Assembly (NCBI RefSeq): GCF_000756385.1 | Contig: NZ_JNFC01000001.1 | Span: 124,001-188,000 of the forward strand | Reading direction: 5' to 3' | Length of the DNA stretch: 64,000 nucleotides | Source: Sphingopyxis sp. LC363 | GTDB taxonomy: Bacteria; Pseudomonadota; Alphaproteobacteria; Sphingomonadales; Sphingomonadaceae | Part shown: piece by piece, positions 1 to 64,000 of the stretch | Position numbering within the stretch: position 1 is the stretch's first letter | Layout of the letters: every line of letters begins with the position of its first letter | Translations under genes and position numbers: made by a program | The notes under the pieces: model-generated | The model's database searches: none | What the model was told of the DNA's origin: nothing | What the model saw: only the letters and a program-made list of their open reading frames with translations

Positions 1-7
1 CGCTCGC

Positions 8-904
8 TTAGTCGACGCTCCATGGCAAGGACCGGTAAAATCCATCGACGGAAGCAAAGCATTCATCAAAATCGGGCAATTCGCCGATTTCGATCGCGAG
101 CGTATCCCATTCCTTGCGCGCGCGTTCCTTGATTTCGGCCCTCGAAAGTGCCTCCGAATCGGGTTCGATCGCCCGCGCCTTGCTCTTCTCGCAGAGCGTG
201 TCCAGCAAGGTCTGCTTCTCCTCATCGTCGAGCGTGAAACAGGCCAGCAGCGAAGCGATGTCATATATGTCCTGCCGGCGATTACGATTGCGGATCTCTT
301 GCTGAAGGAGCGCGCGCAGCTTTTCTGCTATGAGATCGATGAGCGAATAGGCGCGAAAGGTTTCGCCACTCTCGCCAAGCCTTATGAGCTGGATCGCGTT
401 TACCGGTTCGCGAAAACTGATATCGACGTCGAGGATCGTCGGCGAGCGCCCGGCGCGGAACTTCGCCTCCTGCGGAGCGCCGCGCCGCGCGTAACCGATC
501 CGCAGGCTAAGCGCAGGTCCCCGCGCTTTCTCGAACATCTGTTCCGACGGCATGAAGCGCGAGCTTTGCACCGCGCACAGGATGTCAGGATAGCCGAGGC
601 GCGCCGCGGCGCGAGGGAGAGCTTCGCTCAGCGCGGCCTTGAGCGCGTCCACGGTTTCGCTCGTCGGATCGCTGATCGCGGTGAGATCGACATCGCCCGT
701 CTGGCGGGGGCTCTCATAGACGACCCCCATCAGGATGCCGCCCTTGAGGAATATCTCATGCGCGAAGGGCGTCGTCATTCCGAGCGCAGCGAGGAATATC
801 TCGGTGACCTGCCGCTCGAGATAGGCTTCGGGATCAGCTTTCGCCTTTTCGATCCATTGGTCGATGTCGACGGTACAGCTTTCGATTTCGACCGGATCAG
901 ACAT
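8..904 (-). CDS. AbiEii/AbiGii-type nucleotidyltransferase toxin
   Basis: A 298-residue protein of the AbiEii/AbiGii nucleotidyltransferase toxin family, the toxin half of type IV AbiE systems, which block growth during phage infection. Visible motifs are the family's KGG (FLKGGILM) followed by TGDVDL, which carries the metal-binding D-x-D. A helical C-terminal half follows, as expected. I chose the ATG at 904 rather than the longer frame because it overlaps the last 8 bases of the upstream antitoxin gene, a typical coupled toxin-antitoxin layout, and because the upstream extension (RSAGRAACSS...) is low in family character. Family assignment is firm; activity against phage is inferred from the family. 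Confidence 0.85.
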   Translation of the reverse strand: MSDPVEIESCTVDIDQWIEKAKADPEAYLERQVTEIFLAALGMTTPFAHEIFLKGGILMGVVYESPRQTGDVDLTAISDPTSETVDALKAALSEALPRAAARLGYPDILCAVQSSRFMPSEQMFEKARGPALSLRIGYARRGAPQEAKFRAGRSPTILDVDISFREPVNAIQLIRLGESGETFRAYSLIDLIAEKLRALLQQEIRNRNRRQDIYDIASLLACFTLDDEEKQTLLDTLCEKSKARAIEPDSEALSRAEIKERARKEWDTLAIEIGELPDFDECFASVDGFYRSLPWSVD

Positions 905-1817
905 TGAGTGACAGCATCCACTTCTCTGAAAACTCGCTGGCGAAGGGTTCGCCGGCGACGAGCACGCGGCTCGACCCGCGCTGCGCAAGCGCCAACCACG
1001 CCGCGATGCGGGAATCGGTTACGCCCAAACGTTCGTCGAGGATATAACCGGCGCGGACCTTGAGGATCGGCTTAGTTGCTCCGTCGATCGTTGTCAGGAC
1101 ATCGTCCAGATAGGTGCGGACATGCTCCGACCAGATCTCCAATATATGCGCCATACCTCCGCAGCGCGCAGGCTCATCCAACATATCGAGGAAGGTCTGG
1201 CCGATCGTCGCGATGCGCGCGAGGCTGCCCTTGATCGCAACATGCTCGCCCACATGCTTGGTCGAGAGAATTTCGAGGCGGCGGCCGCGAACGCTCGCCG
1301 GATGGCGCACCGCCGTAGGCCGCTCGGCCGGACCGCTGAGCCCGTCGAGGTCATTGTCGAGCCGGATATTGCCGCTTGGAGTCTCGGCCTTGACGAGCTG
1401 CCGCTTCAGCGCAGCCGTGGGCTCGGTCAGGAACAGCGCTTCGGGACGGCGATTGGTGAGGCCGTAGCGCTGCATCGCCGACATATGCGAAATATAGCAA
1501 TAGGGATCGACAGAGCAGGCGATATCCTCGGCGGCGGCATCGGACTTGCTCATCACGCGGTAGAGCGGATGATAGTCATTGTCGCTGCGGATGATCCCCT
1601 CGGCCACAAGCAACGCGCGCGTACGGCGGAAAATATCGTGGTTCGGCTTGTCGCCGCGAAGATAACGTGCGTCGCCATCCTTATAAATGCGTGTCAGGAT
1701 AGCGAAAATCTCGTAGTTTGAGAGGACCGGCTTGTCCTGAGCGTCCAAACGACGCGCCAGCGATTCGGCAAGATTGGTCATCCGCTTGCGCAGCTGAAAG
1801 GGCCGGGCCGCTTCCAT
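897..1817 (-). CDS. AbiEi-type antitoxin / transcriptional regulator
   Basis: A 306-residue protein immediately upstream of, and overlapping, the AbiEii-type toxin. Size, position and composition fit the AbiEi-like antitoxin family: an N-terminal winged-helix segment (about residues 20-75, NYEIFAILTRIYK... then RTRALLVAEGIIR) that binds its own promoter, and a C-terminal domain needed for antitoxicity. The ATG at 1817 is chosen because a near-ideal ribosome site, GGTAGGAGG, lies just upstream. Longer starts would run through the palindrome at 1826-1868. Autoregulation is suggested by that palindrome and its partner at 1911-1957. No recognisable C-terminal catalytic motif is seen. Confidence 0.75.
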   Translation of the reverse strand: MEAARPFQLRKRMTNLAESLARRLDAQDKPVLSNYEIFAILTRIYKDGDARYLRGDKPNHDIFRRTRALLVAEGIIRSDNDYHPLYRVMSKSDAAAEDIACSVDPYCYISHMSAMQRYGLTNRRPEALFLTEPTAALKRQLVKAETPSGNIRLDNDLDGLSGPAERPTAVRHPASVRGRRLEILSTKHVGEHVAIKGSLARIATIGQTFLDMLDEPARCGGMAHILEIWSEHVRTYLDDVLTTIDGATKPILKVRAGYILDERLGVTDSRIAAWLALAQRGSSRVLVAGEPFASEFSEKWMLSLNV

Positions 1818-1825
1818 TTTACCTC

Positions 1826-1868
1826 CTACCATATACCCTATGTCCTTAGGACATAGGGTATATGGTAG
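1826..1868. promoter_or_regulatory. Perfect palindrome, proximal to abiEi-like gene
   Basis: A 43-base perfect inverted repeat with 21-base arms around a single central T (1847). It begins just upstream of the ribosome site of the AbiEi-like gene. The inner half-site CCTATGTCCT is shared with a second palindrome 87 bases away. It may be an AbiEi operator, an RNA hairpin near the ribosome site, or both. Known AbiEi proteins bind paired inverted repeats in their promoters, which fits. Confidence 0.7.
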
Positions 1869-1910
1869 GACATAAAAAGTCAAGCCTCTCCGCCGGGATT
1901 GACTTTCATA

Positions 1911-1957
1911 CAGTGCCGTTTATCCTATGTCCTTAGGACATAGGATAAACGGCACTG
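1911..1957. promoter_or_regulatory. Perfect palindrome, distal to abiEi-like gene
   Basis: A 47-base perfect inverted repeat with 23-base arms around T1934. The central 21 bases are identical to the centre of the 1826-1868 palindrome while the outer arms differ (CAGTGCCGTTTAT versus ACCATATAC). Conservation of the core only points to a protein-binding site rather than a copied hairpin. It lies in the divergent region between the AbiEi-like gene and the HU gene, so it might affect both. Confidence 0.65.
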
Positions 1958-2172
1958 CTCCAAACTTTACCCATAGTGACGCGGAAGATCGGCGAAATGC
2001 CCCATTGAAACCCATCGCGCCCACCTCTCTAGCCAAATTCGCAGCCGGCTTTGACTGGTTCCTGATATGCCTGCTGGCGCGGTGCAATTTTCTAAAGGTA
2101 AGTGCCATTTCCTGAGTGACTGGAATGCTTGGTGCGGCTAGGCGGCCGTGAAATCTGATTCAGGAGGACCTA

Positions 2173-2448
2173 ATGAACAACTCTGATCTCGCCGAGGCAA
2201 TCGCGACCGAGCATGGCGTTTCGAAGGCTGATGCTCGCAAGCTCGTCGATGGTGTTTTCGCCGCTATTGCAGATGCCGCCGCCAACGGCGAAGAAATCTC
2301 GCTGAATGGGTTCGGCAAATTCAAGGTAAAGGCGAGCCCGGCGCGTGAGGGACGCAATCCTTCCACCGGTGCGACGATCCAGATCGCCGCTTCGAAGAAA
2401 CTTACCTTCGCGGCCGCGAAGGCCGTCAAGGACAAGCTCAACGGCTGA
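2173..2448 (+). CDS. HU-family DNA-binding protein
   Basis: A 91-residue HU/IHF-family protein, the usual length. It shows the N-terminal helical dimer part, the GFGKF turn, and the family signature GRNPSTGATIQI in the DNA-clasping arm (about residues 60-71). It bends and compacts DNA as a dimer. A strong AGGAGG ribosome site lies 5 bases before the ATG. It sits in the mobile island beside abortive-infection genes, so it is probably an accessory copy that may support recombination or gene control of the element rather than the main chromosomal HU. Confidence 0.93.
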   Translation: MNNSDLAEAIATEHGVSKADARKLVDGVFAAIADAAANGEEISLNGFGKFKVKASPAREGRNPSTGATIQIAASKKLTFAAAKAVKDKLNG

Positions 2449-2627
2449 CTGCGAGAATCGCACTGATTATCAGTCCGCTCTTCCTCCACGGCGGCGGTGT
2501 TCCGTCGCGGATTTTGTGAGGCCGATTTCTGTATGTTGGGCCTCGCTAATAATACAGCCTACAACTTGTTGTGGACTCGGTGTGCCAGATATGATTCACC
2601 GGCGAAGCGGGTTTAGGGGAGGACGCT

Positions 2628-3041
2628 GTGGGGGGATCTGCGGCCGTTGCGGCAATGGAATATCGAGGACCGGACGTGGCATTTGAGCAGAGCTACCAGG
2701 AACGCGTTGCGGACTGGCTGCATGAATGCTTCGGCTCCGAGGTCGCGTCGTCGAAGCTCGAACGGACCCACCGTTTTCTCGAAGAAGCTCTCGAACTGGC
2801 GCAGGCGGGCGGGTGCTCGCGCGCTGACGCGCTTGCCCTTGTCGATTATGTCTATTCGCGGCCAGTCGGCGACGTCAGCGCCGAGACGGGCGGCGTCCTC
2901 GTCACGCTTGCAGGAATGGCCGAGGCGTACGAGATCGAAATGGCCGCTGCCGGCGAGACCGAACTGGCCCGCAATCAGGCCCGCACTTCTGAGATTCGCG
3001 AAAAGCGCGCGCGCAAGCTCCGCAATTCGCCGTTGCCGTAA
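2628..3041 (+). CDS. MazG-like all-alpha NTP pyrophosphohydrolase-family protein
   Basis: A 137-residue mostly helical protein. The stretch HRFLEEALELAQ carries an E-E-x-x-E metal-binding pattern of all-alpha NTP pyrophosphohydrolases, and SAETGGVLVTLAGMAEAYEIEM resembles the second half of the fold as found in phage and island proteins annotated as MazG-like. Such enzymes hydrolyse (d)NTPs to monophosphates. The GTG at 2628 is preferred because AGGGGAGG lies 5 bases upstream; an ATG at 2655 is the alternative. It is followed closely by the HigB-like gene. The second acidic motif (ExxD) is not clear, so activity is uncertain. Confidence 0.55.
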   Translation: MGGSAAVAAMEYRGPDVAFEQSYQERVADWLHECFGSEVASSKLERTHRFLEEALELAQAGGCSRADALALVDYVYSRPVGDVSAETGGVLVTLAGMAEAYEIEMAAAGETELARNQARTSEIREKRARKLRNSPLP

Positions 3042-3068
3042 CGGGCGTGACGGCGCGAGGATTAGACG

Positions 3069-3368
3069 GTGCTGGTTGTTTCGTACCAAAGCCGCGAGCT
3101 AGCAGACCGATGCACCAAGCTGGAGGCTGCGCAGCAATGGCTTGGCGCCACCGAAGCGCAGGCGCTGATCGACTTGATCGCCGATCTCGAGGCGTTCTCC
3201 AATGCGGACGAAGCGATAAATTTCTGGGCAGCCACTATAGATGGCGGGGCGTTAGTTATGATAGATTTTAGCCGAAAGCATCGTGCCGTCCTGCGTCCGC
3301 TTGGCAACGCGCCATTTGATTGGACCCAAGTTCGACGCTTGATGCTTGTCGAAATTGTGGAGTTGTGA
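3069..3368 (+). CDS. higB: HigB-like (RelE-superfamily) toxin
   Basis: A 99-residue protein with the layout of HigB-type toxins that come with long HigA-ImmA antitoxins: an N-terminal FSTRKLA-like segment (here YQSRELADRC), a central helix pair, then strands ending HRAVLRPL...FDWTQVRRLMLVEIVEL. This C-terminal pattern matches that branch, which cuts mRNA on the ribosome. It starts with GTG and stops 2 bases before the next gene, so the pair is co-translated with toxin first, as usual for higBA. The call rests on pattern and gene order, not on a catalytic motif. Confidence 0.65.
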   Translation: MLVVSYQSRELADRCTKLEAAQQWLGATEAQALIDLIADLEAFSNADEAINFWAATIDGGALVMIDFSRKHRAVLRPLGNAPFDWTQVRRLMLVEIVEL

Positions 3369-3370
3369 CG

Positions 3371-4471
3371 ATGGACACGGCCACATCTCAATCTGATTGG
3401 TTTTCGCGCCCGGGCGACAGTCTTTTGGCGGCCATGCAGCGCAAGAAAGTCGCGCCTTCGGCCGTGGCAGGGAGGCTTTCGGGAGGCATGGAGCAGCTTC
3501 GCGCCTTGCTTGCTGGCACAGCAGAAATTGATGAGCCCGCTGCCGCTGTAATCGGCGATCTAGTTGGCGGCTCGGTCCATTTCTGGCTGATGCGTCAGAA
3601 AAATTATAACCGCGATCTCGAACGGGCGATCGCAGCAGTTCCCGAGGCCGAAGCGAAGGTGTGGCTTGCATCGATCCCGGCCCCCGGACCGGCTGCTCGT
3701 GGAAAGCTCGACGAGGCTAAACTCCATGCGGAGCTCCGCAGGCGCCTCGCCTTTTTTGGCGTTGGAACTCTTGGCGCTTGGCAGTGCAAATACGGCCGTG
3801 ACCGCGACACGACGCGGTTTCGCAAATCGACGAAGCTATCTTCCGATGATGGCGCGATTTCGCTTTGGTTAAGGCAGGGTGAGTTGACTGCTGCTCTCGC
3901 CGAAACCGCGCCTTGGAATCCGGCCGCTCTTGAAGAGCGGATGGCGGATATCAAGCGCCTCTCGCGGATTAGCCGTCCGGCGCGCTTTTTGCCGCTATTG
4001 AAAGCGCTTCTTGCTGAAGCGGGCGTTGCGCTCGTCGTGCAGCGGGCACCGAGCGAGTGCAAGGCCAGCGGCGCGAGCCGCCTTATCACGCCCGAGCGCG
4101 CGATGATTCTTTTAAGTTTCCGCTTCCGGTCAGACGAGCAGTTCTGGTTCACCCTCTTCCACGAGATAGGCCATCTTCTGCTTCACGGCGCGCAGCCGTT
4201 CGTCGATGAAGAGGGGATGGCGGAAGACGAATGCGAACGCGAGGCCAACGCCTTCGCGGCCGACCTGATAGTGCCGCAACACCGGCAGGCTGAGTTCGAC
4301 GCGCTCGGAACGCGCTACAAGGACATCACACGTTACGCGGTCGCGGTCGAAGTCGCGCCGGGCCTCGTGCTGGGTCAGTTGAACCACCGGGGTCTTCCGC
4401 GCAACCGGCTGACCTTCCTGCGCAGGATATGGTCCTGGGCTGAGATCGACGAAGCGATTGCTAGCCTTTGA
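3371..4471 (+). CDS. higA: HigA-like antitoxin fused to ImmA/IrrE metallopeptidase domain
   Basis: A 366-residue two-domain protein. The N-terminal third has helix-turn-helix character like HigA antitoxins (SAVAGRLSGGMEQLRALLAG, then SVHFWLMRQKNYNRDL). The C-terminal half is an ImmA/IrrE zinc metallopeptidase domain: the motif HEIGHLLLHG (H264, E265, H268) and a downstream glutamate in ECEREANAFAADLIVP. Related proteins act as repressor-antitoxins or cleave repressors in phage and island switches. The ATG at 3371 is chosen over the upstream TTG at 3320 because it follows the toxin stop by 2 bases. Its 3' end overlaps, tail to tail, the gene at 4461-5384 by 11 bases. Confidence 0.8.
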   Translation: MDTATSQSDWFSRPGDSLLAAMQRKKVAPSAVAGRLSGGMEQLRALLAGTAEIDEPAAAVIGDLVGGSVHFWLMRQKNYNRDLERAIAAVPEAEAKVWLASIPAPGPAARGKLDEAKLHAELRRRLAFFGVGTLGAWQCKYGRDRDTTRFRKSTKLSSDDGAISLWLRQGELTAALAETAPWNPAALEERMADIKRLSRISRPARFLPLLKALLAEAGVALVVQRAPSECKASGASRLITPERAMILLSFRFRSDEQFWFTLFHEIGHLLLHGAQPFVDEEGMAEDECEREANAFAADLIVPQHRQAEFDALGTRYKDITRYAVAVEVAPGLVLGQLNHRGLPRNRLTFLRRIWSWAEIDEAIASL

Positions 4472-5384
4472 AGTGAACGAACAACGCGGGCGATTTTTGC
4501 CAATTGCAGAGCGCGTCCTCCATCACTTCCATTCCAACGCCGATGTGTTGGTCGAGCTGATCGAGCCACATTTGGACCGCGGCATCGGACGCGTTTCCGT
4601 TGCGATCGTTCTGGAATAGAAGACGGGCGCCGCCGGCAGGCCCCGTCGCGCCCTTGAGGTAAGCCGTGCCCGCCGACGCCGGGACAAGCCCGTAGCGTCC
4701 GAGCATTGACACCCAGTCGAAGCGGCCTAAGCGACCGAAGCCGTTCACCGGTAACGCTCGATAGAATTTGTCGAAGATCGCATGTGGATCGTTGCCGGCC
4801 TCCAAAACGAGCCCGGCGAAATGCTGCTGGTGCCCCCCGCCCTGCTGAACCCAGGCGACATAGGTCTCAACCGCTGGCCCCATCGCGCGACGAGCGTTCG
4901 GCCGCAAGCTCTCATACTTGCGGTGATTGCCGAACTTGCCGCCGATAGCCTGCCAATTTGCGGCAAGCCAAGCAGTGAATTGCTGCGGCGCTGCGCTAAC
5001 CGTCGCCCAGTCCCAACGTCCGTTCCCCAGCCGCCCATAGACCTGTTTCAGGCGAGTCCAGCCGCTGTCCTCAGGCTTCGCAAAATAGACCATTAGGAAT
5101 ATCAGCCAAGCGGCTTCGTCTAGCTGGCCGGTTTGCAGGAGGTGCACGATACCGAGCTCGGCCTCGAAAGCGGCGTTGTGCGGATTGGCTCGATTGGCTG
5201 CGATCGGACCGCGATTCTGAATGACCCGGAAATATTCCTCGCGCCGCAGACTGGCGACGAACTGACGGCTCAGCGTTTCCTTCTCGATATTGGAAATCAG
5301 TCCGGCCATCGGCACGGTCTGCGCGGCGGCGGTCAGCCCATTGAAAATCTGAACCCTCTTTTTTTCCCAGCTTGGCCACTTCAT
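4461..5384 (-). CDS. Alpha-glutamyl/putrescinyl thymine pyrophosphorylase-like protein (clade 3 type)
   Basis: A 307-residue protein resembling the aGPT-PPlase clade 3 family, defined computationally in phage and bacterial base-modification operons. Recognised features are the C-terminal segments GRLGRFDWVSMLGRYG, AYLKGATGPAGGARLLF and ALCNWQKSP. The founding members are thought to act on pyrophosphorylated 5-hydroxymethyl-pyrimidines in DNA, replacing the pyrophosphate with an amino group donor. Its start codon overlaps the stop of the upstream thymidylate-synthase-like gene (ATGA), so the two are translationally coupled and very likely work in one pathway. I recognise the family from memory of sequence pattern; the chemistry here is inferred. 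Confidence 0.6.
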   Translation of the reverse strand: MKWPSWEKKRVQIFNGLTAAAQTVPMAGLISNIEKETLSRQFVASLRREEYFRVIQNRGPIAANRANPHNAAFEAELGIVHLLQTGQLDEAAWLIFLMVYFAKPEDSGWTRLKQVYGRLGNGRWDWATVSAAPQQFTAWLAANWQAIGGKFGNHRKYESLRPNARRAMGPAVETYVAWVQQGGGHQQHFAGLVLEAGNDPHAIFDKFYRALPVNGFGRLGRFDWVSMLGRYGLVPASAGTAYLKGATGPAGGARLLFQNDRNGNASDAAVQMWLDQLDQHIGVGMEVMEDALCNWQKSPALFVHFKG

Positions 5385-6370
5385 GTCTTCTCTTCCGCTT
5401 CTCTCGCGAGTTTCGCGATCCGTCGGTCGCGCAGATCATCGATATAGGTGCCGTAGCTACGGTTCCCAAGCTGTGCCGTGATCGCGTCTAGCTTTGACGG
5501 ATCGGCCGTGAAATGCGCTTGTACGAGCCGCATCAAGTCGGCCCAATAGTCCGGAAGCGTCCCGATGGCCTCTCCAGCCGCTTCGTGACCGGTGCGGATC
5601 ATTTCTTCAACCCTTAGCACCTCAGGGACGATTAAGAAGGGATCTCCGGCCGGCATTTCCTGCATTTGAGCAAGGCTGTGATGCCCCTCTTTAACATAGT
5701 TGGCGGCCCTATTCTCATGCTTGTCGTAGAGGTGGAAACTACCAACCATCTGCAGATACTCCCCGACATCGACGTTGAGGCGACGGGCCATCATTTCTTG
5801 GAGCATCGTGAAGCAAAAAACATCATGCGGCAGCCCCAAGTAGGCGTCGTTCGATCGCAGGGACGCCATCAGATGTAGGCGGCCATCACGGATGAAGAAT
5901 TGCAGGCTGGTGGTACATGGCACTTCATTGTCGGTTTCGAGGTCCCTCGCCGCATAGATCTGAATGACCGCGCGTCGAGTGTTCGGTTTCCTCTCCAGCA
6001 GTTTGATGACACCTTCTATCTGATCGAGTCCGTGCCGCGAATAAATCCGCGGGCCGTAGGCACCGTTGATTGCTCCGGTTTCATCGATCTCGTCTTCATA
6101 CGCCGAAATATAGGCGGTGATGAAGGCGACATCGTCGGATTTCGTTAGATACCAGAGAAACTCGCCGAGAGCGCTGAAGGGCAAACCACGATTGGCTGAT
6201 CGACTCAACCGAGCGCGCGGATGTGCGATACGCAGGCCAACGCCAATGATCTCCTTATTGGGACCGCGCGTGCCAACGTTCGGCAAGCCCGATGCCTGCA
6301 ACCGGTTGTAGGCTTCGATGAGTATCTCATCGAGGCTGTCGCCCTGAATATCCACCCCCGTCTCCCTCAT
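5381..6370 (-). CDS. Thymidylate synthase-fold pyrimidine hydroxymethylase (predicted)
   Basis: A 329-residue ThyA-fold protein. Conserved catalytic residues are E70, R132-R133, the nucleophile C152 in VPCTTSLQF, R172 and D175 in LRSNDAYLG, and H213/Y215 in SFHLYDKH. The asparagine that selects dUMP in ThyA (E. coli N177, in LPFN) is replaced by aspartate (D183 in LPHDV), as in T4 dCMP hydroxymethylase. His147 of ThyA is replaced by Thr. It is therefore better called a candidate dCMP (or dUMP) hydroxymethylase than a housekeeping thymidylate synthase. The ATG at 6370 lacks a ribosome site; a GTG at 6355 with AGGGAG upstream is a good alternative start. Confidence 0.75.
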   Translation of the reverse strand: MRETGVDIQGDSLDEILIEAYNRLQASGLPNVGTRGPNKEIIGVGLRIAHPRARLSRSANRGLPFSALGEFLWYLTKSDDVAFITAYISAYEDEIDETGAINGAYGPRIYSRHGLDQIEGVIKLLERKPNTRRAVIQIYAARDLETDNEVPCTTSLQFFIRDGRLHLMASLRSNDAYLGLPHDVFCFTMLQEMMARRLNVDVGEYLQMVGSFHLYDKHENRAANYVKEGHHSLAQMQEMPAGDPFLIVPEVLRVEEMIRTGHEAAGEAIGTLPDYWADLMRLVQAHFTADPSKLDAITAQLGNRSYGTYIDDLRDRRIAKLAREAEEKT

Positions 6371-6437
6371 CGCAATTTCGCTGGATACGTTGGGCTCCTG
6401 CGGCTTGCCCGCAAGACTTTATGCCAAATCGGGGCAA

Positions 6438-6443
6438 ATTATA
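6438..6443 (-). promoter_or_regulatory. Candidate -10 element upstream of the ThyA-fold gene
   Basis: TATAAT on the minus strand in the 229-base gap between the sigma-factor gene and the ThyA-fold gene, in an AT-richer stretch. No good -35 hexamer stands 16-18 bases upstream (GGCCAG), so the promoter may need an activator or the neighbouring ECF sigma factor. Weak evidence. Confidence 0.25.
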
Positions 6444-6599
6444 CGGCATTTCTCGATGCCCTGGCCAATGCGCGGGCCATCTCTTGCTATGAGGCGCGTG
6501 GCTGCCGGCAATCACGCAGATGCCGTTGTCCGCTGTTAGTTCACATCGGGATGGTCGTAATGGCCGAAATCGAGCGCAAAGCCATCAAATGCCGATAGA

Positions 6600-7109
6600 T
6601 TATTCCAGTCTTGCAGCAGCACGCCGACACCGAGCCAAGGCCCGCATCATATGGTATTCAACGCCTTTGTCACCGACGCCGAGCTGGTCCGCAATTGCAC
6701 GATACGACATGCCTTTGAGTCGATGCATCAAGAATATCCGCCGCGTTCGCCTCGGCAGAGCTAGTAGCGCTCGTCGATAGGCTGCTCGAAGCTCTTGCCC
6801 CTCGATCTTCCATTCCTGTTCCGGTGAGAGTGGCGCATCGCGCGCCTCGTCCAGCGGGTAAAGCATGCACCCCTTTCGGTACCATGTCCGCGCCCGGTTG
6901 ATCACCAGATTGCGAGCCGTCCTCGTCAAATAGCCATTGGGATTTTCGAGACTTTCGAACACCCCGCTTCGCAGCACACAGGTAAATGCCTCCTGCACGA
7001 GGTCCAGAGCTTCATCACGCCCAACTTTCCTCCGGAAGAAATGGAACATCCGATCATGCTGCGCCCTGTAGAATGCTTCGAACGTGGGGTAGGGTCCCGC
7101 GGCGGTCAT
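6600..7109 (-). CDS. ECF-family RNA polymerase sigma factor
   Basis: A 169-residue extracytoplasmic-function sigma factor. Region 2 spans about residues 8-75 (FEAFYRAQHDRMFHFFRRKVGRDEA... then NGYLTRTARNLVINRAR), and region 4 about residues 113-165 (LPRRTRRIFLMHRLKGMSYRAIADQLG), which has the helix-turn-helix contacting the -35 element. It looks most like the FecI-type group. No anti-sigma factor or TonB receptor is adjacent, which is unusual for that group. Its ATG overlaps the stop of the upstream nucleotidyltransferase-like gene (ATGA), implying coupled synthesis. It may drive the downstream base-modification pair, but this is only positional. Confidence 0.9.
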   Translation of the reverse strand: MTAAGPYPTFEAFYRAQHDRMFHFFRRKVGRDEALDLVQEAFTCVLRSGVFESLENPNGYLTRTARNLVINRARTWYRKGCMLYPLDEARDAPLSPEQEWKIEGQELRAAYRRALLALPRRTRRIFLMHRLKGMSYRAIADQLGVGDKGVEYHMMRALARCRRAAARLE

Positions 7110-7597
7110 GGCCGGTCTCCCTCGCGCTCGCGGGTGGGCAGCGGCGCATCGCGCGACGCACGATAGAGGGTGATCCCGCCCTCGATCCGATCGAGAATGA
7201 AGGTGTCGCGCTCGGCCTTTGCGGCGCGGATGTCGGACTTCGAGTAAATCCCGACATCGACGGCACAGCGATTGCCAAGCTCGCGGTCAATGGTCGCACG
7301 CGCGCGGCGCCAACAACGCTCGTCGGCAAAGAGCGGATGATTGACGAAGACCCAGAATTCATAATCGGAAAATTCGATCGTCCGGCTGTCTTCGTACCAG
7401 GATCGCCGCGCATAGGGACCGATCAGGATGACGCGCTTGATGCGTCCGGGCTCGGGCGCCTGAACCTGCGAGGAGTCGAACAGGCCGCGCAGGATGCGGG
7501 TGATCCGTTCGATTTCGCGCTGTTTGCGACGGATGAGATGGCCGACGCGCGCCATCACGACTTCGCGCGCGTAAACGTCGGTTGTTGGGGGTGTCAT
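7106..7597 (-). CDS. Degenerate MNT-type nucleotidyltransferase-domain protein
   Basis: A 163-residue protein clearly related to the N-terminal half of the next gene upstream: both have an RKQREIERI/AKQRELERI helix, a nucleotidyltransferase core and a final G-ITLY/G-IALY strand. In this copy the active site is altered. The usual G-S is G-P (LIGPYARRSW) and the D-x-D is D-x-E (SDYEFWVFV), so catalysis may be lost or changed. There is no HEPN domain. It ends inside the start of the sigma-factor gene (ATGA). The ATG at 7597 is chosen as the first one giving the full helix; a start at 7555 is possible. Confidence 0.7.
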   Translation of the reverse strand: MTPPTTDVYAREVVMARVGHLIRRKQREIERITRILRGLFDSSQVQAPEPGRIKRVILIGPYARRSWYEDSRTIEFSDYEFWVFVNHPLFADERCWRRARATIDRELGNRCAVDVGIYSKSDIRAAKAERDTFILDRIEGGITLYRASRDAPLPTREREGDRP

Positions 7598-7816
7598 TTG
7601 CAACTCGCACCGCGGCGGTCCGCGCGATTGCGCGCGGATGGGCAAGCGGTGTTCGCTGTGATGCCGCCGGAGCGGCGATCAGCAACCGTCCGACACGCGG
7701 CCGGACCTACATGATGCCTGGCAGGATAATCCCCGAAATGGCCGCCAGTCGTTCCATTCCGTGAGACGGATTATGTCAGAATCCGGGAGTCCCGGCAAGC
7801 CGTCCGGGGCCATCGC

Positions 7817-8737
7817 CTACCGGTGTGCCGCCGCCTCAAGCTCGGCGATCTTGTCCGAGCAGACCTGATGGACCACGCGACCGAGTTCCTCCACGCGCTC
7901 GCCGAGCCAGGTGAGTTCCTCTTCGCTTATCCGGTAATGTTTTGAGTACCTTGCCTTCGTGTAAGCTTCTTTCAGCTTCTGGAACATCGACCTCTCGCGA
8001 TGGGTCCCCTCCGGCCAGATACCAAAAAGGCGACGGTCGAGCCCCTCTGCGAGCGAACGCAGGAAGGCGATGTTGTGGTTGTACGGTGTGTACAATGTCA
8101 GGGTGAGCAGCAGTCCTTGGTACAGTCGTTCCGTCGCTTGATGGAGATCAAAGGCAGCGTATTTAAGCTGATTGTCACCGACGCTCTTTCGCGCGCGTTC
8201 GAGAGAATATTGAGCCGCCGGCATGTACTCGTCGAAATAATCTTTTGCCGCGGCCAACGCTTGGCTCGGTGTTTTCGGCTTCGGGTTGGCCAACTCGCTA
8301 TCGTCAGCTTCGTAAAGCGCAATGCCGTCCTTCGCGACCTCCATGAAGAAGACGCGGCCATGCGAGAGCCCGTCATTCACCTCGTGCAAGCTGTGCACGA
8401 TGAAATTGACCGGCGTGTGGAGCGTCTTCTCAATCGTATAGGCGCGAATGAGACGCTCCTCGGCCTTCGCCCAATAGGCGGCGCGGTCGGTCATCTCCTT
8501 CTGACTGACGATGACGAGGATGTCGTAGTCAGATTTATACTGGTTCGCCGACAGCGGCGCATCGACCCAGTCGCCTCGCGCGTGACTGCCGAACAGGATG
8601 ATCTTGAGGATACGCGCACCTTTGCGCGGTCCCGTCGCGTTCTCGGTCGCGCCCCGAAACTCCTCGAAGATCGTCTCGACGATCCGTTCGAGTTCGCGCT
8701 GCTTGGCGGCGGGAAGATGGGTGAGATCGTTACGCAT
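7817..8737 (-). CDS. Nucleotidyltransferase-HEPN fusion protein
   Basis: A 306-residue two-domain protein. Residues about 35-145 are a minimal nucleotidyltransferase with an intact active site, FGSHARGDW followed by SDYDILVIV. Residues about 160-300 are a HEPN domain (KYAAFDLHQATERLYQGLLL...YNHNIAFL). In two-gene MNT/HEPN systems the HEPN protein is an RNase toxin that the MNT protein AMPylates; here both are on one chain. A short R-Y-S-K-H occurs near residue 270, one residue tighter than the canonical Rx4-6H of active HEPN RNases. It starts about 40 bases after the relaxase stop, so it may be cotranscribed with the transfer genes. Confidence 0.8.
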   Translation of the reverse strand: MRNDLTHLPAAKQRELERIVETIFEEFRGATENATGPRKGARILKIILFGSHARGDWVDAPLSANQYKSDYDILVIVSQKEMTDRAAYWAKAEERLIRAYTIEKTLHTPVNFIVHSLHEVNDGLSHGRVFFMEVAKDGIALYEADDSELANPKPKTPSQALAAAKDYFDEYMPAAQYSLERARKSVGDNQLKYAAFDLHQATERLYQGLLLTLTLYTPYNHNIAFLRSLAEGLDRRLFGIWPEGTHRERSMFQKLKEAYTKARYSKHYRISEEELTWLGERVEELGRVVHQVCSDKIAELEAAAHR

Positions 8738-8777
8738 GTGGCGGAATCTTCGGGAAGATCGCATGCTTTGGCAAGAG

Positions 8778-11588
8778 CTAAAGCCCCATGCCGGGCAGCG
8801 AGGTCGCGGCCTGCGAAACCGCCGCGCTGATCGCCTTGTCGGCAGCGGGCGCGGCGATGGTGGCTTGCGCCATGGCCGCGGCCGCGGCGGGTGCCTGTGA
8901 CAGCGCGGTCTGGACGACCCCGGCGCGTTCATTGATCGCCGACGTCAGTTTCGTGCGATCGTCGGTGACGATCGTCGCCGACTCCTTCGCGCGCGAGATG
9001 CCGACATAGAAGCTCTTCTGGTCGACCAAATTGGTCGCCTTGCTGTCGGCGTGGATAATGACATGATCGGCGGTGCGCCCCTGCGCGGCGAAGGCGGTTT
9101 CAACATAGGCATGGGCGATATGCCGGTCGCGCGCGGCATCGAGGTGGAGCGTCTGTGCCTGACCGCGCGCGCCAAGCACCGTCGCGGTCCGTGCCTGCTC
9201 GTCGATTGCGGTGATTTCGCCGCGCGCGCCGTTGATCCGCCCGGTATCGCGATCGTTACGGGTAAAGCGGATGCTGTCGCCGGTCCTGAGGTCCATATTC
9301 TGCGGCGCGAATAGCTGCACCTTGCTGGCGCCCCATTGGCGGAGCCGCCAGTCGACCTCACGCCCGTCCTCGGACCTCAGCGCAATCGCAGCCTTCGCCG
9401 GATCGACCGCCTCGACCCGATAGGCTTCGCCACGCGCGACACCCTTGTCAGCATAATCGCGGGTAAAGCGAACGACATCGCCACGGTCATAGCTTAGCGG
9501 GTCGCGCGCCTCGGCGCGCGTGAGACTCTTGTTGGCGAGGCTTTCGACGGCGACGGCGGGACCGGAAAGCGCTCCCGACTTGGTCAGCGCCGCCCTTATG
9601 TCCGCCGTCAACGCGTCGCGGCCCTCACGCGATGGTTCGATGACCAGAGTTCGCGCCCGCGCCGCCTTGTCGAGCCCGGCATAGCGCTCGGCGATGGCGG
9701 CGAAGCGGCCAGTGCGATCGGCGTGTTCGACGATCTGGCCACCGCCACGATCGAGCGCTGCGAGCGCTTTCTTCGCATCGCCCTCGATCGACGCGAGCAC
9801 CGCCTCCTTCGTGGCCGCGTTGCTCTGCCGGACGATTTCGCCCAGCGTGGCGGTTTCCATACCGGCGCCCTGAAGCTGAGCGAACGCCGCGCCGGCCTCA
9901 ACCGATCCGAGCTGCTTCACATCACCCACCAGGATGACGCGGGCATCATGCTGCTCGGCCAAATCGAACAGCCGCGCGGTATCGCGCGCCGACAAGAGCG
10001 AAGCTTCATCGACGATCCACGCGACCGGCTGACCGGGCACAGAACCTTCCGGCGCGAGCAAATGGCGCGCCACAGTATCGCCGCGCGTACCGAGCGCCTC
10101 GCCAAGTGTCATCGCCGCCGATGCGGTCGGCGCCAGCGCGACCACCGACACGCCGCGTGCTTCAGCCTCGCGCGCGAAAGTTGCGAGCACTGTCGTCGTC
10201 TTGGCGGTGCCAGCATAGCCCTGCACCGCAGTGATCCGATTGCGACTGGTAAGGAGCTGCTCGGTCGCGGTCTTCTGGTCAGGGTTCCAGCCAAAGCCGG
10301 ACCGCTCCGCCTGCGCCGCCGCACCCGCGACAGCCTTGGCGGCGGCGAGCGGCGAGGCGATCGGCGCGAGCGCGCCGCGCCCTTGCGCTTCGATACGCAG
10401 CAACGTCTTCTCGGCGGCGATGTTCTGGCGGGTCGTGAACCCGGCAAACGCGGCGCCCCGCCGATCGACGAACGTGCGGTCAACCAACTCGTCCTCTCTG
10501 GTGGCCCGTCCGATCGCATCACCAATCTCGGCATAGCTGACTTTCCCAAGGCCAAACCGCCCCGCTTCCTCGTGCAGAGCCGCGACCGCAAACACCGATT
10601 GCCGCTCGCCAAGCTTGTCGGCGGCATGGGCGACGGCGCGGTCGGCGATCGATGGATCGGGAAGACGAACGCCGCTCGCCGCCCTGCCCTCGGCCTCGCG
10701 CACCAACGCCAGCCGGGCCTCGGCATCGAACCCAGCCCGGTCGGCGGTCGCGCGCCAGTCGGCGACAAGCGCGCTATGGTCAGTCGCCACCTTCGCCTGC
10801 CGCGTGTCGAGCGCGGCAACCTGCTTTTCGGCGGCGCTGGCTTCGTCGCGCGATGTGCCCCGCTCGCCGAGCGCGGCCTCGATCTCGGCGCTACGCGTGC
10901 TGAACGCCGCCATCACGTTGGCCGAGACGCCCCTTATCTCGAACATCGAGTCCTTGCCCGGCGAAATCTCATAGCCGAGTTCGCGAACCTTCAACGCCAG
11001 CTCCTGCCGGTAGATCGAGCCAATCTGTTTCTGGAGCTGGTAGATCGCGCGCGGTTCAAAGCTGCGCCACGATCCATCTTCGCCCTGCGTCGCATTCATG
11101 ATCACATTATGTGTGTGAAGCTGCGGGTCCTGCGCCCGGCTCGTCCCATGCTGGAAGCTGGCGACGACGAGATTGCCAGTCGCCTCCCGGGTCACGCTGC
11201 CGCCGTGCCGGACGCGGGTCGCGGCCATATGCGCCTCGACATGCGCGAGCGCGGTCTTCACCGCCTCCCCATGCGCCGCGATCAACCGCCGATCGCCGGC
11301 AACCTCGGCCATGATCGACACCGACTTGGGCGCACTCAGCGTCACATCCCAGCCGGGGCGATGCTCAAGCTGCCCGTCACGCACCGTGCCGAGTTGCTGG
11401 CCCGCGACCTTGCCGTCGAGGAGTTCGCGAAAGGCGTCGCGATCGACGTCACCCGACAGCCCAAGCTCCTCGGCGCCTTTGCCGTGCCATTCGGACGGCG
11501 ACAGCCCGCCTTCGGCGTAGTAATCGTCGGCCTCATAATAGCTGCTCGCCTGTGCTGAGCTGGTGAGCGCCGATACCGACGCGACCAT
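8778..11588 (-). CDS. traA: MobF-family conjugative relaxase-helicase
   Basis: A 936-residue MobF relaxase (TrwC/TraI type). It nicks the transfer origin and unwinds the strand during conjugation. The N-terminal relaxase domain has two tyrosine pairs, Y17-Y18 and Y23-Y24, and the three-histidine metal site H147, H158, H160 (DPQLHTH). A helicase domain follows, with a Walker A-like loop GYAGTAKT at 457-464 and Walker B at IVDEAS near 525-530. The C-terminal SF1 motif ends FYVGISRAK. The Walker A loop has Ala where the Gly before Lys is normally found. Its start overlaps the traD stop by one base (TGATG), so the pair is coupled. Length is normal for the family. Confidence 0.95.
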   Translation of the reverse strand: MVASVSALTSSAQASSYYEADDYYAEGGLSPSEWHGKGAEELGLSGDVDRDAFRELLDGKVAGQQLGTVRDGQLEHRPGWDVTLSAPKSVSIMAEVAGDRRLIAAHGEAVKTALAHVEAHMAATRVRHGGSVTREATGNLVVASFQHGTSRAQDPQLHTHNVIMNATQGEDGSWRSFEPRAIYQLQKQIGSIYRQELALKVRELGYEISPGKDSMFEIRGVSANVMAAFSTRSAEIEAALGERGTSRDEASAAEKQVAALDTRQAKVATDHSALVADWRATADRAGFDAEARLALVREAEGRAASGVRLPDPSIADRAVAHAADKLGERQSVFAVAALHEEAGRFGLGKVSYAEIGDAIGRATREDELVDRTFVDRRGAAFAGFTTRQNIAAEKTLLRIEAQGRGALAPIASPLAAAKAVAGAAAQAERSGFGWNPDQKTATEQLLTSRNRITAVQGYAGTAKTTTVLATFAREAEARGVSVVALAPTASAAMTLGEALGTRGDTVARHLLAPEGSVPGQPVAWIVDEASLLSARDTARLFDLAEQHDARVILVGDVKQLGSVEAGAAFAQLQGAGMETATLGEIVRQSNAATKEAVLASIEGDAKKALAALDRGGGQIVEHADRTGRFAAIAERYAGLDKAARARTLVIEPSREGRDALTADIRAALTKSGALSGPAVAVESLANKSLTRAEARDPLSYDRGDVVRFTRDYADKGVARGEAYRVEAVDPAKAAIALRSEDGREVDWRLRQWGASKVQLFAPQNMDLRTGDSIRFTRNDRDTGRINGARGEITAIDEQARTATVLGARGQAQTLHLDAARDRHIAHAYVETAFAAQGRTADHVIIHADSKATNLVDQKSFYVGISRAKESATIVTDDRTKLTSAINERAGVVQTALSQAPAAAAAMAQATIAAPAADKAISAAVSQAATSLPGMGL

Positions 11589-13474
11589 CAGATCGGCCCA
11601 CCATCATCTGCGGGCGGGGGTGCCGGCGGCTTCTTCCTTGGTTTTGGCTTCTCCGCCGCTGGCGGCGCAGCGTCCTCGGCTTTCTCCAGCGCAGGCGCTT
11701 CTATCGACCGGTGCCAGAGGGTCGTCTCTGGGTTCGCCGCGACGAAGGCAGGCTGGCGCGGCTCGCCGCGTTTCTCGATATGGTCGGCGGTGAGCGCGAT
11801 GCGCGCGACCGGGAGCCCGTCAGGGAATAGCAAATAACCCTCATAGCGTGCGAGGCGGAGTTCGCTTTCGAACACGGCGGGACGGGTCTTGCGCTGGCGA
11901 CCGAGCGTCATCCGCGGTTTGTCGTCGCCCTCGCCCAGCGCGCCGGTCATGGTCTGGATCTCGACCTCGCAGGTGCCGATCGTGTCGCTAGCCCAGCGGC
12001 GGGATTCGCCGTCGCCCATCTGGAGGAAGAGCTTGGTGTTGCAGCAGCCGAGCATGGATTCGGCAAGGTCATCGCCGTAGCGATGCCGCATCTGCCCGAC
12101 GCCCTGGAAGGTCAGCACAACCGCTGCCCCGAACTTGCGGCCCTCGGGCAGCAACCGCGTCAGATTATCGACACGCGGCAAGTCGGCAAGCTCGTCGAGC
12201 AGGAACCAGACGCGGCGGTCGGATGACGGAGCAAGGCCCAGCATGGCGCTCGCGGCGCATTCGAGCCAGCAGGCGAGCAGAGGCTTGAGCGCCGCAAACT
12301 GCTCTTCCTTCCGCGGCACGAAGATCCAGGGCTTGGCGCCCTTCATCTCGTCGAGGCCGGCGATGAAATCGCGGAACGAAAAGGCCTTCTCGCCCTCTTC
12401 GGGCATGCGAAGGAACTGGATTAGGTTCGCGGCTTTTGCGAGCATGAAGAGCACGCTGCCGGTGGCCCGGTCGGCGTCGTCGGAGAAGGTGCGCGCCGAC
12501 GACGTATCCTTGAGCCAGGTCTTGAGCTTGTCCTTGTCCATCTTTTGCAGCGCTTCGAGCAGGTCGGGCAGTGTGCATTTCTTCTCCTTCCAGAGTTCCC
12601 GGATCATGTTCGCGACGAGGATGCGGCTGGTTTCCAGCCAGACGTCATCGTCCTGCTTCCCGGTCTCGGTAACGAGCTGCTGCGCGATGCGATCGGCGTC
12701 GGCGGGGTGGGCGATCTCGGCGAAGGGCGACCAATAAACGCAGCGGGCGTCGAACGGATTGAGGATGACGTCGCCGCATTCGGGCCGGTAGTAATGGGCG
12801 ATGAATTCGCCGCTGGTGTCGTAGACCAGCGCCGCCTCGCCGCGCGCGGCGATCCCGTCGAGCATCTGGCGCAGCACCGTCGTTTTGCCGCTGCCCGTTG
12901 TGCCGACCATCGCCATGTGCCGGGTTTCGAGGCGGCGGGGAAAGGGGACCGGACCGATCGTCAGCGGATGCGAACCGGCTTCGGCTCGCGCCAGCTTCAC
13001 AAGCTCCTTCTCGCTCGTCACCCTGGTGCCATCGATCACGCGATCGCGAAGAGCGCGTTCACGTCTGCGCGCGGCGACATCGCGGAGCAGGAACAGGGCG
13101 GACAGCCACCCGACAAACCCCAGCATGGCGCCGCGCATGACGAACGACTTGGCGATGCTCGCCCGGCGGACAAAATAGGGATCGGTGGCGACCGTGCGAG
13201 CGGGCGTCAGATAGTCCGTCCCCTCATAACGGATGACGATCCCCGGATCGCCACCGCCACTTCCCGCAAACCACGACAGCATCTTGGCGTGATAATGGGT
13301 GCCGGTGTCCCGAAGGATGCTCGGGTCGAGCATCAGATAGGGCGCCGCCAAACCGCCGAGCGCGATCGACGCGACCATGATCGCACACTGTCGTTTGAAC
13401 CGCCGCGTCTGACTGTAGCGAAGATGACGCCGCAGCGCCTCGGCATGGAGCCGGAGATCGTGAGGTTCGCTCAT
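11588..13474 (-). CDS. traD: TraD/TrwB-type conjugative coupling protein
   Basis: A 628-residue coupling ATPase that links relaxosome to a type IV secretion channel at the inner membrane. Two membrane helices lie near residues 29-49 and 112-131. Walker A is GTTGSGKT at 191-198 and Walker B is VWFLLDELADLP. The C-terminal tail is Pro/Lys/Ala rich (KPKPRKKPPAPPPADD), likely disordered. It sits between the ribbon-helix-helix mobilization gene (ATGA overlap) and the relaxase (TGATG overlap), forming a compact mobilization operon. No mating-pair genes are found in the window, so it presumably uses another element's channel. Confidence 0.93.
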   Translation of the reverse strand: MSEPHDLRLHAEALRRHLRYSQTRRFKRQCAIMVASIALGGLAAPYLMLDPSILRDTGTHYHAKMLSWFAGSGGGDPGIVIRYEGTDYLTPARTVATDPYFVRRASIAKSFVMRGAMLGFVGWLSALFLLRDVAARRRERALRDRVIDGTRVTSEKELVKLARAEAGSHPLTIGPVPFPRRLETRHMAMVGTTGSGKTTVLRQMLDGIAARGEAALVYDTSGEFIAHYYRPECGDVILNPFDARCVYWSPFAEIAHPADADRIAQQLVTETGKQDDDVWLETSRILVANMIRELWKEKKCTLPDLLEALQKMDKDKLKTWLKDTSSARTFSDDADRATGSVLFMLAKAANLIQFLRMPEEGEKAFSFRDFIAGLDEMKGAKPWIFVPRKEEQFAALKPLLACWLECAASAMLGLAPSSDRRVWFLLDELADLPRVDNLTRLLPEGRKFGAAVVLTFQGVGQMRHRYGDDLAESMLGCCNTKLFLQMGDGESRRWASDTIGTCEVEIQTMTGALGEGDDKPRMTLGRQRKTRPAVFESELRLARYEGYLLFPDGLPVARIALTADHIEKRGEPRQPAFVAANPETTLWHRSIEAPALEKAEDAAPPAAEKPKPRKKPPAPPPADDGGPI

Positions 13475-13839
13475 GGCCGTTCCCCCGCTGCCGCGCGTTG
13501 CCGATCATAGGCCCGCTGCGTCTCGGCGGTGATGACCTCGTCACTCTTGCCGCCGCCCATCGCGGCGCCGCGCGCATAGCAATAAGCGGCGCAGGCCGTG
13601 TGCAGGGTGCGGTCGAGCAGGTGTTCGACGTCGGCCAATCGCGTGCTGATCGACGCCACCTCGGCGACCAGTTCGCGATCGTCTGCGCTGCTGACGGTGG
13701 GATTTATTTGCCCGTCGATCCCCGCCTTCACGCAGCGGCGGAGCATCGCGTAAACCGTCTTGCCCTGCCGGTCGGCCAGCGCGCGAAGCGCGGTATCGAG
13801 CGCCGCGGGCAGGCGAATAGAATGTTGGACGGTCTTCAT
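13471..13839 (-). CDS. Ribbon-helix-helix mobilization accessory protein
   Basis: A 122-residue basic protein whose N-terminus (KTVQHSIRLPAALDTALRALADRQGKTVYAMLRR) has ribbon-helix-helix pattern, followed by a helical tail. Proteins of this kind (TrwA/MobC-like) bind the transfer origin and repress the operon. It is first in the traD-relaxase operon, overlaps traD by ATGA, and has GGAGG before its ATG. An inverted repeat, a likely binding site, lies just upstream at 13854-13874. Confidence 0.7.
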   Translation of the reverse strand: MKTVQHSIRLPAALDTALRALADRQGKTVYAMLRRCVKAGIDGQINPTVSSADDRELVAEVASISTRLADVEHLLDRTLHTACAAYCYARGAAMGGGKSDEVITAETQRAYDRQRAAAGERP

Positions 13840-13853
13840 CGGACCGCCTCCGC

Positions 13854-13874
13854 GAGGGTGCGGATCGCACCCTC
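13854..13874. promoter_or_regulatory. Inverted repeat before the mobilization operon (candidate operator/oriT part)
   Basis: GAGGGTGCG, a 3-base spacer, then CGCACCCTC: a perfect 9-base dyad 15 bases before the start of the ribbon-helix-helix gene. The right arm with its left neighbours (GATCGCACCCTC) recurs at 13927-13938. The whole 13840-14046 gap holds no convincing gene and is the best place for a transfer origin of this MobF system. No known nic sequence is recognised. Confidence 0.45.
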
Positions 13875-14046
13875 GGATTTTGGCGGAATAGCGTCACTTC
13901 GGCGAACCAATGACGGAGCGCACTCTGATCGCACCCTCAAAAAGCGGCGGAAAAGCTGGATGCACCCGTGCGTGAGGTGTGTATCCAAATTACGGGTCCG
14001 ATGCGTAGCATCGCGGCCCTGCGACCTTGCATTAAAGACGATCGAT

Positions 14047-14574
14047 TCAGACATGATCAGGACCCTCCGTGACGGGGCGTTTTGCTCCCTTGCGAGCGGC
14101 CCAATCGGCGATCATTGTCTTCGCTTCGCGGTCGGCCGTTTGGCGGTCGTAAGGATTTCTTGCCGGTGGAGATTTGCGACGGCCATTGTCCACAAGCCAG
14201 GCGAGGATAGCGCGCTCAATAGCGGCCCGCATATGTTCGCGAAGATCGTTCGCCTCGAAGGGATCGAGGGCAATCGTGACGCCGCGGCTGAAGATTTCTC
14301 CGCCCAAGGGAAGCGCAAAATCGCCCGCCATTTGAAGCGGACCATCGATGTGACAGTGGCTCCCATCTCCGTCGTAGGTGGCAAGCGGCGGTCGCTCGGC
14401 GTAGCGCCAGAAATTGACCGCAGCGCGGTAGGTGTCGCCATCCTCGCCGTGGGCGAGCAACTTTTCGATGATCGGCCACATGTAGATGGCGGTCTGAACA
14501 TCGGCGTCGATGTGCATGTCGGGCTTGGGCTTCGAAGAAAAGAAACGGGCGAGAGCGTTGCGAAGAACGGACAT
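14047..14574 (-). CDS. Hypothetical island protein
   Basis: A 175-residue soluble protein I do not recognise. It begins SVLRNALARFFSSKPKPD, has an acidic/aromatic middle (MWPIIEKLLAHGEDGDTYRAA), a region of beta character around GSHCHIDGPLQMAGDF, and a basic, Arg-rich C-terminus (VDNGRRKSPPARNPYDRQTADRE). The start at 14574 is chosen for an AGGAGG site 7 bases upstream; a longer frame to 14640 runs into the AlpA-like gene. It lies between the AlpA-like regulator and the mobilization operon, in the same orientation, so a role in regulation or processing of the element is possible but unsupported. Confidence 0.7.
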   Translation of the reverse strand: MSVLRNALARFFSSKPKPDMHIDADVQTAIYMWPIIEKLLAHGEDGDTYRAAVNFWRYAERPPLATYDGDGSHCHIDGPLQMAGDFALPLGGEIFSRGVTIALDPFEANDLREHMRAAIERAILAWLVDNGRRKSPPARNPYDRQTADREAKTMIADWAARKGAKRPVTEGPDHV

Positions 14575-14636
14575 GTCTTGTCCTCCTGAATCGAGAGGCG
14601 ATCGAAATGCGCAGGCGGCAATTCGCCGCGTCGGTA

Positions 14637-14810
14637 TCAAGTCTCGGGGCGAGCCTCGGTGAGCCGCGCGATGGATGCCGTCGTGATCAGCGTTCGCGTG
14701 CCGATCTTCAGCGCATCGATCTGGCCGGTCTTGATGAGCTTGTAGATTGTGCTCCGGCCCACGCCGAGCGCCTTGGCCGTGCGGTTGATCGAGTATGCGA
14801 GTTCATCCAT
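14637..14810 (-). CDS. AlpA/excisionase-like helix-turn-helix protein
   Basis: A 57-residue DNA-binding protein of the MerR-like helix-turn-helix type used by AlpA and excisionases: SINRTAKALGVGRSTIYKLIKTGQIDALKIGTRTLI is the typical winged-helix pattern. The ATG at 14810 is chosen because TGGAGG lies 6 bases before it; the upstream ATG at 14822 would overlap that site. Near the integrase, such proteins control excision or integrase expression. Repeated GTTCCCCGGTAA motifs upstream could be its sites. Confidence 0.85.
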   Translation of the reverse strand: MDELAYSINRTAKALGVGRSTIYKLIKTGQIDALKIGTRTLITTASIARLTEARPET

Positions 14811-14920
14811 TGTCGCCTCCATTGGAGTGCCGCGATGCGGCGGGCGACAGGATCATTTGCAGCTAATCGCCGGCAGTTCCAACGGCATGCGGATGTACGG
14901 GGAATCCGCCGTTCGCGGCT

Positions 14921-14976
14921 GTTCCCCGGTAACTGCCATCGAATAGAACGCGCACAAATGCGCCGTTCCCCGGTAA
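14921..14976. repeat. Direct repeats GTTCCCCGGTAA upstream of the AlpA-like gene
   Basis: The 12-mer GTTCCCCGGTAA occurs at 14921-14932 and 14965-14976, 44 bases apart (about four helical turns), with a degenerate inverted form (ACGGGGAA) near 14897. The 178-base gap between the AlpA-like gene and the membrane-protein gene holds these and no coding frame. They may be operators for the AlpA-like protein or another island regulator. Confidence 0.5.
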
Positions 14977-14988
14977 TTCAGGGTCGAA

Positions 14989-15843
14989 TTAAGACGAACG
15001 ATTTTTCGCGATCGTTTCCAGAATCTGCTTGGCGTAACTCGAAAGCTGGGTTTCGCCGGGCACCTCGCGGCGCCTGCTACGATACCAATCCTCCAGAAGC
15101 CCGACGACCAGCTTTTGATTGCCGCGCTTCTTGGCAATGTCGATCTTCCGCACGTCGGGATGTTCGATCAGCGACATCACCGCATCGGTATAATCGTACT
15201 TTCTGGGTGCTCCGACACGGCTCGGTTCGGCTTTGGCATCCGCGATCAGTTTGAGGACCTCCGCATCCAGAAATAGTTCTCGGTCGAACCAGAAACCGAC
15301 CGGGCCGAAGAGCGCACTGCGAATCGTCCCGTCCCTTGCAACATGAGCCGCCCGAAGCTTGCCGAAAAAATAGCGGTGGTCGATATCGCGCCGCGCCCCT
15401 TTCGTGGTTCGATAGAAGGCACGCAAAGTCGACTCGCGTTGGAGCAGGGAGAAGAGCCGTTCAAGGTTCCGCGCCGCAGGGTCGTCAGCATTGGCATAAA
15501 GAGCCGTCTGCGGCGCTGAGGCCTTCATCCCGCCATATTGGAACACGCGCCATGACGCGAACACGGCCATCGTCAGCACAAAACAAACCAGCCCGATGAT
15601 AACCACGGTATCGGCGCCAGGGGTTTCGCTAAGAGTGAGAAAGATACCGGGACCAAGGGTAATCATCGTTGCAAAAGCCGTGGCGGCAAGCGCCGAGCAT
15701 AGGAGCAAATAGCGACTTTGAATGACACGTGAGGCATCGGCCGCAATGCGATCTAGTTCAATAAGGCCCGCCTGTTCGTCAGCGCTGATGAAGCGGGCCG
15801 CGACGATGCGTAGCGGCAGCACTTCCTTCCGATCGTCCACCAT
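14989..15843 (-). CDS. Hypothetical membrane protein
   Basis: A 284-residue protein with two predicted membrane helices near residues 44-65 (YLLLCSALAATAFATMITLG) and 78-98 (VVIIGLVCFVLTMAVFA), then a soluble C-terminal part of about 180 residues (RNLERLFSLLQRESTLRAFYR... to ILETIAKNRSS). I do not recognise the family. It lies between integrase and AlpA-like genes, in the same orientation as both, and ends before a small gap. Island position and a cytoplasmic effector-like tail behind two helices make a defence or exclusion role conceivable, but nothing in the sequence proves it. Confidence 0.75.
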   Translation of the reverse strand: MVDDRKEVLPLRIVAARFISADEQAGLIELDRIAADASRVIQSRYLLLCSALAATAFATMITLGPGIFLTLSETPGADTVVIIGLVCFVLTMAVFASWRVFQYGGMKASAPQTALYANADDPAARNLERLFSLLQRESTLRAFYRTTKGARRDIDHRYFFGKLRAAHVARDGTIRSALFGPVGFWFDRELFLDAEVLKLIADAKAEPSRVGAPRKYDYTDAVMSLIEHPDVRKIDIAKKRGNQKLVVGLLEDWYRSRRREVPGETQLSSYAKQILETIAKNRSS

Positions 15844-15849
15844 CTTCTC

Positions 15850-17058
15850 CTAGCGAGGGATGGCTACATTGCCTCCATCACGGAGCTGACACAAATAATC
15901 ACTCCACCACTGGGCCATTTCTACGCGCTCGGTCCAATAGGCTGACTGATTGTATATGCGCCGGATGCTGCCCGCGACCATGTGGGCGAGTGCCCGTTCG
16001 ATGGCATCCGGATTCCATTTACCGCACTCGTTCAAAAGCGATGATGCAGATGTGCGGAACCCGTGGGCTGTCATCTGCTCTTTGGAGTAGCCAAGACGAC
16101 GAAGAGCCGCATTGATTGTATTGTCGCTGATCGGTCGTGCCCGTGTCCGTACCGACGGAAAAACATACTTCCCGTTGCCAGAAAGGCCTCGCATACTTTC
16201 CAGAATCGCGAGTGCTTGGCGCGATAATGGCACAGCGTGCGGTTGGCGCATTTTCATCTTGGCAGCCGGCAGCGTCCAAACCGCCATCGCGAAGTCGATT
16301 TCTGTCCATTCCATCTGGCGCAGTTCGCCGGGCCTCTGAAAGACATGCGGGGTCAGCTTGAGTGCATGCATCACCGCTGGATCACCCACATATCCGTCAA
16401 TCGCACGGAGTAGGGCGCCAAACTCTATTGGGTCAGTGATCGACGCGAAATGTTTGACGGTCGGTTGGATTAGCGCGCCAAGCAGCATCTGTGCGGGATC
16501 GCGTTCGGCTCTCGCCGTAGCGGCGGCGTAGCGGAAAACGCGGCTCGCGAAAGACCGGACCTGCTTGGCGGTTTCTAAACGCCCGCGCCGTTCCTGCTTC
16601 TTCAACTCGTGGAGTAACTCCGCAGGCGTGATGTCGGCCACCGGCCGCCGCCCAAACTCCGCGCCTAGCAGACGCAAAAGCCAGCGATGCTTTTCGAGTG
16701 TTGCGGCTGCGACACCTTCCTTCTCGCGCTTCGCGATCAGCTCTTCGGCCACCGCCGAGAAGCTGTTGCCCGCGCTGATACTTGCAGCGATTCGAGCCTG
16801 TCGCTTGGCAGTATTGGGATCGACCGCATGGGCGAGCTGCTTCTTCGCATCATCTCTCGCCGCTCGCGCTTCGGCGAGCGTAATTGCAGGATAAGCGCCG
16901 AGCGCCAGTTTACGCTCCACTCCATGAAGGCGATATTTAACGCGCCAAAGCTTGCTGCCGATCGGATTGACCAAAAGATAAAGGCCGCCCGAATCCGAGA
17001 CCTTATAGGGCTTATCTTTTGGCTTCGCTTTGCGGATCGCGGTGTCGGTGAGCGCCAT
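15850..17058 (-). CDS. int: P4-type tyrosine integrase
   Basis: A 402-residue site-specific recombinase of the P4-like group. The N-terminal arm-binding domain (DUF4102-like) starts LTDTAIRKAKPKDKPYKVSDSGGLYLLV. The C-terminal catalytic domain shows the active-site set: R in QRPGELRQMEW, K in AAKMKMRQPH, H-x-x-R in HGFRTSASS, H in ALAHM, and the nucleophile Y in RIYNQSAYW. The ATG at 17058 is preferred to the TTG at 17073. It starts 166 bases from the 3' end of tRNA-Gly(CCC), the usual target geometry for this family, and points into the island it carries. Confidence 0.95.
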   Translation of the reverse strand: MALTDTAIRKAKPKDKPYKVSDSGGLYLLVNPIGSKLWRVKYRLHGVERKLALGAYPAITLAEARAARDDAKKQLAHAVDPNTAKRQARIAASISAGNSFSAVAEELIAKREKEGVAAATLEKHRWLLRLLGAEFGRRPVADITPAELLHELKKQERRGRLETAKQVRSFASRVFRYAAATARAERDPAQMLLGALIQPTVKHFASITDPIEFGALLRAIDGYVGDPAVMHALKLTPHVFQRPGELRQMEWTEIDFAMAVWTLPAAKMKMRQPHAVPLSRQALAILESMRGLSGNGKYVFPSVRTRARPISDNTINAALRRLGYSKEQMTAHGFRTSASSLLNECGKWNPDAIERALAHMVAGSIRRIYNQSAYWTERVEMAQWWSDYLCQLRDGGNVAIPR

Positions 17059-17223
17059 TTGGGGGCCTCGCAAATCAGGGGCTTTGGAAAGGCCCCCGGA
17101 TATGCCCCCGAATCGTTCAACTACGTGCGATCATGGACAATCACCGGAAGCCAGTGAATGCTCAAAAACTAGCGGATTTTCGGGGATTTTTCAACCATCA
17201 GCGGCTGCGCGTGGGCAGCAAGA

Positions 17224-17297
17224 TGGAGCGGGTGAAGGGAATCGAACCCTCGTCGTAAGCTTGGGAAGCTTCTGCTCTACCATTGAGCTACACCCGC
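17224..17297 (-). tRNA. tRNA-Gly(CCC)
   Basis: A full cloverleaf reads on the minus strand with encoded CCA: acceptor GCGGGTG pairing CACCCGC, D-arm GCTC/GAGC, anticodon loop TTCCCAA giving anticodon CCC, and T-arm GAGGG-TTCGATT-CCCTT. Its 3' end faces the integrase, so it is the likely attachment site of the island. No second copy of the tRNA 3' end was seen to the left, so the far boundary is beyond the window. Confidence 0.93.
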
Positions 17298-17444
17298 ATT
17301 TCAACCATTTAGCTGCTGCATGGCGCGCTGTTTTACAGTTCGTTTTACCGCAGGGGTCGAGGCACCTGCCTTTGCCGCCATCCGGATCGCCGGTCAATGG
17401 GTTCATTTCGATTTGCAGGCCGCCGGGGCCAAATGGAGCCCCGG

Positions 17445-18155
17445 CTAGACCTCGAGGCGGAATATCTGGCCCGATCCGTCGAGGACGAGCTCGTGGATCA
17501 TGTCGATCCGCTCGCCGTCCCAGTGATAGCGAAAATGGCGGCCTTGCACGGGCTTGGCGATGACGTCCGGCCAGAAGGCGGCGACACATTCGCCGCCGGG
17601 ATTGCGAACCGAGGGATAGACGATCCCGTCGCTGCCGGCGTCGCGCTGCCGGCGCGCGAAATTCTGCGACGGCGCGTAATCGTCGGGGGCGAGGAGCGCG
17701 TCGAAGCCGCCCGTCCGGATGTCGATGAGCGCGGCCTCGACGGCGCCGACGAGTTCGCGCATGTCCGAGATCCAGCCCGGTTCGTCGCGGGTGTCGAGCA
17801 GGCGCCGGGCCTGATGGTGGGTGACTTCGGCAACCGCCGTTTCGAAATTTCCGGCAGCGTAATAGGCGCCGAAATGGCCGTCATGGAATCGCCCCGGCCG
17901 GTCGGGCGAGCAATGGGTGAAGGGCGCCATCACATAGCTCGCGCCCGGTCCCGCGACGCGTCGTTCGACCGGCACGAGGTCGAGATTGCCGATCGTCTCG
18001 GCGATCCGGGGGTTCGTCTTCGCTTCGGCCGCGGCGAGCAATTCCCAATCTTCCGGCTCGGCGAGATCTTCGAACAGGTCGATCGGCGGATATTTGCTTT
18101 CGATCAGGCGGACGGCCGACGGCCAGTCGACGCGGGACAGCGGCGCGCCCGGCAT
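17445..18155 (-). CDS. RES-domain toxin (NAD+-degrading type)
   Basis: A 236-residue RES-family protein. The conserved polar triad is visible: R in PGRFHDGHFGAYYA, E in GNFETAVAEVTHH, and S in YPSVRNPGGECVAAFWP. RES toxins are phosphorylases or ADP-ribosyl-type enzymes that destroy NAD+ and stop growth. The gene follows an Xre/MbcA-type antitoxin by 7 bases in one operon. The protein is longer than minimal RES domains (about 150 residues), with an N-terminal extension common in the Xre-RES group. Confidence 0.9.
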   Translation of the reverse strand: MPGAPLSRVDWPSAVRLIESKYPPIDLFEDLAEPEDWELLAAAEAKTNPRIAETIGNLDLVPVERRVAGPGASYVMAPFTHCSPDRPGRFHDGHFGAYYAAGNFETAVAEVTHHQARRLLDTRDEPGWISDMRELVGAVEAALIDIRTGGFDALLAPDDYAPSQNFARRQRDAGSDGIVYPSVRNPGGECVAAFWPDVIAKPVQGRHFRYHWDGERIDMIHELVLDGSGQIFRLEV

Positions 18156-18162
18156 CCCTCCG

Positions 18163-18573
18163 TCACCACGCGCCGCGATAGCTGTCGAGATAACGGCGCA
18201 CGCGCATCAGGTCGGTCAGCTGGCCGCCGAGCATGATCTCGAGCGCCGAGCGGTCGCTGAAGGCGCGGTTGGGCGCCTTGACCCAGCGATAACCGCGGTC
18301 CGCCTCGGTATAGAGGAGCCGCAGCGCCTTGTGGATGCCGATGAGGTTCGAGAGGCGCGCCGCCAGATCGACGGTCCAGCGGCCATATTCGCCTTGCTTC
18401 CAGCGCTGATAGGTTCGCACGGCGATGTCGCCGAGCAGCACCGCCGCCTGCGCGTCGGTCACGCCCCAATGGTCGAAGAGCCGGATCACCGCACGCTGCA
18501 TGGCCTGCACTTCCGCATCGGAGAAGCGGAGAGCGGGCGGTGGCGGTGCGCTTTTGATGGCAACGAGTTGCAT
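18163..18573 (-). CDS. Xre/MbcA/ParS-type antitoxin
   Basis: A 136-residue antitoxin of the Xre-RES system. An N-terminal helix-turn-helix (about residues 20-65, EVQAMQRAVIRLFDHWGVTDAQAAVLLG...RTYQRWKQG) is followed by a C-terminal toxin-binding domain ending with a helix that blocks the RES site (LEIMLGGQLTDLMRVRRYLDSYRGAW). It lies directly before the toxin. A dyad TGACAATTG/CAATTGTCA upstream is a likely autoregulatory operator. Confidence 0.88.
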   Translation of the reverse strand: MQLVAIKSAPPPPALRFSDAEVQAMQRAVIRLFDHWGVTDAQAAVLLGDIAVRTYQRWKQGEYGRWTVDLAARLSNLIGIHKALRLLYTEADRGYRWVKAPNRAFSDRSALEIMLGGQLTDLMRVRRYLDSYRGAW

Positions 18574-18584
18574 AAGCCTTCCTA

Positions 18585-18625
18585 TGACAATTGGCGTATA
18601 TATAGATAAATTGCGTCAATTGTCA
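18585..18625. promoter_or_regulatory. Inverted-repeat operator/promoter of the Xre-RES operon
   Basis: TGACAATTG at 18585-18593 and CAATTGTCA at 18617-18625 form a 9-base dyad around an AT-rich centre (GTATATATAGATAAAT). The arrangement, 12 bases upstream of the antitoxin ATG, fits a promoter flanked by antitoxin sites. Confidence 0.55.
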
Positions 18626-18659
18626 ATTGGGATGGCGAATCCGCGGGGCGGCCATTCCT

Positions 18660-19130
18660 TCAGCGCGCCGATTCGAGGATCGTTTCCATCGCAACGAAGG
18701 TCGAGGTGCTTGCGACATGGGGCAGGCTCGAGATTTTTTCGCCCAGCACGATGCGATAGCGGCGGATGTCGGGGGTGCGGACCTTGAGCAGATAGTCGAA
18801 GCTGCTCGCGATCATATGGCATTCCTCGACCTCGGGAATCCGCCGCACCGCATTGTTGAACTGCTTGAGCGCTTCCTCGCGCGTGTCCGACAGCTTGACT
18901 TCGGTAAAGGCGACATGGTCGAGCCCGACCTTGGCGGGATCGACGATCGCGCGGAAGCCGGTGATCAGCCCGCTGTCGACGAGGCGCTTGACGCGCTGCT
19001 GGCAGGGGGTTTTCGAGAGGCCGACCTGGAGTGCGAGCTCGGTGAAAGTGATCCGCCCGTCGCGCCCCAGAATCGCGAGGATCTTGCGGTCATATTCGTC
19101 CAGTTCGACTGTCCAGGAGCTATTTTTCAT
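18660..19130 (-). CDS. putR: Lrp/AsnC-family regulator, probable PutR
   Basis: A 156-residue Lrp-type regulator: helix-turn-helix at about residues 25-60 (LGRDGRITFTELALQVGLSKTPCQQRVKRL) and a RAM ligand-binding domain. It is divergent from putA with an 82-base gap. In alphaproteobacteria this arrangement is that of PutR, which activates putA in response to proline. The PutA here lacks its own DNA-binding domain, in agreement with control by a separate protein. The name is by context. Confidence 0.85.
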   Translation of the reverse strand: MKNSSWTVELDEYDRKILAILGRDGRITFTELALQVGLSKTPCQQRVKRLVDSGLITGFRAIVDPAKVGLDHVAFTEVKLSDTREEALKQFNNAVRRIPEVEECHMIASSFDYLLKVRTPDIRRYRIVLGEKISSLPHVASTSTFVAMETILESAR

Positions 19131-19212
19131 GTGAATCGACTAGGATCAATCCAAAACTTGGTCAATTCGTATATGGAATCCCCGTAAACAAGTCGGATCG
19201 ACTTACGGCGAT

Positions 19213-22200
19213 ATGGTAACAGGGGGCATGACCCAAAGCCCCGACCGCGCCCCCCTCCGCACCTTGGCCCGCCGCAGCGAAGCCGACATCGTCGCCGGTC
19301 TGCGGACCGCGCTCGCAACCTCCCCGGCGAGCGTCGAGGCGGTCACCCGCCGCGGGCTCGAACTGATCCGCAAGGCGAAGGCCGACGGCGAGCGCGAGAC
19401 GCTCGTCGCGCAGTTGATGAACCGCTATCGCCTCTCGACCGAAGAGGGCGTCGTGCTGATGTGCCTTGCGGAGGCGCTGCTGCGCGTCCCCGACAATGCG
19501 ACCGCCAATGCGCTGATCCGCGACAAGATCGCCGGACGCCACTGGGCCGAGGGCGACGATGACGACAGCCCGCTGGTCGTTGCGCTGTCGGCGCGCGGGC
19601 TGTCGCTCGGTTCTGCGACGTTGATGCTCGATGCAATGGGCAGCAAGGCGAACCCGCTCAGCCTGCTCAAATCGATGATCCGCCGCTCGGGCGAGCCGGT
19701 GATCCGCCAGGCGGCGCTCGCGGCGATGAAATTGCTCGGCCAGCAATTCGTGATGGGCGAGACGATCGACGCGGCGGTCAAGCGCGCCGACAAGGAAAAG
19801 AGCGAACTCGCAAGCTTCGACATGCTCGGCGAGGCGGCGCGTACCGCCGAGGATGCCACGCGCTACTATGACAGCTATGCGAATGCCATCGCGCGCATCG
19901 GCAAGGGCGCGAAGCCCGGCGATCCGCACGCCAACCACGGCATTTCGATCAAGCTGTCGGCGCTCCACCCGCGCTACGAATATCTGCAAGCAGCGCGCGT
20001 GCGCGATGAGCTGATCCCGCGCGTGATCGAACTCGCGAAGGCGGCGCGCACGGTGAACATCCCGCTGATGATCGACGCCGAGGAAAGCGACCGGCTCGAA
20101 CCGCATATGGACGTGTTCGCGGCGCTGATCGACGCCGGGATCGCCGATGGCTGGACCGGGCTCGGCATCGTGATCCAGGCGTATCAGAAGCGCGCGCCCG
20201 CGGTGATCGACTGGCTGGCCGAGCGAGCCCGCGCGCGCGGGGTCAAACTGTCGATGCGCCTCGTCAAGGGCGCTTATTGGGATACCGAGATCAAGCGCGC
20301 GCAGACGCTGGGCTTGAGCGACTTTCCGGTGTTCACCGCGAAGCTCCACACCGATCTCAACTATATGCGCTGCGCGCAGCTGCTGCGCGACTGTCAGGAC
20401 TGCATCTATCCGGCGTTCGCGAGCCATAATGCGATGACACTCGCCTTCGTCGCCGAACTGTTCGCGGGCGCCGATTACGAGCTGCAGCGGCTGCACGGCA
20501 TGGGCGAGGGCGCGCACGACGCGCTCGTAGCGTTGTTTCCGCCGCCGCGCCCGGTGCGCGTCTATGCGCCGGTCGGCACGCATCGCGATCTGCTCGCCTA
20601 TCTCGTCCGCCGCCTGCTCGAAAATGGCGCCAACTCGAGCTTCGTGCATCAATTCTCCGACCCCGACGTCAGCGCCGAACAGCTCGCGGTCGACCCGCGC
20701 AGCGTGGCGAGCCCGGCGGTGCCCGTCATCGCGACGGGGCTCGGCCTGTTCGATCCGGTGCGGCGCAATTCGCGCGGCTACGACCTTGGCGATCCGGGCG
20801 TGTCCGAGGCGCTGGTCGCGGCGATCGGCGCGGCGCGGCGGAGCGATATGGTCGCGGCGCCGATCGTCGGCGGCGTCGCGCGGGACGGCAAGGCCGAGCC
20901 GGTGCGGAATCCCGCGACGGGCGCGGTCGTCGGGCGGGTGATCGAGGCCGACGCGGCGACGGTCGCCGATGCCGTGACCGCGGCGCGCGCGGCGCACGAC
21001 AATTGGAGCCTCGCGGGGGGCGCCTTCCGCGCCGAACGCCTCGAACGCGCCGCCGACCTGCTTGAGGAGCATGACGCGCTGTTTCTCGGCCTCGCGATCG
21101 ACGAAGCGGGGAAGACTCTCGTCGATGCGGTCGCCGAGGTGCGCGAGGCGGTCGATTTCCTCCGCTACTATGCCGCGCAGGCGCGCGCCGATTTCACTTA
21201 CCCGGTCGCGCTTCCCGGCCCGACGGGCGAGCGCAACGAGCTGATGCTCGAGGGCAAGGGCGTATTCGTTTGCATCAGCCCGTGGAACTTCCCGCTCGCG
21301 ATCTTCCTCGGGCAGGTGTCGGCGGCGCTCGCCGCGGGCAATGCGGTGCTCGCGAAGCCCGCCGAGCAGACCCCGCTGATCGCCCATGCCGCGATCGAAC
21401 TCCTGCTCGAAGCCGGCATCCCCGGCGATGTGCTTGCCTATCTTCCCGGCCGCGGCGAAAGTGTCGGCGCGGCGCTGACGAGCCACGACGACATCATCGG
21501 CGTCGCCTTCACCGGATCGACCGAGGTCGCGCGAATGATCAACCGCAGCCTCGCCGGGCGCGACGGGCCGATCGCGACGCTGATCGCCGAAACCGGCGGC
21601 GCGAACGCGATGATCGTCGATTCGACCGCGCTTCCCGAACAGGTTGCGCGCGATGCCGTCGCGTCGGCCTTCCAGTCGGCGGGCCAGCGCTGTTCGGCGC
21701 TGCGCCTGCTTTGCGTGCAGGAAGATGTGGCGGGCACGATGATCGAAATGGTCGCGGGCGCGATGGCCGAGCTCAATATCGGCGATCCCTCGGTGCTGTC
21801 GACCGACGTCGGCCCGATCATCGACGAGGAGGCGCGGGCGAACATCGCCGCCTATGTCGCCGAAGCGCGCGCCGCGGGCCGCGTGATCGCCGAGGCCGGG
21901 CGGACGAACATGCCCGCGGGCGGCCATTTCGTGCCGCCCGTCCTGATCCGGCTCGACCATGTAACTGACTTGAAGCGCGAGATTTTCGGTCCGGTGCTGC
22001 ATGTCGCGACGTGGAAGGGCGGCGAACTCGATGCGCTGATCGATGCGATCAACGCCTCGGGCTATGGGCTGACCTTGGGCGTCCACACGCGCATCGACGG
22101 CGTCGCGGCGCACATCGCGGCGCGCGCGGCGGTCGGCAACGTCTATGTCAATCGCAATCAGATCGGCGCCATCGTCGGGTCGCAGCCCTTCGGCGGGCGC

Positions 22201-22323
22201 GGCCTGTCGGGGACGGGCCCCAAGGCCGGTGGTCCGCATTACCTGCACCGCTTCGCCGAGGAAAAGTCGATCTCGACCGACATAACCGCGGCGGGCGGCA
22301 ATGCGGCGCTGATGGCGGGGTGA
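19213..22323 (+). CDS. putA: Bifunctional proline dehydrogenase / L-glutamate-gamma-semialdehyde dehydrogenase
   Basis: A 1,036-residue PutA that oxidises proline to glutamate in two steps. The proline dehydrogenase barrel covers about residues 150-450 (IDAEESDRLEP, RLVKGAYWDTEIKRAQ), and the aldehyde dehydrogenase about 520-1000, with the general-base Glu in LIAETGGANAM and the catalytic Cys in GQRCSALRLL. It lacks the N-terminal ribbon-helix-helix repressor domain of long PutAs. The start at 19213 is the first ATG; another at 19228 follows AGGGGG too closely. Product glutamate feeds the nearby glutamate dehydrogenase step. Confidence 0.97.
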   Translation: MVTGGMTQSPDRAPLRTLARRSEADIVAGLRTALATSPASVEAVTRRGLELIRKAKADGERETLVAQLMNRYRLSTEEGVVLMCLAEALLRVPDNATANALIRDKIAGRHWAEGDDDDSPLVVALSARGLSLGSATLMLDAMGSKANPLSLLKSMIRRSGEPVIRQAALAAMKLLGQQFVMGETIDAAVKRADKEKSELASFDMLGEAARTAEDATRYYDSYANAIARIGKGAKPGDPHANHGISIKLSALHPRYEYLQAARVRDELIPRVIELAKAARTVNIPLMIDAEESDRLEPHMDVFAALIDAGIADGWTGLGIVIQAYQKRAPAVIDWLAERARARGVKLSMRLVKGAYWDTEIKRAQTLGLSDFPVFTAKLHTDLNYMRCAQLLRDCQDCIYPAFASHNAMTLAFVAELFAGADYELQRLHGMGEGAHDALVALFPPPRPVRVYAPVGTHRDLLAYLVRRLLENGANSSFVHQFSDPDVSAEQLAVDPRSVASPAVPVIATGLGLFDPVRRNSRGYDLGDPGVSEALVAAIGAARRSDMVAAPIVGGVARDGKAEPVRNPATGAVVGRVIEADAATVADAVTAARAAHDNWSLAGGAFRAERLERAADLLEEHDALFLGLAIDEAGKTLVDAVAEVREAVDFLRYYAAQARADFTYPVALPGPTGERNELMLEGKGVFVCISPWNFPLAIFLGQVSAALAAGNAVLAKPAEQTPLIAHAAIELLLEAGIPGDVLAYLPGRGESVGAALTSHDDIIGVAFTGSTEVARMINRSLAGRDGPIATLIAETGGANAMIVDSTALPEQVARDAVASAFQSAGQRCSALRLLCVQEDVAGTMIEMVAGAMAELNIGDPSVLSTDVGPIIDEEARANIAAYVAEARAAGRVIAEAGRTNMPAGGHFVPPVLIRLDHVTDLKREIFGPVLHVATWKGGELDALIDAINASGYGLTLGVHTRIDGVAAHIAARAAVGNVYVNRNQIGAIVGSQPFGGRGLSGTGPKAGGPHYLHRFAEEKSISTDITAAGGNAALMAG

Positions 22324-22347
22324 GGCTGGGACGGGCCTCTACTTTCC

Positions 22348-22427
22348 TCGTCATCCCGGCGAAGGCCGGGATCTCGCCCGAGCATCTTTACGCACCGGCG
22401 AGATCCCGGCCTTCGCCGGGATGACGA
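22348..22427. repeat. REP-type long hairpin after putA
   Basis: A perfect 31-base inverted repeat (22348-22378 and 22397-22427) with an 18-base loop; the arms contain CATCCCGGCGAAGGCCGGGA, a hairpin sequence widespread between genes in sphingomonads. It may end putA transcription. The rest of the 22,324-22,620 gap shows no coding frame. Confidence 0.85.
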
Positions 22428-22620
22428 TTCGGGCGGGAATGGTCGGATTGGTCCGGGCTCCAGCCGGAAAACCACGAGGCCCGATACAGAGTGGACGGCT
22501 GTCCCGGGCAATACGTCCGAAAGCGTCTCGCGGCGAAATGCCGCGGCGACCCTGTGTTCTGGTTGCCCCCCGCAGCGGCGCCGGATTAGCCTTTTCCCGG
22601 CGGTGCGCCAATGGGGATTT

Positions 22621-23586
22621 TTACGCGCCCGGCACGCCCAGTAGCTGCGCCTGCGCCGTCAACCGCCCAGCCGCCGCCGGGTTCGCCGCGATGCCGTCCT
22701 TCAGCGCCTGCGCGGCCTTCGCCGTTTCGCCCAGCGTCATGCGGCTGCGCATCAGCATGATCCAGCGGTCGACGTCGGCCGGATTGGCCTTCAGCTTGGC
22801 TTCGAGGCCGCTCACCATGCCTTCGATCATCGCGTCCTGCTGCCCCTTGGGGAGCTGCGACGCGGCTTCCATGTCGGCGCGGCTCGGCCCCGGGATCGCG
22901 CGCGCGGCGACGGGCATTTCGTCGGGCGTCAGCGCGCGCGGCTGCGTGGCGGCGAGGCGCGCGGCGACCTCGATTTTGTGGATCTGGCCGACCTGTTCGA
23001 TCGTCCGGCGCAGATCGGCTTCCCACGGCGCCCCCTGCGGCGTGTCGGCGAGCAGCGCGAACCAGTCGTCGATCGCGCCTTTGTGATCGCCGCCGATGTC
23101 CTTTTTCACCGCAAGGAAGTAGCGCGCGCGCGGATCCTTCGCGTCGAGCGCGATCGCCTTGTCGAAAGCATCCGAAGCGGCGGCGGGCATCGGGTCGCTG
23201 TCGCTCGCCATCACCCGCGCTTCGCCGAGCGCCGACCAGAGTCCCGCCGATTCGGGCGAAAGCGCGACGGCCTTTTCATAGGCGGCCGCCGCGCCCGCGA
23301 AATCGCCGAGGTCGAATTTCGCCGCGCCGAGCGTCGTCCACGCGTCGGCACTGTCCGGTTCGCGCTGCGTCCGCGCTTCGAGGTCGGCGAGCTGGTCGGA
23401 CGGCGCGGCGGCGGTTTCGCTGGCCGGACCCGTGGCGGACGGTGCGGAATCGCGCCAGATCGCATAGCCGATGGCCGCCGCGAGCAGCACGAAAGCGGCG
23501 ATCAATATCATGCGATTGTTTCGCGTCATGCCGCCGGTCATGCCCCCGCCATCCTGTTGCTCTCGCTCATTTTTACCCCTCATCAT
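22621..23586 (-). CDS. TPR protein of CcmI/CycH type
   Basis: A protein of about 321 residues with one N-terminal membrane helix (RMILIAAFVLLAAAIGYAIW), then tetratricopeptide repeats (LADLEARTQREPDSADAWTTLGAAKFDLGDFAGAAAAYEKAVALSPES and following), a linker, and a C-terminal periplasmic domain with further helical repeats. This layout matches the C-terminal part of CcmI/CycH, which presents apocytochrome c for haem attachment. It is not next to other ccm genes, but multihaem cytochrome genes are 2-8 kb away. The start is uncertain: ATGs at 23586, 23541 and 23529 are all possible, none with a strong ribosome site. Confidence 0.7.
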   Translation of the reverse strand: MMRGKNEREQQDGGGMTGGMTRNNRMILIAAFVLLAAAIGYAIWRDSAPSATGPASETAAAPSDQLADLEARTQREPDSADAWTTLGAAKFDLGDFAGAAAAYEKAVALSPESAGLWSALGEARVMASDSDPMPAAASDAFDKAIALDAKDPRARYFLAVKKDIGGDHKGAIDDWFALLADTPQGAPWEADLRRTIEQVGQIHKIEVAARLAATQPRALTPDEMPVAARAIPGPSRADMEAASQLPKGQQDAMIEGMVSGLEAKLKANPADVDRWIMLMRSRMTLGETAKAAQALKDGIAANPAAAGRLTAQAQLLGVPGA

Positions 23587-23727
23587 ACGGCGCACGAAAA
23601 ATGCCGGCTGTGCGCTCCGTCATATTGCCTTTGCCCGGCGATGGTGTAGCCTTTGGTCCATAAGGTCGGTCAACGATAAAATCGTCAGGGGTCGCACCGG
23701 CTTTCCCAGTCAACAGGGGAGGGGTGC

Positions 23728-25083
23728 ATGGCAGTTTCGGATCACGTCGATTTTGCGACGTTCATGGAAGGCGTGAAGCGGCGCAACCCGGGGCAACCCG
23801 AGTTCGTGCAGGCGGTGCAGGAAGTGTCGGAGGACATTTTCGACTTCATCGCCGACAAGGAAGAATATCACGCGCAGCAGATATTGCGGCGTATCGCCGA
23901 ACCCGACCGGGTGGTGTCCTTCCGCGTCTGCTGGGAGGACGACAACGGCAATATCCGCGTCCAGCGCGGCTGGCGCGTCCAGAACAACAATGCGATCGGA
24001 CCCTATAAGGGCGGGATCCGTTTCCACCCGAGCGTCACCGAAAGCGTGCTCAAATTCCTGGCGTTCGAACAGACGTTCAAGAACGCGCTGACCGGGCTGC
24101 CGATGGGCGGCGGCAAGGGTGGGTCGAATTTCAACCCCAAGGGCAAGAGCGTGCGCGAGATCATGCGCTTCTGCCAAAGCTTCATGACCGAGCTTTATCG
24201 CCACATCGGCGCCGACATCGACGTGCCCGCGGGCGACATCGGCGTCGGCGGGCGCGAGATCGGCTTCATGTTCGGCCAGTATAAGCGGATCACCAACGAA
24301 TTCACCGGCGTGCTCACCGGCAAGGGGCTCGAATGGGGCGGCTCGCTGATCCGCACCGAGGCGACGGGCTATGGCGCGGTCTATTTCCTCGCCAACATGC
24401 TCGCGGCGAAGGGGCAGGATCTGGTCGGCAAGAGCGCGGTGATTTCGGGATCGGGCAATGTCGCGACGCACGCCGCCGAAAAGGTCGTGCAACTCGGCGG
24501 CAAAGTGCTGACGCTGTCCGATTCGGGCGGCTTCATCCACGATCCCGACGGGATCACGCAGGACAAGATCGACTGGGTGAAAGCGCACAAGACGCATCGC
24601 CGCGGGCGGATCGAGGAATATTGCGAAGAGTTCAAGACCGCGACCTTCACGCCCGGCAAGACGCCGTGGGGCGTGAAGTGCGACGTGGCCTTGCCCTGCG
24701 CAACGCAGAACGAACTGCTCGGCGAGGATGCCAAGACGCTGGTCAAGAACGGCTGCATCGCGGTCAGCGAGGGCGCCAACATGCCGACCAACCTCGAGGG
24801 CGTGCACGTCTTCAAGGATGCGAAGATCATGTTCGCGCCGGGCAAGGCCGCCAACGCCGGCGGCGTCGCGGTGTCGGGACTCGAAATGAGCCAGAACAGC
24901 GGCCGCCGCGCGTGGAGCGAGGGCGAACTCCAGCAGATGCTCAAGGACATCATGGACGGTATCCACAAGAATTGCCTGACCTATGGCGATCAGGGCAATG
25001 GCTATATCGACTATGTGAAAGGCGCCAATATCGCGGGATTCAAGAAGGTTGCCGACGCGATGCTGGCTTTCGGGGTGGTGTAA
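23728..25083 (+). CDS. gdhA: NADP-specific glutamate dehydrogenase
   Basis: A 451-residue hexameric-type glutamate dehydrogenase converting 2-oxoglutarate and ammonium to glutamate. Recognised motifs: GPYKGGIRFHPSV, the catalytic-lysine region LPMGGGKGGSNFNPKGKS, DVPAGDIGVGGREIGFMFGQYK, and the dinucleotide loop SGSGNVATHAAEK. Length and N-terminus fit the NADP-type bacterial enzyme. AGGGGAGGGG precedes the ATG. It is a single gene here, with the cytochrome cluster starting 50 bases downstream. Confidence 0.97.
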   Translation: MAVSDHVDFATFMEGVKRRNPGQPEFVQAVQEVSEDIFDFIADKEEYHAQQILRRIAEPDRVVSFRVCWEDDNGNIRVQRGWRVQNNNAIGPYKGGIRFHPSVTESVLKFLAFEQTFKNALTGLPMGGGKGGSNFNPKGKSVREIMRFCQSFMTELYRHIGADIDVPAGDIGVGGREIGFMFGQYKRITNEFTGVLTGKGLEWGGSLIRTEATGYGAVYFLANMLAAKGQDLVGKSAVISGSGNVATHAAEKVVQLGGKVLTLSDSGGFIHDPDGITQDKIDWVKAHKTHRRGRIEEYCEEFKTATFTPGKTPWGVKCDVALPCATQNELLGEDAKTLVKNGCIAVSEGANMPTNLEGVHVFKDAKIMFAPGKAANAGGVAVSGLEMSQNSGRRAWSEGELQQMLKDIMDGIHKNCLTYGDQGNGYIDYVKGANIAGFKKVADAMLAFGVV

Positions 25084-25133
25084 ATCGATCCAGAGCGTAA
25101 TAAGCGCCGGATTGGGAAAAAGGGGTACTGCGG

Positions 25134-26627
25134 ATGACGGCGCACGCTGGGAAGGAGCGCGGCGATCGGCCTCGGGCGGCATTTGCCGCCCGTCGTCCCA
25201 CGCGCGCGGCATTTGCCGCCCGTCGTCCCACGCGCGCGGCATTTGGCGTTCTGGCGGCGATGTTGCTCGCGCTCGCCATTGCGGCGTTCGCCTTTGCGCC
25301 GCCCGCGCGGTCGCAGGGCGAAAGCGGCGCGCGCTACACCGGCGTCGCTTCGTGCGCGGGGTCGACCTGCCACGGCCGGATGGAAGGCGACGGCACAATC
25401 GTCCGCCAGGACGAGCTGATGAAATGGCAGGAGCCCTCGACCCCCGGCGGTGCGCACAGCCGCGCCTGGGCGGTCCTCAATAACAATCGCAGCCAGTTCA
25501 TCGCGCGCAATCTCGGCATCGGCGATCCGTCGAAGGCGCAGATGTGCCTCGGCTGCCACAGCACCGCGGGCACCGCGCGCGCCGTTCCCGCCGAGGACGG
25601 CGTCGGCTGCGAATCGTGTCATGGCCCTGCGGGCGGATGGCTCGCGAGCCATTATGCCGGCGTCGGCACCAACGCCGATCCCGACCGCGAAATGCGCGAA
25701 AAGCATCTCGCCAACCTGTCGGCGGGGCTCAAGAAGCTCGAGGATCCGATGGTGCGCGCGGGCGTTTGCGTCGACTGCCACTTCGGTTCGGCCGCCGACG
25801 GTCAGTTCGTGACGCACCGCATCATGGCGGCGGGACATCCGCGCATCTCGTTCGAGCTCGACCTTTTCTCGTCGCTGCAGGCGCATCATCAGGAGGATGC
25901 CGATTACGGCTGGCGCAAGTTCGGCGCGCCGAACCGGCGTACCGATCATGTCCAGATGTGGGCGGTGGGGCAGGCGACCGCGATCGAGCGCAGCCTCGCG
26001 CTGTTCCAGACGCGGCGCGGGACCGAGGGGATATTCCCCGAATTTTATTTCCTCGACTGCCACAGCTGCCACCGCCGCATCTTCGACCAGGCGAAGCCGG
26101 TGCGCACCGGGCTCGACAATGTTGGGCGCAATCTTCCCGAGGGCATGCCGCCCTATAATGACGAGAATCTGATCATGCTCGCTGCCGCGGCGCGCATGGC
26201 CTCGCCCGCGCTCGCCGACCAGCTCGCGGCGCGCACCGCGGCGTTCCACAAGGCGATGGCGGCTGACCGGCAAAGCGCGGTGCAGGCCGCGGCACAGCTG
26301 TCGCAGACGGTCGCGGCGCTCAAGCGCGCCTTCGCGTCGCGCAGCTTCTCGGGCGCCGACGCCTTCGCGATGGTGGACGCGATTTCGGCGAAGGCGATCA
26401 GCGATCGCTACACCGACTATTCCGGGTCGCAGCAGGCCGTCATGGGCGTCGATACCCTGCTCAACGCGATGGTGTCGTCGGGGCGCGTCACGGTCGGCGC
26501 GGCGGCGGGCATCCGCAGTGACATCGATCGCGCTTACGCGGCGGTGAAGGATCCCAACGCCTATAAACCGTCCGAATTCCAGGCCTCGTTCGGCAGCGCG
26601 GTGCGCGCGATCGGGGCGCTGCGGTAA
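25134..26627 (+). CDS. Exported five-haem c-type cytochrome
   Basis: A 497-residue protein with five haem motifs: CAGSTCH (CX4CH, C74-H80), CLGCH (138), CESCH (159), CVDCH (212) and CHSCH (about 306). A signal peptide-like helix lies at about residues 38-60 (GVLAAMLLALAIAAFAFAPPARSQ). Spacing resembles cytochrome c554-like periplasmic electron carriers. The start is doubtful: from 25134 the first 37 residues include a 10-residue tandem repeat (RAAFAARRPT) encoded by a REP-like repeat; an ATG at 25260 is the alternative but lacks a basic n-region. The C-terminal 190 residues are helical and haem-free. First gene of a four-gene run. Confidence 0.85.
   Translation: MTAHAGKERGDRPRAAFAARRPTRAAFAARRPTRAAFGVLAAMLLALAIAAFAFAPPARSQGESGARYTGVASCAGSTCHGRMEGDGTIVRQDELMKWQEPSTPGGAHSRAWAVLNNNRSQFIARNLGIGDPSKAQMCLGCHSTAGTARAVPAEDGVGCESCHGPAGGWLASHYAGVGTNADPDREMREKHLANLSAGLKKLEDPMVRAGVCVDCHFGSAADGQFVTHRIMAAGHPRISFELDLFSSLQAHHQEDADYGWRKFGAPNRRTDHVQMWAVGQATAIERSLALFQTRRGTEGIFPEFYFLDCHSCHRRIFDQAKPVRTGLDNVGRNLPEGMPPYNDENLIMLAAAARMASPALADQLAARTAAFHKAMAADRQSAVQAAAQLSQTVAALKRAFASRSFSGADAFAMVDAISAKAISDRYTDYSGSQQAVMGVDTLLNAMVSSGRVTVGAAAGIRSDIDRAYAAVKDPNAYKPSEFQASFGSAVRAIGALR
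25173..25245. repeat. 30-base tandem repeat with hairpin, at the 5' end of the five-haem cytochrome gene
   Basis: About 2.3 copies of a 30-base unit (25177-25206, 25207-25236, part at 25237 onward). The unit includes the hairpin CGGGCGGCA-TT-TGCCGCCCG (25173-25192). It lies between gdhA and the signal-peptide codons of the cytochrome, and if translated gives an Arg/Ala-rich repeat. Confidence 0.75.
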
Positions 26628-26631
26628 GATC

Positions 26632-28605
26632 ATGCGAAGCAAGACCTCTCTTTTCCGTTCGGCCGCCTTTGCTGCGATGGCTGCGCTGCTGCTCACCTCT
26701 TGCGGCGGCGGCGGCGGCGGAACGCCGACCCCGACACCCATCCCAACACCGACCCCGACGCCCACGCCGACGGGCGGGCTCTACACCCCGCCCGCCGTCG
26801 CGGCGCTGACCACCGCCGACGTCGAACGCGTGCTCGCGCAGGCGATCGCGGAGGCGCAGGCGCGGGGCCTGCCGTCGGTGATCGCGGTGACCGACCGCGT
26901 CGGCAATGTGCTCGGCGTCTTTCGCATGACCGGCGCGCGCGCCACCGCGACGACCTCGCCCGCGCCCAATGGCGACAATATCGACGCGCAGAACGTCACC
27001 TTCCCCGCCGAGGGGGGCGCGATCGCCAAGGCGGTGACCGGCGCGTACCTCTCGAGCGGCGGCAACGCCTTTTCGACGCGCACCGCGAGCCAGATCGTCC
27101 AGGAACATTTCCCACCCGCGCCGACGACCGCCGGGCTCGAAAGCGGGCCCCTGTTCGGCGTGCAGTTCAGCCAGCTGCCGTGCAGCGACCTCGCGGCGCG
27201 CTTCGGCGCAGCGGGTGCGGCGGCGCTGATCGGGCCGAAACGCTCGCCGCTCGGCCTCGCCGCCGATCCGGGCGGGCTGCCGCTCTACAAGAATGGCGTG
27301 CTCGTCGGCGGCATCGGGGTGATGGGCGACGGCGTTTACGGCAGCGACCCCAATATCCTCGATGTCGACAATGATCCCGAGGAGTATATCGCGCTTGCGG
27401 GGACGCGCGGGTTTGAGGCGCCGGGCGCGATCACCGCCGACCAGATTGCCGTCGACGGCACGACCCTGCGTTTCTCCGACGCGACCTTCGCCGGAGTGAT
27501 GACGAGCGGCGGCGCGAGTTTCGCGAGCCTCAACGGAACCGCGGGCAGTCTCGTGGCGGTCATCGGCTATGCCAATGCGTCGATCACCGCGGGGACCGCC
27601 TATGGCACCGAAGCGTCGGGCATTCGCGCGTCGACCGCCGCCGAATTTTCGAACCGCGACGCCTTTGTGCTCAGCGACGGCAGCGGCGCGAACCGCTACC
27701 CGATCCGCGCCGGCACCGACGGCGCGAGCAACAGCGCGCCGCTGACCACCGCCGAAACGCGCGCGGTGCTCGAAGAGGCGTTCGCGGTGATGAGCCGCGC
27801 GCGCGCGCAGATCCGCCGCCCGCTCGACAGCCGCGCGCAGGTGACGATCAGCATCGTCGACACGCATGGCGCGGTGCTCGGCATCGTGCGTTCGCCCGAC
27901 GCGCCGATTTTCGGCACCGATGTCAGCCTGCAGAAGGCGCGCACCGCCGCCTTCTTCTCGGGCGCGCAGGCGGGGGCTGAACTGAACGCCAACGCCAGCG
28001 CCGACGTGCGCCAATTCGTCGCTGCGACGCGGACATTCCTGAGCGATCCGGCGGCGCTCACCGGCACGATCGCCTTCGCCGACCGTTCGGGGGGCAATTT
28101 GTCGCGGCCCTATTTCCCCGATGGCGAGGTCGGCCGGCCGCACGGCCCGCTGTCGCGCCCGATCGCACAGTTCAATCCTTTCTCGACCGGGCTGCAGTCG
28201 GCGCTGATCATCGGCAATCTGGGGCAGCATCTCGGCTTCGTGTCGGGCGCCAGTCCGACCGACACGCCGGTGCGCTGCACGACCTTGCCCGACGTCGCGC
28301 CGGGGCGGAACCGGCTCCAGAACGGCATCCAGATCTTCCCCGGATCGGTGCCCATCTATCGCGGCAACAGCCTTGTCGGCGCGATCGGCGTGTCGGGCGA
28401 TGGCATCGACCAGGACGATATGATCAGCTTTTTGGGGACGCACAACGGCGGCGCGCGCGTCGGCGGCATCGGCAATGCGCCGAAAGCGATCCGTGCCGAC
28501 ACGATCGTCGTGGGCGTCGGCGCCGGCGTGCGCCTGCGTTATATCAGCTGCCCCTTCGCCCCCTTCCTCGACACCGCGCAGCAGAATGTCTGCGAGGGGC
28601 TATAG
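26632..28605 (+). CDS. Lipoprotein with two HbpS/GlcG-like domains
   Basis: A 657-residue lipoprotein: lipobox LLTSC (C24), a Gly run, a Pro-Thr linker (PTPTPIPTPTPTPTPT), then two related halves. Each half has the DUF336 (HbpS/GlcG) pattern: LTTADVERVLAQAIAEAQARGLPSV...TDRVGNVLGVFRM with IAKAVTGAYLSS in the first, and LTTAETRAVLEEAFAVMSRARAQ...DTHGAVLGIVRS with LQKARTAAFFSGA in the second; both end with a 'PLYKNGVLVGGIGVMGDG' type strand. HbpS binds haem, others bind small ligands. It starts 4 bases after the cytochrome and abuts the next gene, so it belongs to the cytochrome operon. Confidence 0.8.
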   Translation: MRSKTSLFRSAAFAAMAALLLTSCGGGGGGTPTPTPIPTPTPTPTPTGGLYTPPAVAALTTADVERVLAQAIAEAQARGLPSVIAVTDRVGNVLGVFRMTGARATATTSPAPNGDNIDAQNVTFPAEGGAIAKAVTGAYLSSGGNAFSTRTASQIVQEHFPPAPTTAGLESGPLFGVQFSQLPCSDLAARFGAAGAAALIGPKRSPLGLAADPGGLPLYKNGVLVGGIGVMGDGVYGSDPNILDVDNDPEEYIALAGTRGFEAPGAITADQIAVDGTTLRFSDATFAGVMTSGGASFASLNGTAGSLVAVIGYANASITAGTAYGTEASGIRASTAAEFSNRDAFVLSDGSGANRYPIRAGTDGASNSAPLTTAETRAVLEEAFAVMSRARAQIRRPLDSRAQVTISIVDTHGAVLGIVRSPDAPIFGTDVSLQKARTAAFFSGAQAGAELNANASADVRQFVAATRTFLSDPAALTGTIAFADRSGGNLSRPYFPDGEVGRPHGPLSRPIAQFNPFSTGLQSALIIGNLGQHLGFVSGASPTDTPVRCTTLPDVAPGRNRLQNGIQIFPGSVPIYRGNSLVGAIGVSGDGIDQDDMISFLGTHNGGARVGGIGNAPKAIRADTIVVGVGAGVRLRYISCPFAPFLDTAQQNVCEGL

Positions 28606-30540
28606 ATGATGATGACGGGGGGCAGCCTTTGGCCGATCATCGCGACGCTCGCGGCGCAGGGTGCGCCGGGCGCCGATGTCGCGCCGCCGCCGCCCGCGCC
28701 CGAAGAGCCGCCGGTCGCGGAAAACGCCGCACCCGCCGAGCGGCCCGCCGAAGAGCTGATTCCGCCGCCGCCGCCGGTCGACTGGCAGGACAGGATCAAG
28801 GATGATCTGGTCACCGAGATCATCGAGGGCCGCCGCCGTCCCGGCTATCGTCCCGATCTTCCCGATGCGCTGAGCCAGGACAATGTCGGCGCGCTGCGCC
28901 CGCCGCCGCCGCAGGCCTTTCCCGGGATGGAGGATCAACTGCCGATCCCCGACCGCTGGCGCCTGATCGAGACATTGGGCGTGGTCAAGGAACGCTGGTT
29001 CGATCCCTATAACCAGAACACCTACAAGGGCGACCGGCCGATCGACCGCAGCAAGGTCAAATGGCTTCCGATCAAGGGCGACGACTGGTTCATCGTCGCC
29101 AATGCCGTGTCCGACACCGTGTTCGAACCGCGCACCTTTCCTATCCCCGTCGGCGTCCAGACGACCGAGCGGCCGGGCAGCCTCGACGTGTTCGGCAAGG
29201 ACCGCAGCTTCGTCTTCGCGCAGACCTTCATCGCGGGCGCGGCGCTGATCAAGGGATCGACCGCGTTCAAGCCGCCCGACATCGAATATCGCGTCACGCT
29301 CGCGTACCAAGCCAATTATGTCGACGTGCCCGAACGGCGCGTGCTCGACGTGCGCCCGTCGAAGGCGAGCCATCGTTACGACAGTTTCCTGGGGTTGCAG
29401 GAACTCTTCGTCGACAAGCATCTCGGCAACACGTCCGACCGCTATGATTTCTATTCGGTCCGCCTCGGCATCCAGCCGTTCCAGAGCGATTTCCGCGGCT
29501 TCCTGTTCAACGACAGCCAGCTCGGCATCCGCCTGTTCGGCAACCGCGACAACAACCGATTCCAATATAATCTCGCCGCCTTCTGGCGGCTCGAAAAGGA
29601 CACGAACAGCGGCCTGAACGACATTACGCAGACGCCGCGTGACGATTTCGTGCTCACCGCCAATCTCTATCGCCAGGATTTTCCGGTCGTCGGGCTGACC
29701 AGCCAGATCAGCGTGACGTACAATATGAACCGCGAAAAGAACGACGTGCAGATCGACCACAATGGTTTCCCGGTGCGGCCGGCGCTGCTCGGCGACCTGC
29801 GCGGGCGCGAATATGACGTGGTTTACCTCGGTTACAGCGCCGACGGGCGGATCGGGCGGATCAACCTCACCGCGAGCTTCTATGCCGCGCTGGGCGAGGA
29901 TCGGAACAGTTTCTTCACGAGCAAGCCCGCCGAAATCCGCGCGGGCTTCGGCGCGGTCGAACTCAGCTACGATCATGACTGGATGCGTTTCCGCCTGTCG
30001 GGGCTCTACGCGACCGGCGACGGCGATCCGTATAACAGGACCGAGGGCGGGTTCGACGCGATCTTCGAAAACCCGATCTTCGGCGGTGCCGACACAAGCT
30101 ACTGGATCCGCCAGACGATCCCCTTCGCGGGCGGCGGGCGCGTCATCGCGATCAACGGGCGCAACGGCATATTGAACTCGCTGCGCTCGTCGAAGGAGGA
30201 GGGGCAGTCGAACTTCAACAACCCCGGCACCGTCTTCGTCGGCGCGGGCGCCGATTTCGACCTGACCCCCGAATTTCGCGTCAGCACCAATTTCAACCAT
30301 CTGTGGTTCGAAAATACCTTGAGCCTGCAGGCGCTGCGCGTGGAAGGGTCGATCCCAAAGGATATCGGCTTCGACCTGTCGGTAGCGGCGATCTGGCGGC
30401 CCAAGGCGACGCAGAATATCGTCGGGCGCCTCAGCGCTGCGGTGCTGCTGCCCGGCAAGGGCTTCAAGGATTTGTTCGACAACAAGCAGAAGAATGACGC
30501 TTACGTCTCCATCCTCGCCAATGTGATCCTGAGCTTTTAG
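28606..30540 (+). CDS. Predicted outer-membrane beta-barrel protein
   Basis: A 644-residue protein with a short hydrophobic start, a Pro-rich stretch (about residues 25-55), and then alternating beta segments rich in aromatic and charged residues (RYDFYSVRLGIQPFQSDFRG, FQYNLAAFWRLEK, SQISVTYNMNREK, GRINLTASFYAALGED, FRVSTNFNHLWFENTLSLQAL). It ends ...VSILANVILSF, with the terminal Phe typical of outer-membrane barrels. Start codons ATGATGATG follow the previous stop with no gap. Size is near that of MtrB-type barrels (about 700 residues), but I see no direct MtrB signature. Its place between a lipoprotein and a decahaem cytochrome suggests a conduit role. Confidence 0.75.
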   Translation: MMMTGGSLWPIIATLAAQGAPGADVAPPPPAPEEPPVAENAAPAERPAEELIPPPPPVDWQDRIKDDLVTEIIEGRRRPGYRPDLPDALSQDNVGALRPPPPQAFPGMEDQLPIPDRWRLIETLGVVKERWFDPYNQNTYKGDRPIDRSKVKWLPIKGDDWFIVANAVSDTVFEPRTFPIPVGVQTTERPGSLDVFGKDRSFVFAQTFIAGAALIKGSTAFKPPDIEYRVTLAYQANYVDVPERRVLDVRPSKASHRYDSFLGLQELFVDKHLGNTSDRYDFYSVRLGIQPFQSDFRGFLFNDSQLGIRLFGNRDNNRFQYNLAAFWRLEKDTNSGLNDITQTPRDDFVLTANLYRQDFPVVGLTSQISVTYNMNREKNDVQIDHNGFPVRPALLGDLRGREYDVVYLGYSADGRIGRINLTASFYAALGEDRNSFFTSKPAEIRAGFGAVELSYDHDWMRFRLSGLYATGDGDPYNRTEGGFDAIFENPIFGGADTSYWIRQTIPFAGGGRVIAINGRNGILNSLRSSKEEGQSNFNNPGTVFVGAGADFDLTPEFRVSTNFNHLWFENTLSLQALRVEGSIPKDIGFDLSVAAIWRPKATQNIVGRLSAAVLLPGKGFKDLFDNKQKNDAYVSILANVILSF

Positions 30541-30567
30541 GGCGATGACATTGAACCTATCACCCTT

Positions 30568-30679
30568 CCCGTATCCCCGAACGAAGACGAGGGGCCCATT
30601 CGAGCGAAGCGAGAATCCTCCAGGAAGCTGGCCTCGACTTCGCTCGGCCTGGCCCCTCGTCTTCGCTCGGGGATACGGG
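30568..30679. repeat. REP-type inverted repeat before the decahaem gene
   Basis: Arms 30568-30596 and 30651-30679 (29 bases, one mismatch) around a loop that itself contains CGAGCGAAGCGAG/CGACTTCGCTCG. Contains the sphingomonad hairpin core CTCGTCTTCG...TCGGGGATACGGG. It occupies the intergenic space and also the first codons of the longest possible reading frame of the next gene. Confidence 0.85.
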
Positions 30680-33600
30680 GTGGGAGGCCGACTTCTCCTT
30701 CTCTTCGCCTTCATTCTGACGTCGCTGGCAATCGGCGCACAGGTCAGCCGTGCGGCCGAGGAGGAAAAGCCGGTCAAGGTCGAATATCGCTTCACCCCGC
30801 CCGCGCCGCGCGAGCAGGGCGACGCCGAGGTCGCGACGAAATCGAACGGCTGCTATTCGTGCCACACGCGCACCGACCAGCCGTCGATGCACGCAACCCC
30901 CGCGGTGAAGCTCGGCTGCACCGACTGCCACGGCGGCGACGCCAGCCAGCGCGGGACACCCGGCCTTGGCTACCAGCATCCGACGAACAAGGCGGTGATG
31001 AAGCTCGCGCACCCGCAGCCGACGCTGCCCGGCGCGTGGCACGACAGTTCGGCGAATCCCGAGCGGAGCTATACCTTGCTCAACAAGGAATCGCCCGAAT
31101 TCATCCGCTTCGTAAACCCCAGCGACTATCGCGTCGCGCGCGAGGCGTGCGGTGCGTGCCATCTCGAAGTGATCGAGGCGACCGAACGCTCGATGATGTC
31201 GACCGGCGCGATGCTGTGGGGTGGCGCGGCGTACAACAATGGCATCGTCCCGTATAAAAACTATGTGTTCGGCGAGGCTTATACGCGCACCGGCGAACCC
31301 GCGTGCATCCTTTCGCCCTCTTCGCGGCTGACCGCCGAGGAATATAAGGAAGCGTGCAAGCCGGGCTTCGGTTTCGACAAGATACTGACCGACGAAGAGA
31401 AAAAGCGCGGCGCGCTCGCGAAAATGTATCCGCTGCCGCGCTGGAGCGTGCTGCCGCCCGGCGATGTCTTCCGCGTCTTCGAGCGCGGCGGGCGCAACAT
31501 CAACACGCAATTCCCCGAAATCGGCCTGCCCAACCCGACGGGCAGCATCCAGCGGCTCGAGGAGCCCGGGCGCCCCGACCTCAAACAATCGAACCGCGGT
31601 CCCGGCACGGGCCTGCGCGTCTCGATCCCCGTGCTCAACATCCACAAGACGCGCCTCAACGATCCGCTGTCGTGGTTCATGGGGACGAACGACCAGCCCG
31701 GCGACTATCGCCATTCGGGCTGTTCGGGCTGCCACGTCGTCTATGCCAACGACCGCGAGCCGCGGCACAGCCTGACCTACGCCAAATTCGGCCGCGACGG
31801 CGAAACCGCGACAATCGATCCGACGATCGCCGAAAAGAAACGGAAGCCCGCGGGCTATGGCGACGGGCATGGCGACGACGCGCACGGCACTGAAGACGGC
31901 CACGAAGCTGTCGGCGGCCATGGTTCGTTGATCGATCCCGCCGATCCCGACGTCCCGGCGCGCCCCGGATCTCCGGCGCGCGGCGAATCGGGCCATCCGA
32001 TCAGCCACGCCTTCACCCGCGCGATTCCGACCTCGCAGTGCATGTCGTGCCACATGCACCAGCCGAACATCTTCCTGAACTCCTACCTCGGCTACACGAT
32101 GTGGGATTATGAATCGGACGCGCCGCAGATGTGGCCGGGCCCCGAAAACACGGCGCCGCGCCCGCCGGGGATGAGCGACGAGGAGTATCGGAAGAAATAC
32201 AAGCAACAGCGCTATCCGACCGCCGCCGAAGTGCATCAGGTGCTCGAACGCAATCCCGAGGCGGCGGCGGCACGCGGACTGTGGGCCGATGTCGAATTCC
32301 TGCGCGACGTCTATGACGTCAACGACAGCAACAAGGACACGCAATTCGCCGACTATCACGGCCATGGCTGGAATTTCCGCGGCATCTTCAAGCGCGACCG
32401 GAACGGCAATCTGCTGAACGCCGACGGCAATATGGCGACTTACGGCACCGATACGGCGAACATCGTCGACCCGAAGGACCCCGAAAAGTGGCGCAAGAGC
32501 TGCAGCCACTACAGCGATCTGAAGGAACGCGATCTTTGCCTGTCGAGCGCCGATCCCGGCAAACCCGGCGTCGAGGGCAAGTTCGTGCCGCCCGGGCTCA
32601 ACCCCGGCAAGACGGTCCATATGATGGACATTCACGCCGAAAAAGGGATGCAATGCGCCGACTGCCACTTCGCGCAGGATAGCCACGGCAATGGCTATAT
32701 CCAGGGCGAAGTCGCGAACGCGGTCGAGATCGGCTGCAAGGATTGCCACGGCACCGCCGATGCGTTCCCGAATCTGCTGACCTCGAACGTTGCCGCGCGG
32801 CCGCAGGGGACCAACCTCGCGCTGCTCCGCAACCCCGACGGGCGCCGACGCTTCGAATTCCAATATAATGACGATGCCGAGGTGATCGGCCTCATTCAGC
32901 GCTCGATCGTCGATCCGAAGCTCGAATGGCAGGTCAGCCTCGTCAAGCAGGCGGTGACCCCGGGACCGCATTTCAACGCCAAGGCCGCGCGCGCCAAGCT
33001 GATGGCGCGGGCGGGCAGCGAGGACGGCAAGTTCGAGTGGGGGCCGGGGGTCGCCAAGGAAGACCGCGCGCACGGCGACGAGAAGATGACCTGCTTCACC
33101 TGTCACCTGTCGTGGACGACGAGCTGCGGCGGCTGCCATTTGCCGATCGAGGCGAACTGGAAAACCAAGATGCACCATTTCGAGGGTGAGGAGACGCGGA
33201 ACTTCGCGACCTACAACCCGCAGGTGGCGCGCGACGAAATGTTCCAGCTCGGCCGGCACCAGCTCACCAAGCCCGGCGAGCCGGGCCCGAACGGCGAGGT
33301 GCGCGGCATCATCACCCCGGTCCGCTCGACCTCGGCGCTGGTGCTGTCGTCGACGAACATCAATCGCGAGCGCATCTATGTGCAGCAGCCGCCGGTCTCG
33401 TCGGCGGGCTATTCGAGCCAGGCCTTTGCGCCGCATTTCCCGCACACGGTCCGCCGGTCGGAAACCAAGCAATGTTCGGACTGCCATCTGTCCGCCGCCG
33501 ACGACAATAATGCGATCATGTCGCAGCTGCTGCTGCTCGGCACCAATTTCGTCAATTTCGTCGGCCTCAACGTCTGGTCAGGGATGGAGGATGGCTTCCA

Positions 33601-34978
33601 GGCGACGCGCGTCACCGAATGGGACGAGCCGCAGGCGGTCATCGGCAGCTATCTCCACCGCTATTCCTACCCCGATTATTGGAAGCTTCACGTCGATCAA
33701 AACGGCCGCGAGCTCAAGCAATGGGTGCGCGGCAAGACTTTCGACAAAAAGGGATCGGGCGAAACGCAGGCGCTCGAGGAGTTCGCCAATATCGTGCAGG
33801 ACACGAGCGGCCGGGTGAACTGCCTCCAGCAGCGCGGCGAATATATGTATGTCGCCGAGGGCAAGGGCGGCTTCCGCGTCTATGACGTCGCGTCGATCGG
33901 CAACAAGGGTTTCTCCGAACGCATCGTCCGTGCCCCCTTCTCGCCGATGGGACACGATACGCATGTGAAGACCAAGAACGCGACCTGCATGGCGATCGCA
34001 ACGACGCAGCCGATCAGCGTGTCGCGCAACGAGAATATCGTGAAAAATTTCCCCGAGAACCACGAACAGGTGATGCACGACATCTATCGTTACGCCGCCA
34101 TCACCGACAGCGTCGAGGGGCTGGTGCTGGTCGACATCGACACGATGGCCGACGGCGAATTCCGCAACAACAAGCTGAAACGCGCGCTGACGTGGAATGA
34201 AGGCAATGTGCTCGCGGGGGCGCGGCACATCACGCTCGCGGGCAGCATCGCCTATGTCACCACCGACGCGGGGCTCGTCGCGCTCGACCTGACGGTGCCG
34301 CTCCAGCCGAAGGTTACGGCGCAGCTGCCGCTGACCGATGCGCGCGCGAGCGCGGTGCAGTTCCGCTATCTCTGGGTCACCGACGCCGAGGGGGTAAAGC
34401 TGTTCGACGTCACCGATCTGGCGCAGCCGGTCGCGGTGCCGTCGGGCACGGTGCGGCTCACCAACGCGCGGAAGATCTATATCGCGCGCACCTATATGTA
34501 TGTCGCGGCAAAGGCGGACGGGCTCGTGATCGTCGATGTGACGCGCCCCGCGGCGCCGATCGTCTGGCCGGGGCTGACCTTCGGCGGTACGCTCAACGAT
34601 GCCGAGGATGTGATCGTCGCGTCGACCAACGCCTCGCTGTTCGGTTATGTCGCCGACGGGCGGAACGGTATCAAGGTGCTCCAGCTCACCAGCCCCGACA
34701 ACCCCGGCCTCTATGGCTTCTCGCCCAGGCCGACCCCCGAACTCATCGCCTGGGCAAAGACCCCGTCGCCCGCGCTCGCGCTGTCGAAGGGGCTCGACCG
34801 CGACCGCGCGGTCGACGAAACGGGCGGGCAGATGGCGGTGTTCGGCCGCCTCGGCTCACGCCCCTTCACGCGCGGCGAGATGGAGAAGCTGTTCCTGAAC
34901 AGCAAGGGGACGGTGTACAAGGTTCGCGACGAGGTCGACGAAAGCGCGTGGCGACCGCCGCTGCTGTATGCGAATTGA
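30680..34978 (+). CDS. Decahaem cytochrome c with C-terminal LVIVD-repeat propeller
   Basis: A 1,432-residue exported protein. It has ten CXXCH motifs (CYSCH, CTDCH, CGACH, CSGCH, CMSCH, CADCH, CKDCH, CFTCH, CGGCH, CSDCH) spread over the first 1,000 residues, a His/Asp/Gly-rich insertion (GHGDDAHGTEDGHEAVGGHG), and a C-terminal region with LVIVD-type repeats (LVLVDIDT, LVALDLT, VKLFDVT, LVIVDVT), expected to fold as a beta-propeller. I chose the GTG at 30680 because it gives a clean signal peptide (GGRLLLLFAFILTSLAIGAQVSRA). The longer frame from 30545 would translate the REP repeat. Fourth gene of the cytochrome run; likely an electron-transfer or surface redox protein. Confidence 0.85.
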   Translation: MGGRLLLLFAFILTSLAIGAQVSRAAEEEKPVKVEYRFTPPAPREQGDAEVATKSNGCYSCHTRTDQPSMHATPAVKLGCTDCHGGDASQRGTPGLGYQHPTNKAVMKLAHPQPTLPGAWHDSSANPERSYTLLNKESPEFIRFVNPSDYRVAREACGACHLEVIEATERSMMSTGAMLWGGAAYNNGIVPYKNYVFGEAYTRTGEPACILSPSSRLTAEEYKEACKPGFGFDKILTDEEKKRGALAKMYPLPRWSVLPPGDVFRVFERGGRNINTQFPEIGLPNPTGSIQRLEEPGRPDLKQSNRGPGTGLRVSIPVLNIHKTRLNDPLSWFMGTNDQPGDYRHSGCSGCHVVYANDREPRHSLTYAKFGRDGETATIDPTIAEKKRKPAGYGDGHGDDAHGTEDGHEAVGGHGSLIDPADPDVPARPGSPARGESGHPISHAFTRAIPTSQCMSCHMHQPNIFLNSYLGYTMWDYESDAPQMWPGPENTAPRPPGMSDEEYRKKYKQQRYPTAAEVHQVLERNPEAAAARGLWADVEFLRDVYDVNDSNKDTQFADYHGHGWNFRGIFKRDRNGNLLNADGNMATYGTDTANIVDPKDPEKWRKSCSHYSDLKERDLCLSSADPGKPGVEGKFVPPGLNPGKTVHMMDIHAEKGMQCADCHFAQDSHGNGYIQGEVANAVEIGCKDCHGTADAFPNLLTSNVAARPQGTNLALLRNPDGRRRFEFQYNDDAEVIGLIQRSIVDPKLEWQVSLVKQAVTPGPHFNAKAARAKLMARAGSEDGKFEWGPGVAKEDRAHGDEKMTCFTCHLSWTTSCGGCHLPIEANWKTKMHHFEGEETRNFATYNPQVARDEMFQLGRHQLTKPGEPGPNGEVRGIITPVRSTSALVLSSTNINRERIYVQQPPVSSAGYSSQAFAPHFPHTVRRSETKQCSDCHLSAADDNNAIMSQLLLLGTNFVNFVGLNVWSGMEDGFQATRVTEWDEPQAVIGSYLHRYSYPDYWKLHVDQNGRELKQWVRGKTFDKKGSGETQALEEFANIVQDTSGRVNCLQQRGEYMYVAEGKGGFRVYDVASIGNKGFSERIVRAPFSPMGHDTHVKTKNATCMAIATTQPISVSRNENIVKNFPENHEQVMHDIYRYAAITDSVEGLVLVDIDTMADGEFRNNKLKRALTWNEGNVLAGARHITLAGSIAYVTTDAGLVALDLTVPLQPKVTAQLPLTDARASAVQFRYLWVTDAEGVKLFDVTDLAQPVAVPSGTVRLTNARKIYIARTYMYVAAKADGLVIVDVTRPAAPIVWPGLTFGGTLNDAEDVIVASTNASLFGYVADGRNGIKVLQLTSPDNPGLYGFSPRPTPELIAWAKTPSPALALSKGLDRDRAVDETGGQMAVFGRLGSRPFTRGEMEKLFLNSKGTVYKVRDEVDESAWRPPLLYAN

Positions 34979-35385
34979 GGAAAACCGTCTGGTTTCGACC
35001 GGAAGCGGCCCTTTAATCCTCCCTGTGGCGCCGCCATGGGGAGGTGGCAGCGCGCAGCGCTGACGGAGGGCCATAGCGCGGCCGTCGCGGCCCCTCCACC
35101 ACCGCCTGCGGCGCCTCGCGGGAAGCAACGCACCCCGCGCGTTGCTTTTACCCCGCTCTCTCCCCCTTCCCATCGCTGCCCGAAGGGCAGTTCATCCTGA
35201 GCGGCCGGCCTGCCGGCCAGCCGAAGGGCGACAGGGAGGATCTTGCCATCGTCATCCTCTAACGAGACACGTGGCTCGTTAGACTTGATCCGGGATCCAT
35301 AACCGCGCCGTCGTCGTGGATCCCGGATCAAGTCCGGGATGACGAACGACTGGAAACCACCCCCTAACCCGACGAAGGCAGCCGC
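34979..35385. other. Intergenic region with REP-like repeats
   Basis: 407 bases between converging genes with no credible coding frame. It holds several dyads: CTGCCCGAAGGGCAG near 35178-35192, and a 17-base inverted repeat ACTTGATCCGGGATCCA (35283-35299, 35317-35333) of the sphingomonad REP kind. These probably serve as terminators for both neighbours. Confidence 0.7.
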
Positions 35386-37479
35386 CTAAAGCCGCTCCGC
35401 CTGGACCACGCTGTCCGATGCGCGCAGCGCCGACAGGATGCGCATCACATGCTGGACGTCGCGCACCTCGACGACGACGTCATAGGTGTGAAAGCCGCCC
35501 TCGCGGTTCGACAGCCGCAAATTGGTGATGTTCGCCATATTGGCGGCGAGGATGCCCGACATTTCGGCGAGCGTCCCGGGCTCGTTGCGGATGACGATGC
35601 ACAGCCGCGCATTGCCGCCCTCGCTGTCCTCCTGCCATCTGAGGTCGATCCAGTCGGCATCGACGCCATCGGCGAGGCTCGGGCAGTCGATGACATGCAC
35701 CTCGATCCCTTCGCCCGGGCGCGACAGGCCGACGATGCGGTCGCCGGGCACCGGGTGGCAACAGTCGGCGAGCTGAAAGGCGACGCCGGGGGTGAGGCCC
35801 GCGATCGACACCGCCGCGCCCTGCACCAGCTTGCCGGGCTTGGTCTTCATCTCGGCGGTGATGCCGGGGACGAGCGCCTCGAGCACCGCATTGTCGGTGA
35901 GCCGCTGCTTGGCGATCGCGACATAGAGCGCGCTATCGTCGTCGAGCTTCAGCCGCTCGCGCGCCGCGGCGCGGGCCTTGTCGCCGACCTTGTTCGGCAG
36001 CCGCGCTACGATCTCGTCGTACATCGTGCGGCCCAATGCGGCGAGTTCGACCTTTTCCTTCGAGCGGACATGGCGGCGGATCGCCGCGCGCGCCTTGCCG
36101 GTGACCGCGAAGCCGAGCCAGGCGGGCTGGGGCGTCTGCTTGTCCGACGACAGGATTTCGACGGTGTCGCCATTCGAAAGCTGGGTGCGCAGCGGGACGA
36201 GCCGGCCGTTGACCTTTGCCCCCACCGTGCGGTCGCCGAGCCCGGTGTGGACGGCATAGGCGAAATCGACCGGGGTCGCGCCCTTGGGAAGCTGGTGCAG
36301 GCTGCCCTTCGGCGTGAAGGCGAAGATGCGGTCCTGATACATCGCGATGCGCGTGTTTTCGAGGAACTCCTCGGGATCGTGCGTCTGCTCGAGGATTTCG
36401 ATGAGGTCGCGAATCCACCCGGCCTGGCCGTCGGGGGTGCTGCCGCCCTGCTTGTAGGCCCAGTGCGCGGCGAGCCCGAATTCGGACTGCTGGTGCATGC
36501 CGAGGCTGCGGAGCTGGATTTCGATCCGCATATTCTGCTGGTGCATGATCGTCGTGTGCAACGACTTGTAGCCGTTGCGCTTCGGGGTCGAGATATAATC
36601 CTTGAAGCGGCCGGGGACCATTTTCCACTTGCGATGGATCAGGCCCAGCGCGGCATAGCAGTCGGCGTCGGTCGGGGTGACGATGCGAAAGGCGATGATG
36701 TCGGTCACCTGCTCGAAGCTCACGTGGCGTTCCTGCATCTTGCGCCAGATCGAATAGGGATGCTTCTCGCGCCCCGACACCTCGGCCTCGATCCCCGCGG
36801 CGGCGAGCAGCTCCTTGAACTCGCGGGTGATCGCGGCGACCTTGTCCTTGCCCCCCGCGGTCAGCTTGGCGAGGCGGCCGGTGATCGTCGCATAGGCTTC
36901 GGGCTCGAGCTCGCGAAAGGCAAGCAGCTGCATCTCGCGCATATATTCATACATGCCGATCCGCTCGGCGAGCGGGGCGTATATGTCCATCGTCTCCTTG
37001 GCGATGCGGCGGCGCTTGTCGGGATTCTTGATGAAATGCAGCGTGCGCATATTGTGCAGCCGGTCGGCGAGCTTGACGAGCAGCACGCGGATGTCGTCGG
37101 ACATGGCGAGCAGGAATTTGCGCAGATTTTCCGCGGCGCGCTCATTTTCGGTCTGCGCCTCGATCTTGCTGAGCTTGGTCACCCCGTCGACGAGCCGGCC
37201 GACGTCGCTGCCGAACAGCCGCTCGATCTCCTCGGGGGTCGTCAGCGTATCCTCGAGCGTGTCGTGAAGCAGCGCGGTGACGATCGTCTCGCTGTCGAGG
37301 TGAAGGTCGGTCAAAATGCCCGCTACCTCGACCGGATGGCTGAAATAGGGGTCGCCCGACGCGCGTTTCTGGCTGCCATGCTTCTGCACGGTGAAGACAT
37401 AGGCGCGGTTGAGCAGCGCCTCGTCGACGTCGGGATCATAAGCGCGCACGCGCTCGACAAGTTCATATTGCCTTAGCAT
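35386..37479 (-). CDS. spoT: Bifunctional (p)ppGpp synthetase/hydrolase (RelA/SpoT homologue)
   Basis: A 697-residue Rsh protein that makes and breaks the alarmone (p)ppGpp. Domain order: HD hydrolase (about 25-190, with ALLHDTLEDT and KLADRLHNMRTL), synthetase (about 235-350, GRFKDYISTPKRNGYKSLHT and EIQLRSLGMHQQSEFGLAAHW), TGS (about 390-450), a Cys-containing middle region (LADCCHPVPGDRIVGL), and ACT at the end. An intact HD plus the R-x-K-D motif indicates both activities. The ATG at 37479 gives the standard N-terminus (MLRQYELVERV). It is the single Rsh type of alphaproteobacteria. Divergent from the glycosyltransferase gene. Confidence 0.96.
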   Translation of the reverse strand: MLRQYELVERVRAYDPDVDEALLNRAYVFTVQKHGSQKRASGDPYFSHPVEVAGILTDLHLDSETIVTALLHDTLEDTLTTPEEIERLFGSDVGRLVDGVTKLSKIEAQTENERAAENLRKFLLAMSDDIRVLLVKLADRLHNMRTLHFIKNPDKRRRIAKETMDIYAPLAERIGMYEYMREMQLLAFRELEPEAYATITGRLAKLTAGGKDKVAAITREFKELLAAAGIEAEVSGREKHPYSIWRKMQERHVSFEQVTDIIAFRIVTPTDADCYAALGLIHRKWKMVPGRFKDYISTPKRNGYKSLHTTIMHQQNMRIEIQLRSLGMHQQSEFGLAAHWAYKQGGSTPDGQAGWIRDLIEILEQTHDPEEFLENTRIAMYQDRIFAFTPKGSLHQLPKGATPVDFAYAVHTGLGDRTVGAKVNGRLVPLRTQLSNGDTVEILSSDKQTPQPAWLGFAVTGKARAAIRRHVRSKEKVELAALGRTMYDEIVARLPNKVGDKARAAARERLKLDDDSALYVAIAKQRLTDNAVLEALVPGITAEMKTKPGKLVQGAAVSIAGLTPGVAFQLADCCHPVPGDRIVGLSRPGEGIEVHVIDCPSLADGVDADWIDLRWQEDSEGGNARLCIVIRNEPGTLAEMSGILAANMANITNLRLSNREGGFHTYDVVVEVRDVQHVMRILSALRASDSVVQAERL

Positions 37480-37607
37480 CACACTCAATGTCGTCCATGT
37501 TGCATATATTGCAATGCGAAATTTGATTGCGCCCGGCGCCAATGCGTTAGCAACTTTGGTAAAGCCCGTTGGAAGCATCGTTCGTCGCGGGTAGGAGAAT
37601 CCGCGAG

Positions 37608-38492
37608 ATGGGGACCGATGCTCTCGATTCGACCGCGCCGCCGCGGGTGTCGATGGTGATGCCCGTGCACAATGGTGCGCGCTGGCTCGCCGAGGCGATC
37701 GATTCGGTGCTGGCGCAGGATTTCGGCGATTTCGAACTGGTCCTCGTCGATGATGCGTCGCGCGACGCCTCGCCCGCGATCATGGCGGAGGCCGCGGCGC
37801 GCGACCCGCGCGTGCGGCTGTTGCGCCTCGACACCAACGCCGGGCTGCCCGCGGCGCTCAATCACGGCTTTGCCGCGGCGCGCGGCGAACTGCACAGCTG
37901 GACCTCGGACGACAATCTGCTTCGGCCGCAGATGCTGGCGCGGCTCGTCGCCGTGCTGGATGCGCAGCCCGGCGCCGACATCGCTCACGCCGATTTCACG
38001 CTGATCGACGATGCGGGGGGCGAACTCGGCCGCTCGCGCGTCGGCCCGGTCGAACGGTTGCTCTATGGCAACAATGTCGGCGCCTGTTTCCTCTATCGCG
38101 CGCGCGTGACCGAGGCGCTCGGCGGCTATGACACCGCGCTGTTCGGCGTCGAGGATTACGACTTCTGGTTGCGCGCCGCGCGGCGCTTCACCTTCGTCAC
38201 GCTGCACGAGGACCTCTACCTTTATCGCAAGCATGGCGGCAGCCTGACGAGCCAGCGCGCCGAGCATATCCAGGCGCTGACCGCCGAGATCGTCGAACGC
38301 GCGCTGCCCGACGCGCTGCCCGTGCGCAGCCGCAGCGAAATCCTGCTCGGGCTGGCCCTACGCAGCCAGCATCGCTGGCGGCTCGACCTGGTGCACCGCG
38401 CGTTTCGGGCCGATCCGGCGCATGTCGCGGCGCGGCTACCCGCGATCGCGCGCTGGTCGCTCGTCGTCGCGCGCAACCGCATCGCCGCCTGA
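37608..38492 (+). CDS. Family 2 glycosyltransferase
   Basis: A 294-residue GT-A glycosyltransferase: PRVSMVMPVHNGARWLAEAIDSVLAQDF at the N-terminus, nucleotide-sugar site LVLVDDASRD, the metal site WTSDDN in place of a plain D-x-D, and acceptor-side ED in FGVEDYDFWLRAA. There is no membrane helix. The ATG at 37608 follows GTAGGAG. The donor and acceptor are not evident. A strong bidirectional terminator follows. Confidence 0.9.
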   Translation: MGTDALDSTAPPRVSMVMPVHNGARWLAEAIDSVLAQDFGDFELVLVDDASRDASPAIMAEAAARDPRVRLLRLDTNAGLPAALNHGFAAARGELHSWTSDDNLLRPQMLARLVAVLDAQPGADIAHADFTLIDDAGGELGRSRVGPVERLLYGNNVGACFLYRARVTEALGGYDTALFGVEDYDFWLRAARRFTFVTLHEDLYLYRKHGGSLTSQRAEHIQALTAEIVERALPDALPVRSRSEILLGLALRSQHRWRLDLVHRAFRADPAHVAARLPAIARWSLVVARNRIAA

Positions 38493-38510
38493 TCGGCCAA
38501 CCCGGACGTG

Positions 38511-38550
38511 AAAAGGCCGCCGCCCCTCGCCGAGAGGGCTGCGGCCTTTT
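38511..38550. terminator. Bidirectional intrinsic terminator
   Basis: A hairpin with AAAAGGCCGC on one side and GCGGCCTTTT on the other, followed by T-runs on both strands, between the converging glycosyltransferase and CC_3452-type genes. Confidence 0.88.
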
Positions 38551-38564
38551 TCGGGGTTGTCCGG

Positions 38565-38900
38565 TTATTTCGTTCCGTTGCAGCGGGCGAGTTCGTCGGC
38601 GTCGAGCGCCTTGCCGCCGGCGGTGAAACTCGCGACCGGGCCGGCAGCCTTGGCGAGCGCGGCGCACATGATCAGCGGACGGCTCGTCCCCAGGCCCGCG
38701 GTGCAGCTGGCATCCTTGCACGCCCAGACGACGTCGCGCGAGACGAAACGGGCCTTGGGCGCGGGGGCCGCGAGCTCGGCGCGATAATAAGCGCCGCCCG
38801 CCGCGGTCGCTGCAGCCGGAACAAGCGCGAGGCCGCCGGTCAGCGCGGCGCCGGCGAGCGGCAATGAAGCGAAGAGGGGAGAAAGTTTGAAAATGGGCAT
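38565..38900 (-). CDS. CC_3452-family exported protein
   Basis: A 111-residue exported protein: signal peptide (KLSPLFASLPLAGAALTGGLALVPAAATA) then a small domain with ARFVSRDVVWACKDASCTAGLGTSRP and IMCAALAKAAGPVASFTAGGKALDADELARCN. This matches the CC_3452 family of Caulobacterales and Sphingomonadales, of unknown function, with conserved cysteines likely in disulfides. The ATG at 38900 has GGAGG upstream. It is divergent from the HxlR regulator, with shared dyads between them. Confidence 0.85.
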   Translation of the reverse strand: MPIFKLSPLFASLPLAGAALTGGLALVPAAATAAGGAYYRAELAAPAPKARFVSRDVVWACKDASCTAGLGTSRPLIMCAALAKAAGPVASFTAGGKALDADELARCNGTK

Positions 38901-38918
38901 CTGGACCTCCTGTTTTGT

Positions 38919-38971
38919 GCAACCCAAAAGGGTTGCGAATCGCAACTAGCGTTTGAGTTGCGAAATGCAAC
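38919..38971. promoter_or_regulatory. Cluster of GTTGC/GCAAC dyads between CC_3452 and hxlR-type genes
   Basis: Three dyads: GCAACCC-AAAA-GGGTTGC (38919-38936), GTTGCGA-A-TCGCAAC (38932-38946) and GTTGC-GAAAT-GCAAC (38957-38971). The last two are centred 25 bases apart. They lie in the divergent region and are the best candidates for HxlR-protein operators. Confidence 0.6.
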
Positions 38972-39025
38972 GGAGGCCCTATATTTTTTTGGCACGCCGG
39001 CAGATTTTACGTTAGGGCATTGGGC

Positions 39026-39547
39026 ATGGGAAAATTACGCGAAGTATTGAACGACCTGCACGGGGACAATTGCGCCCTGCCGCTCGCGCTCGAGGCGATG
39101 GGCGAGCGATGGTCGTTCATGATCCTGCGCGCGGCGTTCAACGGCGTGCATCATTTCGAGGAGTTCCAGCAGGAACTGAACATCGCGCGCAACATATTGT
39201 CGAACCGGCTGTCGAAACTCGTCGACCATGGCATCATGGCGCGCGAGGTGATGGCCGAGGACCGGCGCAAGGTCCGCTACCAGCTCACCGACAAGGGAAT
39301 CGAACTGCTCCCCGCGATGATCGCGCTGCGCCAGTGGGGCGAAAAATGGGGCGCCGGCGTGCCCTCGACCCCGGTGCTCGTCGACGCGCGCGACGAACAG
39401 CCGATCGGCCCCGTCACGCTGACCGCGCACGACGGGCGAGTGATCGGATATAAAGAATTGCTGTGGAAGCATCGGTCGGAACTGCAGCCGCTGGGGCAGG
39501 CGCGCGTGCGCGCCGATAATCCCGCGGCGCCGGTCGCGGCCGAATGA
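39026..39547 (+). CDS. HxlR-family transcriptional regulator
   Basis: A 173-residue regulator with the HxlR winged helix-turn-helix: CALPLALEAMGERWSFMILRAAFNGVHHFEEFQQELNIARNILSNRLSKLVDHGIM, then a beta wing and GIELLPAMIALRQWGEKW, which is the family hallmark. A C-terminal tail of about 60 residues extends beyond the core. The ATG at 39026 gives the usual N-terminus. It probably controls the divergent CC_3452 gene and itself through the dyads at 38919-38971. The ligand is unknown. Confidence 0.9.
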   Translation: MGKLREVLNDLHGDNCALPLALEAMGERWSFMILRAAFNGVHHFEEFQQELNIARNILSNRLSKLVDHGIMAREVMAEDRRKVRYQLTDKGIELLPAMIALRQWGEKWGAGVPSTPVLVDARDEQPIGPVTLTAHDGRVIGYKELLWKHRSELQPLGQARVRADNPAAPVAAE

Positions 39548-39610
39548 TGCGCCCCGCTGCCGTCCGCGACCCTGCGCACGGCCACTGACATAGCCAACGC
39601 ACGGACCCTC

Positions 39611-40735
39611 ATGCCGCTGTTTCGCCTGACTTCGCCCGGGCCCTTCTTCGACAACAAGGTCCGGGCCTTCTGGAATTTGCAGATATTGGGCTGGGCCGCG
39701 TGGCTCGGGCTGCGCGGCGTGTCGGGGCTTGCCAACGGGCAGGCCTTCACCTTTTTCATCCCGCAGACGATTTCGGCGATCACCGGCTTTTCGCTGACGC
39801 TGATCCTGTCGGTCTGTTACCGCGCGCTGATCAACCGCCGCCCGCTTTTGATGTGGGGGGTCAGTTTCGGCCTCGCCGGCGTCGCGACCGCGCTCTGGGC
39901 CTTTATCGACGCGTGGGTCGCGCAGATCCAGAACCCGGCGAGCGAGGCGGGCTTCACCAGCCTATTGCTCGGTGCGATGTATATCGACGCGACCTCGCTC
40001 GCGGCCTGGTCGGCGCTTTATTTCGCGATCAACTATTTCCTCCAGCTCGAGGAACAGAATGACCGCGTGCTGCGGCTCGAGGCGCAGGCGGCCTCGGCGC
40101 AGCTCGCGATGCTGCGCTACCAGCTCAACCCGCATTTCCTGTTCAACACCTTGAACAGCATCTCGACGCTGGTGCTCCTGAAACAGGCCGAGCCCGCCAA
40201 TGCGATGCTGTCGCGCCTCTCGGCCTTCCTGCGCTACACGCTCGCCAACGAGCCGACCGCGCAGGTGACGCTGGCGCAGGAGATCGAGACGCTGAAGCTC
40301 TATCTCGACATCGAGAAGATGCGTTTCGAGGAGCGGCTGCGCCCCCATTTCGCGATCGATCCCGCGGTTTCGCGCGCGCGTTTGCCGTCGCTTTTGCTTC
40401 AGCCGCTCATCGAAAACGCGATCAAATATGCGGTGACCCCGCAGGAGGAAGGCGCCGATATCACGATTTCCGCACAGCTGGCCGGTCAAAATGTCCGGAT
40501 CACCGTGTCCGACACGGGCGCGGGATTGTCAGCCGACCCCACCGACCCCACCACTGGCGTTGCAACGGAATCGACCGGTGTGGGTTTAGCCAACATCAGG
40601 GACCGGCTGGCGCAGGCTTTCGGCGATCAGCAAAGGTTCGACGTCCATATGGGCGCTGATGGCGGATTCACGGTGGTGATCGAGTTTCCGTTCCAGCCCG
40701 ACGGGCAAATGACGATTGGAACCGAACGCACATGA
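39611..40735 (+). CDS. LytS/YehU-type sensor histidine kinase
   Basis: A 374-residue sensor kinase. The N-terminal half has about four membrane helices (residues 20-150, such as LQILGWAAWLGLRG, ISAITGFSLTLILSVCY and LMWGVSFGLAGVATALWAF). Then a His_kinase domain with the phosphoacceptor motif RYQLNPHFLFNTLNSI and an ATPase domain with the N-box PLIENAIKYAV and G-boxes SDTGAGLS and GVGLANIRDRL. Its stop overlaps the response regulator start (ATGA). Confidence 0.94.
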   Translation: MPLFRLTSPGPFFDNKVRAFWNLQILGWAAWLGLRGVSGLANGQAFTFFIPQTISAITGFSLTLILSVCYRALINRRPLLMWGVSFGLAGVATALWAFIDAWVAQIQNPASEAGFTSLLLGAMYIDATSLAAWSALYFAINYFLQLEEQNDRVLRLEAQAASAQLAMLRYQLNPHFLFNTLNSISTLVLLKQAEPANAMLSRLSAFLRYTLANEPTAQVTLAQEIETLKLYLDIEKMRFEERLRPHFAIDPAVSRARLPSLLLQPLIENAIKYAVTPQEEGADITISAQLAGQNVRITVSDTGAGLSADPTDPTTGVATESTGVGLANIRDRLAQAFGDQQRFDVHMGADGGFTVVIEFPFQPDGQMTIGTERT

Positions 40736-41538
40736 CGATCAGAACCATCCTGGTGGATGATGAAAAATTGGCGACCCAGGGCCTGCAACTCAGGCTCGAA
40801 GCGCATGGCGATGTCGAAATCGTCGACACCGCACAGAACGGCCGCGAGGCCATAAGAAAGATCAAGACCCACAAACCCGACCTCGTCTTCCTCGACATCC
40901 AGATGCCGGGGTTCGACGGCTTTTCGGTGATCCAGGGGCTGATGGAGGTCGAGCCGCCGCTCGTTGTCTTCGTCACCGCCTATTCGGACCATGCGATCCG
41001 CGCCTTCGAGGCGCAGGCGGTCGACTATCTGGTGAAGCCGGTCGAGCCCGAACGGCTCGCTGACGCGCTCGACCGCGTCCGCCAGCGGCTCACCGAAAAG
41101 CGCGGTGCGGCCGAGGTCGAACGGCTGAAGAATGTGCTCGCCGAAGTCGCGCCCGAAGCGGTCGAGGATTATGACGCCGAGACGCAGCCCGACGCGCACG
41201 CCGCCGACCGCTATGAAAAGATGATCAACATCAAGGATCGCGGCCAGATCTTCCGCGTCGACGTCGACAGCATCGAGCGGATCGACGCCGCGGGCGACTA
41301 TATGTGCATCTATACCGCCGACAACAGCCTGATCCTGCGCGAGACGATGAAGGACCTCGAAAAGCGGCTCGACCCGCGCAATTTCCAGCGCGTCCACCGC
41401 TCGACGATCGTGAATTTGAGCCAGGTCAAACAGGTCAAGCCGCACACCAACGGCGAATGTTTCCTCGTGCTCGGTTCGGGTGCGCAGGTGAAGGTCAGCC
41501 GCAGCTATCGCGACGTGGTGGCGCGGTTCGTGCATTAA
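40732..41538 (+). CDS. LytTR-family response regulator
   Basis: A 268-residue response regulator paired with the upstream kinase. The receiver domain has DDE near the N-terminus, the phosphoacceptor D in LVFLDIQMPG (about residue 54), T in VTAYSD and K in YLVKPV. The C-terminal LytTR DNA-binding domain shows FQRVHRSTIVNLSQV and VKVSRSYRDVV. Target genes are not evident from the window. Confidence 0.95.
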   Translation: MTIRTILVDDEKLATQGLQLRLEAHGDVEIVDTAQNGREAIRKIKTHKPDLVFLDIQMPGFDGFSVIQGLMEVEPPLVVFVTAYSDHAIRAFEAQAVDYLVKPVEPERLADALDRVRQRLTEKRGAAEVERLKNVLAEVAPEAVEDYDAETQPDAHAADRYEKMINIKDRGQIFRVDVDSIERIDAAGDYMCIYTADNSLILRETMKDLEKRLDPRNFQRVHRSTIVNLSQVKQVKPHTNGECFLVLGSGAQVKVSRSYRDVVARFVH

Positions 41539-41583
41539 ATTGGCTCGCACGGAGGCACGAAGCCACAAAGAATCCCTCTCATC

Positions 41584-41669
41584 CCGTTCGTGCTGAGCTT
41601 GTCGAAGCACCGTCCTTTCTTCGCCGCCCAAAAGAAAGAACGGCCCTTCGACAAGCTCAGGGCGAACGG
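41584..41669. repeat. REP-type inverted repeat
   Basis: Imperfect arms based on CCGTTCGTGCTGAGCTTGTC and its complement (TTCGACAAGCTCAGGGCGAA) separated by CTTTCTT/AAGAAAG. It lies between the converging response-regulator and ribA genes and probably acts as a transcription end point. Confidence 0.85.
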
Positions 41670-41727
41670 ATTGTAGAAGTCTTTGTGGCCTTGTGGCTTC
41701 GTGCGAGTCCCGAAGCGGGCACGGCGC

Positions 41728-42783
41728 CTAAAGTTGGTGCCCGGTCCTATCCCGCTTCGTCGCGAGATATTGCTCGTTATATTTGTTCGTCGGCAGCGCG
41801 AGCGGGATGCGTTCGACGACCTCGACGCCTTCCTTCTCGAGCCGCGACACTTTTTCGGGATTGTTCGTCATCAGCCGGATGCGCGGGATGTTGAGCAGGT
41901 CGAGCATCCGCCCGGCGATCGCGAAGTCGCGCGCCTCGACCGGGAAACCCAGCCGCAAATTCGCGTCGACCGTGTCATAGCCCTGATCCTGCAGCGCATA
42001 GGCGCGCAGCTTGTTGACGAGCCCGATGCCGCGCCCTTCCTGCCTCAAATAGAGCAAAACCCCCCATGGGGCGTCCGCCATCGCGTGGAGCGCCGCGTGA
42101 AGCTGCGGCCCGCAATCGCATTTGAGGCTGCCGAGCACGTCGCCGGTCAGGCATTCGCTGTGCAGCCGCACGACCGGCGGGTTCGCATCGCGCTTCCCGA
42201 TGACCAGTGCGACATGGTCCGACGCCTCCTCGGGCGAACGGAAGGCCACGATCTCGGCGCTCTCGCTCGCCTCGACGGGCAGCCGCGCGCGCGCCGCGAT
42301 TTCGAGCCGGGCGGGATCGAGCAGCGCGGCGACATCGTCGACGCCGCATGCGGTCTCCGCATCGCCGGTCGCTTCGCGCACGAAAAAGGCCGGGAGCAGG
42401 CCGGCATGACGGGCGATCGTCATCGCGGCCACGGCAGCGGTTTCGCTTCCGGTCGAGACCGTGCGGAAGGGCCCTTTAAGCGGATTCGCGAGGTCGAGCG
42501 CCGGGTCGGCAATCGCCAACGCCGCGGCGACCGTATCGGCCGCATGGGCCAGCCGCACCGGTCCCGGTGTCGCGGCGGCGCGCTGGTTGGTGAGCTTGAG
42601 CGTAACGGCGCGTTCGCCCGAAAGCAGCACATCCTGGCTGGCGAAGTCGGCGAGCGCCCCATCGCGCGCGCTTTCGACGGCGAGCAGGTCGAGTGCGCCA
42701 TCGCCGCCCGCGATGCGGAACGGCCAGCCGCGCCGCAGCGCGTCTATGGCGCGGGCTGCCCGGCGAGCTCCGATATCGTTCAA
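41728..42783 (-). CDS. ribA: GTP cyclohydrolase II
   Basis: A 351-residue RibA, first step of riboflavin synthesis. The C-terminal 200 residues hold the GTP cyclohydrolase II domain with the zinc site HSECLTGDVLGSLKCDCGPQL and active-site YLRQEGRGIGL. The N-terminal 150 residues look like a diverged, probably inactive DHBP-synthase-like half (ALDLLAVES...TIARHAGLLPAFFV), as in sphingomonad RibA. No ATG fits: the frame upstream is antisense-like noise, and a TTG at 42783 overlaps the stop of xth (TTGA), so I take TTG as the start with coupling. Confidence 0.88.
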   Translation of the reverse strand: MNDIGARRAARAIDALRRGWPFRIAGGDGALDLLAVESARDGALADFASQDVLLSGERAVTLKLTNQRAAATPGPVRLAHAADTVAAALAIADPALDLANPLKGPFRTVSTGSETAAVAAMTIARHAGLLPAFFVREATGDAETACGVDDVAALLDPARLEIAARARLPVEASESAEIVAFRSPEEASDHVALVIGKRDANPPVVRLHSECLTGDVLGSLKCDCGPQLHAALHAMADAPWGVLLYLRQEGRGIGLVNKLRAYALQDQGYDTVDANLRLGFPVEARDFAIAGRMLDLLNIPRIRLMTNNPEKVSRLEKEGVEVVERIPLALPTNKYNEQYLATKRDRTGHQL

Positions 42784-43574
42784 AAGTCGAACTCGGTGAT
42801 CAGCGGAATATGGTCCGACGGCCGCTCCCAGCTGCGCGCCGGCTGGACGATGCGGTGCGATACCGCGTTCGCCGTCAGGTCGGGGGTCACCCACATATGG
42901 TCGAGCCGGCGGCCGCGGTTCGACGCTTCCCAGTCCTTCGCGCGGTAGCTCCACCAGGTGTAGAGCGGCGTCGGCGCTTCGATGAAGTGGCGCCCGAGGT
43001 CGACCCAGTTCGACGCCGCCTGCAACCGCGCGAGCGTTTCGACCTCGATCGGCGTGTGGCTGACGACGTCGAGCAGCGCCTTGTGGTTCCAGACATCGCT
43101 TTCGAGCGGCGCGACGTTGAAGTCGCCCGTCAGCACCGTCGGGGTGCCATTGAGCGCCCCCGACCATTCGGTCATACGGCCGAAGAAGTCGAGCTTCTGT
43201 CCGAATTTGGGGTTGAGGTCGCGGTCGGGAATGTCGCCGCCCGCGGGAATATAGACATTGTCGAGCCGCACGCCCGACGGCAGTGTCACCCCGACGTGGC
43301 GCGCCTCGCCGTTCGCCTGCCAGTCATATTTCCGCACGTCGGTCAGCGGCACCTTGCTGACGATCGCGACGCCATGGTGCATACGCTGGCCGTGGGTGAC
43401 GATATGTTCATAGCCCAGCCGCCGGAACATCTCGGGCGGGAACAGGCTGCATTCGACTTTGGTTTCCTGAAGGCAGAGGATGTCGGGGGCCTCTTCGCGC
43501 AGGAATTTTTCAACGATGCCGATGCGCGCGCGAACGCTGTTGATGTTCCACGAAGCGATGCTGGTACGAGTCAT
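42780..43574 (-). CDS. xth: Exodeoxyribonuclease III
   Basis: A 264-residue AP endonuclease/3' exonuclease of the ExoIII family: SIASWNINSVRARI, LCLQETK (catalytic Glu), GDFNVAP (Asp/Asn pair), and the final SDHIPLI (Asp-His pair). It repairs abasic and oxidised DNA ends. Standard length and start. The gene is translationally linked to ribA downstream. Confidence 0.96.
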   Translation of the reverse strand: MTRTSIASWNINSVRARIGIVEKFLREEAPDILCLQETKVECSLFPPEMFRRLGYEHIVTHGQRMHHGVAIVSKVPLTDVRKYDWQANGEARHVGVTLPSGVRLDNVYIPAGGDIPDRDLNPKFGQKLDFFGRMTEWSGALNGTPTVLTGDFNVAPLESDVWNHKALLDVVSHTPIEVETLARLQAASNWVDLGRHFIEAPTPLYTWWSYRAKDWEASNRGRRLDHMWVTPDLTANAVSHRIVQPARSWERPSDHIPLITEFDF

Positions 43575-43685
43575 GGTTCGGCTCTATCGGCGCGCGTTCG
43601 CGTTCGCAATGGCCGCTGCCGCGGACGGGATGCGTGGGAGCGGCGGGAAGTGGCCGTAATCAGCATAGCGAGCCAACTATAGAAC

Positions 43686-43772
43686 CCGCATCCCCGAGCG
43701 AAGTCGAGGCAGCGTGGCTATGCGGTTCTCGCTTTGCTCGAACGAGCCCCTCGTCTTCGCTCGGGGATGCGG
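43686..43772. repeat. REP-type inverted repeat
   Basis: Arms CCGCATCCCCGAGCGAAG and CTTCGCTCGGGGATGCGG enclose a loop with its own GAGCGAA-like dyad. It is the same family as the repeat at 30568-30679. Located upstream of xth. Confidence 0.85.
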
Positions 43773-43844
43773 ACTATTTCGGATTTCTTGCAACAGAAGC
43801 TATGTCCGCTCCCCACCCCCTAGCGGCTACCTGGCTCTTGACCG

Positions 43845-44087
43845 CCAGACAAATTAAACCCCCGTCCCAGGGGCGGTGGAACGGGGGTTCAAGGTCAGCG
43901 TTCGTCACGCTCTTGAATGAAGGTGCCTGGCAACCCGGGTGGGGCAACAGGGGGAAACCCAAATCCGGGGCCGTGTTGGCGCCTTCGAGAGTTGGAATAG
44001 CGGCTCTTCCCTGTCGCCAAGCTGAACAAAAAGGACTGTCGGCCGCCGGTCCTGCAGTTCGTCGATAGCGGGCGACGGTTGGTCTGG
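43845..44087 (-). ncRNA. Candidate structured RNA (unassigned; 6S-like features weak)
   Basis: The 43,575-44,137 gap has no credible gene. On the minus strand, about 240 nucleotides could be enclosed by CCAGAC...GTCTGG, contain many GC-rich dyads (GGTTGCCAGGCACC and others), include GACCTTGAACCC, which resembles a conserved part of 6S RNA, and end with the hairpin at 43857-43889. It could equally be the untranslated tail of the lolA transcript. Confidence 0.25.
43857..43889 (-). terminator. Terminator-like hairpin
   Basis: AACCCCCGT and ACGGGGGTT pair over a 15-base loop, followed on the minus strand by TTTAATTTG. It could end the lolA transcript or the candidate RNA at 43845-44087. Confidence 0.6.
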
Positions 44088-44137
44088 AAAAATGGGCGCC
44101 GGTCGTGAACCGGACCGGCGCCATGACGGCAAAAGGG

Positions 44138-44758
44138 TTAGCGGCCGCGCCGCTTCGGGCGGGGATCGGTCCAGCGGAACGCCGAATCGGCGACCGCGAC
44201 GTTGAACTTCTGGTTGCTGAGATCGATCCGCGTGCGGTTGTTCTGCGAATCGAGCGCGACCCAGCCGCGCAGGCGCAGCCCGCCGGGCGCCGCGCCGTCG
44301 CGAACGAACACCATGGTGATCGTGCCATATTCGGGGCGCTTCGGATCCTTGACCTCGACGCTCAGCACGTCGTTGTTCCCGGTCGGCTGGATCTTGGCAT
44401 ATTTCGACAGGTCGCGGTCGGGGTCGAGCAGCGCACCGAGCGGCGAATTCTTCACCGGCCAGCTCTGCACCTGATTGACCTCATAATCGATCATCGTCAG
44501 CCGGCTGCCGTCGCCCACGATCAGCAGCGGCACGCCCTTTTGATATTGGAAGCGGATCTTGCCCGGGCGCTTGAGGGTCAGCTTGCCCGACACGCGCTGG
44601 CCGTTGCGGTCGGTCTGCACGAAGTCGGCGGTCATCGAACTGGTCGATTTGAGGTGCGACTGCACCGACGCCAGCGCGTTCGCCGACTGGGCGATCGCGG
44701 GCGAGGCGATCGCGAGGCCGACGGCGGCGAGGGGAGTAATCATTTTCTGGAAGGTCAT
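44138..44758 (-). CDS. lolA: LolA-like outer-membrane lipoprotein carrier
   Basis: A 206-residue periplasmic protein: signal peptide ending ASPAIAQS, then a LolA fold (SVQSHLKSTSSMTADFVQTDRNGQRVSGKLTLKRPGKIRFQYQKG, IVGDGSRLTMIDYEVNQV). It ferries lipoproteins from LolCDE to the outer membrane. The C-terminus is basic (KRRGR). It lies downstream of ftsK in the same orientation, a common neighbour order in this group. Confidence 0.88.
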   Translation of the reverse strand: MTFQKMITPLAAVGLAIASPAIAQSANALASVQSHLKSTSSMTADFVQTDRNGQRVSGKLTLKRPGKIRFQYQKGVPLLIVGDGSRLTMIDYEVNQVQSWPVKNSPLGALLDPDRDLSKYAKIQPTGNNDVLSVEVKDPKRPEYGTITMVFVRDGAAPGGLRLRGWVALDSQNNRTRIDLSNQKFNVAVADSAFRWTDPRPKRRGR

Positions 44759-44836
44759 CTGCTTCTCTGTCTTGCTTGCGGACCCGCATCGTGAGGGTCA
44801 GGCGTTTAACTCGGTCTGAACCGACACTTCATCTCT

Positions 44837-44902
44837 CCGTCATCCCGGCGAGATCGTGTTCGGAGTCACGTGCCTCCGAAACACCCTTCGCCGGGATGAC
44901 GG
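44837..44902. repeat. REP-type inverted repeat
   Basis: Fifteen-base perfect arms CCGTCATCCCGGCGA (44837-44851) and the complement (44888-44902), in the ftsK-lolA gap; related in core to the hairpin after putA. Confidence 0.85.
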
Positions 44903-44915
44903 GTAGGGAAGGCTC

Positions 44916-47228
44916 CTACCGCGGCTGGCCATATTGATCGGTGAGCACGTCGCGGCGGCCGACATGGTTCGGCGGGCTGACGATGCCTTCCTCCTCCATC
45001 CGCTCGATCAGGCGCGCGGCGCTGTTGTAGCCGATGCGCAATTGCCGCTGGAGCCAGCTCGTCGAGGCCTTCTGGCTTTCGGCGACGATCTGGCAGGCCT
45101 TGGCGTACATGCGGTCCTCGGCGCTGTCGCCGCCGGCGGGGGCGCCCTCCATCGCGAAGCCGCCGTCCTCGGGATCCTCGGTGACGCTTTCGATATAGTC
45201 GGGGCGGCCCTGCGCCTTCCAATGTTCGGCGACCAGCCGCACCTCGTCGTCGGAGACGAAGGGGCCGTGGATGCGCGTGATCTGCTTGCCGCCGGGCACG
45301 TAGAGCATGTCGCCCTTGCCGAGCAGCTGCTCGGCACCCGCCTCGCCCAAAATGGTGCGGCTGTCGATCTTCGACGTGACGTTGAAGCTGATGCGCGTCG
45401 GGAGGTTCGCCTTGATCACGCCGGTGATGACGTCGACCGACGGGCGCTGCGTCGCGAGGATCAGGTGGATGCCCGCCGCGCGCGCCTTTTGGGCGAGCCG
45501 CTGGATCAGGAACTCGACCTCCTTGCCCGCGGTCATCATCAGATCGGCCAGTTCGTCGACGACGACCACGATCTGCGGCAGCGGCTGATAGTCGAGCGTC
45601 TCTTCCTCATAGACCGGCTGGCCGGTGTCGGGGTCGTAGCCGGTCTGGACGCGGCGTCCGAGCGATTTGCCCTTGGCGAGCGCGCCGCGCACCTTGTCGT
45701 TGTAGGACGCGAGGTTGCGCACCGACAGCGACGACATCATCCGATAGCGGTCCTCCATCTGCTCGACCGCCCATTTGAGCGCGCGGATCGCCTTCTTGGG
45801 TTCGGTCACGACGGGCGCGAGCAGGTGCGGAATATCGTCATAGACGCTGAGTTCGAGCATCTTGGGGTCGATCATGATCATCTTCACCTGATCGGGACCA
45901 AGGCGATAGAGCAGCGAGAGGATCATCGCGTTCAAACCGACCGACTTGCCCGACCCCGTCGTGCCCGCGATCAGCAGGTGCGGCATCGGCGCGAGGTCGG
46001 CGATCATCGCGTCGCCGCTGATATTCTTGCCGAGGATGATCGGCAGCGCGCCGGTCTGGTCCTGGAACAGCGCGCTGCCGATGATCTCGTGCAGCACCAC
46101 CGCCTCACGCTGCGCGTTGGGCAGCTCGATGCCGATGACGGTGCGGCCGGGGATCGGCGCGATGCGCGCCGACAGCGCCGACATGTTGCGCGCGATATCG
46201 TCGGCGAGGTTCGACACGCGGCTGGCCTTGGTGCCCGGCGCGGGTTCGAGTTCGTACATGGTGACGACCGGGCCGGGGCGCACCGCGGTGACGACGCCCT
46301 TGACCTGGAAATCCTCGAGCACCGATTCGAGCAACCGCGCGTTGCGTTCGAGCGCCGCCTTGTCGATCTGGCCCGCCGGCCGGTCGGGCGCGGGGGCGAG
46401 CAGGTCGATCGAGGGCAGCTGGTAATTGGTGAACAGCTCGGTCTGCGGCTTGGGCCGGGGTTTCGAGGGCGCGCTACGCTGCGCGGGGTCGGCGATTTCG
46501 GGGGGGGCGCGGTCGACCGGCTCGGCCACGGCGCGCGGCCGCACGGCGGACTCCAGCGGGCCCGGCACCCGGTCGTCGGCGCGCGGCGCGCGGACGGGCT
46601 CGGCGATGCGGCTGCTGGTCGCGGCGGGCAGCCGGAAGCGCGATGCCCAGCCCTTTTCGAGCCTGAGCGCGCGCCACGCGAGCCACAGCCCCAGCCCGAC
46701 GAGCAGCAGGATCGTCGCAAAGCGGATCAGCGCCGCGGCGGGTTCGCCGGCCTGCGCGAAGAGTGGCGCGATCGCGCCGCCGAGCAGCAGCGCGATGATT
46801 CCGCCCCAGCCCGCGGGCAGCGGCGCGTTGGTCGCCGGCGACCAGAGTTCGGCGCCCAGCCCCACGAAGAGGATGCCGATGAAGCTGTAGGCGAGCTGGC
46901 GCGGCCAATAGGGCTGCGCTTCGCCGGTCCATAGCCGCCAGGCGATGATGCCGAGCAGCGGCAGCAACAGCGCGACGCCGACGCCGCCGATCGACAGGCC
47001 GAGGTCGGCGAACCAGGCGCCCGCGCTGCCCATCCAGTTGGCCGCGGTGCCGTGCGCCGCGGTGTTGAGCGCGGCGTCGGTGCTGTCGTAGGTGATCAGC
47101 GCGAGCGTCAGGAACAGCGTGAAGAGCCCGAGCGCCACCGCCGCCGCGATCACGAGCGATCGCGCGACGCTCTGGCGGAAAACGGTGCGCCAATCGGCCT
47201 TTGCGGGTGCGGCCTTGCGGCTTGCCAT
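44916..47228 (-). CDS. ftsK: DNA translocase FtsK
   Basis: A 770-residue FtsK/SpoIIIE protein that pumps DNA at the division septum. Four or five N-terminal membrane helices (about residues 20-190), a Pro/Arg-rich linker, then the motor: Walker A GTTGSGKS, Walker B VVVVDELADLM, ATQRPSVDVITG. The C-terminal gamma winged helix (AEDRMYAKACQIVAESQKASTSWLQRQLRIGYNSAARLIERMEEEGIV) reads orienting sequences. All parts are intact and the length is typical of alphaproteobacteria. Confidence 0.97.
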   Translation of the reverse strand: MASRKAAPAKADWRTVFRQSVARSLVIAAAVALGLFTLFLTLALITYDSTDAALNTAAHGTAANWMGSAGAWFADLGLSIGGVGVALLLPLLGIIAWRLWTGEAQPYWPRQLAYSFIGILFVGLGAELWSPATNAPLPAGWGGIIALLLGGAIAPLFAQAGEPAAALIRFATILLLVGLGLWLAWRALRLEKGWASRFRLPAATSSRIAEPVRAPRADDRVPGPLESAVRPRAVAEPVDRAPPEIADPAQRSAPSKPRPKPQTELFTNYQLPSIDLLAPAPDRPAGQIDKAALERNARLLESVLEDFQVKGVVTAVRPGPVVTMYELEPAPGTKASRVSNLADDIARNMSALSARIAPIPGRTVIGIELPNAQREAVVLHEIIGSALFQDQTGALPIILGKNISGDAMIADLAPMPHLLIAGTTGSGKSVGLNAMILSLLYRLGPDQVKMIMIDPKMLELSVYDDIPHLLAPVVTEPKKAIRALKWAVEQMEDRYRMMSSLSVRNLASYNDKVRGALAKGKSLGRRVQTGYDPDTGQPVYEEETLDYQPLPQIVVVVDELADLMMTAGKEVEFLIQRLAQKARAAGIHLILATQRPSVDVITGVIKANLPTRISFNVTSKIDSRTILGEAGAEQLLGKGDMLYVPGGKQITRIHGPFVSDDEVRLVAEHWKAQGRPDYIESVTEDPEDGGFAMEGAPAGGDSAEDRMYAKACQIVAESQKASTSWLQRQLRIGYNSAARLIERMEEEGIVSPPNHVGRRDVLTDQYGQPR

Positions 47229-47352
47229 GCTCTCTTCCGGTCCCTGTCAGTTAACCCCGGCGATATGCGCATGCGGCGGACTCGCCGTCAAGCGCGGCTC
47301 CGCGCTCGCCCACAGCCTTTCCAACCGTCCCGCCGCACGCTAGGGCGAAGCG

Positions 47353-48594
47353 ATGAAAGAAACGCTGCGCAGCGATGTCCTGATTTCGGGCGGCGGCCTT
47401 GTCGGCCAGGCGCTCGCCCTTGCTCTCGCCCGTCACGGCCTGTCGGTCCAGATCGTCGATCCCGCCGACCCGGTGACGACGATCGCGCCCGGCTTCGATG
47501 GCCGCGCCTCGGCGATCGCCAGCGCGACGTGGCAGATGTTCGAAGTGCTGGGGATCGCCGGCCGCCTCGCCGGGCACGGCTGTCCGATCCGCGCGATCAA
47601 AGTGGGCGACGGCGCCCCCGACAGCGGCCGCGGCGGCGAACTCGACTTCGTCACCGCCGACGGCGACCCGCCGCTCGGCACGATGGTCGAAAACCGCCAG
47701 CTCCGCCTCGCGCTCGCCGCCGCGCTTGCCGATGCGCCGCTGGTGCGGTTCTGGATGCCCGCGACCGTCGTATCGCGCGTGATCGACGGGCATGGCGTCA
47801 CGCTGACGCTCGCCGACGGCACGAAACTCGCGGCGCCGCTGCTGGTCGTGGCCGAGGGTCGCCGCTCGCCGACGCGCGACGCCACGGGGTTCAGCATCGC
47901 CAACTGGTCCTACCATCATCATGCGATGATCGGCGCGGTCGCGCACGAAAGGCCGCATGGCAATGTCGCGCACGAAATCTTCTATCCCTCGGGGCCCTTC
48001 GCGCTGCTGCCGCTCGTCGATGACGAACGGGGGCGCCACCGCTCGGCCTTTGTCTGGACCGTGTCCGAAAAGGACGGCCCCGGCTTCGCCAAGCTCGGGG
48101 AGCGCGGCTTCGTCGCCGAACTGCAGAAACGCGCGGGCGGTGTGCTCGGCGCGATGGAACTCGTCGCGCCGCGCATGACCTATCCGCTCGGTTTCCACCA
48201 CAGCGCCTCGATCGTCGCCGACCGCATCGCGCTCGTCGGCGACGCGGCGCACGGCATCCACCCGATCGCGGGGCAGGGGCTGAACCTCGGGCTTCGCGAC
48301 GTCGCGGCGCTCACCGAAGTGCTCGTCGGGGGGGCGCGGCTCGGGCTCGACCTCGGCGATGCGGCGCTGCTCGCGCGCTATCAGCGCTGGCGCGGGCTCG
48401 ACAATATGATGGTCAGCCTCGCGACGGACGGGCTGACGCGGCTGTTCGGCATCCCGGGGCGCACCGCCGCCGCGATCCGCCGCACAGGGCTCGGCGCGGT
48501 GCAGCATATGCCGGCGCTCAAGCGATTCTTCATGGACGAGGCGCGCGGCGAGGCGGGCGACCTGCCGCGCCTGCTCGCGGGAGCAGAAATCTAG
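47353..48594 (+). CDS. UbiH/UbiF/COQ6-family FAD-dependent hydroxylase
   Basis: A 413-residue class A flavin monooxygenase: dinucleotide fold SDVLISGGGLVGQALALALARHG, the DG motif region LLVVAEGRRSPTR, and the FAD-binding GDAAHGIHPIAGQGLNLGLRD, which is the UbiH-type signature. These enzymes hydroxylate the ubiquinone ring. Which ring position it acts on cannot be told. Divergent from ftsK. A small dyad overlaps its stop codon. Confidence 0.92.
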   Translation: MKETLRSDVLISGGGLVGQALALALARHGLSVQIVDPADPVTTIAPGFDGRASAIASATWQMFEVLGIAGRLAGHGCPIRAIKVGDGAPDSGRGGELDFVTADGDPPLGTMVENRQLRLALAAALADAPLVRFWMPATVVSRVIDGHGVTLTLADGTKLAAPLLVVAEGRRSPTRDATGFSIANWSYHHHAMIGAVAHERPHGNVAHEIFYPSGPFALLPLVDDERGRHRSAFVWTVSEKDGPGFAKLGERGFVAELQKRAGGVLGAMELVAPRMTYPLGFHHSASIVADRIALVGDAAHGIHPIAGQGLNLGLRDVAALTEVLVGGARLGLDLGDAALLARYQRWRGLDNMMVSLATDGLTRLFGIPGRTAAAIRRTGLGAVQHMPALKRFFMDEARGEAGDLPRLLAGAEI

Positions 48595-48608
48595 GTATTA
48601 TTACCTAG
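48591..48608. repeat. Short AT-rich dyad at the end of the hydroxylase gene
   Basis: CTAGGTA-TTAT-TACCTAG overlaps the TAG stop at 48592-48594 and lies 84 bases before the sigma-like gene. It lacks a T-run; either a weak terminator or an operator for the next gene. Confidence 0.4.
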
Positions 48609-48691
48609 GCGTCCGGCAGGTCGCGGCTAAGCATGACCGCCTATCCCCTACCCATGCGGCAACCACGCCGCGGCAGGATGGGGGCAGGGCC

Positions 48692-49375
48692 ATGTCGACA
48701 AAGAGCGATGCGCTCGAGACGGCGGTAACCGATTATATCCGGGCGCGGACGGCTCTCGACGCGATGCCGGGCGCCCGGGCCCGGGCGCTCGCCGATCGCG
48801 CCTTCGCACGCCTCGCGGCGCTGGCGGCGCCGCGGATCCGCTATTTCACACGCCGCTATGGCCTCGCCGACGTCGCCGAGGATGCGGCGCAGGTGTGCGC
48901 GATCGCGCTCCACCGCGCCGCCGAACATTATGATCCCGCGCGGGCGCGCTTCACCACCTATGTGACCTGGCAATTGCGCGCCGAACTGCAGGCGCTGCGC
49001 CACCGCCTGCACGGCGACCAGCGCTGCGCGGGCCGCCGTCACGTCACCGCGACGCTGTCGCTCGACGCCATGCAGGCGGAGGGCATCGACGATTGGCTGG
49101 TCGATCCCGCCGCCGAAATCGAAACCGAACAGGGCGCCGCCGACAATCTCGCCGCGCGTCTCGCCGACCGGCTGGTCGCGGATTGGGCCGACCGCCGCGG
49201 CGCCCGGTCATGCGGGCCGCGCGGCAATGCGCGGCTTGCGGCCGAGAAGGAACTCGTTCGCCGCCATCTGACGGTAAGCGACGCCGCCGCGCGCCTGCGC
49301 GAAAGCGACCGCCATGTCGTGCGCCGCGCGCTCGCCGACATCGCGCATCACGCATCAGCCCGCAAGCTCCACTAA
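48692..49375 (+). CDS. Sigma-70-like factor
   Basis: A 227-residue protein with a sigma region 2 pattern at about residues 35-110 (IRYFTRRYGLADVAEDAAQVCAIALHRAAEHYDPARARFTTYVTWQLRAELQALRHR), similar to RpoH/RpoD core-binding and -10 segments. The C-terminal part (EKELVRRHLTVSDAAARLRESDRHVVRRALADIAHH) has helix-turn-helix character that could be region 4. It is Arg/Ala rich and shorter than RpoH (about 300). It may be an alternative sigma factor; targets are unknown. The ATG is chosen for the GGGGGCAGGG upstream. Confidence 0.65.
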   Translation: MSTKSDALETAVTDYIRARTALDAMPGARARALADRAFARLAALAAPRIRYFTRRYGLADVAEDAAQVCAIALHRAAEHYDPARARFTTYVTWQLRAELQALRHRLHGDQRCAGRRHVTATLSLDAMQAEGIDDWLVDPAAEIETEQGAADNLAARLADRLVADWADRRGARSCGPRGNARLAAEKELVRRHLTVSDAAARLRESDRHVVRRALADIAHHASARKLH

Positions 49376-49377
49376 AT

Positions 49378-50028
49378 TTATTGCAGCGTCGCGCGCCCGT
49401 CGTCGCTGTCGAAGCGACCGAAGAATTGCATCAGCTGGACGACCAACTCGGCGCGCGCGTCGATCGGCGACGCTTCGAGCAGCGCCTGCTTCGCCGCCGC
49501 GTCGAACGGCGCGACCTGCGCGATGCCGTTGACGAGCGTCGCGTCGTCGAGCTGGCCGACCGAATCCCAGTCGACGACATAACCCTGCCGCTGCGCAAAG
49601 CGCTTCGCCTCGCGCTCGAGGCTGGCGCGCTCGATGCTCGCGAGCACGGCGTCGTCCTCCGCCTCGACTTCGATCTCGGCCTCGACCTGCCGGAAGGGCG
49701 TGGTGACGTCGAGTTCGCGGCGGACGCGAAAGCGCGCGACGCCTTCAAGCACAAGGTTGAAGCGCCCTTCGTCGAGCGCTTCGACATCGATGATCCGCCC
49801 GACACAGCCGACGTCATAGAGCGCCGGCGGCTCGCGATCCTCTTCGCCCGGAATCTGGCGCGGCTGGATCATTCCGATCTGCCGGTCGCGCGCCAGCACC
49901 TCCTGCACCATCGCCGAATAGCGCGGCTCGAAAATATGCAGCGGCAGGTGCAGCCCGGGAAACAACACCGCGCCGGTGAGCGGAAAGATCGCGATCCGCT
50001 GGATAGTCAGAGGCGCGTCGGTGTTCAT
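49378..50028 (-). CDS. LON-substrate-binding-domain protein
   Basis: A 216-residue protein matching the N-terminal substrate-binding domain of Lon without its ATPase or protease: RIAIFPLTGAVLFPGLHLPLHIFEPRYSAMVQEVLARDRQIGMI. The rest is helical (EREAKRFAQRQGYVVDWDSV). The ATG overlaps the stop of the YbbN-like gene (TGATG), a conserved pairing in alphaproteobacteria suggesting a joint role in protein quality control. Confidence 0.92.
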   Translation of the reverse strand: MNTDAPLTIQRIAIFPLTGAVLFPGLHLPLHIFEPRYSAMVQEVLARDRQIGMIQPRQIPGEEDREPPALYDVGCVGRIIDVEALDEGRFNLVLEGVARFRVRRELDVTTPFRQVEAEIEVEAEDDAVLASIERASLEREAKRFAQRQGYVVDWDSVGQLDDATLVNGIAQVAPFDAAAKQALLEASPIDARAELVVQLMQFFGRFDSDDGRATLQ

Positions 50029-50939
50029 CAGCCGAACAGGATCAGCGACAGGCGGCGGCGTTGCGCGGCGACCCATGGGTCCTCAAGCCCGACGGCTTCG
50101 AACAGCGACAGCAATTTCGCGCGCGCCGCATCGTCGTTCCATTCGCGGTCGGCGGCGACGATGTGGAGCAGATTGTCGGCGGCAGCATCGCGCTGGCCCG
50201 CGCCGATCTGCGCGCTCGCAAGGTCGAATCGCGCCTGATGATCGCCGGGGTCCGCCGCGACCGCGGCTTCGAACGCCGTGAGTTCGCCCGCGTCGGGTGC
50301 GTCCGCGGCAAGCGCGAGGGCGCTCTTCGCCTGCGCGATCGCGGGATCGGCCGCGATCCCGGCGGGCACCGCGTCCAGCACCTCCTGCGCGCCGGCAGCA
50401 TCGCCCGTCAGCACGAGCGCGCGAATCAGCCCGCCGTGCGCCGCGGCATTGTCGGGCGCCATGTCGAGGATTTGCGCAAAGATGCTCGCGGCGCGCGCGC
50501 CGTCGCCTTCGGCGAGCACATTCTCGCCCATTTCGATGAGCGGCGCGATCTCGACCGCCAGATCCTTCGCCGCGCTTTCGATCGGCAGTTGCGCGAGCAA
50601 CTGGTCGAGAATCGCCTTGAGCTGGCTTTCGGTGCGCGCATTGGTCAGGTTCGCGACCGGCTGGCCCTGAAAGATCGCATAGACGGTCGGGATCGACTGC
50701 ACCTGGAACTGGCCGGCGATGAAGCGATTCGCATCGACGTCGACCTTGACCAGCACGACGCCCTTGTCGGCGTAATCCGCGGCGACCTTTTCGAGCACGG
50801 GGCCGAGCTGTTTGCACGGGCCGCACCATTCGGCCCAGAAATCGAGGATGACCAGGCTGGTCATCGACGGCTCGACGACATCCCGGCGAAATGCTTCGAC
50901 GGCTTCCTTTTCCTGCGGATTCAGACCGAGAGTGGCCAC
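50028..50939 (-). CDS. Thioredoxin-TPR co-chaperone (YbbN/CnoX-like)
   Basis: A 303-residue protein: thioredoxin domain at about residues 10-120 with the active site WAEWCGPCKQ intact, then TPR-like helices (AEGDGARAASIFAQILDMAPDNAAAHGGLIRALVLTGDAAGAQEVLD...). YbbN/CnoX proteins hold oxidised proteins and pass them to chaperones; many lack the CXXC, but this one keeps it. The start is a GTG at 50939 with AAGGAG upstream; the longer frame would pass through the repeat at 50971-51050. Confidence 0.9.
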   Translation of the reverse strand: MATLGLNPQEKEAVEAFRRDVVEPSMTSLVILDFWAEWCGPCKQLGPVLEKVAADYADKGVVLVKVDVDANRFIAGQFQVQSIPTVYAIFQGQPVANLTNARTESQLKAILDQLLAQLPIESAAKDLAVEIAPLIEMGENVLAEGDGARAASIFAQILDMAPDNAAAHGGLIRALVLTGDAAGAQEVLDAVPAGIAADPAIAQAKSALALAADAPDAGELTAFEAAVAADPGDHQARFDLASAQIGAGQRDAAADNLLHIVAADREWNDDAARAKLLSLFEAVGLEDPWVAAQRRRLSLILFG

Positions 50940-50970
50940 GAAAGGGGTGCTCCTTATATATTTGTGAGTC

Positions 50971-51050
50971 CCGGCGCCGGCCCGCTCCCCACCGGCCTCC
51001 CACAACCTGTATGATATGGGAGGCCGGGTGGGGAGCGGGCCGGCGCCGCT
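50971..51050. repeat. Long GC-rich inverted repeat upstream of the YbbN-like gene
   Basis: Arms GGCGCCGGCCCGCTCCCCAC and GTGGGGAGCGGGCCGGCGCC with extensions CCGGCCTCCCA/TGGGAGGCCGG, around a short loop (CAACCTGTATGATA). REP-type hairpin in the region before both the YbbN-like gene and tRNA-Gly. Confidence 0.8.
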
Positions 51051-51209
51051 TCCGCGCAAGCGGAAAGGACTCTTGTCCCGCTTATGTGGGATTTGCGGAC
51101 GATATGCCAACCCTTCGGAGAAAATGCGCAATCAGGGGTTGCCGAGTCAAAAAGCCGGTGCTAATCGCCCGCCTCACCCGCTGGAGCCGACCGGTTTCCA
51201 GCCGCCAGA

Positions 51210-51284
51210 GCGGGCGTAGCTCAGGGGTAGAGCACAACCTTGCCAAGGTTGGGGTCGAGGGTTCGAATCCCTTCGCCCGCTCCA
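51210..51284 (+). tRNA. tRNA-Gly(GCC)
   Basis: Cloverleaf with encoded CCA: acceptor GCGGGCG/CGCCCGC, D-arm GCTC/GAGC, anticodon loop TTGCCAA giving GCC, T-arm GAGGG-TTCGAAT-CCCTT. It marks the border between core genes and the metal-resistance block, and could be an attachment site. Confidence 0.95.
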
Positions 51285-51479
51285 GTTTTCCTAACAATTT
51301 CAGACACTTACGCCGAATGGCGGCGTAATACGCGTCGTTACGTGGGCTCGATTTTTGCCTCGCGTAATAAGGACGTAATATGATGGGAGCGAGCTGTCGG
51401 GTGCCTCTAGGGCAGGATCGGCGACGTTGTTCGCAGAGGTCCGAACATTCTTCCGCCGATCCGACACGCCTCACATGCT
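51285..51479. other. Post-tRNA intergenic region with CGTAATA repeats
   Basis: 195 bases without a credible gene. Three direct copies of CGTAATA (51324-51330, 51363-51369, 51374-51380) follow the tRNA, which could be remnants of arm-type integrase sites. No integrase is adjacent in the window. Confidence 0.4.
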
Positions 51480-52076
51480 CTAATCTTTCTGCTGTTTGGC
51501 CTCTTGGCGGGCGTCGCGAAGGATTTCGATGCCGCCCTTGATCGCGATCAGCGCAGTCGCAAATCCAACCAGAAGGTCCGGCCAGTTCGTACCGAGCCAC
51601 CAGACGAGGACACCCGCGATCAGGATGCCGCCGTTCGAGATGAAGTCGTTGTAGCTGAAGGTTGTCGCGGCTCTGAGGTTGACGTCCGGATCCTGAATGC
51701 GCTGCAAGAGCTTCAGACAAGCATAGTTCACCACCGCAGCGACGGCCGACATGATCATCATTGTCGGACCGATCGGTTCGCTGCCTTCGAAATAGCGCCG
51801 TCCTACATCGAACAGGACGCCGGCCGCGAAGACCAGCAGCATGACACCCGATGCCGTGGCAGCACGGGTTTTCCATTTCAGGCCGTGGCTGAGCGCAACG
51901 AGGCTCAAGGCATAGACCGCGGCGTCGGACAGATTGTCGAGCCCATTGGCGATGAGCGCGCTCGAATCGCCGAGCCCGCCGGTTACGAGGAAGGCGATCG
52001 CGATAGCCGAGTTCAGGACGAGAACGATCTGGAGCGTTCGCTTTTCGCGTTCGCTCCCGGATGCTTTTTCATTCAT
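51480..52076 (-). CDS. CDF-like cation transporter
   Basis: A 198-residue membrane protein with about five to six helices (LQIVLVLNSAIAIAFLVTGG, VYALSLVALSHGL, AATASGVMLLVFAAG, IMSAVAAVVNYACL, GGILIAGVLVWWLG, LLVGFATALIAIKGG). The NGLDNLSDA and TFSYNDFISNGG segments occupy the places of the CDF metal sites (usually DxxHxxxD and HxxxD), with altered ligands. It lacks the cytoplasmic tail domain, as in small CzcD-like proteins. The ATG at 52076 has GAGGAG upstream. It follows czcA in the same direction, fitting metal efflux. Confidence 0.8.
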   Translation of the reverse strand: MNEKASGSEREKRTLQIVLVLNSAIAIAFLVTGGLGDSSALIANGLDNLSDAAVYALSLVALSHGLKWKTRAATASGVMLLVFAAGVLFDVGRRYFEGSEPIGPTMMIMSAVAAVVNYACLKLLQRIQDPDVNLRAATTFSYNDFISNGGILIAGVLVWWLGTNWPDLLVGFATALIAIKGGIEILRDARQEAKQQKD

Positions 52077-52193
52077 TGCAAGCTCCTCAATCCTCACCAT
52101 CCCTAAAAGGAGGCGGAACCCGCTTGGGTTCCGCCCCAGTCAGCACTCTCGGTTGCCGCCGACAGGGGGGAATGGCGGCCATCCGGGAGTGTC

Positions 52194-56631
<4,438 letters not shown>

Positions 56632-56635
<4 letters not shown>

Positions 56636-57867
56636 GGAATATTCTCCGCAAGGGGAGCCGCATCGAAGCGGCCGGTCAGGCGATCGATCTCCGCGAGCAA
56701 ATCGCGGTAGCGTGTCATGGCCTCGGCCCACTGACCCTGGATCTGGATGATGACGTCGGCGGCATCCTGTACGTCGGCGAACAGGAACCCGCCGCGGGCA
56801 TAGCCTTCGCGCACCTGGCCGAGCGTCTTCACCGCCTTGGGATAGACGTCGTTCATGATGCCCTCGGCCCGGACGCGTGCGGCGTCGGCATCGGCGCGCA
56901 GCGACGCGAGGCGCCGCAGCCGCTCGAGCCGGCTCGCTTCGGATTGGAACTCGAGCTGCCGCCGTTCGGCCTGCGCCCGGGCGATATTGCCCTGGTTGCG
57001 GTCGAACCGTCCGAGCGGGATCGAGATGCCGCCAAGAACGGCGACATCATTGGTCTCGCGAAGAAAGCGCGTGCCGCCCGAGACCGTATAGTCTTGGTGC
57101 GCACGGCTCTGCTCGACGACGACCTGCGCGCGGGCCCGGTCGACGGCGGCGTCGAAGACCGCCGCGTCGGCTTCGGCGAGCGGCGGATCGCGCGGATCGG
57201 GTTTCTCGATCCCCTCGGCGATAACGAGGCTGTCAGGCGTGCCGCCCCAGAAGGAGGTGAGCAATGCGCGTGCGGACTGCCGCTTCGCCTGGGCTTCCTT
57301 CAGGGCCAGTTCGGCTTCGAGAATGCGGGCATCGGCGCGCGTCTCGACGAAGAGCGGATCCTTGTAGCCGCGCACGCGCCTGATCGCTTCGGTCCGCATC
57401 TCCTTTTCAAGTTTGACGCGATCCTCTGCGATCCAGACCATCTGCTCGGCGATCTGGACGTCGATATAGGCGCGCTGCACTTCCTGGGCGATGTCGAGCC
57501 GGACGAGCCGCCACTGCGCCTCGGCGAGAACGACACCGCGCTCGGCAAGCGCCATTCGCGCCTCGCGCTTGCCCCCGCGTTCGAGCGGCTGCGAATAGGT
57601 GACGGTGAGTTCCGATTGCCGGAACAGGCCATAGCCGCCCGTCCCGACGCCATTGTCCATGTCGACCGACACGGTCGGATTGGGACGGACGCGGGCTTGC
57701 AGCTGGTCGGCGCGCGCGGCGTCGACCCCCGCTTCGCCCGCTCTAAGCTCGGGCGATGCAGCGATGGCCCGCTCGACCGCCTGGTCGAGCGTTAGCGGCT
57801 GGGCCCAAACGGACCCCGCCAGCAGCGCAGCCCCGGCCAACAGGGCGGCGCGCATATGGATATGCAT
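56632..57867 (-). CDS. czcC: CzcC-type outer-membrane efflux protein (system 1)
   Basis: A 411-residue TolC-family protein: signal peptide ending GSVWAQ, then two repeats of the TolC fold (LTLDQAVERAIAASPELRAGEAGVDAARADQLQARVRPNPTVSV; LGGISIPLGRFDRNQGNIARAQAERRQLEFQ). It forms the outer-membrane exit duct for the RND pump. Overlaps czcB by ATGA. Confidence 0.93.
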
Positions 57868-57932
57868 GAATGATCACTCCTGAACGATTCGACTGAGCGC
57901 AGGCCGAAAAGGGGCCGCGCGGCAGGCGGCGT

Positions 57933-58271
57933 TCAGGCGAGGGGAGGGTTCAGGGGCGGTGCGAGCGCGCGCGAAGCGAGGCGCGTCGCGGGCAACGCAA
58001 AGTGCAGGCCGCCGGAAAAACAGGACAGATCGTCATGACCCGAAAGGGCCTGATCGGATGCGACCGGGCAATTATGGTGACTGCCGTGGAGGTCGGCGTC
58101 CTGCTGACCTTTTTGCGTGTCCTTGTCCGACGCATGGCCCGGCTCGACATGGTGCGAAAGATGCGAATCCGTCGCATGGTGCGTCATGCCCGCCATCGCC
58201 GGCGCAGCATTGTGGAGCCCGCTGAGCAGCAGGATGAACACAAGCAACAGGCGAAGGGTAGCGCCGGACAT
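57933..58271 (-). CDS. Small exported His-rich protein
   Basis: A 112-residue protein: signal peptide (RLLLVFILLLSGLHNAAPAMA) then a His-rich stretch (THHATDSHLSHHVEPGHASDKD, DLHGSHHNCP) and two Cys. It precedes czcC by 65 bases in the same direction. Such proteins often accompany metal-efflux operons as periplasmic metal buffers or sensors; no family is recognised. Confidence 0.7.
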   Translation of the reverse strand: MSGATLRLLLVFILLLSGLHNAAPAMAGMTHHATDSHLSHHVEPGHASDKDTQKGQQDADLHGSHHNCPVASDQALSGHDDLSCFSGGLHFALPATRLASRALAPPLNPPLA

Positions 58272-58320
58272 GGTCGCGCCCCTAACAGCGAATGACCCGT
58301 TCCGGAAGTCCAAAACCGGA

Positions 58321-58725
58321 TCAATCGGTTCGCGCAGCGCGGCTCTCCGTCGACCGGGCCGTTTCGATCAGCGCTTCGAGGGCCTGCGGCATCGGCATCG
58401 GCTCGAAGGCGCTCACCCGCGCGCGACCATTATTCCCTGCGGGGAGGCGGCCGGTCAGCGAACCGAGCGGGACGAGCAGGAACCGCATTGCCTGACCGGT
58501 AGCTTCACGGGCATCGCCGAGCTCGATCGCATAGCGAAACATGTGCCAGTGGGAGGCGAGATGCGCGCCCATATAGGGCTGGCTCAATATATGTTCCCAT
58601 TCCAGCGCCTGCCACGCAGCGGCTTCATCTCCGATTCGGCGTGATTCGCAAAACAGGCGATATTGCTCGCGCAGCAGCGGCTCGATGACGGCCATGCTCA
58701 CGGGATTTACTGTCGGCGGCACCAT
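58321..58725 (-). CDS. DUF3703-family protein
   Basis: A 134-residue soluble protein with the DUF3703 pattern: REQYRLFCESRRIGDEAAAWQALEWEHILSQPYMGAHLASHWHMFRYAIELGDAREATGQAMRF. Conserved His/Glu residues suggest metal binding. Commonly found beside metal-efflux operons. The start at 58725 follows GAAAGAGG. First gene of the leftward metal operon. Confidence 0.8.
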   Translation of the reverse strand: MVPPTVNPVSMAVIEPLLREQYRLFCESRRIGDEAAAWQALEWEHILSQPYMGAHLASHWHMFRYAIELGDAREATGQAMRFLLVPLGSLTGRLPAGNNGRARVSAFEPMPMPQALEALIETARSTESRAARTD

Positions 58726-59141
58726 CCTCTTTCCCCCTTTTTTGTGCAGGGCAGGCTCTTGCACCCTGTAGTAGATACAGGGTCAAGCCCTGATGTTCCG
58801 GCAGGACGCTGTGCCGCTCTGCGTCCGATTTACCCCCTCGTCTCACGGGAAGCATATCGCTCGAATGTCGTCCCGAACAAAGGAGGCGGGAGCCAATAGC
58901 GAAGCGATAGAAATAAGAGTGAAAGACAATTGTAGAATTATTGTGCTTAACGCGTGATTGTTCGGCCGATATCCTGTTTCTTGAGGCGCATCTGCAACTA
59001 TAGAGGGGCAAGGTGCACTGCTCTCTTACCTCCATGAGATAAAATTACGGAGCCGGTTCGGGGGTTCGAAGAGTGCCGCCGAAGTTGATTGAAAATCTTC
59101 TACTTTTCACCGCGCCGTTTCGATGCTAGGGGCCGGTTTCA
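58726..59141. other. Divergent promoter region of the two metal operons
   Basis: About 415 bases, clearly more AT-rich than its surroundings (for example AATAGCGAAGCGATAGAAAT and AGAATTATTGTGCTTAACGC), with no credible gene. It should hold promoters for both czc operons. I see no certain MerR-type dyad. Confidence 0.6.
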
Positions 59142-59504
59142 ATGCGACGGGTGATCCTCTTCCTCCTGACCCTTCTCCTTGCATCCGGAACGGTTGCGGG
59201 GTCGCTCGCACATGCGACCGAGGATCGGGCCGAGGCGAGCCTTTTCGTTGCTGTGATCGAAGCCGGCTGCGTTCCCGCACCGGCGATCGAAGGCGCCGAA
59301 GTCGACAAGAAAAAATCCTCTCCCGGCGAAAAGCAGCAGGTGCCTGCCGCCGCTCATGGCTGCCACGGTCACCATTCGGGCGTCCCGGCGGAATCGCTGT
59401 CGGCAGCGACCGAAACGCCTGCCCCTGAAGCGCATACGCGCATCCTGACGGCCGCCTTGCCGCCCGTCGCCTATATCGGGACGTTCCGCCCTCCAATCGC
59501 CTGA
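59142..59504 (+). CDS. Small exported Cys/His protein before the second czc operon
   Basis: A 120-residue protein with signal peptide (ILFLLTLLLASGTVAGSLAHA) and a short CHGHH motif (AAHGCHGHHSG). It is similar in plan to the His-rich protein of the other operon though not in sequence. Lies 65 bases upstream of the second czcC. A periplasmic metal-binding role is inferred from composition and place. Confidence 0.65.
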   Translation: MRRVILFLLTLLLASGTVAGSLAHATEDRAEASLFVAVIEAGCVPAPAIEGAEVDKKKSSPGEKQQVPAAAHGCHGHHSGVPAESLSAATETPAPEAHTRILTAALPPVAYIGTFRPPIA

Positions 59505-59569
59505 CGCTCTAGGTCTGCGCGTGCCCTTCGCGTGCGCTTCTCCCTGGAAACGTCAGGAGTCTCCTTTTC

Positions 59570-60877
59570 ATGAAATCCATAGTTGTCGCCGCGAGTCTCG
59601 TGGCGCTCGTTGCAGGCTCAAATTCCGCGCCCGCCGCTGCCCAGTCGGCAGCGACGGAGCTGGTGGGACCGCCTTCTTCCGCAGGCGAGGCCGTGCGTAC
59701 CGGCCCGCTTCCCGCTCGATTGTCCCTCGCGCAGGCGATGGAGGAAGCCGACGCGCGCTCGCCGCGCGTGGTTGCCGCCGAAGCCGAAGTGGAGGCCGCT
59801 CGCGGTCGCCAGCGTCAGGCGGGCTATCGCTACAATCCGACGCTCAATGTCGATGTCGAGAATTTCGCAGGCACCGGCCCCTACTCGGGCCTGAACGGTC
59901 TCGAAACGACCGTGTCGGTCAATCAGCGTCTCGATATCGGGGGCCGGCGCCGGTCGCGCATGACGCTCGCCGACGCCGAGTTTCTGGCCGCGAAGTACAA
60001 GTTGGAGATTGCACGCGCAGATCTTGCGCTCGATGTCCGCAACCAGTTCGCGACCGCTCTCGCGGCCCGCGATAGCCTCGCGCTCGCACGCGAAAATGAA
60101 GCGCGTGCCCGCGAACTCGTCCGCGTGGCACAGGCCATGGTCGATACCGGCAACGAGCCGCCGCTCCGTGCGTTCCGCGCCAATGCGGCTCTCGTTCAGG
60201 CCACCGCCGAGCTACGCACGGCCGAGGCCGAAGAAAGGACCGCCCGGCGTTCGCTCGCGGCGCTCCTTGGAAGCTCGGTCCCGCCTGCCGAGTTGATGGA
60301 AGGCGATATGTGGGTGGCACCGGAGACGGTGGACTCGCTCGCGACGCTCGACGTTCGCTTGGCAGAAACCGAGAAGCTGATTGCTGAAGCGCGGCTCCAG
60401 GGGCAGCGCGCCGATGGCCGGCTCGATCCGTCGGTCGGCTTCGGGGTGCGTCAGCTTCGCGACACCGGCGATCGCGCATTGATCGCCAATGTTTCCGTGC
60501 CGCTCCCCGTCTTCGACCGCAACCGCGGCAACATCTCGGCAGCCAAATCCGATGTCGCCGCCGCCATTGCGCGGCGCGAGAATGCAGTGGTCAATGCTCA
60601 GGCGGAGATCGCCAATGCGCAGGCCGAACTCGAAGCCGCAGAGGCCCGCCTCGCGGCGCTTGAGGGTAGCGGCATCGAGCAGGCGCGCGAAGGTGTCCGG
60701 CTCGCCGAACTCAGCTACCGCGCCGGCAAGTCCTCGCTCGTCGAATATATCGACGCGCAGCAGGCCTATGCGGCAACGCAGGCCGAACTGATCGCGGCGC
60801 GCCAGGCCCGGGCCGAAGCCCGCGCCATCCTATCGCGCCAGGCAGCCGCCGACGGCGATGCGGATCATCAGCCATGA
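59570..60877 (+). CDS. czcC: CzcC-type outer-membrane efflux protein (system 2)
   Basis: A 435-residue TolC-family protein: signal peptide (VVAASLVALVAGSNSAPAAAQ), then SLAQAMEEADARSPRVVAAEAEVEAARGRQRQAGYRYNPTLNVDVENF and the second repeat with LIANVSVPLPVFDRNRGNISAAKSDVAAA. Same role as the system 1 protein but well diverged in sequence, so not a recent duplicate. Confidence 0.93.
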   Translation: MKSIVVAASLVALVAGSNSAPAAAQSAATELVGPPSSAGEAVRTGPLPARLSLAQAMEEADARSPRVVAAEAEVEAARGRQRQAGYRYNPTLNVDVENFAGTGPYSGLNGLETTVSVNQRLDIGGRRRSRMTLADAEFLAAKYKLEIARADLALDVRNQFATALAARDSLALARENEARARELVRVAQAMVDTGNEPPLRAFRANAALVQATAELRTAEAEERTARRSLAALLGSSVPPAELMEGDMWVAPETVDSLATLDVRLAETEKLIAEARLQGQRADGRLDPSVGFGVRQLRDTGDRALIANVSVPLPVFDRNRGNISAAKSDVAAAIARRENAVVNAQAEIANAQAELEAAEARLAALEGSGIEQAREGVRLAELSYRAGKSSLVEYIDAQQAYAATQAELIAARQARAEARAILSRQAAADGDADHQP

Positions 60878-60986
60878 GCGCGCCGAGCCTTCCAGTGGAC
60901 GGAGGCGCCTTCGCCATCGTCCTTCCAAGTCAACAGGGGTGCGCCGCCGGTCGGCGCGCGAACCGCATCAACAGCGGAGATAGAAT

Positions 60987-62156
60987 ATGATCACCAAGGA
61001 CAAGCGTCTCCTCGGCACTGTCGCGGGCGCCATGATACTCGCTGCCGTCACGGGCTTCGGCGTTGCACGCTGCACCGCCGACCCGGCCGCCGCGCCGGCT
61101 GCCGAAGGCGAAAAGGAAGCGGCGAGCGAAGCCCTTCCGAGCAGCCTCGCCATCACGCCCGAAGCGATCAAGGCCGCCGAGATCGGCGTCGAGACGATCG
61201 GCGCCGGCGGACTCGGTTCGGAAATCATCTCGCAAGCGACCGTTACCGCCGCGCCGAGCGGCGAGGCGATCGTCACCGCCCGCGCGGGCGGCGCGGTCAC
61301 CCGTCTCTTCAAGCGGCTCGGCGATCCGGTCAGCGCCGGTGAGACGATCGCGATCGTGCAAAGCCGCGACGCCGCCCAGATTGCGGCCGAACGGATTGCC
61401 GCCGATGCGCGCTCGACGCTCGCGCAGAAAAATCTCCACCGCGAGAAGACCCTGTTCGACCAGAAGGTGTCGGCGCGCGTCGACTATGAGCAGGCGCAAG
61501 CCGAAGCCGCGGCCGCCGCGGCCGAAGCGCAGCGCGCGCGTGCCGCAGCGAGCGCCGCGCAGGTCACGCGCGATGGCAGCAGCGTCATCGTGGCAAGCCC
61601 GATCTCGGGACGGATCACGGCCGAGAACGCCAGCCTTGGCGCCTTCGTTCAGCCCGAAACCGAATTGTTCCGCGTTGCCGATCCCAGCAAGGTGCAGATC
61701 GAGGCCGCCGTCGGTCCGGCCGATGCCCAGCGGCTCTCGCCCGGAGACCGTGCGATCATCGAACTTCCCGACGGACGGACGATCGATGCCCGCGTGCGCG
61801 CCGTCACGCCCGGCCTGTCGGGCGACACGCGCTCGGCAACCGCCGTGCTCGACGTACCCGGGGCGCTCCAGCCGGGCTTGGCGGTCCGGGTGCGGCTGCT
61901 TCCGAGCCGCGGCGCCGAAACCGGTGGGCCGGCCCGTATCGTGATCGCGGACGAAGCCCTCCAGACGCTCGAAGGCCGCGACGTGGTGTTCGTCCGCACG
62001 AAGGACGGCTTCCGCGCGCAGCAGGTGACCGTCGGCCAGCGCAGCGCGGGCCGTGTCGAAATCCTCGCCGGGCTGAAGCCGGGCCAGATCGTCGCGACCA
62101 AGAACGCATTCCTGCTCAAGGCCGAACTCGGCAAGGGCGCGGGCGAGGAGGAATAA
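60987..62156 (+). CDS. czcB: CzcB-type periplasmic adaptor (system 2)
   Basis: A 389-residue adaptor with an N-terminal membrane helix (LLGTVAGAMILAAVTGFGVARC), then SGEAIVTARAGGAVTRLFKRLGDPVSAGETIAIVQS, a coiled-coil hairpin (AAAAAEAQRARAAASAAQV), and VASPISGRITAENASLGAFVQPETELFRVADPSKVQIEAAV. It lacks the acidic N-terminal domain of the system 1 adaptor. GGAG precedes the ATG. The next gene starts 3 bases after its stop. Confidence 0.93.
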   Translation: MITKDKRLLGTVAGAMILAAVTGFGVARCTADPAAAPAAEGEKEAASEALPSSLAITPEAIKAAEIGVETIGAGGLGSEIISQATVTAAPSGEAIVTARAGGAVTRLFKRLGDPVSAGETIAIVQSRDAAQIAAERIAADARSTLAQKNLHREKTLFDQKVSARVDYEQAQAEAAAAAAEAQRARAAASAAQVTRDGSSVIVASPISGRITAENASLGAFVQPETELFRVADPSKVQIEAAVGPADAQRLSPGDRAIIELPDGRTIDARVRAVTPGLSGDTRSATAVLDVPGALQPGLAVRVRLLPSRGAETGGPARIVIADEALQTLEGRDVVFVRTKDGFRAQQVTVGQRSAGRVEILAGLKPGQIVATKNAFLLKAELGKGAGEEE

Positions 62157-62159
62157 ACC

Positions 62160-64000
62160 GTGATCGCGAAACTGATGGCGCTATCCGTCCGCGCGCGCTG
62201 GGCGGTACTCTTTCTCTTCCTCGTGATCGCGGGACTCGGCGTATGGCAGCTCACCAAGCTGCCGATCGACGCGGTTCCCGACATCACCAACAAGCAGGTG
62301 CAAATCAACACGATCGATCCGCGTCTCTCGCCGGTCGAAATCGAGAAGCTCGTAACCTATCCGATCGAAATCTCGCTCGCCGGCATTCCGGGGCTCGAGA
62401 CGACACGCTCGATCTCGCGCAACGGCTTCAGCCAGGTGACGGCAATCTTCACCGATGAAACCGACCTCTATTTCGCGCGCCAGCAGGTGGGCGAACGGCT
62501 TCTCCAGGCGGGCGAGAATCTTCCCGACGGGGCCCAGCCGCAGATCGGTCCCGTCACGACGGGTCTCGGCGAGGTCGTCATGTACACCGTCGGCTACAAA
62601 AATCCCGACGGGAAGGGCGCCAAGAAGGTCGCGGGCCAACCAGGTTGGCAACCCGACGGCAGCTATCTGACCCCCGAGGGCGATATCCTCACCGACGAGA
62701 TCGCCAAATCGGGCTATCTTCGCACGGTCCAGGACTGGATCGTCAGCCCGCAATTGAAGTCGGTCGGCGGCGTCGCCGGCGTCGACTCGATCGGCGGCTA
62801 TGCCAAGACCTTCGTGGTCGAACCCGATCCGACCCGCCTCACCAGCTACGGCATTTCCTATAGCGAACTGGGCGAAGCCCTTGAACGCGCCAACCTCGCG
62901 GTCGGTGCCAACTACTATAACCGGGCAGGCGAGGCCTATCTCGTGCGCGTCGATGCACGCGTCCGCTCGGTCGACGAAATCCGCAACGCCGTCGTCGCGA
63001 CGCGCGGCGGCGTGCCCGTGACGGTTGGACAGCTCGCCAATGTGAAGATCGGCGGCGACCTCAGAACCGGTGCGGGCAGCATGAACGGCAAGGAGGCGGT
63101 CATCGGGACCGTGCTCATGCTGATCGGGCAGAATAGCCGCACTGTTGCGGAGGATGTTTCGGCGAAGATCGCGCAGGTGTCGAAGACCCTGCCGCCCGGC
63201 GTCGAAGTGAAGGTGGTACTCGACCGCGCCAAGCTCGTGAACGCAACCGTCGGCACGGTTGAAAAGAACCTCACCGAAGGCGCGCTGCTCGTAGCGGCCG
63301 CGCTCTTCTTCCTGCTCGGCAACTGGCGCGCCGCGATCATCGCGGTGCTCGTCATTCCCTTCTCCTTCCTGATGATGGCGATGGGCATGAACGCCTTCCG
63401 GGTCCCCGGTAACCTGATGAGCCTCGGCGCGCTCGACTTCGGTCTGATCGTCGACGGGGCGGTGATCATCATCGAAAACTGCCTCGCCAGACTGGCGCAC
63501 CGGCAGGAGCATGAAGGGAGATTGCTCAACCTTCGCGAACGTCTCGAGGAGACGATGCGCGCGAGCCAGGAGATGATCAAACCGACCGTCTTCGGCCAGG
63601 CGATCATCCTACTGGCCTTCGCGCCGTTGCTGATGTTTACGGGCGTCGAGGGGAAGACCTTCTCGCCGATGGCCATCACCATCATGCTCGCGCTCGTTGC
63701 GGCCTTCATTCTCGCGATCACCCTGGTTCCGGCGCTTGTCGCGCTGATGATTCGCGGCAAGGTTGCCGAGAAGGAAGTCTGGGCGATCCGCAAGTCGAAG
63801 GAGCGCTACCTGCCCTTGCTCGACAAGGCGCTCGCCAAGCCGTGGGCTTTCATCGCCGGCGGCTTTGCCTTCTTCGTCCTTGCGATCCCGGCGTTCGGAC
63901 TGCTCGGCTCGGAATTCATTCCGCAGCTCGACGAGAAGAATATGGCGCTTGCCTCGACGCGCGTGCCTTCGGTGAGCCTCGAACAGTCTCTGGTCATGCA
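62160..64000 (+). CDS. czcA: CzcA-type heavy-metal RND efflux pump (system 2), cut by window end
   Basis: The first 613 residues or so of an RND pump starting at a GTG 3 bases after czcB. It reads IAKLMALSVRARWAVLFLFL at the start, then [18 protein letters not shown], an insertion around GYKNPDGKGAKKVAGQPGWQ, and the helix 4 acids in [17 protein letters not shown], again of the divalent-cation type. No stop interrupts the frame to base 64,000. Confidence 0.93.
   Translation, partial: MIAKLMALSVRARWAVLFLFLVIAGLGVWQLTKLPIDAVPDITNKQVQINTIDPRLSPVEIEKLVTYPIEISLAGIPGLETTRSISRNGFSQVTAIFTDETDLYFARQQVGERLLQAGENLPDGAQPQIGPVTTGLGEVVMYTVGYKNPDGKGAKKVAGQPGWQPDGSYLTPEGDILTDEIAKSGYLRTVQDWIVSPQLKSVGGVAGVDSIGGYAKTFVVEPDPTRLTSYGISYSELGEALERANLAVGANYYNRAGEAYLVRVDARVRSVDEIRNAVVATRGGVPVTVGQLANVKIGGDLRTGAGSMNGKEAVIGTVLMLIGQNSRTVAEDVSAKIAQVSKTLPPGVEVKVVLDRAKLVNATVGTVEKNLTEGALLVAAALFFLLGNWRAAIIAVLVIPFSFLMMAMGMNAFRVPGNLMSLGALDFGLIVDGAVIIIENCLARLAHRQEHEGRLLNLRERLEETMRASQEMIKPTVFGQAIILLAFAPLLMFTGVEGKTFSPMAITIMLALVAAFILAITLVPALVALMIRGKVAEKEVWAIRKSKERYLPLLDKALAKPWAFIAGGFAFFVLAIPAFGLLGSEFIPQLDEKNMALASTRVPSVSLEQSLVM

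Follow-up and report, generated by a model that had tools for sequence, protein, structure and literature searches.

Multihaem cytochrome genes of sphingomonads as the possible outer half of a cyclic-nucleotide-switched electron route

What would a row of four genes for multihaem cytochromes, a lipoprotein and a predicted outer-membrane barrel do in Sphingopyxis sp. LC363? The outward electron conduits known so far start at the quinone pool and have been studied mostly in anaerobic metal reducers, descriptions of the sphingomonad hosts are mostly of aerobic bacteria, and in organisms regarded as ordinary aerobes such a pathway would come as a surprise. In the 64,000-nucleotide stretch that we analysed (the window), this locus had been proposed as a possible distinct extracellular or cell-surface redox system (the original prediction). 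We arrive at a reading to which we give an even chance: the four genes may specify the half, located in periplasm and outer membrane, of an electron route that crosses the envelope, is fed by NAD(P)H, is switched by a cyclic nucleotide and differs from the MtrCAB systems of Shewanella and Geobacter. Its predicted electron-input half, a flavoprotein/iron-sulphur protein (FADFES), a putative b-type membrane protein (CYTB) and an FHA-domain decahaem cytochrome (FHADECA), is encoded elsewhere in the genome, is invisible in the window and is newly recognised here; our literature searches found no description of this seven-gene system among the matches listed.

The four genes of the window

Reading frames, motifs and Pfam matches agree with the predicted row of a five-haem cytochrome, an HbpS-like lipoprotein, a barrel ending in Phe and a ten-haem protein, all on the plus strand and with dN/dS values of 0.06-0.32 across the four genes. 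The first, PENTA (25134..26627, 497 aa), is a c554-like pentahaem cytochrome (PF13435, 38.5 bits, cut-off 20.8) with five haem sites by motif count (four CXXCH and one CX4CH) and a hydrophobic N-terminal segment, and is probably exported; its score against the MtrA/DmsE family (TIGR03508) is 13.8 bits, below the cut-off of 192.2. The second, HBPS (26632..28605, 657 aa), matches PF03928 in three stretches (83.6 bits) and shares this domain with Streptomyces HbpS/GlcG, from which it differs in that the domain is repeated, lies in a probable lipoprotein and belongs to a cytochrome operon; its lipobox-like LTSC is at Cys24, invariant in 14 aligned sequences. Upstream lie a glutamate dehydrogenase (GDH) gene (23728..25083, plus strand), whose S. 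indica pMC4 counterpart is annotated as NADP-specific, and the CcmI-like TPR gene that the original prediction had pointed out (22621..23595, minus strand). The latter encodes a CcmH/CycH-like protein of the cytochrome c biogenesis type (PF23914, 67.1 bits, cut-off 42), travels with the system and is presumably accessory.

The fourth gene, DECAPROP, sits in a reading frame of 1477 aa from position 30545, but a start at 30680 (30680..34978) yields the 1,432 residues originally predicted. Codons ~5-55 of the longer frame match elsewhere in the genome at 46-67% amino-acid identity, with the first ~45 codons corresponding to a repeat present elsewhere in the genome; this repeat element lies between BARREL and DECAPROP at approximately 30545..30690 (plus strand) and lengthens the apparent frame beyond the likely gene. 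In many relatives DECAPROP begins directly where the BARREL gene ends. The 1477-aa frame holds 10 CXXCH motifs versus an estimated ~0.014 expected by chance (26 Cys, 45 His), and all ten are kept in each of the 20 listed relatives, then in 7/7, then in 7/7 from a second class. Across 38 aligned relatives, the 10 haem-bound His and 16 other His are each kept at 97% or more; the additional 16 would suffice for a second His ligand on all ten haems, and by this conservation pattern the extra His content suits pure electron transfer. The protein ends in an LVIVD propeller (PF08309, 35.7 bits), the OmcA/MtrC model TIGR03507 is absent at E values up to 0.1, and the best NCBIfam relative is ExtM (NF040943) with 66.4 bits over short haem stretches, against a cut-off of 800. 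A structure model built from the 38-relative alignment was discarded (pTM 0.26, mean pLDDT 42) and kept out of fold searches. DECAPROP lacks a lipobox, because the first Cys of the 1477-aa frame is at position 103; with no N-terminal Cys for a lipobox and no usable fold model, its surface exposure is putative, a point against the conduit reading.

The third gene, BARREL (28606..30540, 644 aa), encodes a predicted outer-membrane beta-barrel whose window protein has no Pfam match, including none to the MtrB/PioB family PF11854, and whose C-terminal residue is Phe (Phe or Tyr in 20 listed relatives). The PF11854 profile found no match in the whole genome either, in a search that put 0/14 control genomes over the cut-off and one below it, and profiles of BARREL and DECAPROP found no match in a sequence search of the PDB. 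The AlphaFold2 model has 18 strands (pTM 0.65, mean pLDDT 62.8, residues 1-142 at low confidence), whereas the MtrB barrel has 26. In Foldseek its best match was AlgE2 (E 1.2e-16), with AlgE and OprD-class pores nearest. AlgE, the alginate exporter, is likewise an 18-stranded barrel; the identity is ~10%, however, and BARREL has no sequence-family match and has cytochromes as partners. As modelled, this AlgE-like barrel offers no obvious cytochrome sheath, which counts against the conduit reading and comes close to the ordinary porin, out of contact with any cytochrome, that the original prediction had named as refuting it. What stands of the proposed surface system is that it is redox-related and built from parts unlike those of MtrCAB, whose family models were not matched; the barrel model gives no support to an MtrB-like sheath.

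The pore-like model suits another explanation, in which the same inner module would feed a periplasm- or outer-membrane-facing reductase acting on one particular small molecule (an oxyanion, a peroxide or an organic compound), with BARREL as substrate or product pore and DECAPROP as the catalytic subunit. The missing lipobox and the propeller of DECAPROP also favour it, as does ExtM being the nearest NCBIfam relative, given that ExtM belongs to selenite/tellurite operons; this match is far below the family cut-off, though, and the 16 extra conserved His, which could ligate all ten haems, speak against this explanation. We consider such a reductase rather unlikely. By family names the Geobacter Ext operon (ExtM/N/O) does resemble the present system in combining multihaem cytochromes, an FeS subunit and a b-type cytochrome, but DECAPROP is outside the ExtM family, and we know of no propeller, HbpS or cNMP flavoprotein in the Ext operon. 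The narrower idea that DECAPROP is a tellurite reductase was rejected as unsupported, since known reductase subunit sizes do not fit: 62 and 55 kDa are reported for the subunits of the enzyme purified from Erythromonas ursincola KR99 (PMC5488091).

An inner module on another contig

Members of other families, and of a second class of Proteobacteria, have a longer cluster that also includes the genes for FADFES, CYTB and FHADECA; in the window genome these three are on a different contig from the four window genes. Conservation within these three proteins was counted at 34 loci after dropping sequences shorter than 0.8 of the median length (2 FADFES, 1 FHADECA). FADFES is a YpdA-like pyridine-nucleotide flavoprotein fused to two cyclic-nucleotide-binding domains and a C-terminal FeS part, with two GxGxxG sites and two phosphate-binding cassettes. 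Its cNMP_binding match (PF00027, 110.5 bits, cut-off 27.5) covers two stretches, and its FGE...R cassettes, which start at 423 and 548 and whose Glu and Arg are conserved, are predicted from sequence to bind cyclic nucleotide. The C-terminus has 16 Cys in four groups for four [4Fe-4S] clusters, each kept at 95% or more across 32 sequences, as in the CISM-type FeS subunits HydN, DmsB, NrfC and ArrB, from which FADFES differs by the fusion of this part to the flavoprotein and the two cyclic-nucleotide-binding domains.

CYTB keeps five His at 95% or more across 34 sequences, including two His pairs 14 residues apart, and scores 20.3-25.4 bits against the b561 family PF01292, below the curated cut-off of 30.1. 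This spacing is typical of the membrane domains of ferric reductases and NOX enzymes, and with the haem-related family of HBPS it would suit a cell-surface NAD(P)H oxidase that makes superoxide from O2, or an iron-uptake reductase acting on Fe(III) or haem, with HBPS binding haem. However, Ferric_reduct is absent among the Pfam matches reported for CYTB, siderophore and TonB genes are unnamed in two annotated neighbourhoods (judged by annotation), and 25 c-type haem sites seem well beyond the need of such an enzyme, which we regard as very unlikely.

FHADECA carries 10 CXXCH in 32/33 sequences and has no NapC/NirT match. The best solved-structure match of its FHA domain is to the GarA/OdhI regulators; a GarA/OdhI-type role, tempting with a GDH gene nearby, was set aside, as the similarity could be one that FHA domains share in general.

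Gene order and co-occurrence

Conservation of gene order, one of the checks proposed originally, came out in favour of one system. PENTA, HBPS, BARREL and DECAPROP are colinear in 68/68 relatives with enough flank, the operon is also found in genomes G500 and G492, and in the second class (that of G492, presumably Gammaproteobacteria) the order FADFES-CYTB-FHADECA-HBPS-BARREL-DECAPROP recurs at 7/7 loci in 6 genomes, with PENTA at 6/7. Presence is coupled too: in 197 genomes of an order that we take to be Sphingomonadales, DECAPROP and FADFES occur in the same 48 and neither in the other 149. All 13 genomes with DECAPROP in a phylum sample also have FADFES, as do 9/9 among 276 genomes of the second class, where 3 have FADFES alone, and G653 has two copies of each. 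Against the main reading, FADFES without DECAPROP was seen in 6 genomes (phylum sample and second class together); in one of them the locus stops at a contig end after BARREL, and another holds a fragment at a contig start.

These counts used E limits for DECAPROP of 0.001 (order, phylum sample) and 1e-30 (second class) and for FADFES of 1e-100 throughout. Excluded before counting were G073 in the order survey (4.1e-12, haem region) and, in the phylum sample, G202, G210, G262, G297, G315, G367, G390, G468 and G536 (short haem or propeller stretches); counted as present were matches running across a single in-frame stop (DECAPROP of G124 and G174, FADFES of G174) and a FADFES match in two pieces (G127). 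As a control, reaction-centre genes (PF00124) were found in 31/197 genomes, 15 of them shared with the 48 where the totals would predict ~7.6, an overlap in excess yet loose, and a tight link to phototrophy was dropped.

That the genes are unrelated and stand together by chance or history would fit the two halves being on separate contigs in the window genome, and also the sphingomonad loci that have 7.5 kb of downstream sequence: of these 69, 26 show the Sphingopyxis arrangement and 22 others have no inner module in the flank. It is nevertheless barely credible, for DECAPROP and FADFES co-occur 48/48 despite this separation, presence of both and absence of both vary inside at least six genera, and the gene order is identical in the second class. 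At the level of sequence, the gene content, motifs, conservation and co-occurrence of the seven-gene system are established.

The neighbourhood also bears on how the inner module is used. In G568, same-family inner module and pentahaem genes have other neighbours, namely another predicted exported protein and another pentahaem protein; in this arrangement the exit looks interchangeable and unlike a single fixed enzyme, which argues against the small-substrate reductase. Among the sphingomonad loci holding the inner module within the flank, a TPR relative adjoins the FADFES gene in 20/21 and a phosphodiesterase-like gene is present in 21/21 (NCBIfam SpdA 135.6 and CpdA 81.2 bits, both under cut-off). 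Both copies in G653 have a CHASE2-cyclase gene on the opposite strand between FADFES and CYTB, which are ~13 kb apart in one copy and ~6 kb in the other. The putative gating genes are not constant, which counts against the main reading: the phosphodiesterase-like gene was found at 0 of the 7 second-class loci and the CHASE2 gene at only 2/7.

A GDH gene is present in 39/80 loci, directly upstream of PENTA in 32; in G500 it is part of the operon, in G399 it is close to the inner module, and in G653 and G574 it neighbours FADFES. This recurrence beside FADFES fits donation of reducing power and argues against inward flow, in which DECAPROP would accept electrons from an external donor (a mineral, humic matter or a partner cell) and the chain would feed NAD(P)+ or the respiratory chain. 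Multihaem chains can in general run in either direction, and the largely aerobic habit of the hosts would also be compatible with inward flow, but on the cytoplasmic side the chain ends in a soluble pyridine-nucleotide flavoprotein and not in a partner for quinones or an oxidase, and NAD(P)+ reduction would require low-potential external donors. We judge this direction improbable.

A candidate path from NAD(P)H to the cell surface

In the outward, NAD(P)H-fed route that we prefer, FADFES would be the cytoplasmic entry, taking electrons from NAD(P)H and passing them via its four [4Fe-4S] clusters to CYTB, from which they would reach membrane-anchored FHADECA, then PENTA and, as last carrier, DECAPROP. 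BARREL and the HBPS lipoprotein would keep DECAPROP at the outer membrane, where an external acceptor would be reduced. Entry would be switched by cyclic nucleotide at FADFES, as suggested by its two binding domains and by the genes for a nucleotide cyclase or a phosphodiesterase-like protein that accompany some loci. Electrons probably flow outwards along the chain, from inside the cell towards its surface, via ~25 haems; we infer the NAD(P)H donor, the carrier order, the outward direction, the surface site and the gating, as well as the parts played by GDH and HBPS.

The likeness to MtrCAB lies in a barrel gene adjoining multihaem cytochrome genes, in exported multihaem proteins and in a membrane-anchored multihaem cytochrome serving as relay. 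The differences are that BARREL is not MtrB_PioB and has 18 strands in the model, that PENTA falls outside DmsE/MtrA and no OmcA/MtrC match was reported for DECAPROP, and that entry here is by a predicted cytosolic NAD(P)H-type flavoprotein, with FHADECA lacking a NapC/NirT match. A broader claim, which we advance tentatively and hold at somewhat less than an even chance, is that this is a second independent design of trans-envelope conduit in Proteobacteria, in which a gated NAD(P)H flavo-FeS enzyme, a b-type cytochrome and 25 c-type haems lead to the surface, and which is common in aerobic sphingomonads, linked to NADP-GDH and composed of fixed inner and exchangeable outer modules. If so, these bacteria could offload or exchange electrons extracellularly at the command of a second messenger, and surface electron exchange would be wider spread and more tightly regulated than assumed. 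The gene set is defined and deletable in culturable aerobes, and the candidate pathway is present in about a quarter of the order's sampled genomes (48/197) and scattered in the second class (9/276).

The four-gene block and its predicted barrel

The four genes named in the original prediction were all confirmed in the window on the + strand: PENTA (25134-26627), a pentahaem cytochrome gene with four CXXCH motifs, one CX4CH motif and a cytochrome c554 domain; HBPS (26632-28605), whose product carries HbpS-like domains and is probably a lipoprotein; BARREL (28606-30540), whose product lacks cysteine and a Pfam match; and DECAPROP (likely 30680-34978), which encodes ten CXXCH motifs together with an LVIVD repeat. 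PENTA and HBPS are separated by 4 bases, HBPS and BARREL by 0. Some 130 bases of repeat DNA (30545-30690) lie in frame between BARREL and DECAPROP, stretching the apparent DECAPROP ORF to 1477 codons; the DECAPROP start abuts the BARREL end in many relatives. Similar sequences occur elsewhere in the window's genome, G000 (C12:37146, C73:100556, C6:72103, C72:47328, C26:20696 and C1:167662), and some relatives (e.g. the loci L040 and L051) carry different N-terminal DECAPROP extensions at this spot. A tRNA-Thr called by ARAGORN antisense within HBPS (27674-27754, minus strand) is probably a false positive.

Neighbourhood conservation across sphingomonads, proposed as a check on the original prediction, was borne out. 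In the genome collection 529 DECAPROP relatives were detected. The best 80 (sphingomonads, as judged by titles) were kept for locus analysis; in 68 of these the match begins 6.5 kb or more from the start of the locus, and in 68/68 the order PENTA-HBPS-BARREL-DECAPROP runs colinear, all on one strand. Identity between DECAPROP and 13 relatives is 70-86%, and comparison with three relatives gave dN/dS values of 0.06-0.32 for the four genes. Ten CXXCH motifs are present in 20/20 decahaem relatives examined and in 7/7 from further genomes; four CXXCH plus CX4CH occur in 20/20 pentahaem genes and, in the further genomes, in 4/4 that are complete and in the correct frame.

Modelling of BARREL yielded 18 strands (pTM 0.65, mean pLDDT 62.8), with the first 142 residues at low confidence. 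AlgE was its nearest Foldseek match, followed by chitoporin, MOMP and OprD-class porins, and MtrB was absent from the best 50 of 836. The outer-membrane barrel is thus credible as a prediction, but it is not of the MtrB kind. Trans-envelope multihaem electron routes, the kind of system to which this one would belong, are already known; the entry enzyme, possible regulators, barrel and decahaem-propeller protein differ from those of the described conduits compared here, and we found no description of the system in the open-licence literature among the matches listed.

An inner module that accompanies DECAPROP

A profile search of 397 phylum genomes returned three full DECAPROP relatives from beyond the family: two in the same class (G399 and G500) and one, G492, in another, presumably Gammaproteobacteria. 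In G492 and G500 the four-gene block runs on into three more genes. FADFES encodes 794-836 aa and combines a pyridine-nucleotide flavoprotein domain with [4Fe-4S] domains and two cyclic-nucleotide-binding domains; the CYTB product, of about 290 aa, weakly resembles b561; and FHADECA (607-645 aa) has ten CXXCH motifs as well as an FHA domain. The window's genome has all three in unchanged order on contig C17, adjoined by a phosphodiesterase-like gene; upstream lie genes for CHAT, a CHASE2-cyclase, a 256-aa protein and a ShlB/FhaC-type secretion protein, and a 2590-aa ORF (loci L165, G000:C17:1-12000, and L131:1108-8880). TpsA- or ShlB-like matches also flank the system in plasmid pMSHV (L162), in L040, L067 and L069, and in G399 (L127). 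Of 69 sphingomonad loci whose downstream flank reaches 7.5 kb or more, 21 bring the two halves together in facing orientation, with a relative of the window's CcmH/CycH-like TPR gene (22621-23595, minus strand) on the far side; another 26 share the window's RelA/SpoT neighbour, and the remaining 22 have neither within the flank.

Across 197 genomes of the order (taken as Sphingomonadales), a DECAPROP match spanning the protein was present in 48 (G073, whose 4e-12 match covers the haem region only, was left out), and FADFES occurred in exactly these 48. At least six genera (g1, g2, g3, g4, g6 and g15) have both genes in some genomes and neither in others, so the pattern does not reflect inheritance as a single block. 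The photosynthetic reaction centre, used as a control, was found in 31/197 genomes, 15 of them common to the 48 (about 7.6 expected from the totals). All 13 phylum-sample genomes with full DECAPROP were among the 17 with FADFES. The class of G492 (276 genomes) has FADFES in 12 genomes, and every one of its 9 DECAPROP genomes is among them. Pooling the samples, FADFES accompanies DECAPROP in 59/59 distinct genomes (the 48, G399, G500, G492 and eight more from the class of G492). FADFES without DECAPROP was seen in G197, G229, G337, G568, G591 and G741; in G337, HBPS and BARREL follow FHADECA up to the contig end, and the G741 FADFES is incomplete, lying at the start of a contig.

In G492's class, 7/7 loci, from 6 of the 9 DECAPROP genomes, run FADFES-CYTB-FHADECA-HBPS-BARREL-DECAPROP; G492 was examined separately, and G707 and G734 carry DECAPROP and FADFES on different contigs. 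PENTA stands at the DECAPROP end in five of these loci and beyond FADFES on the other side in one (L183), and was not found at the seventh (L182). FADFES directly adjoins CYTB in five; at both loci of G653, which has two copies each of DECAPROP and FADFES, FADFES lies about 13 and 6 kb from CYTB, with opposite-strand genes for a CHASE2-cyclase and a FecR-like protein in between.

Cofactor sites and a predicted outward route

By sequence conservation, FADFES has two GxGxxG sites and two phosphate-binding cassettes whose Glu and Arg are conserved, and exactly 16 of its Cys are kept in at least 95% of 32 sequences. CYTB conserves five His (at least 95% of 34), with two pairs 14 residues apart. 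FHADECA has ten CXXCH in 32/33 sequences and nine in the other. Its FHA domain conserves Gly-Arg and His, and 4/4 sequences checked have a hydrophobic stretch near residues 140-160 that lies between this domain and the haems (a second stretch in one). DECAPROP has ten haem-bound His and 16 further conserved His (38 sequences). These motifs point to a chain with sites for one flavin, four FeS clusters and 25 c haems and, probably, two b haems.

Judging from sequence, we give an even chance to an NAD(P)H-fed, cyclic-nucleotide-gated outward electron route to the outer membrane. Electrons would pass in the cytosol from NAD(P)H to FAD and four FeS clusters, through the membrane via CYTB, and across the periplasm via FHADECA and PENTA, to be delivered at the outer membrane by DECAPROP with BARREL and HBPS. 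The pyridine-nucleotide flavoprotein at the cytosolic end favours the outward direction. A cyclic nucleotide would gate electron entry, as suggested by the two binding domains and by the cyclase and phosphodiesterase-like genes that accompany some, not all, loci. NADPH may be fed by glutamate dehydrogenase (GDH; window 23728-25083, plus strand) and nearby PutA, which may supply the glutamate. GDH, annotated as NADP-specific in S. indica, recurs beside the system in sphingomonads, G399, G500, G653 and G574 (L118/L128, L117/L156, L184 and L189); it lies inside the operon once (G500) and adjoins FADFES in G574 and one G653 locus. PutA (proline to glutamate; window 19213-22323) adjoins the TPR-GDH-cytochrome block, likewise in S. 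indica pMC4.

Varying exits and plasmid carriage

In G568 (L152:12169-18277) the inner module lies beside two pentahaem genes of the PENTA family, a gene whose 542-aa product ends in Phe and shows no relationship to BARREL by hhalign (probability 0.3%), and one for a distinct protein of 593 aa that has five CXXCH; this set is a possible alternative outer module. In G229 flavoprotein and cytochrome b are fused. Together, these arrangements suggest a constant entry and relay with varying exits. Distant proteins of 783-854 aa with 12 CXXCH (L120:8044-10425, L122:7209-9560, L123:6902-9349 and L124:7177-9741) occur in other genomes, in neighbourhoods that lack the four genes.

DECAPROP was found on 13 of 72,556 plasmid records (12 Sphingobium, 1 Sphingopyxis), two of which, pMSHV and pMC4, are conjugative by typing. 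Both carry the four-gene block, and pMSHV the inner module too; their annotations of the parts read only hypothetical protein, heme-binding protein, (multiheme) c-type cytochrome or cytochrome c family protein, cytochrome c3 family protein, and cyclic nucleotide-binding domain-containing protein.
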